A stretch of DNA of 57,655 nt, from the NCBI GenBank assembly GCA_021413735.1, contig JAIOPV010000111.1:1-57655 (forward strand), written 5' to 3'. Shown here in pieces: positions 1 through 57,655 of the stretch (positions are counted from its first letter, which is position 1; each line of letters opens with the position of its first letter). The notes under the pieces were generated by a model that was not told the origin of the DNA, did no database searches, and saw only the letters and a program-made list of their open reading frames with translations. This stretch comes from Planctomycetota bacterium (GTDB lineage Bacteria > Planctomycetota > Planctomycetia > Gemmatales > Gemmataceae). The position numbers and the translations under genes were made by a program.

Positions 1-168
1 ATCGCCCTCGAAATCATGGACCGCCGTTCGCACGGTGTCGCCAGTCTTCTTTCCGGGACAGACCGCGTGAACCGTGTGCCCGACGAGCGACAGCACCTGA
101 AACGGCACCATCGCTTCGTAGTCTTCCACGAAGTCACCGACGAGCATCAGGATGCGTTTCGCGGGCAT
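1..168 (-). CDS. DJ-1/PfpI family protein (partial, N-terminus only)
   Basis: The first 56 codons of a gene that runs out of the window at base 1. It starts at ATG 168 with a ggtgag ribosome site just upstream. The readable protein begins [19 protein letters not shown] and continues with [20 protein letters not shown] and a [13 protein letters not shown] stretch. This matches the N-terminal beta-strand and helix of DJ-1/PfpI class I glutamine amidotransferase-like proteins, including the conserved early Glu of the nucleophile-elbow pocket. The catalytic cysteine would lie outside the window, so enzyme versus chaperone-type function cannot be decided. Confidence 0.75.
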
Positions 169-191
169 GGCTCACCTGCGGTGGGAATTCT

Positions 192-230
192 GCGAAGCCG
201 CAAGCAGCAGAATGCCGCTTGCGGCTTCGC
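192..230. repeat. 14-bp perfect inverted repeat
   Basis: gcgaagccgcaagc (192-205) is repeated inverted at 217-230, with an 11-nt loop. It lies in the short gap between yidC and the DJ-1 gene. A similar palindrome with the same core (gcgaagtcgcaagcgg) lies at 9775-9822, so it belongs to a small dispersed family. It could also act as a transcription stop after yidC. Confidence 0.7.
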
Positions 231-244
231 AAGTTTAACCCCGG

Positions 245-2629
245 TTACTTCCGCTTCTTCTTTTTCTTGTCGCGGCGGTCGTCGCGTCGCGGCGGTTGGT
301 TCACGCCGTCGGTGGTCGGTCCCGAAGGTGGACCGTTCTTGTCGTTGCGAATCATCCGCTTCGACTGCTCATCGGCCTGCCTCTGGATCTCTTCCATCCG
401 CTTCTGTGCGGCCTCTTTAAGCCGACCGAGCATACCCTTCGGCTTCGGCGGAGCGTCCGCTGCTGGCTGACCGTTCGGCAAACCCACATCCGGACCGGCG
501 CCGCTGGTCGCGTCGGCCGACTTCGAGATAAGCTTGCGCTCGGCGAGACCCCAGATCGTGCCGACGATGAAGTACAGCGCGAGCCCCGCCGCGAACTTGT
601 AGAAGAGCAACGGCATGATGAACATCATGATCTTCATCATCATGCGCTGTTGCTTCGCCTGCTCGTCGATCGGCGGCGGCAGCATCGCCAACTGTTGACC
701 GATCATCAACAGCACCACCAGAATCGGCAACACGTTGAAATATGGCCCGAGGTACAGCATTCCGCCGATGTTGTCCGGGCTGCTCAGATACGGAATGTGT
801 TCGCCCCACCACAGCGTCATGTCGGGCGCCGCGAGGTTGTCGATCCACAGGAAATGTTCGAGGCGGAAGAACACGCTCTCTTGCAAGCAGAAGTACAGCC
901 CCATCATGATCGGCATTTGCGCGAACAGCAGCAGACAGCCGCCCATCGCCGCGAGCGGGTTCGCACCGTTGGCCATCATCAACTTCATCTTCGCCTGGTT
1001 GTAGCCGTGGAAGTCGTCGCCGTACTTCTTCTTCATCTCCTCAAGCTGCGGAGCGAGCTTCTTCTGCACCTCCATCATCTTGAGGTTCATCTTCGTCTGC
1101 TTCTTACTCGGGATGAGAAGCACGAGCCGAACCACAATCGTCAGCGCGACAATACAGAGCGCCCACGACGGAATCACCGTGTGAAGCGTCGCCAGCAGCC
1201 AGTGCATCAGGTTCGTGAACGCGATGACCAGATCGGTCCAGTAGATCGTGCTTGCGAAGGTGCCGAGCCACGTCGGGGATTGGTAATCGGTGATCGTCTT
1301 CAGCCCGAGTTTGTCCTGATAGCGATTCACCAACGACAGATCCACGGCCTTGGCGCCGTCCATCAGGCCGAGCAACTTCACCTTCGCGGGTCCGTTGTAG
1401 ATGATGTAGCTGTGCGTGACCGGTGGATCGCCCGGCGCGAGATCGAGAACCTCCGACGCGGCTCGCACGGTCACGTCGTCGAAGTATGGAAGGTTCTTGT
1501 CGGATTTCTTGTCGAACGGCAGTTCGGTCGTGGCTCGCACGTAAGCCCACGGGTTCTTCGCGTTGCCCTCGGCCGTGTCGTCGACGGCGACCGCGGAGGC
1601 GAAGAACTGCGTCGCGACGGCCATGTACTTGAAGGTGTTCTCACCCTTGGGCACTGGTTCGCCGCCTCGCTTCGCCCCGACTTCCGTGGCGGTCTCGTAT
1701 TGCCGACGTGGGGTGCCCTTGCGGTCGTTCCAGCCGATCAACGCGATACGGTGAACGTTGGTGTACCATTCGCCTTCGATCGGTAGCCCACGCGGTCCCG
1801 AGAGTTGATACCGCAGTTGCCCCTTGCCCTTCACGCCGCCGGGAAGTCGCTCGATTTCGATCTTCAACGCGACGTGGTAATCTTTCGGCGACAGCGTGTA
1901 CGTCTTGCGGAACTTGACGAAGTACGGTTCGCCGAGACTCGCCTCGAAGACGACTTTGTGATCGCCGTCGGCTGGCAGCTCTTCAACGACCTTATTCCAC
2001 AGCATCTCGCCGAGCTTCGGGTCGGGCGTTTTGTCGTCGGGGGTCGGGTAGTGAAAGATCGTGTACGCGGGTTCGGCCAGTTCCGTCTCGGAAGGCACGA
2101 GGCCGGGCTTCAGATCCGGAGTGGGGTACGCGTCCGCGAGATACTTGTGCCTGACTCGCGGCACCCCCGGCACAAGATAGAGCGGCGTGTTCGGCACACC
2201 GCGACCGAGGCGATTGGCTTCCTCGAACTTCGGCACCACGATTTGCTGAATGCCGCCGCCCTCGGTGGTGAGCATCACCTGGTTATTGAACGTGGAATCG
2301 CCCAACTGAATGAGCGTGGGGCGTTCCCGGCGTGCGGCGATCTTCGGCGGCTCGACCGGCTTCGGCGGAAGGACCGGCGCAACTTGCGTGACGGCAGTGC
2401 CCGCGACGGCGTTCGTGGCGAGTTTGCGTTCGTTCTCGCTCTTCTCGACAAAGGCGCGAAGTTCTTCTTGGGCAGCGAGTTCTTTCGCCTCGGCCTCGGC
2501 CTTCTTCTTGGCGATTTCGGCGGGGTTGGGCGGCTGTGGAAGCCAGTTCTTCTCGGCGTAGGTCCACAGGAAATAGAATCCGACCGCGATTACGAGGAAG
2601 AACAGGACATTCAGAACGTTATTGCGCAT
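245..2629 (-). CDS. yidC: Membrane protein insertase YidC
   Basis: A 794-residue YidC/Oxa1-type insertase that places proteins into the cytoplasmic membrane with or without SecYEG. Residues about 6-23 form the N-terminal membrane anchor. A large periplasmic domain follows to about residue 450. The conserved insertase core lies at about 455-735, and includes the hydrophilic-groove arginine in VVRLVLLIPSKKQ and the cytoplasmic helical hairpin with KKKYGDD. The C-terminus is a very basic tail ending RRDDRRDKKKKKRK. I start at ATG 2629 (MRNNVLNVLFFL): the frame stays open upstream, but that part crosses a palindromic repeat and has no signal-like features. The usual rpmH-rnpA neighbours are absent. 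Confidence 0.93.
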   Translation of the reverse strand: MRNNVLNVLFFLVIAVGFYFLWTYAEKNWLPQPPNPAEIAKKKAEAEAKELAAQEELRAFVEKSENERKLATNAVAGTAVTQVAPVLPPKPVEPPKIAARRERPTLIQLGDSTFNNQVMLTTEGGGIQQIVVPKFEEANRLGRGVPNTPLYLVPGVPRVRHKYLADAYPTPDLKPGLVPSETELAEPAYTIFHYPTPDDKTPDPKLGEMLWNKVVEELPADGDHKVVFEASLGEPYFVKFRKTYTLSPKDYHVALKIEIERLPGGVKGKGQLRYQLSGPRGLPIEGEWYTNVHRIALIGWNDRKGTPRRQYETATEVGAKRGGEPVPKGENTFKYMAVATQFFASAVAVDDTAEGNAKNPWAYVRATTELPFDKKSDKNLPYFDDVTVRAASEVLDLAPGDPPVTHSYIIYNGPAKVKLLGLMDGAKAVDLSLVNRYQDKLGLKTITDYQSPTWLGTFASTIYWTDLVIAFTNLMHWLLATLHTVIPSWALCIVALTIVVRLVLLIPSKKQTKMNLKMMEVQKKLAPQLEEMKKKYGDDFHGYNQAKMKLMMANGANPLAAMGGCLLLFAQMPIMMGLYFCLQESVFFRLEHFLWIDNLAAPDMTLWWGEHIPYLSSPDNIGGMLYLGPYFNVLPILVVLLMIGQQLAMLPPPIDEQAKQQRMMMKIMMFIMPLLFYKFAAGLALYFIVGTIWGLAERKLISKSADATSGAGPDVGLPNGQPAADAPPKPKGMLGRLKEAAQKRMEEIQRQADEQSKRMIRNDKNGPPSGPTTDGVNQPPRRDDRRDKKKKKRK

Positions 2630-2747
2630 GAGGCGGCCGTTCGTGCGGACTGCGGTTAGTTGGGCAACAGGTATCTTAGGAAACTCGAAAGCCCGCGGGC
2701 GATGCCCACGGGCTTCAAAGGTAATTCGAGACAACAACCGAGAGATT

Positions 2748-2812
2748 TTGGTATTCGCCGCTTGCGGCGTAGCGCTCCGACAGAGCGCTACGCCGCAAGC
2801 GGCGAATACCAA
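2748..2812. repeat. Family A palindrome, 30-bp perfect arms
   Basis: Arms 2748-2777 and 2783-2812 are perfect inverted copies with a 5-nt loop; the core is gccgcttgcggcgtagcgct. The same core recurs at 21528-21571 and, in shortened form, at 29739-29774. It fills the gap between yidC and the metallophosphoesterase gene. REP-like dispersed element; no coding content. Confidence 0.8.
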
Positions 2813-2834
2813 GAATCCGAAATCCGAATTTCTG

Positions 2835-3581
2835 TCAGCGTCCTTCGCCGAGGCGGTCGCCGAGGAAGTTGTCGAGATCCGGAATCTCGTAAATTTTCTC
2901 GCGGGTCTTCTGCCATTCGTACTCGACTCGGCGGAACTTGATCGTGTCGTTATCCAGCACGACGTAGCACGAGCGCCAGTTGCCGTCACGCGGTTGGCCC
3001 ACGCTGCCGACGTTACACAGCGTCTTGCGACCGTCGAGTTTGTAATTGAACTCGACCTCATCCGGGCTCATGAACTGCATGCTGTCGGTGAAGACGCCCG
3101 GAACGTGCGTGTGACCCTGGAAGCAGTATCGTTCGACCAACGCGAAGATGCGTTCCATCTTCCGCTGGTTGTACACGTCTTCGGGGAACACGTACTCGTT
3201 CAGCGGATTGCGGGCGCTGCCGTGAACGAACAGGTGACCGTTTTCGCGATGACTGCGGGGACGTTCCGCGAGGAATTCCCATCGCTTTTCGCGAGTTGCT
3301 CGCGGTTCGCCGCTGGATTCGAGTTGTTGCCTGGTCCAGAAGATGGCTTGCTCGGCGGACTTGTTGAACCCGTCTGGATCGAACATCGCTCCCTGGTCGT
3401 GGTTACCCAGGATGACGAGTTTGCACTCCATGACGAGATCGACGCACTCGCGTGGATTGGGGCCGTAGCCCACGATATCGCCCAGGCAATAGACGTCGGT
3501 GATGCCTTGGGATTTGATGTCGGCCATGACGGCCTGGAGGGCTTCCAGGTTTCCGTGTATGTCGCTGATGATCGCCTTCAC
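2835..3581 (-). CDS. Metallophosphoesterase (YfcE/MJ0936-like)
   Basis: A 248-residue calcineurin-type phosphoesterase. The dinuclear metal motifs are in order: SDIHGN (D7, H9), LGDIVGYGP (D35), LGNHDQ (N60, H61), FVHGS (H120) and GHTHVPG (H157, H159). These are the ligands of the family that hydrolyses phosphodiester or phosphomonoester bonds; the substrate cannot be read from sequence. The start is GTG at 3581, as the reading begins directly with the [11 protein letters not shown] strand typical of these proteins. It has no signal peptide, so it should be cytoplasmic. It is upstream of yidC on the same strand but separated by a strong palindrome, so probably a separate unit. Confidence 0.88.
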
Positions 3582-3788
3582 GCCGGGAATCTCACAGGGA
3601 TATCGCGGGCCGACTGACGTGTCGGGATGGATTCAATTTTTCAATATAGCCCACGGAACCGGACCGGTAAACAGGGGAACCCCGGCGATTGTGAAAAGGG
3701 TAAATCAAAAAGCCGGCCTAGAGCGGCGGACCCAACGGTCCGCGAGTCGTATGTCGCCTCGTCAGAGCAACCGCTACACCATGTTTGC

Positions 3789-4433
3789 TCAGTCCATCAG
3801 GAACTGATTCGTCTTCTTTTCGTGCCCCGTCGTCGTCACCGGACCGTGCCCAGGATACACAACCGTGTCCGCCGGCATCGGCCACAGCACACGCACAATT
3901 CCTGACTTCAACAGCGGAAAACTGCCGCCAGGAAAGTCCGTGCGACCGATCCCGCCACGAAAAAGCACGTCGCCACCCAGCACCACGTTCGGTTTCATTT
4001 CGCGAATCAGATACACGACGTGCCCGGGCGAGTGCCCCGGAATGTCGAACACTTCCAGTTCGATTCCCGCGACTGTGAGTTTGTCGCCTTCGTTCACGAA
4101 CTGGTCGGCGGGCGGGCTCGTCACGTTGAAGCCAAACGCGGCGCTCATATTGACGTTCGCATCGGTCAGGAACGCCGCGTCTCGGGTGCCGATGATGATG
4201 GGGGCATCCGGGAACGCTCGCTTCAAATCGGTGTTGCCGGCGATGTGATCGACGTGACCGTGCGTGCAGACAATCGCTGCGAGGCTCAAGCCGTGGTCAG
4301 CGAGAGCTTCGCGAATCAGGTCAGGCTCGAAACCGGGGTCGATCACAAATGCCTCGGTGCTGCCTTCGCGCCACACGATGTATGAGTTCTCGGCGAACGG
4401 TTCCGACTCGATGGTGAGGATCTGGATGCTCAT
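3789..4433 (-). CDS. MBL-fold metallo-hydrolase (glyoxalase II-like)
   Basis: A 214-residue metallo-beta-lactamase-fold hydrolase. Visible metal ligands are THGHVDH (H58, H60, D62, H63), GHSPGH (H134, H138), GGDVLF (D155) and PGHGP (H196). The short length and the GHSPGH / FRGGIGRTDFPGG segments match the compact YcbL-type glyoxalase II-like group, which cleaves thioesters such as S-lactoylglutathione. The substrate is not proven here. ATG start at 4433, no signal peptide. The gene is single, with a 200-nt gap to the metallophosphoesterase and a long palindrome upstream. Confidence 0.88.
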   Translation of the reverse strand: MSIQILTIESEPFAENSYIVWREGSTEAFVIDPGFEPDLIREALADHGLSLAAIVCTHGHVDHIAGNTDLKRAFPDAPIIIGTRDAAFLTDANVNMSAAFGFNVTSPPADQFVNEGDKLTVAGIELEVFDIPGHSPGHVVYLIREMKPNVVLGGDVLFRGGIGRTDFPGGSFPLLKSGIVRVLWPMPADTVVYPGHGPVTTTGHEKKTNQFLMD

Positions 4434-4460
4434 GGGGTTATCTTACGAACGCAGGAAGTC

Positions 4461-4616
4461 AGAATTCGCCGCACGATTGAAACCCGATTCAAGACACGAT
4501 CAAAACAAAGCAGAGAGCCATTATTGAAGACCAGAGTTGTGTGTCTTTCAAAATGACTCTCTTGGTTTTTGTCTGGATCGTTTCTTGAATCGGGTTTTGA
4601 TCGTGCGGCGAATTCT
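4461..4616. repeat. 156-bp imperfect hairpin (MITE-like)
   Basis: The outer 41 bp (4461-4501 and 4576-4616) pair with 38 matches; both ends begin agaattcgccgcacgat. The inner part also pairs loosely (agagag-catt motifs). It fills most of the gap between the divergent MBL hydrolase and DUF1571 genes. It is more AT-rich than its neighbours and holds no credible gene. It may be a miniature transposable element; the flanks show no obvious target-site duplication. Confidence 0.7.
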
Positions 4617-4717
4617 TCTTTCTTCTGAGTCTTTGAAACTCGCCTTCCCCCGTTTCGCAACCCAGGCTATTCCCCGCAGTCGAGTACCAACTCATTCTCG
4701 GCCAAGGGAGTGTTGCC

Positions 4718-5524
4718 ATGCTGGGACGGAACTTGATCGTCGGATTGGGAGCCGCGGCCGGCGGAGCCGCTGTGGTGGGTCTTGCGCTGGCTCAAACGCC
4801 TAAACAGCCCGACACGGTGAAGCAAGCCTCCGGCTCGACGCCCACGGTCGTCCTCGAAACATCGAAGCCAGCCGATCTCAGCACCATGCTCGCCGATGCC
4901 CGAACGGCTCTCGGAAAATACCGCGATTACACCGGCACCTTCACACGGCAAGAACGACTGCACGGCACGCTGACGGCTGAGCAGGTCGGCGAAATCAAGG
5001 CGAGAGTGAGTCCCGCGGGAATGTACGTCAAGTTCGTGCGGCCCGATGCGTTTGTCGGAATGGAAGTGGCGTATTCCGCGAAGAAGCCCGGCAAGGTGCT
5101 GTACCGTCCGGCTGGCGTCGCGGGTCGCAAGGGCTTCCAGAAACTCGACGTCGATGATGCGAAGTTCCTGGCCGACAACCGCCATCCCGTTACCGACTGG
5201 GGAATGAGTGCGATTGTCGAATTGATCGCAACCTCGACGGCTCGCGAGAAGACGCTGAACAACCCGGTTGACGTGTACACGGCCGACTTCCAGTTCGCGA
5301 ATCGGAACGTGACGAGGTACGAGATTCTGACACGTCGCCCGCACGCCTTCCGCTACGCCGCGAAGATGGTGGTATACGTCGATAAGGAAACGAAGTTGCC
5401 GGTGCGGTTCGAGGCATACGACGACGCGAAAGCTGGCGTGACCACAGGCGATTTGCTTGAGGCGTACAGCTTCACGGACCTGAAGTTCAACACGGGCGTC
5501 GGCGAGAACACGTTCGAGTATTGA
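4718..5524 (+). CDS. Exported DUF1571 family protein
   Basis: A 268-residue protein of the planctomycete-rich DUF1571 family, function unknown. Residues about 1-26 form a signal peptide (MLGRNLIVGLGAAAGGAAVV then ALAQT). The mature part has the family pattern: YRDYTGTFTRQERLHG, then VYVDKETKLPVRFEAYD and a closing SFTDLKFNTGVGENTFEY. The fold resembles the lipid-carrying LolA/LppX type beta half-barrel in general pattern, but that is inference. ATG 4718 has an aagggag ribosome site 7 nt upstream. It stands alone between a long hairpin and a family B palindrome. Confidence 0.85.
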   Translation: MLGRNLIVGLGAAAGGAAVVGLALAQTPKQPDTVKQASGSTPTVVLETSKPADLSTMLADARTALGKYRDYTGTFTRQERLHGTLTAEQVGEIKARVSPAGMYVKFVRPDAFVGMEVAYSAKKPGKVLYRPAGVAGRKGFQKLDVDDAKFLADNRHPVTDWGMSAIVELIATSTAREKTLNNPVDVYTADFQFANRNVTRYEILTRRPHAFRYAAKMVVYVDKETKLPVRFEAYDDAKAGVTTGDLLEAYSFTDLKFNTGVGENTFEY

Positions 5525-5533
5525 GGCCGTTCT

Positions 5534-5607
5534 GGCGAGCCACGGGGTTTATCCCCATGGTGCTGAACAGTTGCAGAGACCACGGGGATAACCCCCGTGG
5601 CTTGCAA
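5534..5607. repeat. Family B palindrome (copy 1)
   Basis: An inverted repeat of about 26 bp around gccacggggtttatcccc and its complement, with a ~20-nt loop, starting 10 nt after the DUF1571 stop. Copies occur at 8665-8738 and 32635-32704. Between this repeat and the next promoter (5608-5678) nothing else was seen. Confidence 0.75.
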
Positions 5608-5678
5608 AGCATTTCAACAAAACACCACCAGGCATGACGGTTTGTTCGTGAGTTCGTGAGCCGGACGGTCCATTTGGG

Positions 5679-5708
5679 TTGTTGTCCGGCATGCGACCTG
5701 CATATAGT
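5679..5708 (+). promoter_or_regulatory. Putative sigma-70 promoter of the Bax inhibitor-1-like gene
   Basis: TTGTTG (5679-5684), an 18-nt spacer and TATAGT (5703-5708), 46 nt upstream of ATG 5755. The -10 is close to consensus (5/6) and the spacing is acceptable. Confidence 0.4.
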
Positions 5709-5754
5709 GGAGTAACCCTCCGCGTTTGCGGTGCCCTTGCCAAAGGTGGAAACA

Positions 5755-6483
5755 ATGAGTTCCGTCGATGCTTATTACGGTGACACGGTTGCATCAGCTC
5801 CGGTGAGCGCGCGGGTCGCGTTCATCCGACGAACGTACGCCCACCTCGCGGTTGCAGTTCTGGCTTTCGTCGGCGTCTCGGCGGGGCTTATCGCATCGGG
5901 ACTCGCCGAAGAGATTCTGCGTGATGTGTTCATGGCAAACCGCTTCGCGTGGTTTGGCGTGATGGTGCTGTTCATGGGTGGTACTGTCGCGGCCCAGATG
6001 ATGGCTCAATCGCGGTCGTCTGTCGGACTGCAATACGCAGGTTTGTCGTTGTATGTGCTGCTGTACGCTCTGCTGTTCGTGCCGATTCTGACCATCGCGT
6101 CGAATCCGAAATACGGTGTCGGCAACGCGAACCTGCCAATTCAGGCTGGCATCGTGACGCTGATGGTATTCGCCGGCCTGACGACAGCGGTGTTCATCTC
6201 CGGCAAGGACTTCTCGTTCATGGGTCCGGTTCTTGCGATTGGCTCGTTCTTGGCTCTGGGCGTGATTATCGCCGCGATGATTGGCGGGTTCAGCCTGGGT
6301 TTGATCTTCTGTTCGCTGATGGTGGCACTGTTCGCGGGGTACGTGATTTACGACACATCGAACATCATTCACCGTTACCGAACTGATGAACACGTTGCTG
6401 CGAGCATGGCACTGTTCGGCTCGTTCGCGATGCTGTTCTACTACATCCTGATGCTGTTCATGAGCGGCAGTCGGGACGACTGA
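5755..6483 (+). CDS. Bax inhibitor-1/YccA family membrane protein
   Basis: A 242-residue polytopic protein with about seven membrane helices, from a hydrophobic segment near residue 30 to a last one ending in LFYYILMLFMSGSRDD. The arrangement, the length and the motif VIYDTSNIIHRY in the sixth-seventh helix region match the BI-1 (TMBIM/YccA) family, whose bacterial members act as pH-sensitive calcium leak channels or modulate FtsH. ATG 5755 is chosen because aaggtgga stands 5 nt before it; the eight extra upstream codons lack a ribosome site. A strong hairpin follows, so it is monocistronic. Confidence 0.85.
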   Translation: MSSVDAYYGDTVASAPVSARVAFIRRTYAHLAVAVLAFVGVSAGLIASGLAEEILRDVFMANRFAWFGVMVLFMGGTVAAQMMAQSRSSVGLQYAGLSLYVLLYALLFVPILTIASNPKYGVGNANLPIQAGIVTLMVFAGLTTAVFISGKDFSFMGPVLAIGSFLALGVIIAAMIGGFSLGLIFCSLMVALFAGYVIYDTSNIIHRYRTDEHVAASMALFGSFAMLFYYILMLFMSGSRDD

Positions 6484-6494
6484 TGTCGAAATGC

Positions 6495-6522
6495 AGGCAG
6501 CCGGGAAACCTCCCGGCTGCCT
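6495..6522 (+). terminator. Hairpin terminator after the BI-1-like gene
   Basis: A 12-bp perfect stem (aggcagccggga / tcccggctgcct) with a 4-nt loop, 12 nt after the stop codon, followed by ctcttatc. It lacks a long T run but is well placed. Confidence 0.6.
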
Positions 6523-6547
6523 CTCTTATCAAATGATGGCTCGCACG

Positions 6548-6746
6548 TCACACGCTCTTCAAACCGAAATCCACATCAAACTGCCCCCCAGGCGTAGATC
6601 ATGTCGGTCATGTTGCGGTCGTTGGGCGTTGGATCGACGAGTTGCACCGCAACCGTATTGCTGATAACCCTTGCGCTGGGCCGACCGACTCCTGCCATGC
6701 TCGAAGCGCCATCGCCGTAGGCGGTCCCGGAAATTTGGCCATTGCT
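6548..6746 (-). pseudogene. Relic of a haem peroxidase family gene
   Basis: The minus strand reads TAYGDGASSMAGVGRPSARV followed by ISNTVAVQ and PNDRNMTDMIYAWG, which is the conserved N-terminal block of planctomycete animal-type peroxidases ('...RPSAR.ISN...PN.R..TD....WGQF.D.D'). In one frame it stops at 6576-6578 just after WGAV. Removing one G from the six-G run at 6584-6589 restores WGQF and then DVDFGL before a stop at 6548. No start codon, haem ligands or C-terminal domain remain. It is a frameshifted fragment between the BI-1-like gene and tsaD. Confidence 0.6.
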
Positions 6747-6801
6747 TCACCATCTTCACCATATCGCTGACTCTTTGGGTTCGCCGGAATACATCAACCC
6801 C

Positions 6802-7812
6802 ATGAAGTTCCTTGCGTTGGAAACGAGTTGCGATGAAACGGCTGCTGCGGTGTTCACCGATGAACTCACCGTGCTGTCGAGCGTCGTCGCGTCGCAGACC
6901 GATCTGCACGCCAAGTTCGGCGGAGTCGTGCCCGAGATCGCGTCGCGTGCCCACCTGCGGAATCTCTTCCCGGTCATCGACGACGCACTCACCAAGGCCG
7001 GCGTCACGCTTGCGGATATCGGCTGCGTGGCGGTCCACAACACGCCCGGACTCGTCGGAGCGCTGTTGATCGGCGTCTCGGCCGCGAAGATGCTCGCGCT
7101 CGGGTTGGGCGTTCCACTGATCGCGGTGAACCACGTCCAAAGCCATATCTATGCGTGTCGGCTGGCGGCGGGGCGTGACATCTTCCCGTGCGTTGGGCTT
7201 GTGGTCAGCGGCGGGCACACGGCACTGTTCCGCTGTGACAGCCCGTTGTCAATGACGCTCCTCGGCGGCACCCGAGACGACGCGGCTGGCGAAGCGTTCG
7301 ACAAGGTCGCGGCCATTCTCGGGCTGGGCTTTCCAGGTGGTCCCGCACTGGAACGCGAAGCTGCCAACGGCAACCCCAAGGCTCACGCCTTCCCGCGTGC
7401 GTTCGCCGACGACGGCCGACTGGAGTTCAGCTTCAGCGGCCTGAAGACGTCGGTTCTGTATGCGTGTCACGGGCAGGATGTGAGCAAGGCGAAGCCACCG
7501 GAAGCTGGACCGAAGCGAGCGAATCTCGCGGCGAGTTTTCAGGCTGCCGTGGTGGATGTGCTGACGATCAAGTGCAAGCAGGCGATGCGGAAGACGGGAA
7601 TGCGACGGCTCGCGGTGGGTGGCGGGGTGTCGGCGAACAAGCCGTTGCGGGCTGCGCTCGCGGCGATGTGCCAGAAGGAAGGGGCGGAGCTGTTCATCCC
7701 ACCGTTGGCACTCTGCACCGATAACGCGGCGATGGCTGCGTTATCGGTCGAGAAGTGGAAGCTTCAAGAGTTCGCGCCGGCGGATTTGGACGCCGAACCG
7801 AACTGGATCTGA
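6802..7812 (+). CDS. tsaD: tRNA N6-adenosine threonylcarbamoyltransferase
   Basis: A 336-residue TsaD (Kae1/Gcp/YgjD) protein, the catalytic subunit that transfers threonylcarbamoyl to A37 of ANN-decoding tRNAs. It begins MKFLALETSCDETAAAVFTD and carries the metal ligands H111 and H115 (NHVQSHIYA), SGGHTALF near 136-143, and the C-terminal LCTDNAAM motif with the third ligand. Full family length. ATG 6802 is the only start giving the canonical N-terminus; the ribosome site is weak (ccggaat). The partner genes tsaB and tsaE are not nearby. Confidence 0.96.
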   Translation: MKFLALETSCDETAAAVFTDELTVLSSVVASQTDLHAKFGGVVPEIASRAHLRNLFPVIDDALTKAGVTLADIGCVAVHNTPGLVGALLIGVSAAKMLALGLGVPLIAVNHVQSHIYACRLAAGRDIFPCVGLVVSGGHTALFRCDSPLSMTLLGGTRDDAAGEAFDKVAAILGLGFPGGPALEREAANGNPKAHAFPRAFADDGRLEFSFSGLKTSVLYACHGQDVSKAKPPEAGPKRANLAASFQAAVVDVLTIKCKQAMRKTGMRRLAVGGGVSANKPLRAALAAMCQKEGAELFIPPLALCTDNAAMAALSVEKWKLQEFAPADLDAEPNWI

Positions 7813-7818
7813 ACACGC

Positions 7819-8445
7819 TCAGCATTTCCGGATGACGCCCGTCAGCACGCCCAGAATCTGCACGTCTTGCTTGCTCGGATCGACGATGATCGGTTCCATC
7901 GTGCTGTTCATCGGTTCGAGGCGAATCTCGTTCTTCTTCTTGTAATACTTCTTCAAGGTCATCGCCCGATCAACCATCGCGATCACTTTGTCGCCGTTGT
8001 CGCAGGTCGAGCATTTGCGGATCACGACGTAATCGCCGTCGGCGATCTGCCCCTCGATCATCGACTGCCCGCGAACTTTCACCACGAAGAGTTCGTCGCC
8101 CGCGAAGAGGTCGCGGATTTCGAGACGGTCTTCGGTGTCAGCCGCTTCAATCGCTTTGCCTGCCGCGACAACACCGAGCAGCGGGAAGCTCAGTCCACCA
8201 GCCGAGACGCCCGGAATCGTGATGCCGCGTGCCTGTGCCTTCTCGTTTTCCTTCTTCGTGACGCGGTTGATGTACCCCTTCTTCTCCAGTGCCTTCAGGT
8301 GGCACATGACGCCGTTGGGGGAGGAGATGCCGAAGGCATCGCAGATATCGCGAATCGCGGGTGGATAGCCCTTGGACTCGATGTGTTTGCGGATGAAGTG
8401 GTAAATCTTCTCTTGTTTGTCGGTCAACTGCACATGCTCGTTCAC
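7819..8445 (-). CDS. lexA: LexA repressor (SOS regulator)
   Basis: A 208-residue LexA. The N-terminal winged helix (RDICDAFGISSPNGVMCHLK, residues 32-51) binds operators. The S24 peptidase domain follows, with the self-cleavage bond A95-G96 (GVVAAGKAI), nucleophile S128 in VRGQSMIEG and general base K165 in MTLKKYYKK. I choose GTG 8445, preceded by aggatt, because the longer open frame adds a Pro/His-rich stretch absent from LexA proteins. The family start is usually this far ahead of QLTDKQ. The gene ends 6 nt from the tsaD stop on the opposite strand. Autoregulation is expected. Confidence 0.93.
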   Translation of the reverse strand: MNEHVQLTDKQEKIYHFIRKHIESKGYPPAIRDICDAFGISSPNGVMCHLKALEKKGYINRVTKKENEKAQARGITIPGVSAGGLSFPLLGVVAAGKAIEAADTEDRLEIRDLFAGDELFVVKVRGQSMIEGQIADGDYVVIRKCSTCDNGDKVIAMVDRAMTLKKYYKKKNEIRLEPMNSTMEPIIVDPSKQDVQILGVLTGVIRKC

Positions 8446-8549
8446 GATTGGAATCCTGTCGAGGTGGGGTGGATGTGGTTGGTTTGAGGGGGAAGGTTTG
8501 TGTGGATTGCCTGATCGGAACAGCTTGCCCAATTGCCGCAACTCCTACG

Positions 8550-8583
8550 CCTGTCCACCGTGTATGGAAGTATAAGTGACAGG
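8550..8583 (-). promoter_or_regulatory. Candidate lexA promoter and operator region
   Basis: On the minus strand a TATACT -10-like box covers 8569-8574. It is bracketed by an inverted repeat cctgtc (8550-8555) ... gacagg (8578-8583) with a 22-nt spacer. The -35 is poor. Overlap of a palindrome with the -10 is what a LexA-autoregulated promoter would look like, but it is not a known SOS-box consensus. Confidence 0.3.
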
Positions 8584-8664
8584 TGTACAGAAAGAAAGAG
8601 AGAAATTCCCCAAAATGGCCAGTTTCGTGTAGGATTCCACAAGTCGAGAAGGTCGAAATGTCTC

Positions 8665-8738
8665 GCGAGCCACGGGTTTTATCCCCATGGTGTTGGCTAT
8701 CACGAGCGGAGACCACGGGGATAAACCCCGTGGCTCGC
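8665..8738. repeat. Family B palindrome (copy 2)
   Basis: gcgagccacgggttttatcc at 8665 pairs with ggataaaccccgtggctcgc ending at 8738. The copy ends 12 nt before the chosen GTG start of trpD, so it occupies the normal position of the trpD leader. Confidence 0.75.
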
Positions 8739-8750
8739 CGGGGGTGTTGT

Positions 8751-9773
8751 GTGGAGCAGACGTCACCAAGTTGGTTTGCTGAGTTGTTCCCGTTGCTGCT
8801 TACCGGGCAGGATTTGCCGGCTGGCCGTGCCACGGAAGCCGTGCGCGATCTCGTTGCGGGGCGTGTCGATGACGCTCGCGGAGCTGCGTTCCTCACTGCT
8901 CTGCGCATGAAGGGCGAGACGGCTGACGAAATCGCGGCAGCCGCGATCGTCTTGCGTGAGCAGATGGTTCGCCTTGTACCGGTGTCAGGCCCGGTGCTGG
9001 ACACATGCGGCACGGGCGGCGACGACAGCGGCACCTTCAACATCAGCACGGCGGCGGGGCTTGTGGCGGCGGGTGCGGGCGTTCCGGTGGTGAAGCATGG
9101 TGGCCGTGCTGTGTCGAGCAAGTCCGGCAGCGCCGATGTGTTGCGTGAGCTTGGCGTGCCGATCGAAGCGGGTGTGGAGTGGGCGCAGAAGTGTCTCGAC
9201 CGGGTGGGTTTCGCGTTCTGTTACGCACCGCAGTTTCATCGTGGCATGGCACACGTCGCGGACCTTCGCCGCAAACTTGGCGTGCGTACGATCTTCAACT
9301 TGCTGGGCCCGTTGGCGAATCCGGCGACCGCTCCGTATCAGTTGCTTGGTGTGGGGAAGCCAGACCTGCTCGACCCGTTGGCGGGTGCGTTGGCGTCGCT
9401 GGGCACGCGGCAATCGGTTTTGGTGTGCAGTTTCGATGGACTCGACGAGGTGAGTTTGTCGGCTCCGACGATGGTGCGAGTGGTTCGCGGTGAGGAGTAC
9501 GAAACGCGCGAGTGGAACCCTGACGAGTTTGGGTTGGGTGCTGTGTCGTTGCGTTCGATCAAGGCGTCGAATCCGACGGAGAGTGCTGCGATTATTCGGG
9601 GGGTGCTGAACGGCGCTGACGGCCCGGCACGTCGCATCGTGTTGGCGAACGCAGCTGCGGCGTTGTGGGCAGCGGAGGCTGTGAAGACGTTGAAGGAAGG
9701 CGTGGAGTTGGCCGATGCCGCGTTGAAGACCGGCAAGGCAAGGGCAGTATTGGAAGGGCTTATCAAGGGGTGA
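8751..9773 (+). CDS. trpD: Anthranilate phosphoribosyltransferase
   Basis: A 340-residue TrpD, second step of tryptophan synthesis (anthranilate + PRPP to phosphoribosyl-anthranilate). Visible: the CGTGGDDSGTFNISTAAG PRPP/Mg loop, the KHGGRAVSSKSGSADVL segment and FAPQFH-type anthranilate site as FCYAPQFHRGM. GTG 8751 gives the standard length; the frame is open further upstream only because it reads through the family B palindrome. It is monocistronic and 39 kb from trpE, so the trp genes here are scattered. Confidence 0.93.
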   Translation: MEQTSPSWFAELFPLLLTGQDLPAGRATEAVRDLVAGRVDDARGAAFLTALRMKGETADEIAAAAIVLREQMVRLVPVSGPVLDTCGTGGDDSGTFNISTAAGLVAAGAGVPVVKHGGRAVSSKSGSADVLRELGVPIEAGVEWAQKCLDRVGFAFCYAPQFHRGMAHVADLRRKLGVRTIFNLLGPLANPATAPYQLLGVGKPDLLDPLAGALASLGTRQSVLVCSFDGLDEVSLSAPTMVRVVRGEEYETREWNPDEFGLGAVSLRSIKASNPTESAAIIRGVLNGADGPARRIVLANAAAALWAAEAVKTLKEGVELADAALKTGKARAVLEGLIKG

Positions 9774-9774
9774 T

Positions 9775-9822
9775 GCGAAGTCGCAAGCGGCTTCCAGCGA
9801 TTGGGTCCGCTTGCGACTTCGC
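9775..9822. terminator. 16-bp perfect hairpin between convergent trpD and CAP genes
   Basis: gcgaagtcgcaagcgg (9775-9790) pairs perfectly with 9807-9822 over a 16-nt loop. Placed between two convergent stop codons, it probably works as a bidirectional terminator. It shares its core with the palindrome at 192-230. Confidence 0.6.
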
Positions 9823-9834
9823 GGTCTCACCAGA

Positions 9835-10452
9835 TCACCGGACGAACAGGTGCATGTAACGCTTGCCGTCGCGGCCGGTCACATACGCTGCGCCGCCATA
9901 CGTGTAGTTCTCGTACACACAGCAACTCATCCAGCCGTAACTCGCCGGATACGCGGCACACCCAGCGGAACTCGCGGACGTCCCGGCGGGCACGAACGAG
10001 AAGTCGTTCGAGGTGTGGCCGAACAACCCGTTGGTTGCCCGGAACTGGGCACACGCTCGTGCCGCATGCGTCAAACCTTCATCACGCACGAACGGTCGCA
10101 GCCCGCGGGATGCCCGCTTCGCGTTCACCTCATCGAGCCCGTCGCCAGCAAACCCGTCGGCGGGAACGATGGCCGCTTCCGGGAAGTTCGATGTGCCCAC
10201 GACAGGAGTGTAGCCGCTGACGTACTCGACGGCAGACGTTCCGGTTGGGGTGGCATTGGTGAGGACGCCACTGGTGGACATCAGAAGCGTTGGTGTGACA
10301 GGCGACGACTGCGCCACGGGCTGGTAAGAGGGTTGGGCGACCGGACGGTAAGCGGGCTGGTAAGAGGGTTGAGAGCGACGGAGTGGACCAGCTTCCGAGC
10401 CGGTCGCGATGGTCGCCAGGGCGAGAGCGGACAGGAGTAAACGACACCGCAT
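9835..10452 (-). CDS. Secreted CAP (SCP/PR-1)-like domain protein
   Basis: A 205-residue exported protein. A signal peptide (MRCRLLLSALALATIATGSE) is followed by a Tyr/Pro/Gln-rich linker with repeats of SYQP and YRPVAQ (about residues 29-50). The C-terminal half carries LDEVNAKRASRGLRPFVRDE and LTHAARACAQFRA then LFGHTSN, the pattern of bacterial CAP-superfamily proteins. Four cysteines near the C-terminus could form disulphides. The substrate is unknown. The first codon of the open frame is TTG; I use ATG 10452 with gagg upstream. It is convergent with trpD and divergent from the next gene. Confidence 0.7.
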   Translation of the reverse strand: MRCRLLLSALALATIATGSEAGPLRRSQPSYQPAYRPVAQPSYQPVAQSSPVTPTLLMSTSGVLTNATPTGTSAVEYVSGYTPVVGTSNFPEAAIVPADGFAGDGLDEVNAKRASRGLRPFVRDEGLTHAARACAQFRATNGLFGHTSNDFSFVPAGTSASSAGCAAYPASYGWMSCCVYENYTYGGAAYVTGRDGKRYMHLFVR

Positions 10453-10676
10453 CAAGAAACCTCGTCATGGTGAGGGCGAAAGGGCGACCAAACCGTGTTA
10501 TCGGACGTGTCCCGCAACGTCACCGGTTATCGAAGCTTGCTGAAACGGTTCCCCGTGCGTGCGCGTGTGAGGGGGGCAAGACATTTCGAGGTTGACACGA
10601 GCAAGCGAGATTGGAATACCAGCCACCCAAATAGCCACAAACACTCCGCGTAATTACGCCAACTTCGGGGGCGGTC

Positions 10677-11525
10677 GTGGGTCGTGCCGCTTTCCTCACG
10701 CTCACCACTCTCGTCGGACTCGTCGCAGGATGTACGGCAGTCAGTCAGAAAGCGGCCACGCTCGAAAACTCCATCGTCTTCCAGCCACAACCACACCCCG
10801 CCGGCGACTGGACTCTCGACCCACGGGTCGAAGATGTCTGGATCGACTCGACCGACGGCGTTCGGCTGCACGGCTGGTTCGCTGATCGCTTGCTCAAGAA
10901 GAGGCCGCCGGGGCCGGGGGAGGTTGTGCTGTTCACCCACGGCAACGGTGGAAACGTTACCGCACGGCGACACGTCATCGAGCTGTTCCGCGACAAAATG
11001 GACGCAACCGTGCTGGTGTTCGACTATCGTGGCTATGGTCGCAGCGGAGGTAAGCCGACGGAAACCGGCGTACTCGAAGACGCTCGGGCGGCTCGTCGCT
11101 GGCTTGCGGCTCACACGGGCGTCCGCGAAGCCGACATCATTCTCGCGGGGCATTCGCTCGGTGGCGGTGTCGCGGTCGATCTCGCTGCGAAAGACGGTGC
11201 CCGTGCGTTGATCCTCGAAGGCACGTTCACTAACCTCCCCGATGTCGCTGCGAGCATCGTCCCGCTGCTTCCGGTGCGGATGGTGATGCAAACGAGCCTC
11301 AACTCAGTCGAGAAGATTCAGGCGTATCACGGACCGTTGCTGCAAGTTCACGGCGACGCTGACGAAATTGTGCCGTATCGCCTCGGTGTGAAGTTGTTCA
11401 ATGCCGCGAACGAGCCGAAACAGTTCGTCACGATTCCCGGTGGCGACCACAACCACCATTACACGCCCGAATACATCGCCACGCTCGACAAGTTCCTGAG
11501 TTCGCTTCCCCCAAAGGCTCAGTAG
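10677..11525 (+). CDS. Lipoprotein alpha/beta hydrolase
   Basis: A 282-residue serine hydrolase. The start is GTG 10677. The N-terminus is a lipoprotein signal (LTTLVGLVAGC), so it should be anchored to a membrane through a cysteine near residue 19. The fold motifs follow: oxyanion HGNGGNV, strand FDYRGYGRSGG, nucleophile elbow AGHSLGGGVA, acid in HGDADEIVPY and histidine in PGGDHNHHY. This matches the BEM46/ABHD13-like group of small esterases. A TTGACA element at 10592-10597 may be its -35 box, but the -10 is poor. A strong hairpin follows the stop codon. Confidence 0.85.
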   Translation: MGRAAFLTLTTLVGLVAGCTAVSQKAATLENSIVFQPQPHPAGDWTLDPRVEDVWIDSTDGVRLHGWFADRLLKKRPPGPGEVVLFTHGNGGNVTARRHVIELFRDKMDATVLVFDYRGYGRSGGKPTETGVLEDARAARRWLAAHTGVREADIILAGHSLGGGVAVDLAAKDGARALILEGTFTNLPDVAASIVPLLPVRMVMQTSLNSVEKIQAYHGPLLQVHGDADEIVPYRLGVKLFNAANEPKQFVTIPGGDHNHHYTPEYIATLDKFLSSLPPKAQ

Positions 11526-11526
11526 A

Positions 11527-11586
11527 GTCCGAGCCCGAGCGCCAGCGAGGTAGCTGGGGAGTCCTCGCTGGCGCTCGGGCTCGGAC
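11527..11586 (+). terminator. Strong 24-bp hairpin after the hydrolase gene
   Basis: gtccgagcccgagcgccagc starts the left arm (11527-11550), perfectly repeated inverted at 11563-11586, 1 nt after the stop codon. It has no T run. The 'gagcccgagcgccagcgagg' phrase is typical of dispersed palindromes, so it may be both repeat and terminator. Confidence 0.6.
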
Positions 11587-11646
11587 CGAATACGAATCAC
11601 CCGGATGGCGTAAGATATCAGCAACTTCCTTCACAATGGGGTCGCG

Positions 11647-12096
11647 ATGCGTGCGGTGTTGCAGCGAGTCCGGCAAGCGAAGGTCACGGTGAGCGGTGAG
11701 GTCGTTGGCGAGATCGCGGCCGGCTGGCTCGTGCTGCTCGGCGTCGCGCCCCCTGACACGCAAAAGCAAGTTGATTGGCTTGCGGAAAAGGTCGCGAATT
11801 TGCGGGCGTTCAACGACCCCGATGGAAAGATGAATCTATCGGTGCAGGATGTGCGAGGCTCGGTGCTGGTCGTGAGCCAGTTCACGCTTTACGGCGACTG
11901 CCTGAAGGGTCGGCGGCCGGGGTTCACGGGTGCCGCACATCCACCGATCGCGGAACCGCTGTATGAGGCGTTCGCGACGGCGTTGAAGATGCTGGGCGTG
12001 CCGGTCGCAACGGGCCGCTTCGGTGCCGACATGCAGGTCGAACTGCTGAACGACGGCCCCGTCACATTCGTGATCGACACGCCAACTACGATTTGA
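11647..12096 (+). CDS. dtd: D-aminoacyl-tRNA deacylase
   Basis: A 149-residue DTD, which hydrolyses D-aminoacyl-tRNA (and Gly-tRNA-Ala) to keep D-residues out of proteins. It starts [15 protein letters not shown], has the cross-subunit SQFTLYGD motif and a C-terminal [10 protein letters not shown], here with an extra Asp where the classic motif is NxGPVT. Length and motif order are standard. ATG 11647. It is followed by a 123-nt gap with a TTGACA at 12110-12115 that may serve the next gene. Confidence 0.93.
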
Positions 12097-12219
12097 GCCG
12101 CTTTTTGCCTTGACACGAAGCCGTCCGGAGCCGATCCTTAACCATCAGACGAGTTTCCCGCCGCTTGCTGCCTCTTCCCGCCTCGTATTCCTGCCTCCAC
12201 CCCGCACGGGGACACTGCC

Positions 12220-13539
12220 ATGCTCGATCTTCAAACTGGTTCCACTACCGATTGCACCGGCGTCTCACGACGCACATTCCTTCGCGTCGGCGGTCTGAGC
12301 GCCTTCGGCCTCGGTCTACCGCAATACCTGCAAGCACGGGCGCAAACGCCTGCCGCTCCCGTGAAGGCCAAACGCTGCATTCTGATGTGGATGCAAGGCG
12401 GCCCGTCGCACATCGACACGTTCGACCCCAAGCCCGACGCTCCCGCCGAGATTCGCGGTGAGTTCGGCACCGTGCCAACCACACTGCCAGGCGTTCGCTT
12501 CTGCGATCCGCTGCCGATGCTCGCGAAACAAACCGACAAACTCGCCATCATCCGCGGGCACGACCCGAAGAACGGTTCGCACGGCGTCGCCGACCATCTC
12601 ATGATGAGCGGGCACAAGTTCAACGCATCGCTGCCATTCCCGTGCTTCGGATCGGTCGTCGCCAAGGAACGCGGCTACGAACGCGGAATGTTGCCGTTCG
12701 TGCAACTCGGCAAGAGCATCGATCGCCGGTTCAACGGCGGCGTCGCAGGCTTCCTCGGGGATGAGTTCAACCCATTCGAAGTACCTGACGACGCCAGTTC
12801 GCCGACGTTCAAGGTGCGTGACCTCGCCATTACGGGCGACTCCGAGCGCATCAGGCTCGATCGTCGCTATGCGATGCTCGCCGACCTGGAGAACTACCAG
12901 AAGAACACGGAATCCTCGGGCGTCGAAAAGGCACGCGACGAATTCTACGAGAAGGCTCACGGCATCATCACCGGGCCGAACGCGAAGAAGGCATTCGATC
13001 TGTCGCAGGAATCGGAGAAGACCCGCGAGCGTTACGGCAAGAACTCGCTCGGGCAGGGTTGCTTGCTGGCTCGTCGGCTGGTCGAAAGCGGCGTGCAATT
13101 CGTCACCGTGACCGACGGCGGTTGGGACACGCACACCAACAACTTCCGCAGCCTAAAGGATCGGTTGTTGCCGCGAGTGGATCGTGGGTTGTCGGCGCTC
13201 GTCGAAGACCTGAGCACACGCGGCTTGCTGGACGATACGCTTGTCGTGTGGTTCGGCGACTTCGGTCGCACGCCGAAGGTGAACCCGACGGCGGGCCGCG
13301 ATCACTGGAGCACGTCGGGCGTTGCCGTGATGGCCGGTGGCGGGCTGAAGGTTGGTCAGGTTGTGGGTGCAACGAACTCGTTGGCCGAGTATGTGACCGA
13401 CAATCCGGTTGGCCCGCAGGACATCGCCGCGACGATCTATCACGTGATGGGCGTGCCGCTGCACACATGGTACAAGGCACAGGACGGTCGCCCGATCGAG
13501 TTGTGCCCCGAAGGGAAGCCGGTCAAGCAATTGATTTGA
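12220..13539 (+). CDS. DUF1501 family protein (Tat-exported sulfatase-fold)
   Basis: A 439-residue DUF1501 protein, a family of sulfatase/alkaline-phosphatase fold greatly expanded in Planctomycetes. The N-terminus has a twin-arginine signal (SRRTFLRVGGLSAFGLGL). Conserved pieces are ILMWMQGGPSHIDTFDPKP, HGVADHLMMSGH, TVTDGGWDTHTNNF, VVWFGDFGRTPKVN and GRDHW. The role is unknown; in this group DUF1501 genes usually follow a DUF1549/DUF1553 cytochrome-type gene, but none is next to this one. ATG 12220 is preceded by a gggga site. Confidence 0.93.
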   Translation: MLDLQTGSTTDCTGVSRRTFLRVGGLSAFGLGLPQYLQARAQTPAAPVKAKRCILMWMQGGPSHIDTFDPKPDAPAEIRGEFGTVPTTLPGVRFCDPLPMLAKQTDKLAIIRGHDPKNGSHGVADHLMMSGHKFNASLPFPCFGSVVAKERGYERGMLPFVQLGKSIDRRFNGGVAGFLGDEFNPFEVPDDASSPTFKVRDLAITGDSERIRLDRRYAMLADLENYQKNTESSGVEKARDEFYEKAHGIITGPNAKKAFDLSQESEKTRERYGKNSLGQGCLLARRLVESGVQFVTVTDGGWDTHTNNFRSLKDRLLPRVDRGLSALVEDLSTRGLLDDTLVVWFGDFGRTPKVNPTAGRDHWSTSGVAVMAGGGLKVGQVVGATNSLAEYVTDNPVGPQDIAATIYHVMGVPLHTWYKAQDGRPIELCPEGKPVKQLI

Positions 13540-13571
13540 TCGCCGTTTGCGGCTTTGCAATCGAATAAGCA

Positions 13572-13603
13572 GAAAGCCCACCGGGGTAAATCGGTGGGCT
13601 TTC
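13572..13603 (+). terminator. Rho-independent-type terminator after the DUF1501 gene
   Basis: gaaagcccaccg (13572-13583) pairs with cggtgggctttc (13592-13603), 33 nt after the stop codon. The A-run before and T-run within the right arm fit a bidirectional terminator. Confidence 0.75.
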
Positions 13604-13660
13604 GCGTTTGTCGGCTGAGTTGGCGTTTACCACAAGACCTGAGACGCGGAAGGCTCACGG

Positions 13661-13760
13661 CACCGCCGGGAAATATCCCAATTGGTTTATAGCGGAACCA
13701 CGATTTGTGGGGTTGCTCCAGACCGCTATAAACCAATTGGGATATTTCCCGAAAGCGGTG
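13661..13760. repeat. 100-bp palindromic element with 29-bp perfect arms
   Basis: Arms 13667-13695 and 13723-13751 are perfect inverted copies; they start cgggaaatatcccaattggt. Outer caccg/cggtg bases extend the pairing. The arms are AT-rich compared with the flanks. It lies between the convergent DUF1501 and five-repeat genes and resembles a non-autonomous mobile element. The rest of the gap (13761-13866) shows nothing. Confidence 0.75.
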
Positions 13761-13866
13761 CTGGAACAGCCTTCCCCGAGACGCACGACAAGCCAAGTGC
13801 TCGGGCGACGCAACATCGCCCTGCTGCAACGCAGCGAGCTAAACTCACCAACTCAACCGACAAGTC

Positions 13867-14895
13867 TCACTGTTTCGGAAGCACGGCGATCGAGCCTGTT
13901 TCGCTGATGAAGATCAGGTGACCGGTGCGGTTGTCCTCGAACACCTCGACCCCGTACTTCGTCGCCCTGTCGAACTCTTTCACGCCGCCCTTGCGAGCCT
14001 TCAACGCCATCGCGCTCTTCCAGGTCACGCCCTTCGCGCCAGCTTTGAACGTCGCTGGCTTCGGAGCCGTGGAAATGGACCCGGCTTCCGTGATGTAAAG
14101 GAGCTGGTCGCCAGCGTTCGGATCCGAGAATACCTCAACGCCGATCCGCTTGGTCTTGTCCGTGAAGTCAGGCTCGTTCGCACCGCGAACTTTCAGAACC
14201 AAACCGTACTCCGTCTTCGGGGGAGCAATCTTCTTGGGATCGGGAGCTGTTGCGGGAGCTTTGCCAGCCGCAATGGCACCAACGTCGGTGATGTAGATCA
14301 GGTCGCCGGTGTTCTCGTCCTTGAACACCTCCAACCCGACCCGCTTGGCGTTCTGGAAATTGTCCTGTTCAGGAGCGCGGACTTTCGGCTCCAAAGCGTG
14401 GTGCCACTTCGGCCCCTTGGTGCTGACCAAAGTCCCCGGAACCGGCGCGAACGCCAGCGACCCCGTCTCGCAGACGTAGAGCAACTGGTTCGAGCGTTCA
14501 TCTTTGAACAGCTCGATGCCGAATTTCTTCGTCTTGGCGGTGAACTCGGGCTCGCCGGCCTTTCGCACCGACATATCGTGAGCGGTCATCCACTCGCACT
14601 TCTTGTCGCGGAGATCGGTCTTGGGGAACACTGCGATGGAACCCGTCTCGCTGATTCCAATGTCCGCTTTCGTGGTTTCGTCCTGAAACACCTCGATGCC
14701 GATCTTGACCGCTTTGACCCAGTCGGTTTCCCCACCCGGACGGACCTTCAAGTCGTGTCCGTAGATGAACTTGGGTGGAGGCGGGCCTTTATCCTTCTCC
14801 TTGTCGCCTTGAGCAACGACCCGGTCTGTCGAGCCGAACGTGACCACGAACCCGGCTGTCAGGGCGAGTAGCCCGACCGCAAACCGCTTTCGCAT
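13867..14895 (-). CDS. Secreted protein of five ~60-residue repeats, function unknown
   Basis: A 342-residue protein starting at ATG 14895 with a signal peptide (residues 1-29, ending RVVAQ). The rest is five tandem copies of one module. Each has a basic strand (LKVR), then KKFGIELFKD-like residues and closes with ISETGSIAVFP-like residues. The central Phe falls at 70, 130, 191, 256 and 319, so the period is 60-66. Copies two to five contain a D-N/R-x-(T)G-x-L-(I/L) turn followed by YI. Repeats one and five are the best preserved. I do not recognise a named domain. A repeated all-beta fold, possibly a propeller or solenoid, is inference. Confidence 0.8.
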   Translation of the reverse strand: MRKRFAVGLLALTAGFVVTFGSTDRVVAQGDKEKDKGPPPPKFIYGHDLKVRPGGETDWVKAVKIGIEVFQDETTKADIGISETGSIAVFPKTDLRDKKCEWMTAHDMSVRKAGEPEFTAKTKKFGIELFKDERSNQLLYVCETGSLAFAPVPGTLVSTKGPKWHHALEPKVRAPEQDNFQNAKRVGLEVFKDENTGDLIYITDVGAIAAGKAPATAPDPKKIAPPKTEYGLVLKVRGANEPDFTDKTKRIGVEVFSDPNAGDQLLYITEAGSISTAPKPATFKAGAKGVTWKSAMALKARKGGVKEFDRATKYGVEVFEDNRTGHLIFISETGSIAVLPKQ

Positions 14896-15005
14896 GGCAA
14901 CCTCTGGGGTGATTCGAGAGCCGGCCGGCCGAGCAGGCCGCCAACTGAACATAGTGCGACGAGTTTGGACGACTCTGCTAACAGCATAGTCCGCATTCTT
15001 TGTGG

Positions 15006-15178
15006 TGTTAAGTGTTTAGTGTTTCGTGTTTGGTGTTTCGCGTCTAACGTCTGGTGGGGTTGTGCGGAGAGCGTGGTTGGTTTCGCAGGACCCTCCCCAA
15101 ACCCTCCCCCTGAAGTTGGAGGGCTTTCTCCGGCTCTCATTCCCTCTGAGGAAGGGGTTGGGGTTAGGTTCTTCCTTG
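15006..15178. other. Intergenic low-complexity and weak inverted repeat
   Basis: Between the divergent five-repeat protein and the kinase relic. 15006-15045 repeats gtgttt at short intervals. 15089-15178 carries ccctccccaaaccctccccc-like and ggggttggggttagg-like C- and G-rich stretches that can pair loosely. No gene or clear promoter was seen. Confidence 0.4.
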
Positions 15179-15242
15179 CCGCGTCTGTCGAGCGATCGCA
15201 AAATAACGTGGTCCAATCAAACTCTTAATTCGGGGCGTTGTG

Positions 15243-16266
15243 ATGCTTGCCCACGTCGTTGTGTGCCCCGCCTGCGATGCCTCATTCAAGGGCGAGTCTT
15301 CGCTCACAGAGGGTGCTGCCGTCGCGAAATGCCCCAAATGCGGCGAAGCGGTTTCGCTGAACGCCGCCGACGCCACGTCTGCGTCCGAAGCTTCGCCGTC
15401 TGAGTTTCCGGAAACGGCGTCGGTTGTCGCTGGTGTCGGTGCAAGCGATGCACCCACGGACGGCACCCTCGCCGCGCCGTCCGGACCGCCATCCTCGGCC
15501 GAGTATCCGTTCCTGGCAGCTCCGCAGAAGCCCGATGAACTCGGTCGGCTCGGACAGTATCGCGTTCTTGGAGTGCTGGGTGCTGGCGGAATGGGGGTGG
15601 TCTTCCGTGCTGAAGACCCCGTGTTGCGTCGGCAAATCGCGTTGAAGGTGATGCTTCCGCAATATGCGAGTCACCCCGCCGCGAAGGCTCGGTTTCTCCG
15701 AGAAGCTCGCTCACAAGCGGCGGTCGAACACAACCATATCATCGCCATTTATCAGGTCGCTGAAGAACGCGACATCGCTTACATCACGATGCCGTTCTTG
15801 AAGGGGCAAACGCTCGCCGACGCTCTCAAGGCGAATCCGAATGTGCCCGTTGGTGAGGCCGTGCGAATTGCTCGCGAGATGGCCGAAGGGCTTGCCGCTG
15901 CTCACGAGAACGGACTGAAGATCACAAAAAGCTGACAGCCCTCACGCTCTCCGGCACGCGGGTCAGCGACTTTGGGTTAGCCCATTTAGCCAAGTTGACC
16001 GATCTCAAGTTTCTCGACTGAGCAACACTCAGGTGAGCGATGCGGGTTTGGTCAACTTCAAAGATTGCAAGAATCTGACAGACCTTCTGCTGGCAGCCCC
16101 CCGAGTCACCGACGCGGGCTTGGCATATTTCAAGGACTGTAAACGCCTGACACTCCTTGACGTGCGGAAGACAAAGGTCACGGCGGCGATTGTCGCTGAG
16201 TTCGTGAAAGCCTTGCCACAGTGCAAGATCGAATGGGACGGCGTGATCGAGCCAAAGCCGAAATAG
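15243..16266 (+). pseudogene. Broken Ser/Thr kinase with leucine-rich repeats
   Basis: From ATG 15243 the frame encodes a CPACDASF / CPKCGEAV zinc ribbon, a linker, then kinase subdomains I-V: GAGGMGVVFRAED, the lysine in IALKVMLPQ, and EMAEGLAAAHENGL. The next expected motif, HRDIKPxN, is missing. The text jumps to leucine-rich repeats in another frame (KLTALTLSGTRVSDFGLAHL), and the kinase frame stops at 15933-15935. A second break is a lost C near 16017 that turns expected DLSNTQVSDAG into a stop. The last LRR part (NTQVSDAGLVNFKDCKNLTD onward, ending GVIEPKPK) is open to 16266. So one large internal deletion and one 1-nt deletion inactivate it. Confidence 0.8.
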
Positions 16267-16296
16267 CCGCAAGTCTCCCGAGTTGACCCACAGTTG

Positions 16297-16548
16297 TCTT
16301 GACCCCGAATGGGGTCGGACAACATAGCCCGGGGCAAGACCGCGAAGCGGTCGCCGCCCCGGGACCAACCACCCAAACACCTGCACTCTGAAAGAGTGCG
16401 ACACAAACGCTCGCAACTCCCCCGGTGGGCAATGGTCGTTGTCCCACCCTTTCGGGGTGGATCATGGGGGTTGGGCTGGTCCTGGGGCGGCGCCTTCGGC
16501 TTGCCCCAGGCTATGTTGTCCCGCCCCTTCAGGGCGAAGACATCAGAC
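16297..16548. repeat. Family C palindromic element (copy 1)
   Basis: A long imperfect palindrome: gaccccgaatggggtcggac and 'acaacatagcccggggcaag' on the left, and 'ccaggctatgttgtcccgcc' on the right. Internal small hairpins (ctgcactctgaaagagtgcg) are present. Copies lie at 54534-54778 and 57363-57513. Open frames here are artefacts of the repeat. It follows directly on the kinase relic. Confidence 0.75.
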
Positions 16549-16664
16549 CGTAGCACTTCTGAGGAGATGGCCTCTCCACTTTCGATCGCTTGCCGCAAAG
16601 TCATCTTCCTAAAACGGATGCGACCGGGCACTTCGTTATAACGATCATTCTTCCGGACAGGTGA

Positions 16665-16768
16665 CATGGTTCCGGGTCTGAAATCATGGTTCCGGGTCTG
16701 AAATCATGGTTCCGGACGTGAATCGTTCGTTTCCGGAGGCGAATGACATGGTTCCGGCTCTGAATCAG
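16665..16768. repeat. 20-bp tandem repeat array (about 5 units)
   Basis: catggttccgggtctgaaat occurs exactly at 16665 and 16685, then degrades in further units at 16705, about 16725, about 16747 and a last partial one. There are no spacers, so it is not CRISPR. It lies 340 nt upstream of the secretin start. Nothing gene-like was seen from 16769 to 17109 apart from the secretin leader. Confidence 0.75.
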
Positions 16769-17109
16769 ATGGTTCCGGGTGTGGGGTGTGCGTGTCGTCC
16801 GGAACCAATGAGAAGCGCGAGGAGCGCTTGACAATTCCATCTCGTTGCAAACACGTCACGTGTAGGTCGGTCGCGGAAACTTGAGCCGAAATGACTTGAC
16901 CCCAATTTCATACTTCGCTATTTGGCCCCCGCTTTCTCACACACTCTCGACGCGGGGGCTCACGGCCCCGGTCGATGCGCGTCTTCGCTACCGGGTTAGC
17001 GCAGACTCTCCGCATCGCGCCGGCCGCCGGGCAATCACAACCATACGGCATCGGGGGATGTCGGTTGCTGCTTGCGGTGCGGGCTTCGAGCGAAGGGGAA
17101 GGAGGCTAC

Positions 17110-20100
17110 GTGTTCAAAGCAAGAAAATGGGGCTGGAAGCAGTTTGCTGCCAACCTGTTGTTGGCTCCCGTAATCGCCGGTTGGGCTGGCGTCGCTCACG
17201 CGCAGTTCAACGGCGGTCCGGCTCTGCCGGGCTCGGTCAAGCCAAGCTCGTCCGCCAAGCCAAGCTCGTCCGCCAAGCCAGGCTCGTCCGCCAAGCCAGG
17301 CTCTTCCGGCAAGCCAGCCGGGGGCGACTACCAGGGCATGCTCAAGGACGGCCGAAAAGCTCTCGCCGCTGGTCAGTTCGACCGTGCCCAGGACCTCGCA
17401 CGCGCTGCCGAGGCCAACAATCCAACCGGGAAATGGGGTCTCTTCGACGACACCCCGAACTCGCTGCTCAAAGACGTGCAAGCGGCCGTCGTGAAGTCCC
17501 ACAAAGTGCAGTCCGAGCAGATGGCGACCGAAGCCAAGAAGCTTCTCGTCCTGCCCACGAAGAGCGAAACGGAACGAGCCGCCAACCTCGATCGGGCGCT
17601 CCAGCTCGCCCAGCGAGCCGACCAACTCCACGGTCCATACTCGGCCTGGGAATTCGGCGACCGCCCCGACAAGTTGGTCAAGGATATCCAGGCCGCACGC
17701 GGCAAAACCAAGAACACGATGCCAGCGGGCGCCATCGCGAAGGGGCCGAAGACCCCAACGACTCCCGGCATTCAACAGGCCGGCGGCATCAACAAGATGC
17801 CCGAGCCAAGCGGCGTGGTTCCCGCTGCCGGCACACAGTCAACCGCCTCGAAGGACAAAGACACCAAGAAAGCCCAGGCCGTGAAGTTGATGGCCGAGGG
17901 TCGCAAGCTCGCCGATCAGGGCATGTTCGCGGCAGCTCGTGCGAAGTTCACCGAAGCCGACCACGTCGGTGCGACCTTCGCTCGCGGCGAACGCAGCCCA
18001 GGCTTCGAACTGCAAGAACTGAACACTCGCGGTACGCGGGCACTCGACGGTCTGGTTGGCGAAGCCAAGAACCAGATGACGAAGAAGGACTACGCGAAGG
18101 CCGACGCCGCTCTGAATGGGGCCGGCGACATCGCCCAAACGCTGGGCCTGTTCGCAGGCAACGTGAAAGATGCCAAGAGCCAACTCTGGACCGCATCCGG
18201 CGGCAAGTTCGGGACCGCAACAGCAGGTCTCGTTGCGGCCCATGGTCCTGAGACGCTTGTTCCAGTTGGACCAACAACGCCGATCCGCCCGGTTTCACCA
18301 GTTGGGCCAGTTCTGCCAACTGCTCCAGTCGCATCGGAAATGCCAGTTTCGCCAACTGGCCCGATTGCATTGGGGTTGCCGGCTGCGCCAGTTGCTCCGG
18401 CTGGTGGTCTGCCACCGGGAACCGCGAGCATCGGCAAGCCGAGCGCGCCCGAAGGTGCCCTCACCGGTCGGAAACTTCTCCTGCAAGCGGAGAACGAGTA
18501 CAAGACCGGCGACCTCGATCTCGCCGCGAAGCTCGCTCAGCAAGCCTACAACCTCGGCGGGGTGAAGGACGAAGCGACCGCGCTTCTGAACTCCATCGAC
18601 GCCGAACGGCTCACGCAGAAGACGCTGTCGGCGGTCCGTTCGTTCGAGGCGGCCCAGAAGGCGCACCAGGATAAGGACTACAACCGCGCCCTCGGCGTGT
18701 TGGTTCTCATCGACCCGAACCTGCTGCCCGATGCGTCGAAGAAGAAGCACACGGAACTGGTCAGCGAGTGTCGTGCAGCACTCGAGAAGCCTGCTGTCAC
18801 AGTCGCCGCTGCGGGCGGCATGCAGGAAGTTCAGCCGCCGATGTCGCCTGGCATGCCGATGTCGCCGAGCAACAGCGACACGCCGCCGACCATGCTGCCT
18901 GGCATCACGCCACCAGCGGGAACGGCAAAGGCCAGCAATGATCCGAAGCCAGGCGGTGCCGACAACTACACGAACCAGGTGGATTCCCTCAAGCGAGTCC
19001 AGGTTCAGAAGCTGCGAGCCGAGGGGCTGAAGATTCAGTCGGACGCTCTGGCCGCCTTCGGTCGCGGTGAGACCGACCTCGCAATGCAAATGCTCGTGGA
19101 CTACGCGAACCGAGTCCGCAACTCCGGCCTCGAACCGGCCAGCATGGCAATGCTGATGCGGCCAATCGACAGCCGGTTGGATATGTTCCGCGTCATGAAG
19201 GGGCAGGCCGACGCCCAAACCCGCGTGAGTAAGGAATCCCGTGACGCCAAGGCGATCATCACGGATCGCGGTCTGGCCGAGGAACAACGTCGCGCCGAAG
19301 TGAAGGTCTGCTTCACGAAGTACCACGAACTCGTGAAGGTGGGTAAGTACGCGGACGCCGAGAAGGTCGCGATGCAGGCCAAGCAACTCGACCCGGACAA
19401 TCCGGCGATCGGGGCGCTCGTCACGATGGCGAAGACGAACAAGCGGCTCAAGGAGCAGGAACAGCTCAAGGATGACAAGGAGAAGATGGTTTACGGCGCT
19501 CTCACGGACGCCGAACGGGAAGGGCCGCTGGTCACGAGCGAAGACCCGCTCGCGGTCAAGCTGGATTCGTACCGCCGCTCCCGTGGTCGCGGTAGCCTCG
19601 ACGGTGCGTATCAGCGAACCCGCACGCCAGCCGAGTACGAGATCGAACTGAAGCTCGATAAGCCGATCTCGATCGAGATCAATCAGACGCCGTTGGATCA
19701 GGCGATCGACCATCTGCGGACGGTCACGAGCCTACCGATTTCGATCGACACGGCGGCCACCGAAGCCGAGGGGATCAACCTCAGCAAGCCGATCACGGAG
19801 AAGCTCTCGCAGGTCTCCACGCGGAACATCCTGACCATCGTGTTGGATAAGGCCGGCCTCAGCTATGTCGTCGAGAACGATGTGGTGAAGGTGACGACCA
19901 CGAAGCGAGCCAAGGGTCGGCTGTTCACGAAGGTGTTCTCGGTTGCCGACCTCGTGACGCCAGTGCCGAACTTCGCGCTGCCCGACTACGCGAACTTCGA
20001 CAAGATGCTGAAGGCCAACGCCTTCAATAGCGGCAACGTGCAGCTTGGCGGCTCGACGCCAGGCGGTGTGAACGCCCTCGGTGGTGGCATGCCAACGGGC

Positions 20101-21453
20101 AACGTGATGCCGGGTGCGTCGGCTACGTCGCCGGGCATCGGATCGGGTAGCGCGAACTTCGGTGGGGCTGGTCAGATTCAGTCGAGTGGTGGCGGCGGTG
20201 CAAGCCCGCTGGCCGGTTCCGCATCGCTGGCTGCCGAACGCAACACGAAGCACGAGCAACTCATCAAGCTCATCACGGGTATGGTTCGTCCGTACTCGTG
20301 GGATGGCATGGGTGGCCCAGGCCGAATCGAATACTTCGACATCGGCAGCGCTCTGGTGGTGAATCAGGTTGCTGACGTGATTCAGGAAGTGGCCGACCTG
20401 CTGGAAGCGTTGCGTCGCCTTCAGGACCTGGCCATCGCGGTCGAAATCCGAATCGTGTCGCTGTCCGAGACGTGGTACGAGCGTCTGGGTGTTGACTTCT
20501 CGATGAACATCAAGACGCACACCACGGGGTTTGAGCCGGCTCTCACGCAGGTTGACCCGAACACGGGTTCGGCCGGTGTGTTCCGTCCGAGTCCTTACCT
20601 GAACGACAACAACTTCAAGGGCACGACGATCGGCCTCAGCCCGGCTGGCACGCCGACCGGTGACCTCGACGTTCCGATTCGTCCGAACACGTTCGGCATG
20701 GCGGTCCCACCGTTCGGTGGTTACCCGAACACCCCAGGCAACAACGGTGGTCTGGCGTTCGGTCTGGCGTTCCTCAACGACATCCAGGTGTACATGTTCA
20801 TGGAAGCGGCTCAGGGTGACCGCCGCGTGAACGTGATGCAGGCACCGAAACTGACCCTGTTCAACGGTCAGACGGCGACCCTGGCTGTGACCAACACCTC
20901 GTTCTTCGTGACGAACGTGTCGGTGATCTCGGTGAACGGTCAGTTGGTGTTCAGCCCGACGAACACCCCGTTGGCTGGCCCGGATACGAACTTCAACATC
21001 GGCATCCAGGCGGTGGTTTCGGCTGACCGTCGGTTCGTCCGGTTGAACTTGCCGGTGAACCTCGCCGCTCAGACCGGTGCGACTGTCCCACTGTTCCCGG
21101 TCACGACGTTCATTACGCCTGTGTTCGAGGGTGGTAGCCAGGGTATCCCGATTCCGTTCACGCAGTTCCTGCAACAGCCGTCGTTCACGAGCTTGAACAT
21201 CCAGACGACGGTGGTTTGCCCAGATGGTGGCACGGTTCTCTTGGGCGGTCTGAAGACGCTTCAAGAAGGTCGGAACGAGTTCGGCCCTCCAGTGCTGAGC
21301 AAGATCCCGTACCTGAACCGTCTGTTCAAGAACGTTGGTATCGGTCGTGAAACGACGCACATCATGATTATGGTGACGCCTCGAATCATCATTAACTCGG
21401 AAGAAGAGATCTTCCAGACTGAAGGTCGCCCGCAACTCGGTGGGGGCAACTGA
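17110..21453 (+). CDS. Giant secretin (GspD/PilQ superfamily)
   Basis: A 1447-residue outer-membrane secretin, about twice the usual length. GTG 17110 has an ideal aaggagg ribosome site and gives a signal peptide ending GVAHAQ. Next come Ser/Lys/Pro repeats (residues 44-67) and long tetratricopeptide-like helical stretches to about residue 800 with Pro-rich linkers (about 385-445). An STN/N0-like domain ([20 protein letters not shown]) lies near 854-873, then Gly-rich linkers. The C-terminal secretin barrel runs from about 1240 ([19 protein letters not shown]) to about 1430 ([13 protein letters not shown]), with the VPLLSxIPxLxRLF-type motif as [17 protein letters not shown]. No other type II secretion or pilus gene is adjacent. 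Confidence 0.9.
17239..17310 (+). repeat. 18-bp coding tandem repeat, 4 copies
   Basis: aagccaagctcgtccgcc and close variants follow one another at 17239, 17257, 17275 and 17293, encoding KPSSSA / KPGSSA units just after the secretin signal peptide. This array can change length by slippage without breaking the frame. Confidence 0.85.
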
Positions 21454-21490
21454 TGCAGAAGTGATGTTGGTTGTGTGACAAAGCAAGGAG

Positions 21491-21520
21491 GCCCATCCGC
21501 GAGTGCGGGTGGGCTTTCTT
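21491..21520 (+). terminator. Intrinsic terminator of the secretin gene
   Basis: gcccatccgc (21491-21500), a 4-nt loop, gcgggtgggc (21505-21514) then tttctt. The stem has one G-T pair. It is 38 nt after the stop codon. Confidence 0.8.
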
Positions 21521-21527
21521 CATTGAT

Positions 21528-21571
21528 GCCGCTTGCGGCGTAGCGCTCTGGATCGCTACGCCGTAAGCGGC
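21528..21571. repeat. Family A palindrome (copy 2)
   Basis: gccgcttgcggcgtagcg (21528-21545) pairs with 21554-21571 with one mismatch. It lies between the secretin terminator and the convergent OB-fold-like gene. Confidence 0.75.
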
Positions 21572-21577
21572 GAACCA

Positions 21578-22213
21578 TCAACGTGGAACCACTTCGACGG
21601 CGTTCGCATCAAGCAGCAGCGGCGTGAAGGAGTGTTCGGAATATGACAGTGTGCCGTAGATGCGGATGCGTTCGCCTCGGATGGCGCTCGGCTTCCCATG
21701 ACAGGTGATCGCCACGCCCGCCGACAGTCGCGGCGAATAGCGGAACTCGCCGTTGAACTCGACCGCCTCAGGTGAGTTCCGCAATACGCCTTCGATCCAG
21801 ATCAGTTTGCCGTCGAACTTCTTGGGGTCCGCGAGCAGTTCCGCGAACGTCACCGGCAGCGCAGACTCATTCCCCGGAATCTTCTCAACGACCGTGGCGA
21901 GCAGTTTCAGCCGTCGTGGGTTGCCATCGTATTCGCAAACTGCCGTGATTCGCACTCGCTCACCCGCCGACACTTCTGGCTTGCTGTCACAGATGAACGA
22001 GAGAGTGGAACGTTCGAGTCGCAGCACGGGGCTACTTCGCGTGGGAGTTTCATCGACGATGCCTTCGACCACGACCGTCTGTCCGGCGAACTTCTCAGGT
22101 TCGCGGTTCAGGTCCGCGAGCGGAACCTTCGTGATGACTTCCTTCTTGTCGCTGGCGGTGGCGAAAGGGACCGCGAAGGTGAGCACGCAGGTGATGGCAA
22201 AAAGCGAGCGCAT
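21578..22213 (-). CDS. Exported protein with two OB-fold-like repeats
   Basis: A 211-residue protein. ATG 22213 gives a signal peptide (MRSLFAITCVLTFAVPFATA). Two similar halves follow. Each opens with an A-x-L-x-x-x-P-x-K-F-x-G-(Q/K) phrase (DLNREPEKFAGQTVVVEGIV near 36-55; ELLADPKKFDGKLIWIEGVL near 122-141) and contains a GERVRI / GERIRI strand. This is the pattern of exported tRNA_anti-like OB-fold domains; ligand unknown. It is alone, convergent with the secretin. The gap to the next minus gene (22214-22343) shows nothing. Confidence 0.65.
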   Translation of the reverse strand: MRSLFAITCVLTFAVPFATASDKKEVITKVPLADLNREPEKFAGQTVVVEGIVDETPTRSSPVLRLERSTLSFICDSKPEVSAGERVRITAVCEYDGNPRRLKLLATVVEKIPGNESALPVTFAELLADPKKFDGKLIWIEGVLRNSPEAVEFNGEFRYSPRLSAGVAITCHGKPSAIRGERIRIYGTLSYSEHSFTPLLLDANAVEVVPR

Positions 22214-22343
22214 GTCGTTCTCTGGGGCGATGTTGCAGTATGCGAGCAGGCCGTGCCTGATTCCCGTGAATCCGCATTCGACCAAGCCGCAGCGACAATT
22301 AGACGACTCACCCCAGATATTTCAACTTACCCGAGCTACCCCA

Positions 22344-23042
22344 TCATGACTTGCCCAGCACATGATCGACGACCCAACAGCCGCGAACGTGAACGCCGTT
22401 TACATCGCGACAGTGGTTCAGCACGTCGTCGTTGTCGCATCCAGCGTCTTGCAGCGCATCCGCGAGAATTGGCATCGCGGAGAAGTCTCGCGACTCGTAC
22501 ATCTCCTTCGCGATGGCAACCGCCGTGGACGTTCGCCATTGCGTGGTGAAGGTCACGGGGCGAAACGGATTGCCGAAAATGTCTCGCACAAGTTTTGCAT
22601 CTGCGATGGACGCGGCAAATTGTTCAGGTGAAATTGAGTCAGGCGGCGGTTTCGGGGCGAAAAGAACGATGTCAATCATGTCGATTTGCATTCGCATAGC
22701 TGATTCAGTACCGGTCGCGCATCGCACGAGGTTGGCTGCGGTTACTTGCACATCTCTTGCCGAAGAATTGAGGTATGGGAGCGACTTATAGGCAGCGTCG
22801 GCTTGGGCACGAGCCGCGACTAGCACCGCATCGGAAACCAGTCCCTCGGCGTAAGCCTCGCTGACGTCCAGAGCGTGCCGGCTTCGTTCGTCAATCAGGT
22901 GGTGTTCAACCCGGCGGCAAACGGCCACCTCCGCCAAACGCAGCTTCCGGAGTGACATCCGTTCCGCGACAAAATAGGTCATCAGGTCGCTGTCGTCGCT
23001 TTGCAGCCATTCCTCTTCCGTCATCGTCCACTTTTCTGTCAT
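22344..23042 (-). CDS. Gemmata-type expanded family protein, function unknown
   Basis: A 232-residue cytoplasmic protein that I recognise as a member of a family with many copies in Gemmataceae genomes. It begins with an acidic MTEEEWLQSDDSDLM and has KLRLAEVAVCRRVEHHLIDE, then LVRDIFGNPFRPVTF, WRTSTAVAIAKEMYESRDF, and the closing block MPILADALQDAGCDNDDVLN with HCRDVNGVHVRGCWVVDHVL. Function is unknown; the family is often annotated only as hypothetical. It has a conserved pair of Cys/His positions but no recognised catalytic motif. Start ATG 23042 (a second ATG lies six codons in). It is 36 nt upstream of the end of the amidohydrolase, on the same strand. Confidence 0.8.
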   Translation of the reverse strand: MTEKWTMTEEEWLQSDDSDLMTYFVAERMSLRKLRLAEVAVCRRVEHHLIDERSRHALDVSEAYAEGLVSDAVLVAARAQADAAYKSLPYLNSSARDVQVTAANLVRCATGTESAMRMQIDMIDIVLFAPKPPPDSISPEQFAASIADAKLVRDIFGNPFRPVTFTTQWRTSTAVAIAKEMYESRDFSAMPILADALQDAGCDNDDVLNHCRDVNGVHVRGCWVVDHVLGKS

Positions 23043-23077
23043 CGGTCACGCTCCCCTCCGAAGACTCCGGGTCGCGG

Positions 23078-24343
23078 CTAAGCTAGGGTGCGGCCCGCTT
23101 TCACGATGCCTCCCTGGATCACCGCCACGAAACGCGAACGATCCTCCAACACCGATATGTCAGCCAGCACGTCGCCGTCCACGATCAGCACGTCCGCCAG
23201 TTTGCCAGCCTCCAACGTGCCGATCTCGTGACCACGACCCAGAATCTCCGCCCCGTTCTTTGTGGCACACACGATGACATCCATCGGCGAGAAGCCCACA
23301 TACTTCACGAAGAACGTCAGTTCCCGTGCGTAGTCGCCGTGTGGATTCCAAGCAAAACCAAAGTCTCCCCCTAGCCCGAGACGCCCTCCGGCCTTTAGGA
23401 TCTTGCGGGCACTCTCCGCGCCGGCCTCCAGCGTCTCCTTGTGACCGTCGATCACCTTTTGCGACATCCGAAACTCGGGGCCGCGTTCGATGCTCGCGTA
23501 CTCGAAGTACAGCGCCGGCACGCACGGCACGTTCCGCTTCAACAGCAGTTCGAGAGCTTCGTCGTCCATGAAGGTGCCGTGCTCGATCGCGTCGTAACCC
23601 GCCCGCAGCGCGTTCTTGATGCCCTCCGTGGCGCGACAGTGGCCGGTCACCTTCAGGCCGTGATTGTGTGCCGTGGGGACGACCGCGTTCATCTCCTCGA
23701 AGGTCATGCAAAGCGTGTGGTGGTCGTTCGTGTCGGGGGCGGCGGCGTCGCCGGTCGGGTATGTCTTCACCCATTCGATGCCGTCCTTCACGAGCTTGCG
23801 AACTGCGGCACGAGCTTCGTTCGGGCCGTTCACGAGCAGCACAAGCCCGTCCATGCCAATCTTGCGGAAGTCCGGGTTCCAGTCCATGAGGCCGCCGACG
23901 CCGCAGATTTCGCGACCACTCGAAGCGAGCCGCGGACCGGGGCACAGATCGCTTTCGATCGCCTTCTTCAGCCAGACGTCGATGTTGAAGAGGCTGCCGC
24001 CGCTGCGGGCCGACGTGTAGCCGCATTCGAGAGCGAGCTTGGCGTTCGCCGCCGCGAGCAGCGTGACGTACTCGACCGGATACTTGATGTCGAGGTCTTC
24101 GAGCGCTGCGACGTTGAAGTACGTTGGGTGAAAGTGCGCTTCGACCAACCCCGGCATGATCGTGCCGCCGCGTGCGTCGATGCGTTCGACATTCGGCGGA
24201 AGCGTTGGGGCGTTTTGAGCGGCGCCTGCGTAGCTGATCTTGCCCTGAGTGAACACGACGACCGCATCGGGCACGGGGGCACGCCCGGTGCCATCGATGA
24301 GCGTGCCGTTGGTGATGAGGGTCGAATCGGTGGCGAGTTTCAT
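23078..24343 (-). CDS. Metal-dependent amidohydrolase
   Basis: A 421-residue amidohydrolase-superfamily enzyme of the imidazolonepropionase/prolidase-like branch. Metal ligands are HxH at H70/H72 (VEAHFHP), probable carbamylated K193 (WVKTYP), H235 (GHCRAT), H255 (IEHGTF) and D327 (GGDFGF). The C-terminus has the usual GTLEAGKLADVLIVDGDVL strand. The substrate (cyclic amide or dipeptide) cannot be read. There is no signal peptide. It is 12 nt downstream of the alpha/beta hydrolase stop, so the two are probably co-transcribed. Confidence 0.88.
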   Translation of the reverse strand: MKLATDSTLITNGTLIDGTGRAPVPDAVVVFTQGKISYAGAAQNAPTLPPNVERIDARGGTIMPGLVEAHFHPTYFNVAALEDLDIKYPVEYVTLLAAANAKLALECGYTSARSGGSLFNIDVWLKKAIESDLCPGPRLASSGREICGVGGLMDWNPDFRKIGMDGLVLLVNGPNEARAAVRKLVKDGIEWVKTYPTGDAAAPDTNDHHTLCMTFEEMNAVVPTAHNHGLKVTGHCRATEGIKNALRAGYDAIEHGTFMDDEALELLLKRNVPCVPALYFEYASIERGPEFRMSQKVIDGHKETLEAGAESARKILKAGGRLGLGGDFGFAWNPHGDYARELTFFVKYVGFSPMDVIVCATKNGAEILGRGHEIGTLEAGKLADVLIVDGDVLADISVLEDRSRFVAVIQGGIVKAGRTLA

Positions 24344-24355
24344 GGGAGAGTTCCG

Positions 24356-25204
24356 TCAAAGTGATTCCAAAAATCCGAGCATGAGCCGCACGCACGCTTC
24401 GGTTGCGAGCCAGTGAATCAAGTGTCCCACGCCCGGCACGTCCACCCGCGTGCAATCCGCAATCAGTGCCGACATGCGGGCAGCGTCCGCAGCGGGCAGC
24501 ATTCCGCCGCGAGCTTCTTCGCCACGCAGCAACAGCACCGGGCACTTGATCGCACGCCAGATCGCGGCTTCGTCGTAGCCTTCCAGCCAGTAACCACTGA
24601 GCAGCGGGTCGAAGACGTTGGGGTCGAGGTCCGGCAGGCACCGTGCCGAGAATCGCAGCATCGACGCATCACGGAAGTCGCCGAGCCTGGCCGTTTTGCC
24701 GTTCGGTTGCGGCAACTCAATGTTCGCGAGGTCGCGTGCGATGTCGGCAATCGGTCGGTTACGCCCGGCGAGCTTCTGCACCGCGACGAACTGCGGGTAG
24801 TACATCGTGCGGTCGAGCTTCGCCAAGAACCCCTCGCTCGGCGGATCTTCAAGTATGACGGCACGCACCCGATCGGGTTCTGACGCCGCGACGCTTGCTG
24901 CCGTCACCGCACCGAGCGAGTGCCCGAACAGCACGACCGGCACATTGAACGTGCGCACGATCGCTGCCACATCGCGAGCGTAATCGACGACGTGGTAATC
25001 GGTGGTGACACGGCTGGACTTGCCGTGCCCACGGTGGTCGATCGCCTGGATTTTCCAGGTATCGGCGAGAGCCGGGAACAGCGGCGCGAAGTCGCGACCG
25101 ATGCGAGAGATGCCGTGCAGAAACAGAATTGGGGGGCCCTTGTCGGGACCGCTCAGGACGTAAACGAATGTTTCGCCCGTGTCGATGAAGCGTTCGGTAA
25201 ACAT
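24356..25204 (-). CDS. Alpha/beta hydrolase
   Basis: A 282-residue hydrolase. The oxyanion motif LHGISR is at 29-34, the D-H-R-G-H-G-K-S strand at 56-63, nucleophile S96 in FGHSLGAV and the catalytic histidine in VPGVGHLIHW near 262. LLLRGEEARGG supplies the acidic residue. It resembles the epoxide hydrolase / MhpC-like group; the substrate is unknown. ATG 25204 is used: the open frame continues far upstream but only through family E repeats and antisense to the Gfo/Idh gene. The ribosome site is weak. It forms a probable operon with the amidohydrolase. Confidence 0.85.
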   Translation of the reverse strand: MFTERFIDTGETFVYVLSGPDKGPPILFLHGISRIGRDFAPLFPALADTWKIQAIDHRGHGKSSRVTTDYHVVDYARDVAAIVRTFNVPVVLFGHSLGAVTAASVAASEPDRVRAVILEDPPSEGFLAKLDRTMYYPQFVAVQKLAGRNRPIADIARDLANIELPQPNGKTARLGDFRDASMLRFSARCLPDLDPNVFDPLLSGYWLEGYDEAAIWRAIKCPVLLLRGEEARGGMLPAADAARMSALIADCTRVDVPGVGHLIHWLATEACVRLMLGFLESL

Positions 25205-25221
25205 GGGCGTCAATGTTAGCA

Positions 25222-25363
25222 CTGGCGAGCGGGGGACGTAAGTCCCCTGATTGGTCGCGGAAAGAATTGTGCCTCGGCAAGCGGGGGACGTCAGTCCCCT
25301 GATTCCTGTCCAACGTTGCGGCGTTGGGTGACTGTCAGGGGACTGACGTCCCCCGCTCGCCAG
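25222..25363. repeat. Family E repeat: two direct and one inverted copy
   Basis: ggcgagcgggggacgtaagt-type units lie at 25224 and 25275 (as ggcaagc...), and an inverted copy ends at 25363. The outer pair (25222-25250 and 25335-25363) forms a 29-bp stem with one mismatch. It fills the gap between the Gfo/Idh and hydrolase genes on the minus strand. Confidence 0.75.
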
Positions 25364-25368
25364 GATTG

Positions 25369-26367
25369 TTACACCGCGACTTCCTTCTTCTCGCGGGCAG
25401 ACTTCGCCAGCGCGTCGAGCACCTTCAGCGTCTTGACCGCCTCGTCCGGGTTCGGGTACGGCTCGCGCTTCTCGAACACCGCTGCCGCGAAGTCGTCGAG
25501 CATGTGAACCATCTGGTTCTCGCCCGGCGTCTCGATCGCTTCCACTTCCTCGCCGAACTCGCCCTTCTGCTTGCAGACGTGGAACACGGCCTTGTCGTCC
25601 GGAATCCACATGTTCGGCACGCGGATCGTCTTGTCGGTGCCGACGATTTCCAGCCACGTCCGCAGCGGGTGCGTGAAGCCGCAATCGAAGTGAGCCGTGC
25701 GACCGTCGGCGAACGACATCACGCCGCACATCGCTACGTCCACATTGTTGACGTACTCGGCGTGTGCCACCACGCTCACCGGCTCCGCCTGCATCCACCA
25801 GCGAATGCCGTAGGTGGTGTAGCAGCCCACGTCGAGGAGACTGCCGCCGCCGGCCTGCGGTTGCATCCGGATGTTCGACGTCGGCAACCCCTCGAGGTTG
25901 AACGTGAAGCCGGTGACGACCTTCTTCACCTTGCCGATGGCCCCCGAGTCGATGAGCTTTCGCAGCTTGTGCGTGCGGGGGTGGTGCGGCCACATGAACC
26001 CGTCCATGAGCCGGACGCCCTTCGACCGGCAATATGCGACGAGGGCCGCAGTGCTGGCGGCGTCGCACGTCATGGGCTTTTCGCAGAGGATGTGCTTGCC
26101 GGCGTCGGCCGCTTTGCGAGTCCATTCGTCGTGCATACTGTTCGGCAGCGGATTGTAGATCGCGTCGATTTCGGGATCGGCGAGCAGTTCGTCGTAGCTG
26201 CCGTAAGCCTTCGGGATGTTGTTCTTGGCGGCCGATGCCTTGGCCTTGTCGAGCGTGCGGCTGGCGATGGCTCGCAGGTCGGACGTTTTGGCGTTTTGGA
26301 GCGGCCACATGAGGCGGTCGTTGATGGCGGCGACGCCGAGGATGCCCCAGCGGAGTTTCTTGCTCAT
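25369..26367 (-). CDS. Gfo/Idh/MocA family oxidoreductase
   Basis: A 332-residue NAD(P)-dependent oxidoreductase. The Rossmann start is LRWGILGVAAIN; the EKP motif is at 96-98 (LCEKPMTCD). The C-terminal alpha/beta domain has GGGSLLDVGCYTTYGIRWW, the usual site of the catalytic Asp and His-like residues. It probably acts on a sugar or inositol derivative. Start ATG 26367. The upstream gap to icd (26368-26529) is a divergent promoter region; it holds a small ataagc/gcttat hairpin at 26481-26497. Confidence 0.9.
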   Translation of the reverse strand: MSKKLRWGILGVAAINDRLMWPLQNAKTSDLRAIASRTLDKAKASAAKNNIPKAYGSYDELLADPEIDAIYNPLPNSMHDEWTRKAADAGKHILCEKPMTCDAASTAALVAYCRSKGVRLMDGFMWPHHPRTHKLRKLIDSGAIGKVKKVVTGFTFNLEGLPTSNIRMQPQAGGGSLLDVGCYTTYGIRWWMQAEPVSVVAHAEYVNNVDVAMCGVMSFADGRTAHFDCGFTHPLRTWLEIVGTDKTIRVPNMWIPDDKAVFHVCKQKGEFGEEVEAIETPGENQMVHMLDDFAAAVFEKREPYPNPDEAVKTLKVLDALAKSAREKKEVAV

Positions 26368-26529
26368 GGTGTGCTGTGTCGTGTTGGGTGAGGGAACAGG
26401 CGACGTGCGGTTAAACTACGATTCGCGCTCGCAAGGCACACCCCGCAGACACCGCGACTGTTCGCGGTTCCATGTCGCGAATAAGCTAGCGGCTTATCGT
26501 CGTGCATTCCCATTCCCGGAGCTGCCCTC

Positions 26530-27744
26530 ATGGCCAAGATCAAGGTGAAGAATCCCGTCGTCGAAATGGACGGCGACGAAATGACCCGCATCATCTGGCA
26601 GAAGATCCGCGAAAAGCTCATCCTGCCGTACCTCGACATCGACCTCAAATACTTCGACCTCGGCATCGAGCACCGCGACGCCACCGACGACAAGGTCACA
26701 TTCGACTCCGCCGAAGCCACCAAGAAGTACGGCGTCGCTGTGAAGTGCGCGACCATCACGCCTGACGAAGCCCGCGTGAAAGAGTTCAACCTGAAGCGTA
26801 TGTACCCATCGCCGAACGGCACCATCCGAAACATCCTCGACGGCACCATCTTCCGCGAGCCGATCGTCTGCAAGAACGTGCCACGACTGGTCGGCCACTG
26901 GGATAAGCCGGTCGTCGTCGCCCGCCACGGGTTCGGCGACCAGTACAAGGCGAGCGAGATCATGTTCCCCGGTGCCGGCACGGTGAAGCTCACGTACACG
27001 CCGACCGACGGCGGCCCGACGATCGAGAAGGAAGTGTTCAAGGCACCGAGCGGCGGCGTCACGCTGGCGATGTACAACCTCGACAGCTCCATCAAGGGCT
27101 TCGCTCGTGCGTGCTTCAACTACGGATTGGGCCGCGACTACTCCGTGTACCTCTCGACCAAGAACACGATCCTGAAGATCTACGACGGTCGCTTCAAGAA
27201 TCTGTTCCAAGAAGTGTTCGATACGGAGTTCAAGGCGAAGTTCGAGGCGAAGAAGCTGACTTACGAACACCGCCTCATCGACGATATGGTCGCCGCGAAC
27301 ATGAAATGGACCGGTGGCTACCTGTGGGCATGCAAGAACTACGACGGCGACGTGCAATCCGACACCGTCGCGCAGGGTTACGGCTCGCTTGGTCTGATGA
27401 CCAGCGTGCTGACAACGCCAGACGGCAAGACCGTCGAAGCGGAGGCGGCTCACGGCACCGTGACGCGGCACTACCGCGAGCACCAGAAGGGCAAGCCGAC
27501 TTCGACGAACCCGATCGCGTCGATCTACGCCTGGACCCGTGGCCTCATTTATCGTGGCCGTATGGACGAAACGCCGGATGTGGTGAAGTTCGCGGAGACG
27601 GTTGAGAAGGTGTGCGTGGACATGGTCGAGTCGGGCAAGATGACGAAGGACCTCGCCATCCTGATCAACGAGAAGACGCCATACCTGACGACCGAGCAGT
27701 ACCTCGACGCGGTCGACGCGGAACTGAAGAAACGCATGGCGTAG
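26530..27744 (+). CDS. icd: NADP-dependent isocitrate dehydrogenase
   Basis: A 404-residue enzyme of the eukaryote-like (subfamily II) NADP isocitrate dehydrogenases, which make 2-oxoglutarate in the TCA cycle. It starts [20 protein letters not shown]. The substrate loop is [20 protein letters not shown], a short active-site block [11 protein letters not shown] follows, and the cofactor block is [12 protein letters not shown]. Length and motif order are standard. ATG 26530. It has no neighbours of the same pathway; a repeat-rich gap follows. Confidence 0.96.
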
Positions 27745-27779
27745 TGGCACTTTCTTGGATCTAGCCCTGGAAGGGCGGC

Positions 27780-27957
27780 GGATGGTAGCCAGGGGTGAAG
27801 TGAGCGAAGCGAACGAAACCCCTGGTCCGCAGCCATAAGTGAAACGAAGCCCCGGATGGGGCGACAGATTCTCTCGCATTGGCCTCTGGACCAGGGGTTT
27901 GTGCCGCAAAGCCGGCACTGCACCCCTGGCTACCATCCAACGCCCCATCCGGGGCTT
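27780..27957. repeat. Family F nested palindrome
   Basis: Outer arms ggatggtagccaggggtg (27780-27797) and 27921-27938 are perfect inverted copies. Inner arms (aacccctggtcc / ggaccaggggtt) and two gcccc-ggatggggc hairpins nest inside. It starts soon after the icd stop; likely also blocks read-through. Confidence 0.75.
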
Positions 27958-28058
27958 AGAGACTGTCCCATATGTCCTAAATTGGCTCGAAAACGCTCGC
28001 TTTTTGCCTGTGTTCACAAACTGAACAAGGCGTTTCCGGGGCATATGGGACAGCCTCT
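27958..28058. mobile_element. 101-bp MITE-like element with terminal inverted repeats
   Basis: Ends agagactgtcccatatg (27958-27974) and catatgggacagcctct (28042-28058) pair at 16 of 17 positions. The centre is AT-richer and non-coding. A very similar single end (catttgggacagtctct) lies at 55701-55717. Terminal gactgtccca is insertion-sequence-like. It is 39 nt upstream of the ABC permease start. Confidence 0.5.
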
Positions 28059-28097
28059 TAAAACCCAAAGCGCAACTTCAGCTCCGAGATTATCTTC

Positions 28098-29723
28098 ATG
28101 CCGGTGCTCACGCTCGCCGCGAAAGACCTTCGGTTGCTCCTCCGGGATGCCCGCAGCGCCGTCATTCTGCTCGTCACGCCGCTCGTGCTGATCCTCGTGC
28201 TCGGGCTCGCGCTCGGCGAAAGTTTCGGCGAGAAGCCCGACGATCGCCTTCGCATCTCAGTTGTGAACCTCGATCGCGGCCTGCCCGGAAAGCAAACGTT
28301 CCCTGACAAGCCGTGGTCCGAGGTCGTCATGGACGACCTCACTGCGACCGCCGGCATTCGCCTCGAAATCATCACCGATCGCGCCGAAGCCGAGAAGCTC
28401 ATCGCCCGCAATCGTCGCGCTGCGGTGATCGTGTTCGAGCCTGACTTCTCCGAGAAGATGAACCGCTGTTCGTTCCTCACGCAAGCGACTCCACCGCCGA
28501 TCAACCCGTTCGACCGCGACGGCGTTCGCATGGCGGAAGTCGGGCTTTCGTTGCTAAAAGACGACACGCAGCCGGTCACGGCATCGACCATCGAACAGGT
28601 TTCGCAGGTCACGCTGATGCGGGTGCTGATCCCGTGGATGATCGGTCGTGCCTTCGAGCGAGTCGGCGACGACGAGTTCATGGAATCGCTCGCGGTGAAG
28701 CTCAAGGACGCGAAACCGTTGCCGCCAAACGTGCTGAAGGAACTCGACCCAGTCGTGCAGAAGTTGCTCACCGCGTTGTTTGCAGATAAAGCGTTTCTCG
28801 CAATGCTCGACAAGAAGTTTGGCATCCTCTCGGGCACCATCAAGGGGCAGGTGCCGAAGTTTCAGGAGTTGATCCGCGATGCCTTCCAGGACCAACAACT
28901 CCTAGCCCGCGTCGGCAAGGACATCGCGTTCGGCGAAGTGATGACGCCGGCTGTGCGTGCGGAAGTTGGGCCGAAGGTTAGAGATGGCGTGCAGGAAGTG
29001 CTATCGAATTACGACTTCCGTGCGAAGACGTGGGCCGGGTTGAACAAGGATCGGGCACGCTCGGCGAATCCCGACGGCATGACCACTTACCACGACACGA
29101 GCGGCAGCGGCTTCCTGAATCGCGGTGCCGTGCGGTATCAGATTCTCGTGCCGTCGTACACCGTGATGTTCGCGTTCTTCCTCGTGCTGAGCGTCGGCTG
29201 GCTCTTCGTGGCGGAACGCAAGCACGGCACCCTCGCACGCCTTCGCGCTGCGCCGCTGACCAGGGGCCAGATTCTGCTGGGAAAGCTGTTGCCGTGCCTG
29301 TTCGTGTCGCTGACGCAGGGCTTCTTTCTGCTCGCGGCAGGTTGGGTGCTGTTCGGCATGACGTGGGGCTCACGGCCCGATCTGCTCGCGGCTGTGGTTG
29401 TCTGCACGTCGGCCGCGGCAGTGGGGTTGTCGGTGTTTGTGGCGAGCATCGCCCGCACGGAAACGCAGGTCGCGGTTTACGGCACGCTGCTGGTGCTGGT
29501 GCTGGGTGGCGTGAGTGGGTCGCTGATGCCGCGTGATCTAATGCCCGAGAAGATGAAGACGGCGAGCCTCGCGACACCGCACGCCTGGGCGCTGGATGCT
29601 TACGCTCAGTTGCTCGCAACCCCGACGCCAGACGTGACGCTGATTGCGACCGCGTGCGGCGTGTTGCTGGCGTTCGGCGTGGTCTTCACGGCGCTGGCGT
29701 GGTGGCGAATGGACTTGGAGTAA
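28098..29723 (+). CDS. ABC-2 type transporter permease
   Basis: A 541-residue ABC-2 family membrane protein. The first helix (VILLVTPLVLILVLGLALGE) is at about 17-36. A long extracytoplasmic region to about 350 has helical segments. Five more helices fill the C-terminus (SYTVMFAFFLVLSVGWLFVA; SLTQGFFLLAAGWVLFGMTW; AAVVVCTSAAAVGLSVFVAS; VYGTLLVLVLGGVSG; TACGVLLAFGVVFTALAW), with the ERKHGTLARLRAAPLTRGQI coupling motif. This is the YhgE/YbhS-like export layout, for drugs, polysaccharide or gliding-type complexes. No ATPase gene is adjacent. The ATG start 28098 sits just after the MITE-like element. Confidence 0.85.
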   Translation: MPVLTLAAKDLRLLLRDARSAVILLVTPLVLILVLGLALGESFGEKPDDRLRISVVNLDRGLPGKQTFPDKPWSEVVMDDLTATAGIRLEIITDRAEAEKLIARNRRAAVIVFEPDFSEKMNRCSFLTQATPPPINPFDRDGVRMAEVGLSLLKDDTQPVTASTIEQVSQVTLMRVLIPWMIGRAFERVGDDEFMESLAVKLKDAKPLPPNVLKELDPVVQKLLTALFADKAFLAMLDKKFGILSGTIKGQVPKFQELIRDAFQDQQLLARVGKDIAFGEVMTPAVRAEVGPKVRDGVQEVLSNYDFRAKTWAGLNKDRARSANPDGMTTYHDTSGSGFLNRGAVRYQILVPSYTVMFAFFLVLSVGWLFVAERKHGTLARLRAAPLTRGQILLGKLLPCLFVSLTQGFFLLAAGWVLFGMTWGSRPDLLAAVVVCTSAAAVGLSVFVASIARTETQVAVYGTLLVLVLGGVSGSLMPRDLMPEKMKTASLATPHAWALDAYAQLLATPTPDVTLIATACGVLLAFGVVFTALAWWRMDLE

Positions 29724-29738
29724 CGTTCGCCATTTGTT

Positions 29739-29774
29739 GCGTAGCGCTGCGAGGATCGCTACGCCGCAAGCGGC
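29739..29774. repeat. Family A palindrome (copy 3, left arm shortened)
   Basis: gcgtagcg (29739-29746) pairs with cgctacgc (29757-29764); the right side continues gccgcaagcggc, as in the other family A copies, while the left arm is truncated. It separates the permease from the convergent sulfatase. Confidence 0.6.
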
Positions 29775-29788
29775 AAAATCGATCCGTG

Positions 29789-31198
29789 TCACTTCTTCAC
29801 GGGCTTGTCGATCATCTGAAGCGGGAACGGCGCGCTCGGCGTGTGCTGATCCTTCATCAACTTTTCGAGGCGTGCGAGCACTTCCGGATTCTTCTCGGCC
29901 ACATCCGTCGTCTCAGCCTCGTCCTTTGCCAAGTCGTAGAGTTCCGTCTTCACGACGCCCTTGCCGAGTGCCTGCCGAACCGCTTTCCAGTTACCCTCAA
30001 TCACGGCTTGCTGACCGCCGTAACTTGGGAACTCCCAGTACAGGAAGTCGTGTGGTCGCTGCTTCCCGTATCCCCCGAGCGTCGGCCAGAAGCTGATGCC
30101 GTCGATGCCTTCGGTCGGTTTCGTGCCAGCGACATCACACAGCGTCGGCAACACATCCGGGAAGTAGAAACGTTCATCGGACGTCGTGCCCGCTTTGATT
30201 TTTCCTGGCCAGTTCGCGATGAACGGCACTCGAATGCCGCCCTCGTACAGACTGCCCTTCAGCCCGCGAAGTGTGCCCGCCGACTTGAAGAACGTGGAGT
30301 CCGCACCGCCGACGTTGTGCGTCGGGCCGTTGTCGCTCGTGAAGATCACAAGCGTGTTCTGGTCGAGCTTCAGTTCCTTCAGCTTGTCCATGATGCGACC
30401 CACCGAGCGATCCATTCGCGTGACCATCGCGGCATAGCCTGCGTGCGGAGCGGGGTGCGGCTGATAGCCTTTCTTGCCGTCGTAAGCGGGGTCGTCGCCG
30501 AGCTTGTCCTTGTACTCCGCGAGCGAATCCTCAGGCACCTGCACCGCGACGTGCGGCACCGTGAACGGCAGATACAGGAAGAACGGCTTCGCCTTGTTCT
30601 TGTCGATGAAGTCGAGGGCTTCCGTCTCGAACAGATCGTGTGAGAACTGCTTGCCGGTCTTGCCGTCGTTGTCCTTGATGTCGAAGCGTTTGTCGTTGCG
30701 GTAAAGGTGCGTCGGGTAGTGCGTGTGGGCATGGGCCTGGCAGTTGTAACCGAAGAACAGATCGAATCCGTGCTTGAGTGGGCTGCCGGTCGTGTCCCAC
30801 ATGCCCAGCCCCCACTTGCCCATCGCACCGGTTGCGTAACCCTTCGCCTTCAGCAGCTCTGTGATCGTGATGTCCTCGGCACGGATCGGGAACTGCCCTT
30901 CTTCGCCCTTCTTGAACTGGATGTTGTCGCGCACGGTCGTGTGGCCCATGTGCTTGCCAGTCATGAGGGCACACCGCGACGGCGCACACACGGCCTGGCC
31001 CGCGTAGAAGTGCGTGAACTTCATGCCACCTTCGGCGAGTTTGTCAATGTTCGGCGTCTTGATGAGCTTCTGACCGTAACAGCCCAGCTCAAAACAACCG
31101 AGATCGTCGGCGAGGATGAACACGATGTTCGGCGGATTGGCTCCCTGCGTGGTTTGCGCGAGCAATAACCCGAACAGCGCAAGACAATAACGCAGCAT
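29789..31198 (-). CDS. Exported sulfatase (arylsulfatase family)
   Basis: A 469-residue type I sulfatase. A signal peptide (MLRYCLALFGLLLAQTTQGA) is followed by the metal motif IVFILADDLG (D31, D32). The formylglycine motif is C71-A-P-S-R, to be modified by a formylglycine-generating enzyme not in this window. Further landmarks are MGKWGLGMW and TSDNGPTHNVGG (calcium ligands). Such enzymes release sulfate from polysaccharides and are very numerous in Planctomycetes. ATG 31198 is used; upstream open codons cross repeat DNA. The divergent CBM9-like gene lies 318 nt away. Confidence 0.93.
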   Translation of the reverse strand: MLRYCLALFGLLLAQTTQGANPPNIVFILADDLGCFELGCYGQKLIKTPNIDKLAEGGMKFTHFYAGQAVCAPSRCALMTGKHMGHTTVRDNIQFKKGEEGQFPIRAEDITITELLKAKGYATGAMGKWGLGMWDTTGSPLKHGFDLFFGYNCQAHAHTHYPTHLYRNDKRFDIKDNDGKTGKQFSHDLFETEALDFIDKNKAKPFFLYLPFTVPHVAVQVPEDSLAEYKDKLGDDPAYDGKKGYQPHPAPHAGYAAMVTRMDRSVGRIMDKLKELKLDQNTLVIFTSDNGPTHNVGGADSTFFKSAGTLRGLKGSLYEGGIRVPFIANWPGKIKAGTTSDERFYFPDVLPTLCDVAGTKPTEGIDGISFWPTLGGYGKQRPHDFLYWEFPSYGGQQAVIEGNWKAVRQALGKGVVKTELYDLAKDEAETTDVAEKNPEVLARLEKLMKDQHTPSAPFPLQMIDKPVKK

Positions 31199-31309
31199 GA
31201 CGACGCTCCCAAGGACTGGAGAGGTAGGACGCCAACGCGTCTCTTGGCCCAAGCATATGCTACCGAATTGGAAAAGAGCTTCACAGAACTCGCATTGCTC
31301 TGTTGAAAT

Positions 31310-31441
31310 GCTCGTGAGCGTCGAGGCGTAAGCCTGACGGTGGAATGCCAAAAACCGTCACCATTGCGAACCAACCGTCGGCCTGACGGCTCGACGCTCA
31401 CAAAACCCGACCGTCGGCCTGACGGCTCGACGCTCACAAAA
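31310..31441. repeat. Family G repeat: two direct copies and one inverted copy
   Basis: accgtcggcctgacggctcg begins two identical 32-nt copies at 31374-31405 and 31410-31441. A diverged inverted copy is at about 31315-31342. It lies between the divergent sulfatase and CBM9-like genes. The rest of the gap (31199-31309, 31442-31516) shows nothing certain. Confidence 0.75.
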
Positions 31442-31516
31442 GTCGAACGGTTCCACACAACGAAGTCGCAACAAAGCATTCGACGACCGCGGGTTCATTC
31501 CACAAGATCATTCACC

Positions 31517-32623
31517 ATGCGCCCCACAATCTCTCGCTCTCGAACGCTGACGATGTTCCTTTTTGTCGCGTTCGTCGGCATCATTCCCGTGATCGTTCGT
31601 GGGGAACCACCGGCCGATGCCGACATGCTCGCGCCGGTCCCACATCCAAAGGGCTACGTCTGCTATCGAGCCGCGACACCGATCGCCCTTGATGGCGCTC
31701 TGACCGACGCAGCCTGGGATGCGGCACCGTGGACCGATGCATTCGAGGACATCGAAGGCGACAAGCAACCGAAGCCGCGTTTCCGAACTCGTGTGAAGAT
31801 GCTCTGGGACGACGAGGCTCTCTACATCGCGGCCGAACTTGAGGAGCCGCACGTCTGGGCTAACCTCACGGAACACGACTCGGTCATCTTTCAGGACAAC
31901 GATTTCGAGGTGTTCCTCGACCCCGATGGCGACAATCACCTGTACGGCGAACTGGAACTGAACGCGAAGAACACCACCTGGGATTTGCTCCTCACGAAGC
32001 CGTATAAGGACGGCGGCAAGGCCGTCAACGCCTGGGAAATCATGGGGCTGAAAACGGCGGTACTCGTGAACGGAACCATCAACGACCCACGCGACAAGGA
32101 CACCGGTTGGACGTTGGAGATTCGCTGGCCGTGGAAGGGACTGAAAGAGTTGACGCAGAACAAAATGCCGCCGAAGGATGGCGAGCAATGGCGGATCAAC
32201 TTCTCGCGGGTCGAGTGGGATACCGAGATCGTGGCGGACAAGTATCAGAAGGTGAAGGGCAAGCCGGAGTACAACTGGGTGTGGTCGCCGCAGGGAGTGA
32301 TCGACATGCACCGACCCGAGCGTTGGGGCTATCTTCAGTTCAGCACGGAGAAGCCGGGCAAGACCGAGTTTCGCCCCGATGCCGAGTGGGAAGTCCGTGA
32401 TCTGTTGCACCGAGCGTACTACGCCCAACGCGGCTATCGGAAGGCGAATGGGAAGTACACAGCGGCCATCGGCGATCTTGGTTTGAAGGACAAACTGGCG
32501 GGGCAGCTTTCGTTGGAAGCGACACGTTCGTGGTTTGAGGTGTCGGCACCGCTACCTGGCGACAAGGGAGCGAAACCGCGTCGGATGACGATTGGCCAGG
32601 ATTCCCGCATCTGGAAGGAGTGA
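31517..32623 (+). CDS. Exported carbohydrate-binding family 9-like protein
   Basis: A 368-residue exported protein. The signal peptide ends near residue 29 (VIVRG). The mature part has the CBM9-like (DOMON-type) beta-sandwich pattern: IALDGALTDAAWDAAPWTDA, RVKMLWDDEALYIAAELEEP, DNDFEVFLDPDGDNH and WTLEIRWPWKGLKEL. It closes with WSPQGVIDMHRPERWGYLQF. Such domains bind sugars in secreted enzymes; no catalytic domain is attached. The C-terminal 70 residues (EVRDLLHRAYYAQRGYRKAN) are helical and of unknown role. ATG 31517. Confidence 0.85.
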   Translation: MRPTISRSRTLTMFLFVAFVGIIPVIVRGEPPADADMLAPVPHPKGYVCYRAATPIALDGALTDAAWDAAPWTDAFEDIEGDKQPKPRFRTRVKMLWDDEALYIAAELEEPHVWANLTEHDSVIFQDNDFEVFLDPDGDNHLYGELELNAKNTTWDLLLTKPYKDGGKAVNAWEIMGLKTAVLVNGTINDPRDKDTGWTLEIRWPWKGLKELTQNKMPPKDGEQWRINFSRVEWDTEIVADKYQKVKGKPEYNWVWSPQGVIDMHRPERWGYLQFSTEKPGKTEFRPDAEWEVRDLLHRAYYAQRGYRKANGKYTAAIGDLGLKDKLAGQLSLEATRSWFEVSAPLPGDKGAKPRRMTIGQDSRIWKE

Positions 32624-32634
32624 CAACCTGCTTC

Positions 32635-32704
32635 GCGAGCCACGTGGTTTATCCCCGTGGTCTTGGGAGTTGACAAGACCACGGGGATAAACCACGTGGC
32701 TCGC
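32635..32704. repeat. Family B palindrome (copy 3)
   Basis: gcgagccacgtggtttatcc and its inverted partner, with perfect ~27-bp arms. It separates two convergent genes (stop at 32623 and at 32715). Confidence 0.8.
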
Positions 32705-32714
32705 CGTCATCCAA

Positions 32715-35144
32715 TCACTCCTTGCGCCAGGCACTTTCGCCGTTCGCGGATTTCCAGTCGTTCCCGAAGTAGCCCGCTCCCACAACGCCGCGAGCATCGA
32801 AAACAGTCCAGTCCGGGTATCCAATCCCCGAAGCGAAATACGGCAAGCGCTCTGTCGCTCGCAAGCCAAGCATCCCCGTGCCCGCAACTGCACCGACCAT
32901 CGCCGTATCGCTTCCCGGCCTTGGCCGCACGAGCAACACGCCCAGTGAATCGCCCTTGGTGACTCGCTCCTCAATCTTCACCGCTCCGGATGTCACCTGC
33001 ACAGGTGAAGTTTCGAGCAACGGCTTCCATGCGGCGTTCATCCCCGCGCGACCATAAAGCACGACGTTCCGGTTCGGCTCGGCTTTCGGGTCGAACGCAG
33101 TGTCGGCGATCACATCAATCGAGCCGTTGCCGCGATACCAGAAGACTTCCGCATCGTAGCGAGCCTTGGCTAGCGCCCACGCATTCTCAGCCGGCGTGCC
33201 CTTCGTCGCGTACACGAATACGACCCGATTGCGGAACACGTCCTTGAACGCACCGTTGCGATGCGGCCCCTTCATATCGGCGCTCGGCTTCGGGATTGCC
33301 GCCCATTTGTCGCCATCACGCACGAGCCACACGCGAGCTTCGCCCTTCGGCCATGCGATGTCTTCGACGGTTTGCCCATCGATCACCACGCTCACGGGTT
33401 TGCCGGGCGTGAACGGCGTGAGGTCGAGCGAAAGCCTCGCGATGTTCTCGGTGGTTCCGCGGAAACTGCGTTTCTCTGCGTCGCAAGTGAACTCTGCCTT
33501 GCTGATGAGGAAGGCTTTCAGCTGTGCCTCAATCCGCAGCCAGTGACAGTCCGCTGACACTCGCGGATTCGCCGTGCGGAACTCGACGCGCTTCACGGCG
33601 GCTCGCTCGGGAAGTTCGTGGTTCGCGAAGAACTCGAAGATCGGCGGCCAGTCAACGCAGGCGTTCCCCCACCAGTGACCCGCCCCCGGTTGTTCGCGAT
33701 ACACGAAGTTAGAGTGAAACTCCGCCAACTCTCGCCGCATGGTCCGTGCCTGATCGACCGGCACGTTGTCGTCCTGATCGCCGTGAAGAACATACACGCC
33801 GGTCGAAACGAGGTTCCGCACGAGAGCCAGTGTGTCGCTCGGTCCCGAAGCACGCAGAACCAATTCGCGTTCCGGCGTCGAATTTGGATCTTTCTTCATC
33901 CCCGCGTATGACCACATGCTGACCCAGCCAGCACTCGGCGCGATCGCAGCGAAACGGTCCGGGAACGTCACTCCGATGTGCCAGGTTCCGTGCCCGCCCA
34001 TCGAGTGGCCCGTGAGATATGTTCGCCTCGGATCGGTGCCGAGATCACGGCTGGCGTGGCTGAGAACTTCCAGTGCATCGAGCCGTCCCCAGTCTTCCCA
34101 GTCGAAGCCGAACGGTCGGCGATTCGTGGCCGCGACGATGTGCATTCCCGGCTTCGGTGGATAGCACGCGGCCTGCCCCGCTGCTTCGACCGACGCACCA
34201 TGAAGCGTCAGCACGAGGCCGGGTTTCTTGCCGTCGGTGGTGGGCTTCGCTGGCACGAGCGAGTAATACTGCACGCTGCCGTCGATGTCGCTGATGAACG
34301 TCCGCCGCTGCGTCGCTTCGGGCTTTACCACTTGCAACTTCAGTTCGAGCGTGTCGAGCGGTTCTGGTTTGCCCTTGCGAAGCAGGCGGATTCGTAGCGG
34401 CATAGGTCCGGCTGCTTCGGGAGCGGTACCCACCAACCGAAAGCCGACCTTACGAACCGACGCGGGCAGCAGACTCGGCACATCTGTCGTTGTGGGCTTT
34501 TGGTCTCCGATTGTCGCTTCGAGTACGAGATCGGCGGCGATTTCGGTGGTGCAATTGCGAACCGGCAGAGCAGCCACGGTATCTGCCAGAACGCCGACGC
34601 GAAGATCGGGTAGCGTCGCATCGCCGCCGTCGAGTTCAGCGGCGGCTTTCGGTTCGAGGAACGCAACCTTCGCAGGCCCACGACCAGCCGCGAACAGGAA
34701 ATCATTTACGCCTTCACGCAGGGCCACGGGAAGCCGAACGTATCCGTTGCCGTATATGTCGCCCACTCGCGGCTCGCCGTTGACGTAAACCATGCCGTTC
34801 CCGGTGGCGTGCAGAACCACAACGCGAGCCGCGTCCGACTTCACTGGCATGTAGGCAAAACCACCCGGTGGAATCGCGAGCGTGCCATCCTTGACCGGCG
34901 AGGCAGTCCAGATGCGTGTCGGCCCACCGGAAATGGTCAGCTTGTCGCCAACCTTCGGCGCTTGCCACTCAGGTGAAGCGAGCGACGCCGCGATCGGATC
35001 GATCGGCAAGGGGTTCCGCCCGCCGAGGGACACAGCGGGAACAACCAGAACTTCGCTGGGAACCGTTGGCGGCGCGGCCTCTGCCCATGTCGGGCTGAAC
35101 AGCAGTGCGAAGACAATGATGGCGTTGGATATCAGTCGCATCAT
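32715..35144 (-). CDS. Exported prolyl-oligopeptidase/esterase-like hydrolase
   Basis: An 809-residue exported protein with a signal peptide (residues 1-23, ending WAEAA). The N-terminal half is beta-rich (to about residue 290) and ends in an alpha/beta hydrolase domain. The nucleophile is S381 or close to it in TGHSMGGHGTW, the acid in LHGDQDDNVP (near 456) and the histidine in PGAGHWWGN (near 488). The C-terminal 300 residues form a further beta domain. This layout fits S9-like or feruloyl-esterase-like enzymes common in Planctomycetes. Start ATG 35144 (a second ATG follows at once). Confidence 0.85.
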   Translation of the reverse strand: MMRLISNAIIVFALLFSPTWAEAAPPTVPSEVLVVPAVSLGGRNPLPIDPIAASLASPEWQAPKVGDKLTISGGPTRIWTASPVKDGTLAIPPGGFAYMPVKSDAARVVVLHATGNGMVYVNGEPRVGDIYGNGYVRLPVALREGVNDFLFAAGRGPAKVAFLEPKAAAELDGGDATLPDLRVGVLADTVAALPVRNCTTEIAADLVLEATIGDQKPTTTDVPSLLPASVRKVGFRLVGTAPEAAGPMPLRIRLLRKGKPEPLDTLELKLQVVKPEATQRRTFISDIDGSVQYYSLVPAKPTTDGKKPGLVLTLHGASVEAAGQAACYPPKPGMHIVAATNRRPFGFDWEDWGRLDALEVLSHASRDLGTDPRRTYLTGHSMGGHGTWHIGVTFPDRFAAIAPSAGWVSMWSYAGMKKDPNSTPERELVLRASGPSDTLALVRNLVSTGVYVLHGDQDDNVPVDQARTMRRELAEFHSNFVYREQPGAGHWWGNACVDWPPIFEFFANHELPERAAVKRVEFRTANPRVSADCHWLRIEAQLKAFLISKAEFTCDAEKRSFRGTTENIARLSLDLTPFTPGKPVSVVIDGQTVEDIAWPKGEARVWLVRDGDKWAAIPKPSADMKGPHRNGAFKDVFRNRVVFVYATKGTPAENAWALAKARYDAEVFWYRGNGSIDVIADTAFDPKAEPNRNVVLYGRAGMNAAWKPLLETSPVQVTSGAVKIEERVTKGDSLGVLLVRPRPGSDTAMVGAVAGTGMLGLRATERLPYFASGIGYPDWTVFDARGVVGAGYFGNDWKSANGESAWRKE

Positions 35145-35229
35145 GGTGTGACCGCGTGGGAAGCGAGAATGCAGATTGACAGGATACGCTCCTCGGGTTG
35201 GCTGTCATCCCACGGGCGTACAACCGATT

Positions 35230-35548
35230 TCAAAGGTTGGATACGTCGTAGCCCGCACGTTCCGCTCCCCGGTGTCGATTGCAAGGCTCGACCGTCAAGA
35301 ATGGCTGCTGTGGGTTATGCCTCACATTCATCAACCATCCGCAGAATCATGCGAAGGTCGTGGGTGATGTCCTCGAAAACCCCGGCGGCAATCCACCGCC
35401 TGGCTTGCTGATACACGGCAGTCCGAGGAGGAAAGTCATGGGGCAGAAAGTCCCACTGGCATCCCGTCTTCACAACGTAACGCACGGCGCCGAAGACATC
35501 TCGCAGAGAGTATTTTCGCTGCGGGGCATCCTCTTGCATCAGAGTCAG
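35230..35548 (-). pseudogene. Degraded IS5-type transposase
   Basis: From about 35548 the minus strand reads LTLMQEDAPQRKYSLRDVFG then VRYVVKTGCQWDFLPHDFPP, TAVYQQARRW, AAGVFEDITHDLR, the N-terminal (DUF4096) part of IS5-family transposases. A stop at 35315-35317 is followed in the same frame by PTAAILDGRALQSTPGSG, where the first catalytic Asp should be. A frame change then gives RAGYDVSNL before a stop at 35230-35232. The remaining catalytic residues and both ends are gone. The flanks (35145-35229, 35549-35711) show nothing else. Confidence 0.75.
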
Positions 35549-35711
35549 GTGCGAGTTTCGAGTTGAAGTATAGCCGAGACACCAACCGGCTTGCAAACCA
35601 CGTACTGCACCCCCGACGATTGACGATCCGCAACCCCCACTGACAACCTGTGTTGTCACTGGTAGAATGCGCACACCCACGGAACGCGCCCGTGCGGCAA
35701 GAGGTCGGGCA

Positions 35712-36188
35712 ATGAAGTGTCAACGATGTCCGAAGCAGGCAACCTTACACATCACTGAGGTGCTCGGAGACGAACGCTTCGAGGAAGTGCATTTGTGTGA
35801 GGATTGCGCCAAGAAATATCTGTACGAACCCCAACAAAAGAAGAACGCCAAGCAAGGCGTCACGGCAACGTCGGAGGTGGAGGAAGACACACCAGCCGGC
35901 GCACGCTGCCCAAGTTGCGGCATGACTTTCCTGGAGTTCCGCAATCACGGACGCTTCGGCTGCGCTCACGATTACGACGCCTTCAAGCCAGATCTGTTGC
36001 CGTTGATGGAGAGCGTTCACGGCGACACGAAGCACGCTGGCAAGATCCCGCGACGTGCTCCTCGAACCGCAACGACGCAGGCCGAACTCGCTCAGTTACG
36101 GCACCGCCTTCAGACGCTCATCGACGAGGAAAAGTACGAAGAAGCCGCCCGCACTCGCGACCGAATCAAGGAGCTTGAGACGAGTTAA
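35712..36188 (+). CDS. McsA-like zinc-finger protein with UVR motif (first copy)
   Basis: A 158-residue protein with two Cys-rich zinc sites: CQRCPKQATLHITEV with CEDCAKKYLY, and CPSCGMTFLEF with GCAHDYDAF. The C-terminal UvrB/C motif is LRHRLQTLIDEEKYEEAART. This is the layout of McsA, the activator of the arginine kinase McsB. It starts at ATG 35712 with aggtcgggc upstream. The next copy begins 137 nt later, so both plus mcsB and vanZ may form one operon. It may have another partner, such as a Clp adaptor role; this is inference. Confidence 0.8.
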   Translation: MKCQRCPKQATLHITEVLGDERFEEVHLCEDCAKKYLYEPQQKKNAKQGVTATSEVEEDTPAGARCPSCGMTFLEFRNHGRFGCAHDYDAFKPDLLPLMESVHGDTKHAGKIPRRAPRTATTQAELAQLRHRLQTLIDEEKYEEAARTRDRIKELETS

Positions 36189-36325
36189 TGGGTGCCGCGG
36201 GCATCCTGCTCGAAGCCAAGTTCAAAATCGATACGGTGTAATCGGGACAAGTACGTTTGGTCAGGGTTGAACACGGAGACACGGACTGTCTTCGTGAAGC
36301 GATTCCGAAGGAGGGGCGACCCGTC

Positions 36326-36841
36326 GTGAAGTGCATGTTTTGCGATAACGAAGCCACGATGCACCTGACGGACATCGTGAACAAGAAGAAGCGCGAAGCG
36401 CATCTCTGCGAGAAATGCGCCCGTGAGAAGAACCTACTTCCCGAGGAACCCGGACAGCCCATCGACCTGAAAGCTCTCGTCAGCCTGATGATGGCACCCG
36501 AAGCGGTTCCGATCGCACCCACAACAACCGCCGTTCCGATCGCGTTGAACTGTCCCAAATGCGGACTAACATACGCTGCGTTCAAGGGCGAAGGGCGATT
36601 CGGCTGCGCTCACGATTACGAAGCATTCCGAAGCATTCTCGAACCGCTGTTGGAACGGGTACACCGCAGCACCACACATAACGGTAAGATTCCTGCCGTG
36701 GGTCGCGTTGCCGCACGAGCCGCGAAACTCATCGAACTCAGAGCCGAGATGTCTGCCGCAATTGGAACCGAAGACTACGAACAGGCCGCCCGCCTCCGCG
36801 ACCTGATCCGCGAGATGGAAGCCGAAGGAACCGCCGGATGA
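36326..36841 (+). CDS. mcsA: McsA-like activator of protein arginine kinase (second copy)
   Basis: A 171-residue paralogue. GTG 36326 has an excellent aaggagggg ribosome site. It repeats the layout: CMFCDNEATMHLTDI / CEKCAREKN, then CPKCGLTYAAF / FGCAHDYEAF, and a C-terminal UVR motif (EMSAAIGTEDYEQAARLRDL). It carries an extra Ala/Pro/Thr linker (PIAPTTTAVPIA). Its stop overlaps the mcsB start (ATGA at 36838-36841), so the pair is translationally coupled. This copy is therefore the likelier McsB partner. Confidence 0.85.
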   Translation: MKCMFCDNEATMHLTDIVNKKKREAHLCEKCAREKNLLPEEPGQPIDLKALVSLMMAPEAVPIAPTTTAVPIALNCPKCGLTYAAFKGEGRFGCAHDYEAFRSILEPLLERVHRSTTHNGKIPAVGRVAARAAKLIELRAEMSAAIGTEDYEQAARLRDLIREMEAEGTAG

Positions 36842-37905
36842 ACCTCGACACCTTGCTCCCCAACCTGGGCGAGTGGCTCCGCGGAACCGGCCCCGAGTCG
36901 GACGTGGTCGTATCCACACGCATTCGCCTCGCACGCAACCTCGCGGACTACCCCTTCACGGGCCGAGCCACACCCGCACAGAAAACCGAGATCGTGTCTC
37001 GCGTGAAAGAGGCCATCTCACGCGTCGAACTGCCGTTCAAACTCGACTACCACGACGTTCCCAGTATGCCGGTGCTCGACCGTCAGTTTCTGGTCGAACG
37101 GCAACTCATCAGTCGGGAACTCGCGGCTGTGCTGGAAGGGCCGCGTGGCGTGGCGTTCGATGCGAAGGAATCCGCGAGCGTGATGGTCAACGAAGAAGAC
37201 CATTTGCGGCTACAGGTTTTGCGCAGCGGCTTCGCACTTGACGATGCCTGGTCCGACATCGACAAGCTCGATGATTCGCTGGAAAGCCGTCTCGCGTATG
37301 CCTTCCACACGCAGTTCGGGTATCTGACGGCGTGCCCCACGAACGTCGGCACAGGGCTTCGCGGCAGCGTGATGTTGCACTTGCCGGCGCTGGGCCTCAC
37401 GAAGCAGATCGACAAGGTTTTCCGGGCGTTGCAGAAGATCAACCTCGCGGTTCGTGGTCTGCACGGCGAAGGCAGCCGGGCTTTCGGCGATCTGTACCAA
37501 ATTTCGAATCAGGTGACGCTCGGGAAGTCGGAACAGAAGATTCTTGGCGAGATCAAGGAGGTCATCCTGACGATCCTTCAGTACGAACGGCAGGCGCGAG
37601 CGGTGCTATTGAAGGAGCGTCGGCAGGCGGAACAGGATCGCGTGGCGCGAGCGCTCGGCACCCTCGGTAGTGCGACGATGATCACCGCAGAAGAGACGAT
37701 GGAACTGCTCTCGGTGGTGCGCCTCGGGATTCACTTGCGGTTGATTGATGATGTGCCAGCGACTGCGGTGAATCAGCTCTTCATCCAGACGCAGGCGGCG
37801 CACTTGCAGAAACTCGTCGGTCATCCACTCGACGGCGAGGAACGCAATGCGGCCCGTGCGAAGTACCTGAAAGCTCGTCTCCGCGAACTCGGGTCGCAGC
37901 GCTGA
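36838..37905 (+). CDS. mcsB: Protein arginine kinase McsB
   Basis: A 355-residue phosphagen-kinase-fold enzyme that phosphorylates protein arginines, marking proteins for ClpCP in Firmicutes. Motifs: VVSTRIRLARN near the N-terminus, VMVNEEDHLRLQ, the catalytic cysteine C166 in CPTNVGTGLRGSVMLHLP, and the nucleotide loop GEGSRAFGDLYQISNQVTLG. All fit an active McsB rather than a creatine kinase. It overlaps mcsA by 4 nt and vanZ by 1 nt. Neither ctsR nor clpC is next to it. Confidence 0.95.
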   Translation: MNLDTLLPNLGEWLRGTGPESDVVVSTRIRLARNLADYPFTGRATPAQKTEIVSRVKEAISRVELPFKLDYHDVPSMPVLDRQFLVERQLISRELAAVLEGPRGVAFDAKESASVMVNEEDHLRLQVLRSGFALDDAWSDIDKLDDSLESRLAYAFHTQFGYLTACPTNVGTGLRGSVMLHLPALGLTKQIDKVFRALQKINLAVRGLHGEGSRAFGDLYQISNQVTLGKSEQKILGEIKEVILTILQYERQARAVLLKERRQAEQDRVARALGTLGSATMITAEETMELLSVVRLGIHLRLIDDVPATAVNQLFIQTQAAHLQKLVGHPLDGEERNAARAKYLKARLRELGSQR

Positions 37906-38300
37906 TGAGGCACGCCCTTCCTTTCGTCGTGCTGTTCGTGTTCCTCGCCTTGTGGACGTGGAAGCTCCTCGAACCCAGCCCGGTTCCGGAGGCGGTTGGC
38001 GAAGTTATTCCGACCGACTTGAAGTACATCGCCTCCAAGCTGGCCCATCTTTGCGGGTATTCGTTCCTGACGCTGCTGATCGCCTGGCTGCCGCTGCGTC
38101 GCAAACAATTCTGGGTGGCCATCGCGTTGCTTGCTGGTCACGGCATCCTGACAGAAGTGTTGCAGTACGTCATGGCGATGGGGCGAACCGGGAAGGTCAC
38201 CGATGTGCTGATCGACTGGACTGGGATCACGTTGGGGTTGCTGGCGCTGCGATTGTTTTCGCGTAGCCGCGACCGAAGGGAGCGTGACACCCAAGCGTGA
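37905..38300 (+). CDS. VanZ family membrane protein
   Basis: A 131-residue protein with four predicted membrane helices (residues about 4-20, 42-62, 67-86, 105-117), matching the VanZ/YoaI-like family. The core is KLAHLCGYSFLTLLIAWLPL and DVLIDWTGITLGLLALRLF; the Glu in HGILTEVLQY is conserved. Function is uncertain; VanZ itself gives low teicoplanin resistance. It starts on the mcsB stop (TGATG), so it is the fourth gene of the operon. The last 13 residues (SRSRDRRERDTQA) are encoded mostly by the left arm of a repeat and may not be ancestral. Confidence 0.85.
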   Translation: MRHALPFVVLFVFLALWTWKLLEPSPVPEAVGEVIPTDLKYIASKLAHLCGYSFLTLLIAWLPLRRKQFWVAIALLAGHGILTEVLQYVMAMGRTGKVTDVLIDWTGITLGLLALRLFSRSRDRRERDTQA

Positions 38301-38786
38301 GAGGGCGCAACAAGTGGGAGTCGCATCAGTTGATTTCGTCAGCGAGTTCGAGGCTCTCACCAAGCAGAGCGCCGAGGCTGGCGACTTGGCCGTGTGCCCG
38401 CGATGCGAGGGGCAGGCAATCGTTCACCCACCAACAGGTGACGGGCGGCTGCGAACGTTGACGTGTGGCGCTTGCGGCTACTCGAAGCGCGGGGCCGGCC
38501 AATTCCGATACTGGCTCCGGATTGAGTGCTGCGGGCGTGTGCTGTGGGCTCGGAACGCCGCCCATCTCACTTTGCTCGAACGGTACATCGCAAGTGACCT
38601 TCGAACCGAAGCGATGTGGCCGCAAGAAAGCCGGGACAATCGTCGAATGTTACCCAAATGGGTTTGCCTCGCCCGGAACCGCGACAAATTGTTGCAGGCT
38701 GTCGCGTTGTTGCGTGCCTCACTCGTCTAACGCAGTACAAGCAGAGCGAGTGAGGCTCGACGCGCTCCCTTCGGTCGCGGCTACGC
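38261..38786. repeat. Split family D palindrome enclosing a gene
   Basis: The 24-bp left arm (38261-38284, gcgtagccgcgaccgaaggg then agcg) and the right arm (38763-38786) are perfect inverted copies 478 bp apart. Ordinary family D palindromes (43496, 53427) have the arms only 8-10 nt apart. Between the arms lies one complete zinc-ribbon gene with its own ribosome site. Confidence 0.75.
38314..38730 (+). CDS. TFIIB-type zinc-ribbon protein, function unknown
   Basis: A 138-residue cytoplasmic protein. The zinc ribbon is CPRCEGQAIVHPP ... LTCGACGYSKRG. A second block, WLRIECCGRVLWARNAAHLT, has a Cys-Cys pair, and the C-terminus is RMLPKWVCLARNRDKLLQAV. This pattern matches small 'TFIIB-type zinc ribbon' proteins scattered through many bacteria, with no known role. 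GTG 38314 is chosen for the gagaggg site 8 nt upstream; an in-frame GTG at 38284 exists but lies in the repeat arm and inside vanZ. The gene sits wholly between two 24-bp inverted repeats. Confidence 0.75.
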   Translation: MGVASVDFVSEFEALTKQSAEAGDLAVCPRCEGQAIVHPPTGDGRLRTLTCGACGYSKRGAGQFRYWLRIECCGRVLWARNAAHLTLLERYIASDLRTEAMWPQESRDNRRMLPKWVCLARNRDKLLQAVALLRASLV

Positions 38787-38787
38787 A

Positions 38788-41175
38788 TTACCCCGCTGCT
38801 TTCTTGCGACCCTCCCACTCTTCCGGCGCGATGAGAACCTGTCGGGCGTTGCTGCCGTTGTACGCGCCGACGATGCCATCCTCGGCCATGAAGTCCACGA
38901 ACCGCGACGCCTTGCCGTAACCGATGCCGAGCGCTCGCTGCAACAACGACGTACTGCCTCGCTGCTCACGAATCACAATCTCGACGGCCTGTTCATACAG
39001 CGGATCACGTTCACGCAACTTCTCGCCAACCTCGGTACCGGCACTCGCACCGGCTTCAATCTGCTCGCGAGTCTTCAGGTTCAGCAGTTCGCTGTCGTAG
39101 TTCGGCGTCTCGGTCGCAATCGACTCAACGACCCGCTCAATCTCCTCGTCTTCGAGGAAGGCACCCTGTGCTCGCGTCGTCACGCCGGTTTGCAGGAACA
39201 GCATGTCGCCCCGGCCCAGCAGCCGCTCTGCTCCCTTCTCGTCGAGCACGACGGCACTGTCCGAACGGTTCGTGACGCGGAAGCAGATTCGTGCCGGCAT
39301 GTTCGACTTGATGAGGCCGGTCACCACGTCCACGGTCGGCTTCTGCGTGGCGAGGATCAGGTGAATCCCCGCTGCTCGTGATTTCTGCGCCAGCAGGATG
39401 ATGTTGCCTTCGATCTCCTTCTTCATCTTCATCATCAGGTCGCCAACTTCGTCAATCACGATCACGATGTAAGGCATCTTGCGAGGAATGTTCTTCAGGT
39501 CTTCGACGCTGTCGGGGTTCATTCGTCGCGTGATTTCCTCGTAAGGCAGCTCGTTGTACGCGGCGATGTTTCGCACGCGGGCACGGTGCAGGAACTCGTA
39601 GCGTTCCTCCATCTTGTCCACAGCCCACGACAGAATCGCGTCGGCTTTCTTCTCGTCCTTCACGACCGGCGTCATGAGGTGCGGGATCTGTGCGAACTGT
39701 GTGAGTTCCACCTTCTTGGGGTCGATCAGAATCATCCGGCACTCGTCGGGCCGGCGCGTGAGCAGCAAGCTCGTGATGATCGTGTTCAAACAGACCGACT
39801 TGCCGGTGCCGGTGCTGCCCGCGATGAGCAGGTGCGGCATCGTCGAGAGGTCGTATGCGAGCGAACGGCCTTCAACGTCCTTGCCGACGAACAGCGGCAG
39901 TTTGAACTTCGCGAACTTCGACGTGGAGGCGGTCGCGGTGACGAGGTCTTTCAGGCAGACCGTCTGGCGAATCTCGTTCGGCACTTCGATGCCGACAGTG
40001 TTGCGACCTGGCAGCGGAGCCACGACACGCACGCTCGGCACCCGCAGGTTCAACGCCAGATCGTCAGCGAGCGTGGTCACTTTGTTGAGCCGCAGCCCCG
40101 TTTCCAGCGACACCTCGTATTGCGTGATGACCGGCCCCGTATGGATGCCGACGACCTTGATCTTGATGCCGAAATCGAGGCACGTCTTTTCGAGCAGCGC
40201 CGCCATCTCACGCAGCTTGTGTTCGTGATCTTCCACCGGGAACGGCTCGGGGTCCTTGAGCAGCGTCAACGACGGGAGTTTGTACGGTGGCGCGGCCGGT
40301 GGTTCCGCTGGCGTCGGCAGCGGAACGGATGCCGGGGCAGCGGCGCGAACCATCGGAATCGTGGCCGGTTCCGTGTGAACGTGAATCGGAATATCCACGA
40401 CCTTCGCCGGTTCTGGTGTCGGCTCGGGATGCGAAACTTTCGCTTCCACGGCTGGCGTGATCGTGATAATCGGTGGCGTTTCGGCCTTCGCGGGTGGTGT
40501 TGCTTCCGCTGTTTTCGGCGTGCGGACCGGTGCGGCGGGAATTGCAGCTTTCACAGCTTTCGCGGCGACATCCAGACCGGTCAACACTTGAGCGCTGCCG
40601 TCGGCGATGCGATCGTTGCCCCACACCGCTGCGGCCCAAATTCCTCGCGTCGCGGCCCACACGACCCGCAACACACCCAGCACGAAGAAGTCCGCTGCGA
40701 GCAGCAACCCCAGGAACACCGCACCACCGAACACGATCTCGGCCGTCAGCGGATCGACTGCATCTTCCAGCCCGAATCGCAGGTACGCACCCACGGAGCC
40801 GCCACGTCCCGCCGCCGACGCATGTGAGAGGCCGACATCGAACCAATCAGCAGCGATCGCGGCGCAGGTCGTGAGGGTGGCCCAGCCGAGCAACCGCACC
40901 GTGAGGCGGATTGGCGAACGGTTCACGACCAGCAATCCAGCGAGCACGAACCAGGCGGCGAGGAACACGCACGACGCCCAACCGAGTGCATCAACGAGCA
41001 TCGACGCGGCATCGTCGCCAGTTTCGCCGAGGATGTTCTGCGTTCCCGAGAGCGGGTGGTAACTCGCGACGGCTGCCGTGAGCAATCCACCGGCAGCGAA
41101 CAGCGTCAGCGCGACCGCGTCGAGGCGGAACCGTGGCACGAGTGGTACGACCGGTTCCTCGGATTTCGCCGACAT
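38788..41175 (-). CDS. ftsK: DNA translocase FtsK/SpoIIIE
   Basis: A 795-residue translocase that moves chromosome ends through the division septum. The N-terminus has four membrane helices (about residues 19-170). A Pro/Ala/Glu-rich linker runs from about 205 to 300. The motor has Walker A G453-STGTGKS-460, Walker B YIVIVIDEVGDLMM, and ILATQKPTVDVVTGLIKSNM. The C-terminal gamma winged helix (SLLQRALGIGYGKASRFVDF) reads polar KOPS-like sites. ATG 41175. Its stop is 2 nt beyond the repeat arm at 38786. The upstream gap holds the divergent trmL start. Confidence 0.95.
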   Translation of the reverse strand: MSAKSEEPVVPLVPRFRLDAVALTLFAAGGLLTAAVASYHPLSGTQNILGETGDDAASMLVDALGWASCVFLAAWFVLAGLLVVNRSPIRLTVRLLGWATLTTCAAIAADWFDVGLSHASAAGRGGSVGAYLRFGLEDAVDPLTAEIVFGGAVFLGLLLAADFFVLGVLRVVWAATRGIWAAAVWGNDRIADGSAQVLTGLDVAAKAVKAAIPAAPVRTPKTAEATPPAKAETPPIITITPAVEAKVSHPEPTPEPAKVVDIPIHVHTEPATIPMVRAAAPASVPLPTPAEPPAAPPYKLPSLTLLKDPEPFPVEDHEHKLREMAALLEKTCLDFGIKIKVVGIHTGPVITQYEVSLETGLRLNKVTTLADDLALNLRVPSVRVVAPLPGRNTVGIEVPNEIRQTVCLKDLVTATASTSKFAKFKLPLFVGKDVEGRSLAYDLSTMPHLLIAGSTGTGKSVCLNTIITSLLLTRRPDECRMILIDPKKVELTQFAQIPHLMTPVVKDEKKADAILSWAVDKMEERYEFLHRARVRNIAAYNELPYEEITRRMNPDSVEDLKNIPRKMPYIVIVIDEVGDLMMKMKKEIEGNIILLAQKSRAAGIHLILATQKPTVDVVTGLIKSNMPARICFRVTNRSDSAVVLDEKGAERLLGRGDMLFLQTGVTTRAQGAFLEDEEIERVVESIATETPNYDSELLNLKTREQIEAGASAGTEVGEKLRERDPLYEQAVEIVIREQRGSTSLLQRALGIGYGKASRFVDFMAEDGIVGAYNGSNARQVLIAPEEWEGRKKAAG

Positions 41176-41330
41176 GCTGAGTACCCTCGGGATGCGAACA
41201 GCTCACACATGATTGTCCCGTGCGGAATGCCGAAGCTGAACCGTGATTGGCCCGCATGGTAGATGCTTTTGCGGGGTGTGCCGTGTCAGTCGCGGTACAA
41301 TGCGAGCGACCGTCACGACCGGAGTTGTCG

Positions 41331-41783
41331 ATGTTGCACGTTGCGTTGTGGGAGCCTGAAATTCCGCCGAACACCGGGAACGTCGCTCGCTTGTGCGCCG
41401 CCACCGGCGCCCGACTACATCTCATCGGCCGACTCGGATTCAGACTCGATGATCGCTCCCTGAAGCGCGCCGGCATCGACTACTGGGACGCGGTCGATGT
41501 CGTGCGACACATCACGTTCGAGGAATTCGAGCAGGTCATCGCGGGCAGTCGCATTTGGTGCGTCGAAACCGGCAATCAGCCATACACACGAGCCAAATTC
41601 TCCGACGGCGATTGCCTGCTGTTCGGGGCTGAGTCCAAAGGATTGCCAGTAACTGTGCGGGAAAAGTACGCCGACAATTCGCTCAGCATCCCGATGCCGG
41701 CGAATGCCGTGCGAAGCCTGAATCTCGCGACGAGCGTCGGTATCGTGCTGTACGAGGCGCTGCGCCAACTGCACGACTGGTAA
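41331..41783 (+). CDS. trmL: tRNA (cytidine(34)-2'-O)-methyltransferase
   Basis: A 150-residue SPOUT methyltransferase that modifies the wobble ribose of tRNA-Leu. The start MLHVALWEPEIPPNTGNVAR has the family NTGN motif. LLFGAESKGLP and IPMPANAVRSLNLATSVGIV form the SAM-binding trefoil knot. ATG 41331 has ggag 7 nt upstream; codons further upstream do not match the family. Divergent from ftsK. Confidence 0.95.
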   Translation: MLHVALWEPEIPPNTGNVARLCAATGARLHLIGRLGFRLDDRSLKRAGIDYWDAVDVVRHITFEEFEQVIAGSRIWCVETGNQPYTRAKFSDGDCLLFGAESKGLPVTVREKYADNSLSIPMPANAVRSLNLATSVGIVLYEALRQLHDW

Positions 41784-41888
41784 AATCGGAACACATTCTC
41801 GCGTCGCAGCCGACGTTCCAACGTGGTTGCGGATACCTCGCCGATTCGGGTGCCGAAAAATGACAGGCACCAACGTCGAGGAGATGGG

Positions 41889-42185
41889 ATGTCGCAGGCT
41901 GTCATTGCGTGTGCGGCGGTCGAGGATCTCACCGCGTTCGTGCGTCAGGTTTTGTGCGAACGCGACGCACTCGACCCGACACAAACGCCGATGTTCCGCA
42001 CGCCAATGCAGAAGGCCAACCGACTCTGCGGGCTGATCTTTCACGTCGAAGGGCCACGACTCCTGCGAACGAGTGCCGTCTGGTCGAGCGATGACGACCG
42101 CATCATCTTCTACGACTCCACCGGCATCCGCTTCCGCGAGGTCAAGCTCAGCGAAAGTCCCGTCCTTGCGACTCCCGCACGGTAA
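41889..42185 (+). CDS. Small conserved hypothetical protein
   Basis: A 98-residue protein, ATG 41889, with gaggagatggg upstream. It begins MSQAVIACAAVEDLTAFVRQ and contains QTPMFRTPMQKANRLCGLIF and RIIFYDSTGIRFREVKLSES. The predicted pattern is helix then beta-meander; no signal peptide and no motif I know. Similar short proteins occur in Gemmata-like genomes as far as I recall, but this was not checked. It may be co-transcribed with trmL (105 nt gap). Confidence 0.6.
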   Translation: MSQAVIACAAVEDLTAFVRQVLCERDALDPTQTPMFRTPMQKANRLCGLIFHVEGPRLLRTSAVWSSDDDRIIFYDSTGIRFREVKLSESPVLATPAR

Positions 42186-42222
42186 GAAGCGGCGGCGTAA
42201 TGAAAGTATGGGTGGCGTTGTG

Positions 42223-42411
42223 AAGCCCCCTCACCCGCTCGAAGACTCGCGACCTCTCCCCCCGAAATCGGGGGAGAGGTGGGGCGGTTAGTTTTGATTT
42301 GAAGGCCGTCGGTTGGTGAAACCTGAAGAGAAACCCAATCACACCCACCTCTCCCCCGATTTCGGGGAGAGAGGTGCGACGAGGCTTTGCGAGTCGCGGG
42401 TGAGGGGGCTT
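42223..42411. repeat. Family H palindrome (~189 bp)
   Basis: aagccccctcacccgctcga at 42223 pairs with cgcgggtgagggggctt ending at 42411; the two halves each have an own hairpin (ctccccccgaaatcggggga; ctcccccgatttcggggaga). It is a common type of dispersed palindrome in GC-rich genomes. From 42412 to 42639 only the leader of the next gene was seen. Confidence 0.75.
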
Positions 42412-42639
42412 TTGCCACTCGTGCCTGAGGTTGCAACCTCGTTCTCACATTTCTGGTGCCAATTCAATCGTGGAAACGCTGCGGTTGCCCGTTCCCGTTT
42501 CGGTTCCCCAGCGGTAAACCAGTCGTAACTACAATCGCCTGATGCTTGCCATCCGGCTCTTGTGTGGCTAGTCCCTTTCGTAGAGACTGGTTTCGCCACA
42601 CCCGTTTTCCCTCCCAGGTTCCACTTTCGAGGAGTTGCG

Positions 42640-43485
42640 ATGTTCGCGGTCCGCACCGCCCGTACTCTCGGGCTTGCCCTCGCGCTGTGCTTCCTGTCCA
42701 GCAGCTTCGCTGGCGTGGGCACCGCTCAGGACAAGAAAGCCGAGAAGGCCAAGTCGAAGCTGAAGATCACCGTTCCGGCAGACGACGCCGAGTTGCAGAT
42801 CGAAGGCAAGGCCACCAAGCCGACCGGCAGCGTCCGCGAGTTCGAGACCCCCGACCTTGAGGTGGGCAAAGCCTACGAATACACCTTCAGCGTCACGTGG
42901 CGCCCGAACAACTACACCGTGCTGACCCGCACCAAGTCGGTCGAGTTCAAGGGTGGCGCGGTCATCGACGTCGATCTCACGAAGGTTGACCCGAAGAACC
43001 CGGACAAGGCTGTGATTCGTTGGGTGCCGACCCCGGAAGACATCGTCGAAGAGATGCTGAAGCTCGGCGGTGTGAAGGAAGGTGACGTTGTTTACGAACC
43101 AGGCCCCGGCGACGGTCGCGTGCTGATCGCGGCTATCAAGAAGGGCGCGAAGAAGGCCGTCGGGATCGAGATCGACCCGAAGAAGGCCGCCGAAGCGACC
43201 GAAGCCGTGAAGAAGGCGAAGCTCGAAGACAAGATCAAGATCATCGAGGGCGACGCTCTCAAGGATCGCGATTACAGCGAGGCCACCGTTGTGATGCTGT
43301 ACATGGGCAACGAGTTCAACAACCTGCTGCGTCCGGTGCTGGAGAAGCAGTTGAAGCCGGGCACGCGGATCGTGTCGCACCGATTCGTGATGGGCGACTG
43401 GGCTCCAGACAAGTCGATTGATGTGAAGGGTGCAGACGGCGACGAGTACAAACTCCACCTGTGGACGATCAAGGAAAAGAAGTAA
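42640..43485 (+). CDS. Exported SAM-dependent methyltransferase with TIGR03000-like domain
   Basis: A 281-residue protein. ATG 42640 follows a gagga site. The signal peptide ends near residue 30 (GVGTAQ). Residues about 38-120 resemble the planctomycete TIGR03000 domain: KITVPADDAELQIEGKATKP, then EFETPDLEVGKAYEYTFSVT. Residues about 125-281 form a class I methyltransferase with motif VYEPGPGDGRVLIAAI and the acidic VGIEIDP. A conserved VVMLYMGNEFNNLLRPVLEK follows. Substrate unknown. How SAM would reach an exported enzyme is unclear. Confidence 0.85.
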   Translation: MFAVRTARTLGLALALCFLSSSFAGVGTAQDKKAEKAKSKLKITVPADDAELQIEGKATKPTGSVREFETPDLEVGKAYEYTFSVTWRPNNYTVLTRTKSVEFKGGAVIDVDLTKVDPKNPDKAVIRWVPTPEDIVEEMLKLGGVKEGDVVYEPGPGDGRVLIAAIKKGAKKAVGIEIDPKKAAEATEAVKKAKLEDKIKIIEGDALKDRDYSEATVVMLYMGNEFNNLLRPVLEKQLKPGTRIVSHRFVMGDWAPDKSIDVKGADGDEYKLHLWTIKEKK

Positions 43486-43495
43486 ACGCAGTTTG

Positions 43496-43555
43496 GCGAG
43501 CCGCGACCGCAAAGGAGTGGGGAACTTTTCCCGCTCCCTTGCGGTCGCGGCTCGC
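43496..43555. repeat. Family D palindrome (copy 1)
   Basis: gcgagccgcgaccgcaaagg at 43496 pairs with the inverted arm ending at 43555, with a ~8-nt loop. It lies between the convergent methyltransferase and glnA genes. Confidence 0.8.
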
Positions 43556-43586
43556 TACATCTTTCCTGTTACTGCCCACATCATCG

Positions 43587-45023
43587 CTACATATCGAAGT
43601 ACAGCGCGAACTCATACGGGTGCGGACGCACTCGCACCGCAGCCACTTCCGACTTCCGCTTGTAGTCGATCCACGTTTCGATCACGTCTTCGGTGAAGAC
43701 ACTACCTTGCAGCAAGAACTCGTGATCCTTCTCCAACGCGGTCAGCGCATCGTCGAGCGTTTGCGGCACCCGCGGTAGGTCCTTCAACTCCTCCGGCGGC
43801 ATATCGTAGATGTCTTTGTCCAGCGGCGGGCCGGGGTGAATCTTGTTGCGGATGCCGTCGATCATTGCCATGAGCATCGCCGAGAAAGCCAGATACGGAT
43901 TGGCCGCGCCATCCGGTACGCGGTATTCGAGCCGCTTCGACTTCGCTCGCGACGAATACACCGGAATGCGAACGGCTGCCGAACGATTCCGCTGGCTATA
44001 GGCGAGGTTCACAGGTGCCTCGAATCCAGGCACGAGTCGCTTGTAACTGTTGGTCGTGGGGTTCGTGATCGCACACAGCGCGGCACCGTGCTTCAGCAAT
44101 CCGCCGAGCGCGAACATGGCGGTTTCGGAAAGCCCCGCGTAGTAGCCGCTGCCCGAGAAGAGGTTCGCGCCGTGCTTCCAGAGCGAAACGTGAACGTGCA
44201 TTCCGCTACCGTAGTCCTCGAACAGCGGCTTCGGCATGAACGTCGCCGTCTTGCCGTTCTTGCGAGCGACGTTCTTCACGACGTACTTGTACTTCAGCAC
44301 GTTGTCGGCCATTGCCACGAGTTCGTCGTAGCGGATGTTGATGGCACACTGCCCGCCGCTGGCCTTCTGATGGTGATGGCTCTCGACGGTCATGCCGCAC
44401 TGCATCATGGCGAGCATCATCTCGGAACGCAGATCGTGAACCGCGTCGGTTGGCGGGCACGGAAAGTAGCCCTGGCGGTTCGGCACCTTGTACCCGAGGT
44501 TCGGCTTCTCGTCGCGACCGGTGTTCCACGCCCCCTCGCCGCTGTCGACGTAGTAGAACGCGGAGTGCGAAGTCTGATCGAACTTCACGTCGTCGAACAC
44601 GAAGAATTCCAGCGACGGCCCGAACATGGCGGAGTCGGCGATGCCGGTGCTCTTCATGTAGTTGACGGCTTTGCGAGCGACGTTTCGCGGGTCTTTGCTG
44701 TAGTCTTCTTTCGTGAGCGGGTCTTGAATGTTGCAGATCATCGCCAGCGTGACGTCTTTGCAGAACGGGTCGATGAACAGCGTGTCGGGTTGCGGCACGA
44801 GGAGCATGTCGGATTCGTTGATGGGCATCCAGCCGCGAATGCTGGATCCGTCGAAGCCGATGCCGTCCTCGAAGACGAGTTCGTCTAGCACTTCGGCAGG
44901 AACGGTGAAGTGCTTCCAGAGGCCGGGGAAGTCCATGAAACGGAAGTCGATGGCTTTGACTTCACGTTCGCGGAGGAATGCGAGAACTTCGCGAGGAGTG
45001 CGGGTAGGTTCACGATTGGACAC
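43587..45023 (-). CDS. glnA: Type I glutamine synthetase
   Basis: A 478-residue GS-I that makes glutamine from glutamate, ammonia and ATP. Visible motifs: DGSSIRGWMPINESDMLLVP, the HHHQKASGGQCAINIRYDE block with KNVARKNGKTATFMPKPLFE and SGMHVHVSLW, and RRLVPGFEAPVNLAYSQRNR written here as YKRLVPGFEAPVNLAYSQRN. The adenylylation tyrosine is about Y405 in KDIYDMPPEE, so control by GlnE-type adenylyltransferase is possible. The start region carries a TATAAC-like box on the minus strand near 45096-45101. No ntrBC or glnB gene is adjacent. Confidence 0.96.
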   Translation of the reverse strand: MSNREPTRTPREVLAFLREREVKAIDFRFMDFPGLWKHFTVPAEVLDELVFEDGIGFDGSSIRGWMPINESDMLLVPQPDTLFIDPFCKDVTLAMICNIQDPLTKEDYSKDPRNVARKAVNYMKSTGIADSAMFGPSLEFFVFDDVKFDQTSHSAFYYVDSGEGAWNTGRDEKPNLGYKVPNRQGYFPCPPTDAVHDLRSEMMLAMMQCGMTVESHHHQKASGGQCAINIRYDELVAMADNVLKYKYVVKNVARKNGKTATFMPKPLFEDYGSGMHVHVSLWKHGANLFSGSGYYAGLSETAMFALGGLLKHGAALCAITNPTTNSYKRLVPGFEAPVNLAYSQRNRSAAVRIPVYSSRAKSKRLEYRVPDGAANPYLAFSAMLMAMIDGIRNKIHPGPPLDKDIYDMPPEELKDLPRVPQTLDDALTALEKDHEFLLQGSVFTEDVIETWIDYKRKSEVAAVRVRPHPYEFALYFDM

Positions 45024-45152
45024 GACGACTGTCCCTCGGGTCGGCGAGGCTCAAATGGGAGACGCTTCTGCGTGGGAGAGGTGTTGCGTCAGGTTGTTAT
45101 AGGGAAACAAGATGCGGTGGCGTTATTCCTTCGGTGATGTGCGGTGGACTGA

Positions 45153-45506
45153 TCAATTCGGTTCTGCACCCCTGAGCTCATCACACATCGCCTTGAACCG
45201 CTCAAAATACTCCTGTTCAAGTTTGGCCTTGGAAAGCTTGAAGGCAGCGTTTGTCAGTTGAAGCGAAAGCGTAATGGAGAGGCGTCGTCCTTCCGAATGA
45301 TATTTAGCATAAACATCGGCTGCAGAGTCGAGGTCGCCGGCATTCCTCATTCCATAATCGGCAACCCAAAGGCAATAGACGAGATGCTCCCAGGGCGTCA
45401 GGGATTCCAACCCATCACGGGCTTTCTTCTGGATAATTACGTCGCCCGTTTCAATAACCCACGTCTCGTTATCGCTCGGAATCGGCATGTTCTTTGGAAG
45501 GCTCAT
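45153..45506 (-). CDS. Unknown protein coupled to an addiction-module gene
   Basis: A 117-residue protein, ATG 45506, starting MSLPKNMPIPSDNETWVIET. It has a helical middle (PWEHLVYCLWVADYGMRNAG) and an ordered C-terminal helix (AKLEQEYFERFKAMCDELRG). No RelE/ParE toxin motif is visible. The start overlaps the stop of the upstream addiction-module gene by 4 nt (ATGA), so they are translated together. It may be a partner of an unrecognised type or simply a co-transcribed gene. Confidence 0.6.
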   Translation of the reverse strand: MSLPKNMPIPSDNETWVIETGDVIIQKKARDGLESLTPWEHLVYCLWVADYGMRNAGDLDSAADVYAKYHSEGRRLSITLSLQLTNAAFKLSKAKLEQEYFERFKAMCDELRGAEPN

Positions 45507-45721
45507 TGCTGCCCCAACCAACGAGCCTCGTACTCTTCCAGAGGAATCCCGGTCGACGGATTCGCTTCGGCGTCGGCTCGTCGGCGTTCCAGTTCGCGAA
45601 TGTGCCAATCGGGTGGCGTGAAAGTGCCTTCGCCGAGACTGTCCCAGAGCAGACCTAGCAACTCCAGCCGTTCTTCCGGTGTGAGGCGATCAAGACCGAA
45701 CTGTTCAAGTGACACAGCCAC
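45503..45721 (-). CDS. Addiction module component (antitoxin-like)
   Basis: A 72-residue acidic protein, GTG 45721, with a strong ggaggaa ribosome site. The pattern RLTPEERLELLGLLWDSLGE and RELERRRADAEANPSTGIPL is that of the TIGR02574 'putative addiction module component' family, which usually precedes a RelE/ParE toxin gene. Here the partner is an unrelated protein whose start codon overlaps the stop. Confidence 0.75.
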   Translation of the reverse strand: MAVSLEQFGLDRLTPEERLELLGLLWDSLGEGTFTPPDWHIRELERRRADAEANPSTGIPLEEYEARWLGQQ

Positions 45722-45807
45722 GGACTTCCTCCGAATGAGTTCGTATTGGGTATCCTACCACGCTGTACGAAGCCACAAGTGGGCTTCGTACACCAATCAC
45801 CACACCG

Positions 45808-46866
45808 TCACTTCGGCGGTTTGTAGCCCTCGGGGGCGACGATCACCTCGAAGTCCGAACCCTTGATCTTCCGCAGTTCGTCATGCATCACCGGGATTCG
45901 CTCATCGGGCGTACACGAGATCGCCCAGTCGATGCCGTTGTCGGCCACATACATGCCGTACTTTTTCAAGCCCTTCAGAATAGCCTGTACCTCTGGCGAG
46001 AACTTCGAGATGTCGAAATCCTTCTTCAATCGCAGCCGTTCGCCCATTCGCGGCAACGTGTCCTCCTTGTGCGGACTTGCGTAGTGCGTCGCCGGATAAA
46101 CGTACGCTCGACGCGACTTCTTCACCGTCACTCGCATCGCGTGCTCGACCATGCCACGCTTCAGTTCGTCGTAACGGATCGTCGCCGGGAAGATCGGTAA
46201 GCCAGCCGCGTCGGTCGATGTCCACGTGTCGGGCCGCATCTTGTTCGACTTCAAATCGAACGTCGCCTCGCACGCCGCTTGCCAGCCGCCGTCGGTCTTT
46301 TTGAGCTGGTAGAACTCGTACAGCATACCGTTCGTCGGGTCGACGACGCTCGCGTGCCGGTCGCCGCCTTCCTTGAGCTTGTCTCGCTGCACATCATCGA
46401 GCGTGGTGTCCTTCAGTTTCGGGTTGCGGGTGTAGTTCACCGGCCAGCCCTCGATCGGCACGATGTCCGGAAGCGGATACGGTCCCTTGTCCGACTCGTC
46501 GGGGTATTCGACGAGTTTGAGGTCGATCTTCTTTTGGTTGGGTGGCACGAGGACATAGCCCATGTCCGGGTTGTAGCGGAACGGCTTGTTCGCTCCGATG
46601 CTCTCGACGATGGCCTTCGATTTCGGGTGCAGCGGCCAATCCTCGACCACGAGATTCCACGGGTTGTCTGCGGGGAAGATTTCCATTGCCGAGACGATCG
46701 CGTCGGCCTCGGGGGTGCCGAACATGATTGGCTTGTCGATCTTCGGCATCTTCTCTTTGCGGATGCGTTCAACTCTCGCGGGGTCGCCGGTTACGAGTGG
46801 TTTCGTCGGCTGCGCGACGGCGACGGTCGCCGCGAGCAGCACTGCGGGGAAGAGGAACAGACGCAT
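45808..46866 (-). CDS. Exported protein, function unknown
   Basis: A 352-residue protein with a signal peptide (MRLFLFPAVLLAATVAVAQP). ATG 46866 has a gaggtga ribosome site. Landmarks: FPADNPWNLVVEDWPLHPKS, ESIGANKPFRYNPDMGYVLV, DRHASVVDPTNGMLYEFYQL and TWTSTDAAGLPIFPATIRYD. It ends DFEVIVAPEGYKPPK. Conserved, single-domain exported proteins of this kind occur in several phyla; no catalytic motif is recognised. The conserved D-x-x-x-x-x-D and HAMRVTVKKSRRAYVYPATH segments could mark a binding site. Confidence 0.7.
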   Translation of the reverse strand: MRLFLFPAVLLAATVAVAQPTKPLVTGDPARVERIRKEKMPKIDKPIMFGTPEADAIVSAMEIFPADNPWNLVVEDWPLHPKSKAIVESIGANKPFRYNPDMGYVLVPPNQKKIDLKLVEYPDESDKGPYPLPDIVPIEGWPVNYTRNPKLKDTTLDDVQRDKLKEGGDRHASVVDPTNGMLYEFYQLKKTDGGWQAACEATFDLKSNKMRPDTWTSTDAAGLPIFPATIRYDELKRGMVEHAMRVTVKKSRRAYVYPATHYASPHKEDTLPRMGERLRLKKDFDISKFSPEVQAILKGLKKYGMYVADNGIDWAISCTPDERIPVMHDELRKIKGSDFEVIVAPEGYKPPK

Positions 46867-46950
46867 GGGTTCACCTCGGAGGGAAGAAACCCCGAGGATA
46901 CAGGAGAAGTCGAGCGGTTCAAAACAAAGACGGGTGGGATTGCGGGCTTC

Positions 46951-47061
46951 TGGTAGGGTGGGTCGAGTCGCGCTTCGCGACGAGCCCCACCATGAACCCC
47001 GGCAGTTCACTTCGGTTGTGGTGGGGCTCGACCGCAAAGCCGGTCTCGACCCACCCTACCA
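46951..47061. repeat. Nested palindrome (family I)
   Basis: Outer arms tggtagggtgggtcgag (46951-46967) and 47045-47061 are perfect inverted copies; inner arms cgagccccacca (46981-46992) and 47020-47031 pair inside. It separates the exported protein from the aminotransferase, both on the minus strand. Confidence 0.75.
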
Positions 47062-47111
47062 AGATTCAATCTCTGCGTTGCCCTAGGATTCTCTTCTGTC
47101 TAATCTTCGCG

Positions 47112-48353
47112 TCAACTTGCCCGAAGACACGCAGGCAGTTCCGTCGCGAGAATATCGATCTCCGCTTCGGTCGTGTAGAAGTGATGACTCACACGAAGCA
47201 GCAATCGGTCGGGGCGTTCTCGTTCGATCACCGGGATCTCGATTCGCCGATTCCACAACTCGCGTCGCAGTTTCGCAGGGTTCACGGTCGTCGGCAGATT
47301 GAACGCGGTCATCGCGCCGTGCATACCCGGCGTTGCAGGCGTCGCGAGTGACAGCCCGATGTCACCGATCACCTTGCGGGTATACGCGGCGAGTTCCGCG
47401 ATGCGAGCACGCACCGCGTCGAACCCGAGTTCCGTCTGAAAGTCGATGGCTGCTGGCACTGCGAGCCACGGGCAGAAGTCGCGCGTTCCCTCGAACTCCA
47501 GAAAGCGAATGCGTGGCGTTGAACCGTAGCCATCGCGGGCATCGGGTCCGGTTGAGCGAGTTACTTCGCCGATGGGGTACTTGTCGGCGTGGTAGCCCCA
47601 GGAGACGTGCAGTGGTTGCAGTCGATCTTCGTTCCCCGGACCAATGACGAGGAAGCCCGCCCCCGACGGCGCGAGCAACCACTTGTGCAGGTTCCCGGTG
47701 TAGAAGTCGGCCCGAATCGAGTCGACATTCAACGGCAACATTGCGGGGGCGTGTGCGCCATCAACGACGGTCAGCACACCGAGTTTGCGAGCTTCGGCAC
47801 ACAGTTCCTTGGCGGGAAGCACGAGGCCAGTTGGCGAAAGAACGTGACTGAAGAACAGCACGCGAGTTCGCGGCGTGATTGCCCTGCGCATGGCTTCGAC
47901 GATTTCACCGGGATCGGTTGCCATCGTCGGCAGCGGGAACGTGCGGACGCTCAGACCCTGCCGTTGCCCGACACGATCCCAGCACCACATCATCGCGCCG
48001 TATTCGTGATCCGTCATCAGGATTTCGCCAGGCGAATTGAGCTTCAACCCGGACGCGACGAGATTGATGGCAGCCGAGACGTTGGTGGTGAAGACGAGTC
48101 GTTGCGGTGTGGTGCCGAGGAATGTGGCTGTGCGTTCGCGTGCTTCCCACAGCAGCGGCGGAGCTTGCCGAACGTAGAAGTCGGTGGGGCCAGCGGCGAG
48201 ACAGTGGCGAATGGCAGTGACGCGGTCGAACACGGCTTGCGGAAGTGGTCCGAACGAGCCGGTGTTGAGCATGGTCACGGTGGGATCGAGGATCATCCGT
48301 GAACGTGCCGTGGACCAATCTGGAGGAGTTGAGGAAGGCCGTTCGCTCTGCAT
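47112..48353 (-). CDS. Class V aminotransferase-fold PLP enzyme (isopenicillin epimerase-like)
   Basis: A 413-residue PLP-dependent enzyme of the class V aminotransferase/cysteine desulfurase superfamily. LNTGSFGPLP, TTNVSAAINLVASGL and DHEYGAMMWCWDR open the fold. The cofactor Asp is in VVDGAHAPAML and the Schiff-base lysine is in YTGNLHKWLLAPSG (near residue 224). This is closest to the isopenicillin-N epimerase-like group (no Cys loop of desulfurases). ATG 48353 with ggag upstream. Substrate unknown; not beside a biosynthetic cluster. Confidence 0.88.
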   Translation of the reverse strand: MQSERPSSTPPDWSTARSRMILDPTVTMLNTGSFGPLPQAVFDRVTAIRHCLAAGPTDFYVRQAPPLLWEARERTATFLGTTPQRLVFTTNVSAAINLVASGLKLNSPGEILMTDHEYGAMMWCWDRVGQRQGLSVRTFPLPTMATDPGEIVEAMRRAITPRTRVLFFSHVLSPTGLVLPAKELCAEARKLGVLTVVDGAHAPAMLPLNVDSIRADFYTGNLHKWLLAPSGAGFLVIGPGNEDRLQPLHVSWGYHADKYPIGEVTRSTGPDARDGYGSTPRIRFLEFEGTRDFCPWLAVPAAIDFQTELGFDAVRARIAELAAYTRKVIGDIGLSLATPATPGMHGAMTAFNLPTTVNPAKLRRELWNRRIEIPVIERERPDRLLLRVSHHFYTTEAEIDILATELPACLRAS

Positions 48354-48430
48354 GCCGCACTCCGCGTGAACTCGATCGTCACCGGGTCACTTGCTGATCT
48401 CATCTCAACACAATGAGTGTTGTGAAAGTA

Positions 48431-48502
48431 CCCAGTCTGCTGACGCAGGCGGTTCGACCAGAAACCACGCTTTTGTCGAACCGCCTGCGTCAGCAGGCTG
48501 GG
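48431..48502. repeat. 28-bp inverted repeat (one mismatch)
   Basis: cccagtctgctgacgcaggc at 48431 pairs with the inverted arm 48475-48502 over a 16-nt loop. It lies between the trpE end and the aminotransferase start, both minus strand; likely terminator plus dispersed repeat. Confidence 0.75.
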
Positions 48503-48520
48503 TTGCTCAACGCTGCCATT

Positions 48521-50038
48521 TCACAACTGCGTTTCGGCCACTTCGATGGCGCGAAGCAAGCTCATCGCCTTGTTCACGGTCTCCTCGTACTCGCTCGCCG
48601 GCACGCTATCCGCGACCAACCCCGCCCCGGCCTGCACATACGCCGTCTGCCCAAGCAACACCATCGTGCGCAGAGCGATGCACGTATCCATGTTCCCGCT
48701 GAAATCGACATAGCCCACTGCGCCGCCATATGGTCCGCGACGATGCGGTTCCAGTTCGTCGATGATCTCCATCGCTCGCACCTTCGGCGCTCCGCTCAAC
48801 GTTCCCGCTGGCAAGCTCGCTCGCAATGCGTCGAACGCGGTGAGCCCCGGTTTCAGCGTTCCCGTCACGGTGCTCGAAAGGTGCATCACATGACTGTAAC
48901 GCTCGACCGTCAGCAGATCGCCGATGCGAACGCTGCCGATCTCGGCGACGCGGCCAACATCGTTGCGAGCGAGGTCCACGAGCATGATGTGCTCGGCTCG
49001 CTCCTTCGGATCGGCCAGCAACTCCGCGGCAAGCGCTGCATCTTCCTCCGGGGTCGCGCCTCGGCGACGAGTGCCAGCCAGTGGTCGGTTCGTGATGACG
49101 CCGTTCTCGACGCGACACATGATTTCAGGCGAAGCGCCGATGAGCGTGACTGCCCCGGCTCGCAGGTGGAACATGAACGGACTCGGATTCACCACTCGCA
49201 AAGCGCGATAGATGTCGAACGGCTTCGCTTTTGTTTCGGTGCGGAACCGCTGGCTGAGGACGATCTGAAAAGCGTCGCCAGCGTTGATGTATTCGCGAAC
49301 CTTTTCGACCGCTGCCTCGAACTGCGGTCGAGTGAAGTTCGATTGCGGAGGGACAGCGGGCCGGGGCGGGTTTGGGTTAATGTCCGTGAGCTGGAAATCG
49401 GCCACGCCTTGCTGCAACCGTTCGACCAGTTGGTCGGCACCTTCACAGGCTTTCCGATACGCCGCACGCAGATTATCTTCGCTGCTCCCTCTCCCCTCCC
49501 CCTTCTCCTCTAACAAGGCATGCGCGACAACCAGAACCGTCTTCGCGGCCTGATCGAAGATGACCATGCGGTCGTAGAAGCCGAAACACAGGTCGGGCAG
49601 GTTGCGATCGTCGGGCGGCGCGTTCGGCAACTTCTCGACGTATCGCACGGTGTCGTAGCCGGCATAGCCGACAGCGCCGCCACAGAATCGCGGCAACCCC
49701 GGCAAGTGCGGTGCGCGATACTTCGCGATCATCTCTTCGAGAACTCGCAGCGGATCGGCGTGCTCGGCTTCCACCCACGGACCGTTGCCGTCGCGAGTGC
49801 GGGTCTTGGTGCCGCGTGCCTCGAAGATGCGGAACGGTCCGGCACCGAGGAAGCTGTATCGGCCGACACGTTCGCCGCCGACGACGCTCTCGAAGAGGAA
49901 CGACCAATCGCCTTCCTGGATTTTGCAGAACGCGGACACCGGCGTGAGGGTGTCGCCGGTGAGTCGGCGATACACCGGAACAACGGTGTGTGTGCGGGCC
50001 AGTTCACGGAACTGGTCGAACGTCGGAAAGTGCGGCAT
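48521..50038 (-). CDS. trpE: Anthranilate synthase component I
   Basis: A 505-residue chorismate-using enzyme, first step of tryptophan synthesis. The N-terminal part has the [12 protein letters not shown] regulatory region (tryptophan-binding type). The catalytic part carries [61 protein letters not shown] and [14 protein letters not shown], as well as [20 protein letters not shown] and [23 protein letters not shown] 50038. trpG is not adjacent and trpD is 39 kb away. Confidence 0.94.
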
Positions 50039-50101
50039 TGATGCGAACTCGGTCGGTGCGTGGACTTCGTGGATGGTTTATCGCTACCCGCTTCAAACGG
50101 C

Positions 50102-50130
50102 TTGGGACGTTGCGGAAGCGACGGTATAAT
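50102..50130 (+). promoter_or_regulatory. Sigma-70-type promoter of the membrane kinase gene
   Basis: TTGGGA (50102-50107), an exact 17-nt spacer and TATAAT (50125-50130, full consensus), about 57 nt ahead of the kinase ATG. Confidence 0.6.
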
Positions 50131-50143
50131 CGGGGCCCAAGCC

Positions 50144-50169
50144 CCCAGGCCAACGGCCTGGGATCTTTT
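50144..50169 (+). terminator. Attenuator-like hairpin in the kinase leader
   Basis: cccaggcc (50144-50151), loop aac, ggcctggg (50155-50162), then atcttttg. Its position between the promoter and the ribosome site (gagga 50176-50180) would allow early termination of the kinase transcript. Confidence 0.45.
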
Positions 50170-50187
50170 GCTTTCGAGGAGTTGCCC

Positions 50188-51834
50188 ATGCCCGCCGAAC
50201 CACGCACCGACGACACCACGGATCACGTACTCGGCGAAGGCGTCGCACTCGCGCTCAAGGCCGAGGATTCCGGCGACTGGAAACCCGTCGCGAAATGGCT
50301 CGCACAGAACCCCGATCGAGGCCAGGACTTCGCCAAGTTCCTCGCCGACCACGGCGAAATCCTCGATGTGTTGCGACCACCGCCCACGCCCGAACGAACC
50401 GGTTCCATCGTCAGCGGACTCGAACTGAAGGAAGAGATCGGTCGCGGCGCAATGGGCGTCGTCTATCGAGCCAGCGACCTCATCCTAAAACGCGACGTCG
50501 CCGTGAAGATGGTTCGCACTGGCGATGAGATGACTTCGGCGGAACTGGCTCGCTTCCGGTTCGAGGCGACGGTCGTCGCTTCACTCGATCACCCCAACAT
50601 CGTCCGCGTTCTCTCATGCGAAACAACGCCCAACGGCGAACCGTACCTCGTGATGCCGTTGATGACCGGTGGCAGCCTCTCCGCGTGGTTGAAGAATCGC
50701 GGACCGGATCGCCGCCTGCCGGAAATGCTCGCGGCCGAGATCGTGCGTGACATCGCTCTCGGCGTTCACCACGCCCATCAGCGCGGTCTGATCCACCGCG
50801 ACATCAAGCCCGCGAACATCCTGCTCGACGAGAGCCGTCGGCCGCACGTCGCGGACTTCGGACTCGCTCGCCCTGCTGACGCAATCGCGACATCTGAAGC
50901 CGGCACGCCGATGTACATGGCACCGGAACAGGCACGCGGCGAAAAGCATCTCACCACTGCCGTCGATATCCATGCGCTCGGCGTGATGCTTTTCGAGTTT
51001 CTCACCGCTCAGACACCGTATGGTGGCGACATCGGCAGCATCTTTCGCCAGTTGACAGACCCCACTGTGGTCGCGCCAGCCGTGAGACGACTTCGTCCGG
51101 ATATCAGCACGGACATCGAAGCGGTCTGCATGAAGTGCCTGGAGAAAGATCCCAGCAAGCGGTATCTGTCGGCGCTGGGGTTGGCCAACGATCTGACGCG
51201 TTTCCTCAATGGAGACGCGGTGTCGGCACAGTTACCGGGCTTCTGGGACTGGCTGCGCCAGCTTTCGCGAACCCGACCCGAACCGCATCTCGACTATTCC
51301 TGGCAAGTGACCATCTGGTTCGGGTTCTTGATTCTCACGACGAACGCATCGATCTTCGTAATGGCTCAAACCGACACGGCGGCCGCGTGGGTGTGGGTGG
51401 CGAATTTCGTTTGCGGCGCGACCATGTCGGTCGTGCTGTGGTGGTACATGCTGCGGCGATTCCGACAGTTGCCGACCACCGAACGGCACTCGCTGATTAT
51501 CGCGGCCGGCAACATCCTGACCTATCTTGTGCTGACAATCGCGTATGTTCCGCTTTCGTTCTCGATTCCGGCTGAACAGTCGTTAGGCCTCTACCCTGGT
51601 CTCACTGTCGCGAGCGGGCTTGGCTTGTTCACATTGGGTTCGACCAACTGGAGCCGATTCTTTCTGATCGGCCTCGCGGTGATGCTCCTCACACCGATCA
51701 CGGCCTGGTGGCCGCACTCGTCGCCGCTCGTCTACGGTGGAGTCATCGCGATCGTGATGTGGTACTGGACGGTGACCAAGGCTCTGCACTTCGTCATCAA
51801 AGGCAAACTCCCCGAGGAACAGAAAAAAGTGTGA
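50188..51834 (+). CDS. Membrane-anchored Ser/Thr protein kinase
   Basis: A 548-residue Hanks-type kinase. Residues about 1-70 are a soluble N-terminal segment. The kinase domain (about 80-350) has GRGAMGVVYRASD, K107 in VAVKMVR, HRDIKPANILL (D205), DFG at 223-225 and APEQARGEKH. The C-terminus (about 385-540) has five or six membrane helices instead of the usual single helix plus sensor domain. So it is a plausible integral membrane kinase; the membrane part may be a sensor or an attachment. ATG 50188 has gagga upstream. It diverges from trpE with a promoter and a leader hairpin between. Confidence 0.88.
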   Translation: MPAEPRTDDTTDHVLGEGVALALKAEDSGDWKPVAKWLAQNPDRGQDFAKFLADHGEILDVLRPPPTPERTGSIVSGLELKEEIGRGAMGVVYRASDLILKRDVAVKMVRTGDEMTSAELARFRFEATVVASLDHPNIVRVLSCETTPNGEPYLVMPLMTGGSLSAWLKNRGPDRRLPEMLAAEIVRDIALGVHHAHQRGLIHRDIKPANILLDESRRPHVADFGLARPADAIATSEAGTPMYMAPEQARGEKHLTTAVDIHALGVMLFEFLTAQTPYGGDIGSIFRQLTDPTVVAPAVRRLRPDISTDIEAVCMKCLEKDPSKRYLSALGLANDLTRFLNGDAVSAQLPGFWDWLRQLSRTRPEPHLDYSWQVTIWFGFLILTTNASIFVMAQTDTAAAWVWVANFVCGATMSVVLWWYMLRRFRQLPTTERHSLIIAAGNILTYLVLTIAYVPLSFSIPAEQSLGLYPGLTVASGLGLFTLGSTNWSRFFLIGLAVMLLTPITAWWPHSSPLVYGGVIAIVMWYWTVTKALHFVIKGKLPEEQKKV

Positions 51835-51945
51835 GCCAGAGTCGCAGCAATGCCTCTACGGTTGATGCTTTGAAGTGCCACCGTGAAAATCGCGGTTGGG
51901 CGGTAACTCAGGCTTCATCGCCGGTAAAGTCTAATCCGTTATCGC

Positions 51946-51974
51946 TTTACACGTCATGAGTGACGGCGTAGAGT
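51946..51974 (+). promoter_or_regulatory. Putative promoter of the DUF1559 gene
   Basis: TTTACA (51946-51951), a 17-nt spacer and TAGAGT (51969-51974), 42 nt ahead of ATG 52017. Confidence 0.4.
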
Positions 51975-52016
51975 CAACTTACGCCCACCTTATCTCTCTC
52001 ATCTGGTGTGTCGATC

Positions 52017-52967
52017 ATGTCGAAACGTTATGGATTCACTCTCATTGAATTGTTGGTGGTCATCGCGATTATCGCAATCCTCATTGGTCTGTTGCTACCC
52101 GCTGTTCAGAAAGTGCGGGAAGCTGCTGCTCGGATGAAATGCTCGAACAACCTCAAACAAGTCGGGCTCGCCCTGCATAACTACCACGATGTCCGGGGTG
52201 TCATGCCGATGGGGCAACCCCAAGGCTACTACTACGCCAACTGGTACGCCGACGGCGCATTGACCGACCCCAACCTCAAAGTGATCGACGCCGACCGAAG
52301 TTGCTGGGTCGCGTTTATCCTCGCGTACCTCGAACAATCCGCGATGGCGTCGCAGTACGACACTTGGGCCAAGACGTGGCCGGGTTCCACGATCAGCGGT
52401 CCATTTGCGACCACCATTATCCCCACGCTCGTCTGCCCTTCCGATAAGAACAGCCCGAAGATTTCGACGCTCGGTCAGGGCTTCCACACCAATTATGTCA
52501 CTTGCCTGGGGAGCGGATACGCGACTCCGAGCACGGCCCCGAATGGTTTGGCTCTCGATGGCATGTTCTACGGGCGGTCGAAAATCCGGATCACCGACGT
52601 GACCGACGGAACATCAAACACGGTGATGGGAAGCGAACTCCTGCAAAGCCCAGACACGGGCACGCACGACATCCGGGGGCGAATCTGGAACTCGATTCAC
52701 GCGGCGACCGAGTTCTCGACCATCTATCCCCCGAACTCGACAATCGGCGACAATCCGATGGGGTACTGCGTGGCGATTCCCGGCGCTCCTTGTGCGAGTC
52801 AGTCGGTTGCGAATGCGTACACGTTGGCCCGGAGTCGGCACACGGGCGGCGTGAACGCGGTTCTGGCGGACGGCAGCGTGCGGTTCGTTCGCGACAACAT
52901 CACTCCGAGTACGTGGCTGGGCATGGGTAGCCGAGCGAGTGGCGAAGTCATCCCTGGCGACTACTAA
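52017..52967 (+). CDS. DUF1559 pilin-like protein
   Basis: A 316-residue protein of the DUF1559 (SBP_bac_10-type) family that is highly expanded in Planctomycetes. The N-terminus is a type IV prepilin signal: MSKRYGFTLIELLVVIAIIA, then LLLPAVQKVREAAARMKCSN. Cleavage before the methylated Phe and insertion into a pseudopilus-like fibre is expected. The C-terminus has the family block GGVNAVLADGSVRFVRDNI. ATG 52017 is used (an in-frame GTG at 52008 would add MSI). A putative promoter lies upstream; the small lipoprotein gene follows 14 nt downstream, the usual pair. Confidence 0.93.
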   Translation: MSKRYGFTLIELLVVIAIIAILIGLLLPAVQKVREAAARMKCSNNLKQVGLALHNYHDVRGVMPMGQPQGYYYANWYADGALTDPNLKVIDADRSCWVAFILAYLEQSAMASQYDTWAKTWPGSTISGPFATTIIPTLVCPSDKNSPKISTLGQGFHTNYVTCLGSGYATPSTAPNGLALDGMFYGRSKIRITDVTDGTSNTVMGSELLQSPDTGTHDIRGRIWNSIHAATEFSTIYPPNSTIGDNPMGYCVAIPGAPCASQSVANAYTLARSRHTGGVNAVLADGSVRFVRDNITPSTWLGMGSRASGEVIPGDY

Positions 52968-52981
52968 CGCGGAGTCCTTTC

Positions 52982-53377
52982 ATGATGAGGTACTTCGCGG
53001 TCGTGGTGGCGATCGTTGGGTTTTCGTTGCTCGTCGGCTGTGCCGACGAGCGTGAGGCCGAGGTTTCCGGGAACGTGAACATTGACGGCAAGCCACTGCA
53101 AGAAGGCGAGATTATCTTCGAGGCTCCGGATGGCAGCAAGACGCCGGGCACGGGACCGATCAAGCAAGGGCACTACACGGCGAAGGTACTTCCGGGCATG
53201 AAGAGCGTGAAGATTCTCGCTTCACGCCAGCCGAAGACTCCTGATCCGATGTTGGGCGCTGCCGCTCGGGAGCCAATGATCGCTCCCGAGTTCAACCTGA
53301 AGACAAAGTTGACAGTGGACCTTAAACCTGGCAAGAACGACGGCGTGGACTTTGAGGTGAAAGCGCTCCCGCGATGA
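52982..53377 (+). CDS. Small lipoprotein with carboxypeptidase-regulatory-like domain
   Basis: A 131-residue lipoprotein: the lipobox is in GFSLLVGCADE. The mature part has a Greek-key-like beta domain (VSGNVNIDGKPLQEGEIIFE, then GHYTAKVLPGMKSVKILA). This small 'carboxypeptidase regulatory-like' type commonly follows DUF1559 genes in planctomycetes; the role is unknown. It is 14 nt after the DUF1559 stop, so co-transcribed. Confidence 0.8.
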   Translation: MMRYFAVVVAIVGFSLLVGCADEREAEVSGNVNIDGKPLQEGEIIFEAPDGSKTPGTGPIKQGHYTAKVLPGMKSVKILASRQPKTPDPMLGAAAREPMIAPEFNLKTKLTVDLKPGKNDGVDFEVKALPR

Positions 53378-53426
53378 GCAGCGGGGTATTCACGCCGAGT
53401 GGCGTGGAATGAGGGCTTCGCAGTTT

Positions 53427-53484
53427 GGCGAGCCGCGACCGCAAGTGGGAAACGTTCTCCACTCCCTTGCGGTCGCGGCTCGCC
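53427..53484. repeat. Family D palindrome (copy 2)
   Basis: ggcgagccgcgaccgcaagt and its inverted partner, loop about 8 nt. It shares the left flank cgcagtttggcgagccgcga with copy 1 at 43496. Nothing else was seen in 53485-53626. Confidence 0.8.
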
Positions 53485-53626
53485 AATGCCTCATTCTGGA
53501 CCACTCGCAGCATAACCATTGAGCCACGCACTCGGGTTCCGAGCCGCACGATTGCCGTAGCACCTTCGTTCAATATCTTCCTGCAAGGCGACTGTCGCCA
53601 TCACTTCTTTTCAGAGAACCATCATT

Positions 53627-54463
53627 ATGCCCATTCATCGCATTGCCTGGATTGTCCTGCTCAGCAGCGCCATTGTGGTGCCGACATTGCCAGCCGACGA
53701 CACGAAGCGGGAAGACTACAAGTCGCCCTATTCGGTCAAGTTCAGCCACCCACTCAAGGAACTCGTTGGCGACCTCGACGGTCCCCGTGGCGACCCTCAC
53801 CTGGAGTCGGACGTGCCATTCCGTGAGTGGAACACGGATGCCAGCCGCAAGAAGTTCGAGACCTGGGGGCCACCACAACGGCACTACCCGGAACCGGAAG
53901 GCATCGCCAACAAGTCACGCGAATGGAAGCAACAGCGCGTCATCGCGGTGGCGTTGCGCTTCCAGGGTTACGGCTACAACCACCACCACATCCCCGACTG
54001 GTTGCCGCCGGATACCGCGAAGAAGACCGGACACAACAGCAAAGGCGTCGATTGCAGTAACTTCACGACCTTCGTCTACAATCTGGGGTTCGGCATCAAG
54101 CCGAACAGCGACGTCCACAAGCAATCCGAAGAGCGCGAGTTTCCGCTGCCTGGCGAGAAGCGCCAGCACAAGGTCGAACTCATCAGCAAACTGGGGACGT
54201 ACAAGGAGTTGGTGGACAAGCTCCAAACCGGCGACCTGCTCTACATTCGCAACGTGAAAGGCGAGATTGCACACGTCGTCATTTGGGTTGGCTCGATCGG
54301 TCAACCTGACAAGACGCCGCTCATTATCGACAGCCACGGCGACAGCGTGAAGGACAGCGAGGGGAACCAGATCCCCAACGGCATCCATCTGCGTCCATTC
54401 ATTGAGAAGTCGTGGTACTATCACAGCGCAAGCCACGCGTTGCGAGTCTTCCCCGAGAAGTAG
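53627..54463 (+). CDS. Exported NlpC/P60-family peptidase
   Basis: A 278-residue exported protein with a signal peptide (MPIHRIAWIVLLSSAIVVPT). The NlpC/P60 core has the catalytic cysteine in GVDCSNFTTFVYN (near 144) and the histidine in IAHVVIWVG (near 216), with a third residue in LIIDSHGDSV. It probably cleaves peptidoglycan peptides, unlike classical Cys-His-His sets only in detail. The N-terminal 90 residues are of unknown type. ATG 53627. Single gene after the DUF1559-lipoprotein pair. Confidence 0.8.
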   Translation: MPIHRIAWIVLLSSAIVVPTLPADDTKREDYKSPYSVKFSHPLKELVGDLDGPRGDPHLESDVPFREWNTDASRKKFETWGPPQRHYPEPEGIANKSREWKQQRVIAVALRFQGYGYNHHHIPDWLPPDTAKKTGHNSKGVDCSNFTTFVYNLGFGIKPNSDVHKQSEEREFPLPGEKRQHKVELISKLGTYKELVDKLQTGDLLYIRNVKGEIAHVVIWVGSIGQPDKTPLIIDSHGDSVKDSEGNQIPNGIHLRPFIEKSWYYHSASHALRVFPEK

Positions 54464-54533
54464 GATCAGACGAAGAGCGATCCAAAGAAATTATGGATTG
54501 CAAGAGAGTGAAGGCCCACGAGTGCAATTGTTT

Positions 54534-54778
54534 GTTGACTTCGCCCTGAAGGGGCGGAACAACATAGCCTGGGGCAAGACGGCTTCGCCGTCGCCGCCCC
54601 AGGAGTTGCACAAATCCATGATCCACCCTGAAAGGGTGGGACAAGAACCGTAGCCATCTGCAGATGCGTGTCGCACCCTTTCAGGGTGCCTTCGTTTTGG
54701 TGGTTGGTCCCGGGGCTGCGACCGCTTCGCAGTCTTGCCCCGGGCTATGTTGTCCTGCCCTTCGGGGCACAGACATGA
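54534..54778. repeat. Family C palindromic element (copy 2)
   Basis: tgaaggggcggaacaacata on the left and 'gggctatgttgtcctgccct' on the right, with internal ccctgaaagggtgggacaag and gcaccctttcagggtgcc hairpins. It fills nearly all of the gap between the NlpC/P60 gene and the next minus-strand gene. Open frames here are repeat artefacts. Confidence 0.8.
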
Positions 54779-54783
54779 GATCC

Positions 54784-55341
54784 TCACCGCACGGAAACGA
54801 AGCGCCAGTCGGGAACCGAAGGCGGCAACTCGCCACTCTCATACATCACTTCACCGAGGCCATCCTTTAGCTTCTTCAACGCAAGACGGCGATACGTCAC
54901 ATAGTGAAAGTCGCACTTCGCCTCACGCATCGCGTCCCACATCCGATACAGCCGGTCGGTTTCCCGTGCGGCTTCGCTCAGAACAACGGCCCGGTCCGCT
55001 TCCCACAGTAATCGCACATCGAGATGTTTGCGGAACGCCCGGTTGAACTGAATCTGATCGTCCATCAATCGGCGATCCGGTAAACGGGTCGCCTCCATCA
55101 GTTTCGGGGCGTCGGCAAGGTCGGTTTTTCGCTTGCGGAGGAAGTCGAGATCCACCTGGAAATCCTCGGCTTTCGCAAGCACGTAACGTGTCTCTCGCGG
55201 ATCGAGGATCTCCCATTCGATGGCGATTTCGTGGACGGCCGACTGTACGGCGGTCCATCGCTCTGCAGTCGGGATCTGTTCAGGAGTTCCAACGGGAGCA
55301 GATAGCAACACAGTCGCGAAAAAGAGGTCTGCAGGAGCCAT
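54784..55341 (-). CDS. Exported hypothetical protein
   Basis: A 185-residue protein. ATG 55341 has ggaggg 10 nt upstream and gives a short signal-like N-terminus (MAPADLFFATVLLSAPVG). The rest is helical and charged: ETRYVLAKAEDFQVDLDFLR, LMDDQIQFNRAFRKHLDVRL, ETDRLYRMWDAMREAKCDFH. No motif recognised. Ends at the edge of a family C element. Confidence 0.65.
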   Translation of the reverse strand: MAPADLFFATVLLSAPVGTPEQIPTAERWTAVQSAVHEIAIEWEILDPRETRYVLAKAEDFQVDLDFLRKRKTDLADAPKLMEATRLPDRRLMDDQIQFNRAFRKHLDVRLLWEADRAVVLSEAARETDRLYRMWDAMREAKCDFHYVTYRRLALKKLKDGLGEVMYESGELPPSVPDWRFVSVR

Positions 55342-55689
55342 TGAAATGCCCTCCACGTTCCGGAGCGCGCACGGGTGCTGAAGACCCGCAGGCGCGGTCT
55401 GGGAAACGGGGTTGATGAATCGACACAAAGTGTCGGGTCGGGGAGGGGCGGGCGGCCGACGATGGAGAGAATTCCGCCTATCGCGGTGAGCGACAGGATG
55501 GAAAGCGGTCGGCCCGGCCTCAGCGATCCGGCTGGATCCGGGTGTTGAGATTGCCTATGGGCAATCTGTTGAAACTTTACAATACATCTTGCGTGCCGGT
55601 TGACATTTTTCGCCGCCTCTATAGGCAGCGAAACAGCCCTCACAATCGAACATCAGCCCTGTTTTCAAGCGAAATCAGGCGACTTTACC

Positions 55690-55717
55690 GGGGTGAAAAG
55701 CATTTGGGACAGTCTCT
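55690..55717. mobile_element. Insertion-sequence-end-like sequence
   Basis: catttgggacagtctct (55701-55717) matches the terminal repeat of the 101-bp element at 27958-28058 at 15 of 17 positions. No opposite end was found nearby, so it looks like a solo or decayed end. The surrounding 55429-55800 is AT-richer than the window and shows no gene. Confidence 0.35.
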
Positions 55718-55804
55718 CGGAGAATCCCCTTTTTCCGGCGTGTCTCATACTGCCTGCTCAATTAACGCGCAAATGTATGCTAATTGCGCAGGCATGTAAG
55801 ACTT

Positions 55805-56034
55805 TCAAAGCTCGTCGAGATAACCGAGTACGCTGTCCACAATATCCTGATGTCGCTTCCACTGCCGATTGTGACAGCAATTGTGCTGTTTTTTCAGAAT
55901 TACTGAAGCGCCCCGGACATTTTGCGAGAACACTCTCGCCCAGGTGAAGAACCATTCCGCACACGTGCCGGTATGAGTCACCGTGCCAACCCGCTTCCTC
56001 AGCGATAAGCTCTGCCGCATGGCTGGTCGTGTTC
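55805..56034 (-). pseudogene. Frameshifted gene remnant, function unknown
   Basis: One minus frame reads SHAAELIAEEAGWHGDSYRH then CGMVLHLGESVLAKCPGRFS, NSEKTAQLLSQSAVEAT. One base later another frame continues QDIVDSVLGYLDEL and stops at 55805-55807. The joined text looks like a normal helical protein of about 75 residues. No start codon is in frame near its beginning. It lies in AT-richer DNA beside an insertion-sequence-like end, so a decayed gene is likely. Confidence 0.35.
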
Positions 56035-56049
56035 GTTTCGGAGACTCGG

Positions 56050-56832
56050 ATGTCGCGTTCACTTGCGGGACAGGTCGTAATCGTCACGGGTGCCTCAAGC
56101 GGTATTGGTTGGGAGCTCGCCCGACAGATCGCGGCTGAAGGAGCGAAGGTCGGGTTGATCGCTCGCCGTGCGGAACCGCTTCAGGAATTGCAAAAGCTCA
56201 TCGCCGCCGCAGGCGGCACGGCAGCCGTTGTGGTCGCCGACGTCGGACAGCGCGAGCAAGTGGAAGCCGCGTTCCGTTCGTTGAACGACCAACTCGGGCC
56301 GGTCGATCTCGTCATCGCCAACGCCGGGATCGGCAAACCGACGCTGCTCGACCCCGTAAACATGACCGATGTCGAGGACACGTTCCGCATCAACCTGATG
56401 GGTGTCATCTACACGCTGTCGGCGGCGTTGCCGACGATGCTCGGTCGGAAGACGGGACATCTCGTGGGGATTTCGAGCCTCGCCGGTCATCGTGGGTTGC
56501 CGGGCGAATCGGCGTATTGTGCGAGCAAGGCCGCCGTCATCGTGTACCTCGATAGTTTGCGAATCCACCTTCGCGGCACCGGCATACAGGTCACCACGGT
56601 CTGTCCGGGTTTTGTGACAACTCCGATGACTGTGGCGAACAAGTTTCACATGCCCCAACTCATGACGGCGGAGTATGCATCTCGCAAGATCATCCGTGCG
56701 ATCAAACGCGGCAAGAAGGTGTATAACTTCCCCTGGCGGCTCACGATGATCGTGAAGCTGAGCCGCTGGCTTCCCGATCGCCTCATGAACTGGATCATGG
56801 GCGACTACAACGAGGACGCCGCGAAGCACTGA
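56050..56832 (+). CDS. Short-chain dehydrogenase/reductase
   Basis: A 260-residue classical SDR. The cofactor motif is VTGASSGIGWELAR (N-terminus), with NAGIGKPT, the active Ser in GISSLAGHRG, and the YCASK motif (Tyr and Lys). The C-terminus, KKVYNFPWRLTMIVKLSRWL with PDRLMNWIMG, resembles membrane-attached SDRs. ATG 56050 with ggag 7 nt before it; substrate unknown. The small exported protein follows 23 nt downstream. Confidence 0.88.
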   Translation: MSRSLAGQVVIVTGASSGIGWELARQIAAEGAKVGLIARRAEPLQELQKLIAAAGGTAAVVVADVGQREQVEAAFRSLNDQLGPVDLVIANAGIGKPTLLDPVNMTDVEDTFRINLMGVIYTLSAALPTMLGRKTGHLVGISSLAGHRGLPGESAYCASKAAVIVYLDSLRIHLRGTGIQVTTVCPGFVTTPMTVANKFHMPQLMTAEYASRKIIRAIKRGKKVYNFPWRLTMIVKLSRWLPDRLMNWIMGDYNEDAAKH

Positions 56833-56855
56833 ACCCACAAACTCCGAGGGACATC

Positions 56856-57257
56856 ATGCGTGCGTGTGCGATTCTGGCGGTTCTGTTTGCCGCGTCCGTG
56901 GTGATCGCCGAAGAAAAGCCCGTCGTGAAAGAACTCTCCACGAAGGAACTCAAGATCGCGTTCCCAGAAAAGGGAAAGGCCGGCGAGCCAACGACGATCA
57001 CGTCGGCTGAGGAACTTGCCAAGTCGCTGATTCTGAAGGACGCGGCTGATGCTGTACAGAAGCAAATCGACTTCAAGACGGAGAAGCTGCTGGCGTTCGC
57101 GTGGGCGGGTTCGGGTCAGGATATGCTCGCAGTCACTGCCAAGTCGAAGGATAGCAAGACACTGCTGACGATCGCATACACACCGGGTCGAACGCGCGAC
57201 CTGCGACAACACGCCAAACTCTTCGTCGTGCCCAAAGACGCCGAGATCGCGAAGTAA
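56856..57257 (+). CDS. Small exported hypothetical protein (PrcB-like pattern)
   Basis: A 133-residue exported protein, ATG 56856 after ccgaggga. The signal peptide is MRACAILAVLFAASVVIAEE. The mature part has TITSAEELAKSLILKDAADA, then KTEKLLAFAWAGSGQDMLAV, like PrcB_C-type domains. Role unknown. Probably co-transcribed with the SDR gene. Confidence 0.6.
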   Translation: MRACAILAVLFAASVVIAEEKPVVKELSTKELKIAFPEKGKAGEPTTITSAEELAKSLILKDAADAVQKQIDFKTEKLLAFAWAGSGQDMLAVTAKSKDSKTLLTIAYTPGRTRDLRQHAKLFVVPKDAEIAK

Positions 57258-57362
57258 GAAGAACGCAAAGTACTGACTTCAAAATGCAAAGAGAAGAAGC
57301 AGATCTGGGACTTGTTCAGTGGCTGTCGCACAGCCGGTTCTGCTGGTGGCGAAATGAGGTTC

Positions 57363-57513
57363 ATGTCTTTGCCCCGAAGGGGCAGGAGAACATAGCCCCG
57401 GGCAAGACTGCGAAGCGGTCGCAGCCCCGGGACCAACCACCAAAACGAACGCACCCTGAAAGGGTGCGACACGCGTTTGCAGATGGGTGACCGCTCTTGT
57501 CCCACCCTTTCAG
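57363..57513. repeat. Family C palindromic element (copy 3, interrupted)
   Basis: Same left half as other copies (gccccgaaggggcaggagaa ... caccctgaaagggtgcgaca ... ttgtcccaccctttcagg), but where copies 1 and 2 continue 'gtggatcatgg' this one switches to transposase DNA at about 57513/57514. Confidence 0.75.
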
Positions 57514-57514
57514 G

Positions 57515-57655
57515 CTATCTTTTACCCACATTTTTCTGCTGCATCTGGTAGCCCAGGAGCAGATCTTGCAGTCTCTGGTAGCCTCGCCACAGCGTGCGGA
57601 CCCCAGGCTCACCGTCTCCTGTCCGACCCAGAAACCCACCCAGACTTGCCACCCC
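57515..57655 (-). CDS. IS4-type transposase, C-terminal end (partial)
   Basis: The last 46 codons of a transposase entering from beyond the right edge. The text GVASLGGFLGRTGDGEPGVR then TLWRGYQRLQDLLLGYQMQQ is the C-terminal block of IS4-family transposases ('LGGFLGRK.DGEPG..TLWRG..RL.D'). Stop TAG at 57515-57517, next to the broken family C repeat. Confidence 0.75.
   Translation of the reverse strand, partial: GVASLGGFLGRTGDGEPGVRTLWRGYQRLQDLLLGYQMQQKNVGKR

Follow-up and report, generated by a model that had tools for sequence, protein, structure and literature searches.

Between a vanZ-like gene and ftsK, the window (the whole stretch of DNA analysed here, 57,655 nucleotides of a Planctomycetota genome that we call G000) carries the two arms of an inverted repeat with one complete gene between them. 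The left arm, GCGTAGCCGCGACCGAAGGGAGCG, lies at 38261-38284 on the plus strand; the right arm, at 38763-38786 on the minus strand, is the exact reverse complement of it. The two arms agree at 24 of 24 positions, stand 478 bp apart and are placed around the gene in doublet orientation, which bears out the first-pass annotation of two perfect 24-bp inverted arms enclosing a single zinc-ribbon gene. When the window is searched with a degenerate 20-nt arm core, allowing up to three mismatches, only two places are found, both belonging to this pair (shuffle mean 0.05). Upstream lie a UVR-motif gene and, as a conserved neighbour, the gene of a McsB-like ATP:guanido phosphotransferase (36838-37905, plus strand; PF00217, E 2.7e-66), with 96% identity in G008, the closest relative compared as judged by protein identity at the vanZ-ftsK locus. 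Downstream, the convergent ftsK gene (38788-41175, minus strand; PF01580, PF17854 and PF09397) shows 93% identity in G008 over residues 313-795.

The vanZ-like gene itself (37905-38300, plus strand; PF04892, E 1.9e-9) has a 74% identical orthologue in G008 that runs into the same arm. As had been noted earlier, the left arm encodes the end of VanZ: the frame passes through the arm and stops at 38300, its last codons being formed by the arm and the start of the DNA that follows. The C-terminal end reads SRSRDRRERDTQA in G000 versus SRSRDPKGSA in G008, a tail that consists for the most part of repeat sequence. The 478-bp insert between the arms (38285-38762) is present as a single copy in the genome and is absent from the corresponding site of G008. 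Its sole gene is the zinc-ribbon gene (38314-38730, plus strand), and no transposase family matches it. Two candidate starts are available, a GTG at 38284, whose first base is the last base of the arm, and a GTG at 38314, which we favour. A Shine-Dalgarno-like GAGGG, located by eye, directly follows the vanZ stop (38301-38305, plus strand), 8 nt before the second of these codons, and we propose that the gene is near enough behind vanZ to be translated from the vanZ message. A hairpin within the insert, GCCTCACTCG / CGAGTGAGGC, extends over the stop codon of the zinc-ribbon gene (38716-38756, plus strand); it is mostly paired in the predicted fold and is possibly the gene's own terminator. When the locus as a whole is folded in silico as single-stranded RNA, the arms still pair around the gene, and the outer stem predicted in this way may have retained some function in termination after the insertion.

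The encoded protein combines a CPxC...CxxCG zinc ribbon, which we take to be of the kind that goes by the name of TFIIB-type zinc ribbon, with a conserved tail. Distant relatives are encoded on plasmids of other phyla, in 22 records (Streptomyces 13, Priestia 7, Nostoc 1, Kitasatospora 1), with identities of 30-35% in 20 of the 22, among the matches listed. An alignment of seven sequences has 20 invariant columns and keeps the four cysteines as well as a tail with LWA.N..H, LP.W and NR. The plasmid homologues and the kept columns indicate that the gene is real and comes from a scattered family. Of 18 further genomes from the genus, none gives a match at E<=1e-3. A search of all 148 relatives returns only two weak matches (G093 and G109), which we reject as chance-like, one having an internal stop and the other overlapping a ParA-like frame in another phase; an alignment-based search of the rest of the phylum gives matches in 2 of 391 other genomes (E<=1e-6). 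Among the profile collections, Pfam gives sub-threshold zinc-ribbon matches only, NCBIfam two matches that are both far below cut-off, and PHROGs a best match to phrog_12574 (E 5e-4, unknown function) followed by three weaker ones. No relatives were found in phage records, PDB or PADLOC, and pattern scans of genome contigs and viral contigs yielded none that could be confirmed. The GC content of the insert (0.613) and of the gene (0.614) is like that of the window (0.603) and of the neighbouring genes (0.58-0.62), so composition provides no foreign mark. Finally, a search for inverted repeats around eight homologues (exact 11-nt words, 700 bp on each side) finds none at six of them and, at each of the other two, one inverted match of 11-12 nt far outside the gene; outside the present locus, the zinc-ribbon gene is thus not seen to bring flanking arms along with it.

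The arms are members of a dispersed family whose behaviour fits that of REPINs, doublets of inverted REPs that go together with a RAYT (REP-associated tyrosine transposase). G000 contains 45 arm sites with up to two mismatches and 60 sites of a GCAAGGG variant, ACCGCAAGGG, the two lists having no place in common, and G008 contains 143 arm sites with up to three mismatches; the reversed-pattern controls give 0, 1 and 0 sites, respectively. Two intact REPINs of the window, at 43496-43555 and 53427-53484, fold as short-loop hairpins, as had been described for the palindromes of "family D" in the first-pass annotation, and their arms are of the variant type, with ACCGCAAGGG in place of ACCGAAGGG. 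We sorted 58 loci of G000 by script, allowing up to four changes in a partner arm. These loci are drawn from the 45- and 60-site lists and do not comprise all sites (C137:17405 and C150:70857, for example, are left out though their positions pair). The resulting 62 rows consist of 39 doublets with loops of 0-23 nt, 17 single arms, one of which (L001) is cut by a contig end, and six split candidates. Five opposite-orientation pairs account for ten of these rows, eight of them single and two split (L235 and L253). The 41 loci of G008, taken from the first 100 of its 143 sites with the vanZ-ftsK locus added, give 33 doublets, 18 single rows (two of them in opposite-orientation pairs) and no split.

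Among the six split candidates of G000, an exact partner core is present at the vanZ-ftsK locus alone. L065, L067, L235 and L253, each of which depends on a partner with four changes, are probably due to chance. The partner at L059 (contig C109, L059:1540-1902) also carries four changes, and we take this REPIN-like pair to have a real long loop of 308 bp on the basis of the top local alignment score of far partners (18) and the nested inverted repeats inside; no convincing gene is seen in it. The exact arm core also turns up in 66 stretches from records of Bryobacterales, Solibacter and others, some of these stretches being G008's own. The widest opposite-facing neighbours in this set lie about 90 bp apart (L114, up to two changes), and one partner with three changes is about 195 bp off (L123); no gap in the set is of gene size. 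As to structure, the G008 doublet at the vanZ-ftsK site has a predicted fold of -30.9 kcal/mol (z -9.25), and a lone arm folds no better than shuffles. At five of the seven two-mismatch sites of G008, among the 100 of 143 matches listed, the two changed positions pair with each other in the arm's small stem. Covariation of this stem is nevertheless not claimed, given that the loci are nearly only CCC/GGG (65 of 73 in G008) and that the arm by itself shows no fold beyond shuffles.

The link to a RAYT comes from G008, in which a Y1 (HUH) transposase gene on contig C41 has a doublet of this family on each side, with 0-4 changes in the arms. Its best curated match is the NCBIfam model "REP-associated tyrosine transposase" (NF047646; 53.5 bits, E 2.3e-14), below the cut-off of 80, and its match to Y1_Tnp reaches 30.4 bits (cut-off 23). 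G000 encodes a gene 82% identical to it on contig C93; the visible flank there has a nested palindrome that is related in sequence but confined to one side, and shows no match to the arm at up to three changes. In G004 and G001, the closest relatives of the C93 gene (L181 and L182) are flanked on either side by palindromes related in sequence. Most of the other Y1 genes whose loci were scanned lack a nearby arm of this family. At the outer end of the vanZ-ftsK arm, and of most copies of its variant, stands GTAG, which is not directly followed by a stable hairpin. This foot is TTTAG in the RAYT-flanking copies of G008 and CGAG in two window copies of the GCAAGGG variant. The distribution of TnpA class 3 given in excerpts of PMC6006769, Planctomycetes and Acidobacteria, is similar to that of the arm family; the CnGA foot and Y----Q motif reported there for this class are not what we see, which is, by eye, GCGA as the four bases before the small stem and YVENNP as the tyrosine motif.

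The dispersed inverted doublets, the single REPs and opposite-orientation pairs, and the Y1 transposase gene with doublets on either side are all like the REPIN/BIME system with its RAYT (TnpA-REP), or REPtron, and they provide a planctomycete palindrome family linked to a RAYT. A REPIN has been defined as a doublet of inverted REPs whose spacer is less conserved (PMC3116915, in part). REP spacers are, in the sections of PMC3733652 that treat them, variable in sequence and size, with 20-100 bp in most dimers, and REPs are placed there at the ends of coding regions. Spacers are variable here too. The vanZ-ftsK locus, by contrast, with 478 nt and a complete unrelated gene in G000 as against 7 nt in G008, falls outside the short spacing of a REPIN, and for this reason we call it an interrupted REPIN.

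The first-pass annotation had advised a search for empty sites in close relatives, and G008 offers one. The same palindrome is found at the same point of vanZ, with a 7-nt loop, CGTGATA, that holds the vanZ stop and no gene, and is followed by ftsK; the left and right flanks both align with those of G000 across the arms. The zinc-ribbon gene is encoded at none of the 16 other vanZ loci of the genus, in eight of which ftsK is in view. Inspected by eye, G014 lacks both the palindrome and the gene, G013 carries a different sequence of about 1 kb at the junction, and G003 has a REPIN of its own near the end of vanZ together with a reverse-strand frame. A frame similar to the latter is present in G002, G004, G009 and G007, which do not have this palindrome.

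With a bare palindrome in G008 and no zinc-ribbon gene at any of the 16 other vanZ loci, the simplest history is that the REPIN came first and the gene later. In this history, which we consider very likely, a REPIN would have occupied the vanZ-ftsK junction already in the common ancestor of G000 and G008, and 478 bp of foreign DNA with one zinc-ribbon gene would later have entered its hairpin loop in the lineage of G000, so that the arms at 38261-38284 and 38763-38786 are the two halves of the former REPIN. The direction of the change, gain rather than loss of the gene, is one that we infer. The insertion event is well supported, as a single case, and of the two options left by the first-pass annotation it sustains the one in which a gene was inserted into a palindrome. 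Taken as a whole, the explanation that a horizontally acquired zinc-ribbon gene entered the loop of a pre-existing REPIN is probably correct.

One empty site cannot alone polarise the change, and the gene might conversely have been ancestral between the arms, with G008 having deleted it and retained a 7-nt loop. We judge this very unlikely, as no match exists in the 18 other genus genomes, the gene is missing from the other vanZ loci mentioned above, and there are no direct repeats from which a deletion ending cleanly at the loop of an inverted repeat could arise. It is less credible still that two independent single REPs landed by chance on either side of the gene. Single arms are common enough (17 rows in G000 and 18 in G008, though eight and two of them, respectively, form part of opposite-orientation pairs), but a joined doublet occupies exactly this site in G008, and the arms combine full identity with doublet orientation. 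Equally hard to believe is an assembly artefact in which a short fragment was misjoined at repeated arms. The assembly has 293 contigs, of which the window is one, and contains the arm about 45 times; against this, both flanks are collinear with G008, the insert matches the window in GC content, and a 24-bp repeat is short compared with the k-mers usually employed in the final rounds of assembly.

The two G000 arms at the vanZ-ftsK site differ together from those of G008, which fits the suggestion of the first-pass annotation that arm identity is kept up by conversion, as does the concerted difference at L028/L218, a doublet common to both genomes with no gene in its loop. The arms here are of the type commonest in G000, and those of G008 at this site are of the type commonest in G008. 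This would also be in line with a mobile cassette, that is, an arm-gene-arm unit that the RAYT would have mobilised instead of the gene encoding it, and that would have replaced the resident REPIN via homologous arms. RAYT genes are always flanked by two inverted REPs according to excerpts of PMC2817692, so the zinc-ribbon gene occupies the position of a RAYT. However, the insert has no second copy in the genome, concerted arm differences arise at L028/L218 as well, where there is no gene, the site seems to have held a REPIN already, and the loci examined have no other gene between an arm pair except RAYTs between doublets. Listing what lies between arm pairs, as had been proposed, reveals no second gene-filled loop in the 58 loci of G000, the 41 of G008 or the 66 stretches with an exact core, which lends a recurrent mobile cassette no support. 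We hold the cassette to be improbable, and the idea that the arms bound a gene-carrying mobile unit runs counter to a single-copy insert whose arms seem older than the gene. It had also been reasoned that arms beside unrelated genes would speak against a link between arms and gene; arms are indeed spread across the genome, but they occur there as short hairpins, and this does not count against an insertion at the present site.

Mobile insertion cassettes consist of a passenger gene between the ends of an insertion sequence. The interrupted REPIN resembles those described in excerpts of PMC3913671 in having one passenger gene between inverted repeats and no transposase inside, and differs from them in that there is no second copy, no duplication is seen, and the ends seem to be older at the site than the gene. 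Insertion sequences that target REP sequences are reported in parts of PMC1525189 and PMC8450116, and they too bring foreign genes into REP elements. Unlike these, the insert here has no transposase, is present once and lies in the loop of a doublet. A non-exhaustive search of the open-licence literature, by titles and the opening lines of abstracts, found no printed description of a gene within a REPIN loop.

If the REPIN did precede the gene, the mechanism we prefer, with a likelihood that we would not place above the midpoint, is that the loop was opened and then healed with a captured fragment. The hairpin, extruded or single-stranded, would have been opened in its loop by the RAYT or by a hairpin nuclease, and a captured DNA fragment would have healed the opened loop. 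Nucleases of the SbcCD type could open such a loop. A RAYT could do so as well, since single-stranded REPs are substrates of the E. coli TnpA-REP, which cleaves them at either the 5' or the 3' side and is also able to recombine them (PMC8266576, in part). Ku was found in none of five genomes searched, with a control search positive only in Bacillus subtilis among 14 genomes, which makes end joining of the Ku type unlikely. When the insert borders are compared with G008 by eye, neither a target duplication nor another junction signature is seen. We also considered an integron cassette, the motif of which is GTTRRRY. A GTCTAAC overlaps the stop codon of the zinc-ribbon gene, but no matching GTTRRRY is found by eye at either border, and this candidate was rejected.

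G000 and G008 have two other doublets in common (L028/L218 and L057/L212) and one single arm (L054/L171). At both doublets the flanks are conserved and the loops differ in sequence and in length, which suggests that REPIN loops may be exchangeable. On this small sample, the gene-filled loop of the vanZ-ftsK site looks like an extreme case of the usual variation in loops. In a broader version, REPIN loops would be exchange sites that the RAYT or another hairpin nuclease opens repeatedly, with new DNA fitted while the arms stay, and an occasional horizontally acquired gene would be captured in this way. We regard this generalization as improbable; if true, it would make REPINs dispersed, integron-like gene-acceptance sites near gene ends. 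Should loop turnover be general, it would help to explain the variable spacers of REPs and would give REPINs a role in gene acquisition. Should it not be, the locus would be one neat accident in which repeats shape gene ends, the last residues of VanZ being repeat sequence. The G000 and G008 sites together constitute a before-and-after pair for the entry of a foreign gene into a REPIN.

At two intergenic places (L003/L199 and L018/L155), a REPIN in G000 is matched at the same position in G008 by an unrelated palindrome or a repeat array, as if these sites had been re-used by different elements. Other palindrome families are also present. A family with a GCCGCTTGCGGCG core is represented in the window at 2748-2812, with related repeats at 21550-21574 and 29753-29777, and palindromes with this core lie on both sides of a different RAYT-like gene of G000 (contig C69, L193), which suggests that each palindrome family may have its own RAYT. 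On contig C15 of G008 (L102), a Y1 transposase-like gene is located between palindromes of yet another family, CGGCGCGGCGTCAGCCCGCCGG. The window further holds three copies of a palindrome family beginning with GCGAGCCACGGGGTTTATCCCC (5531-5611, 8661-8739 and 32629-32704). Near the contig end, inverted repeats of 114 nt at 54654-54767 and 57373-57486, 93% complementary and 2.6 kb apart, enclose what appears by eye to be an SDR gene together with other frames, and a related copy is found at 16304-16404.
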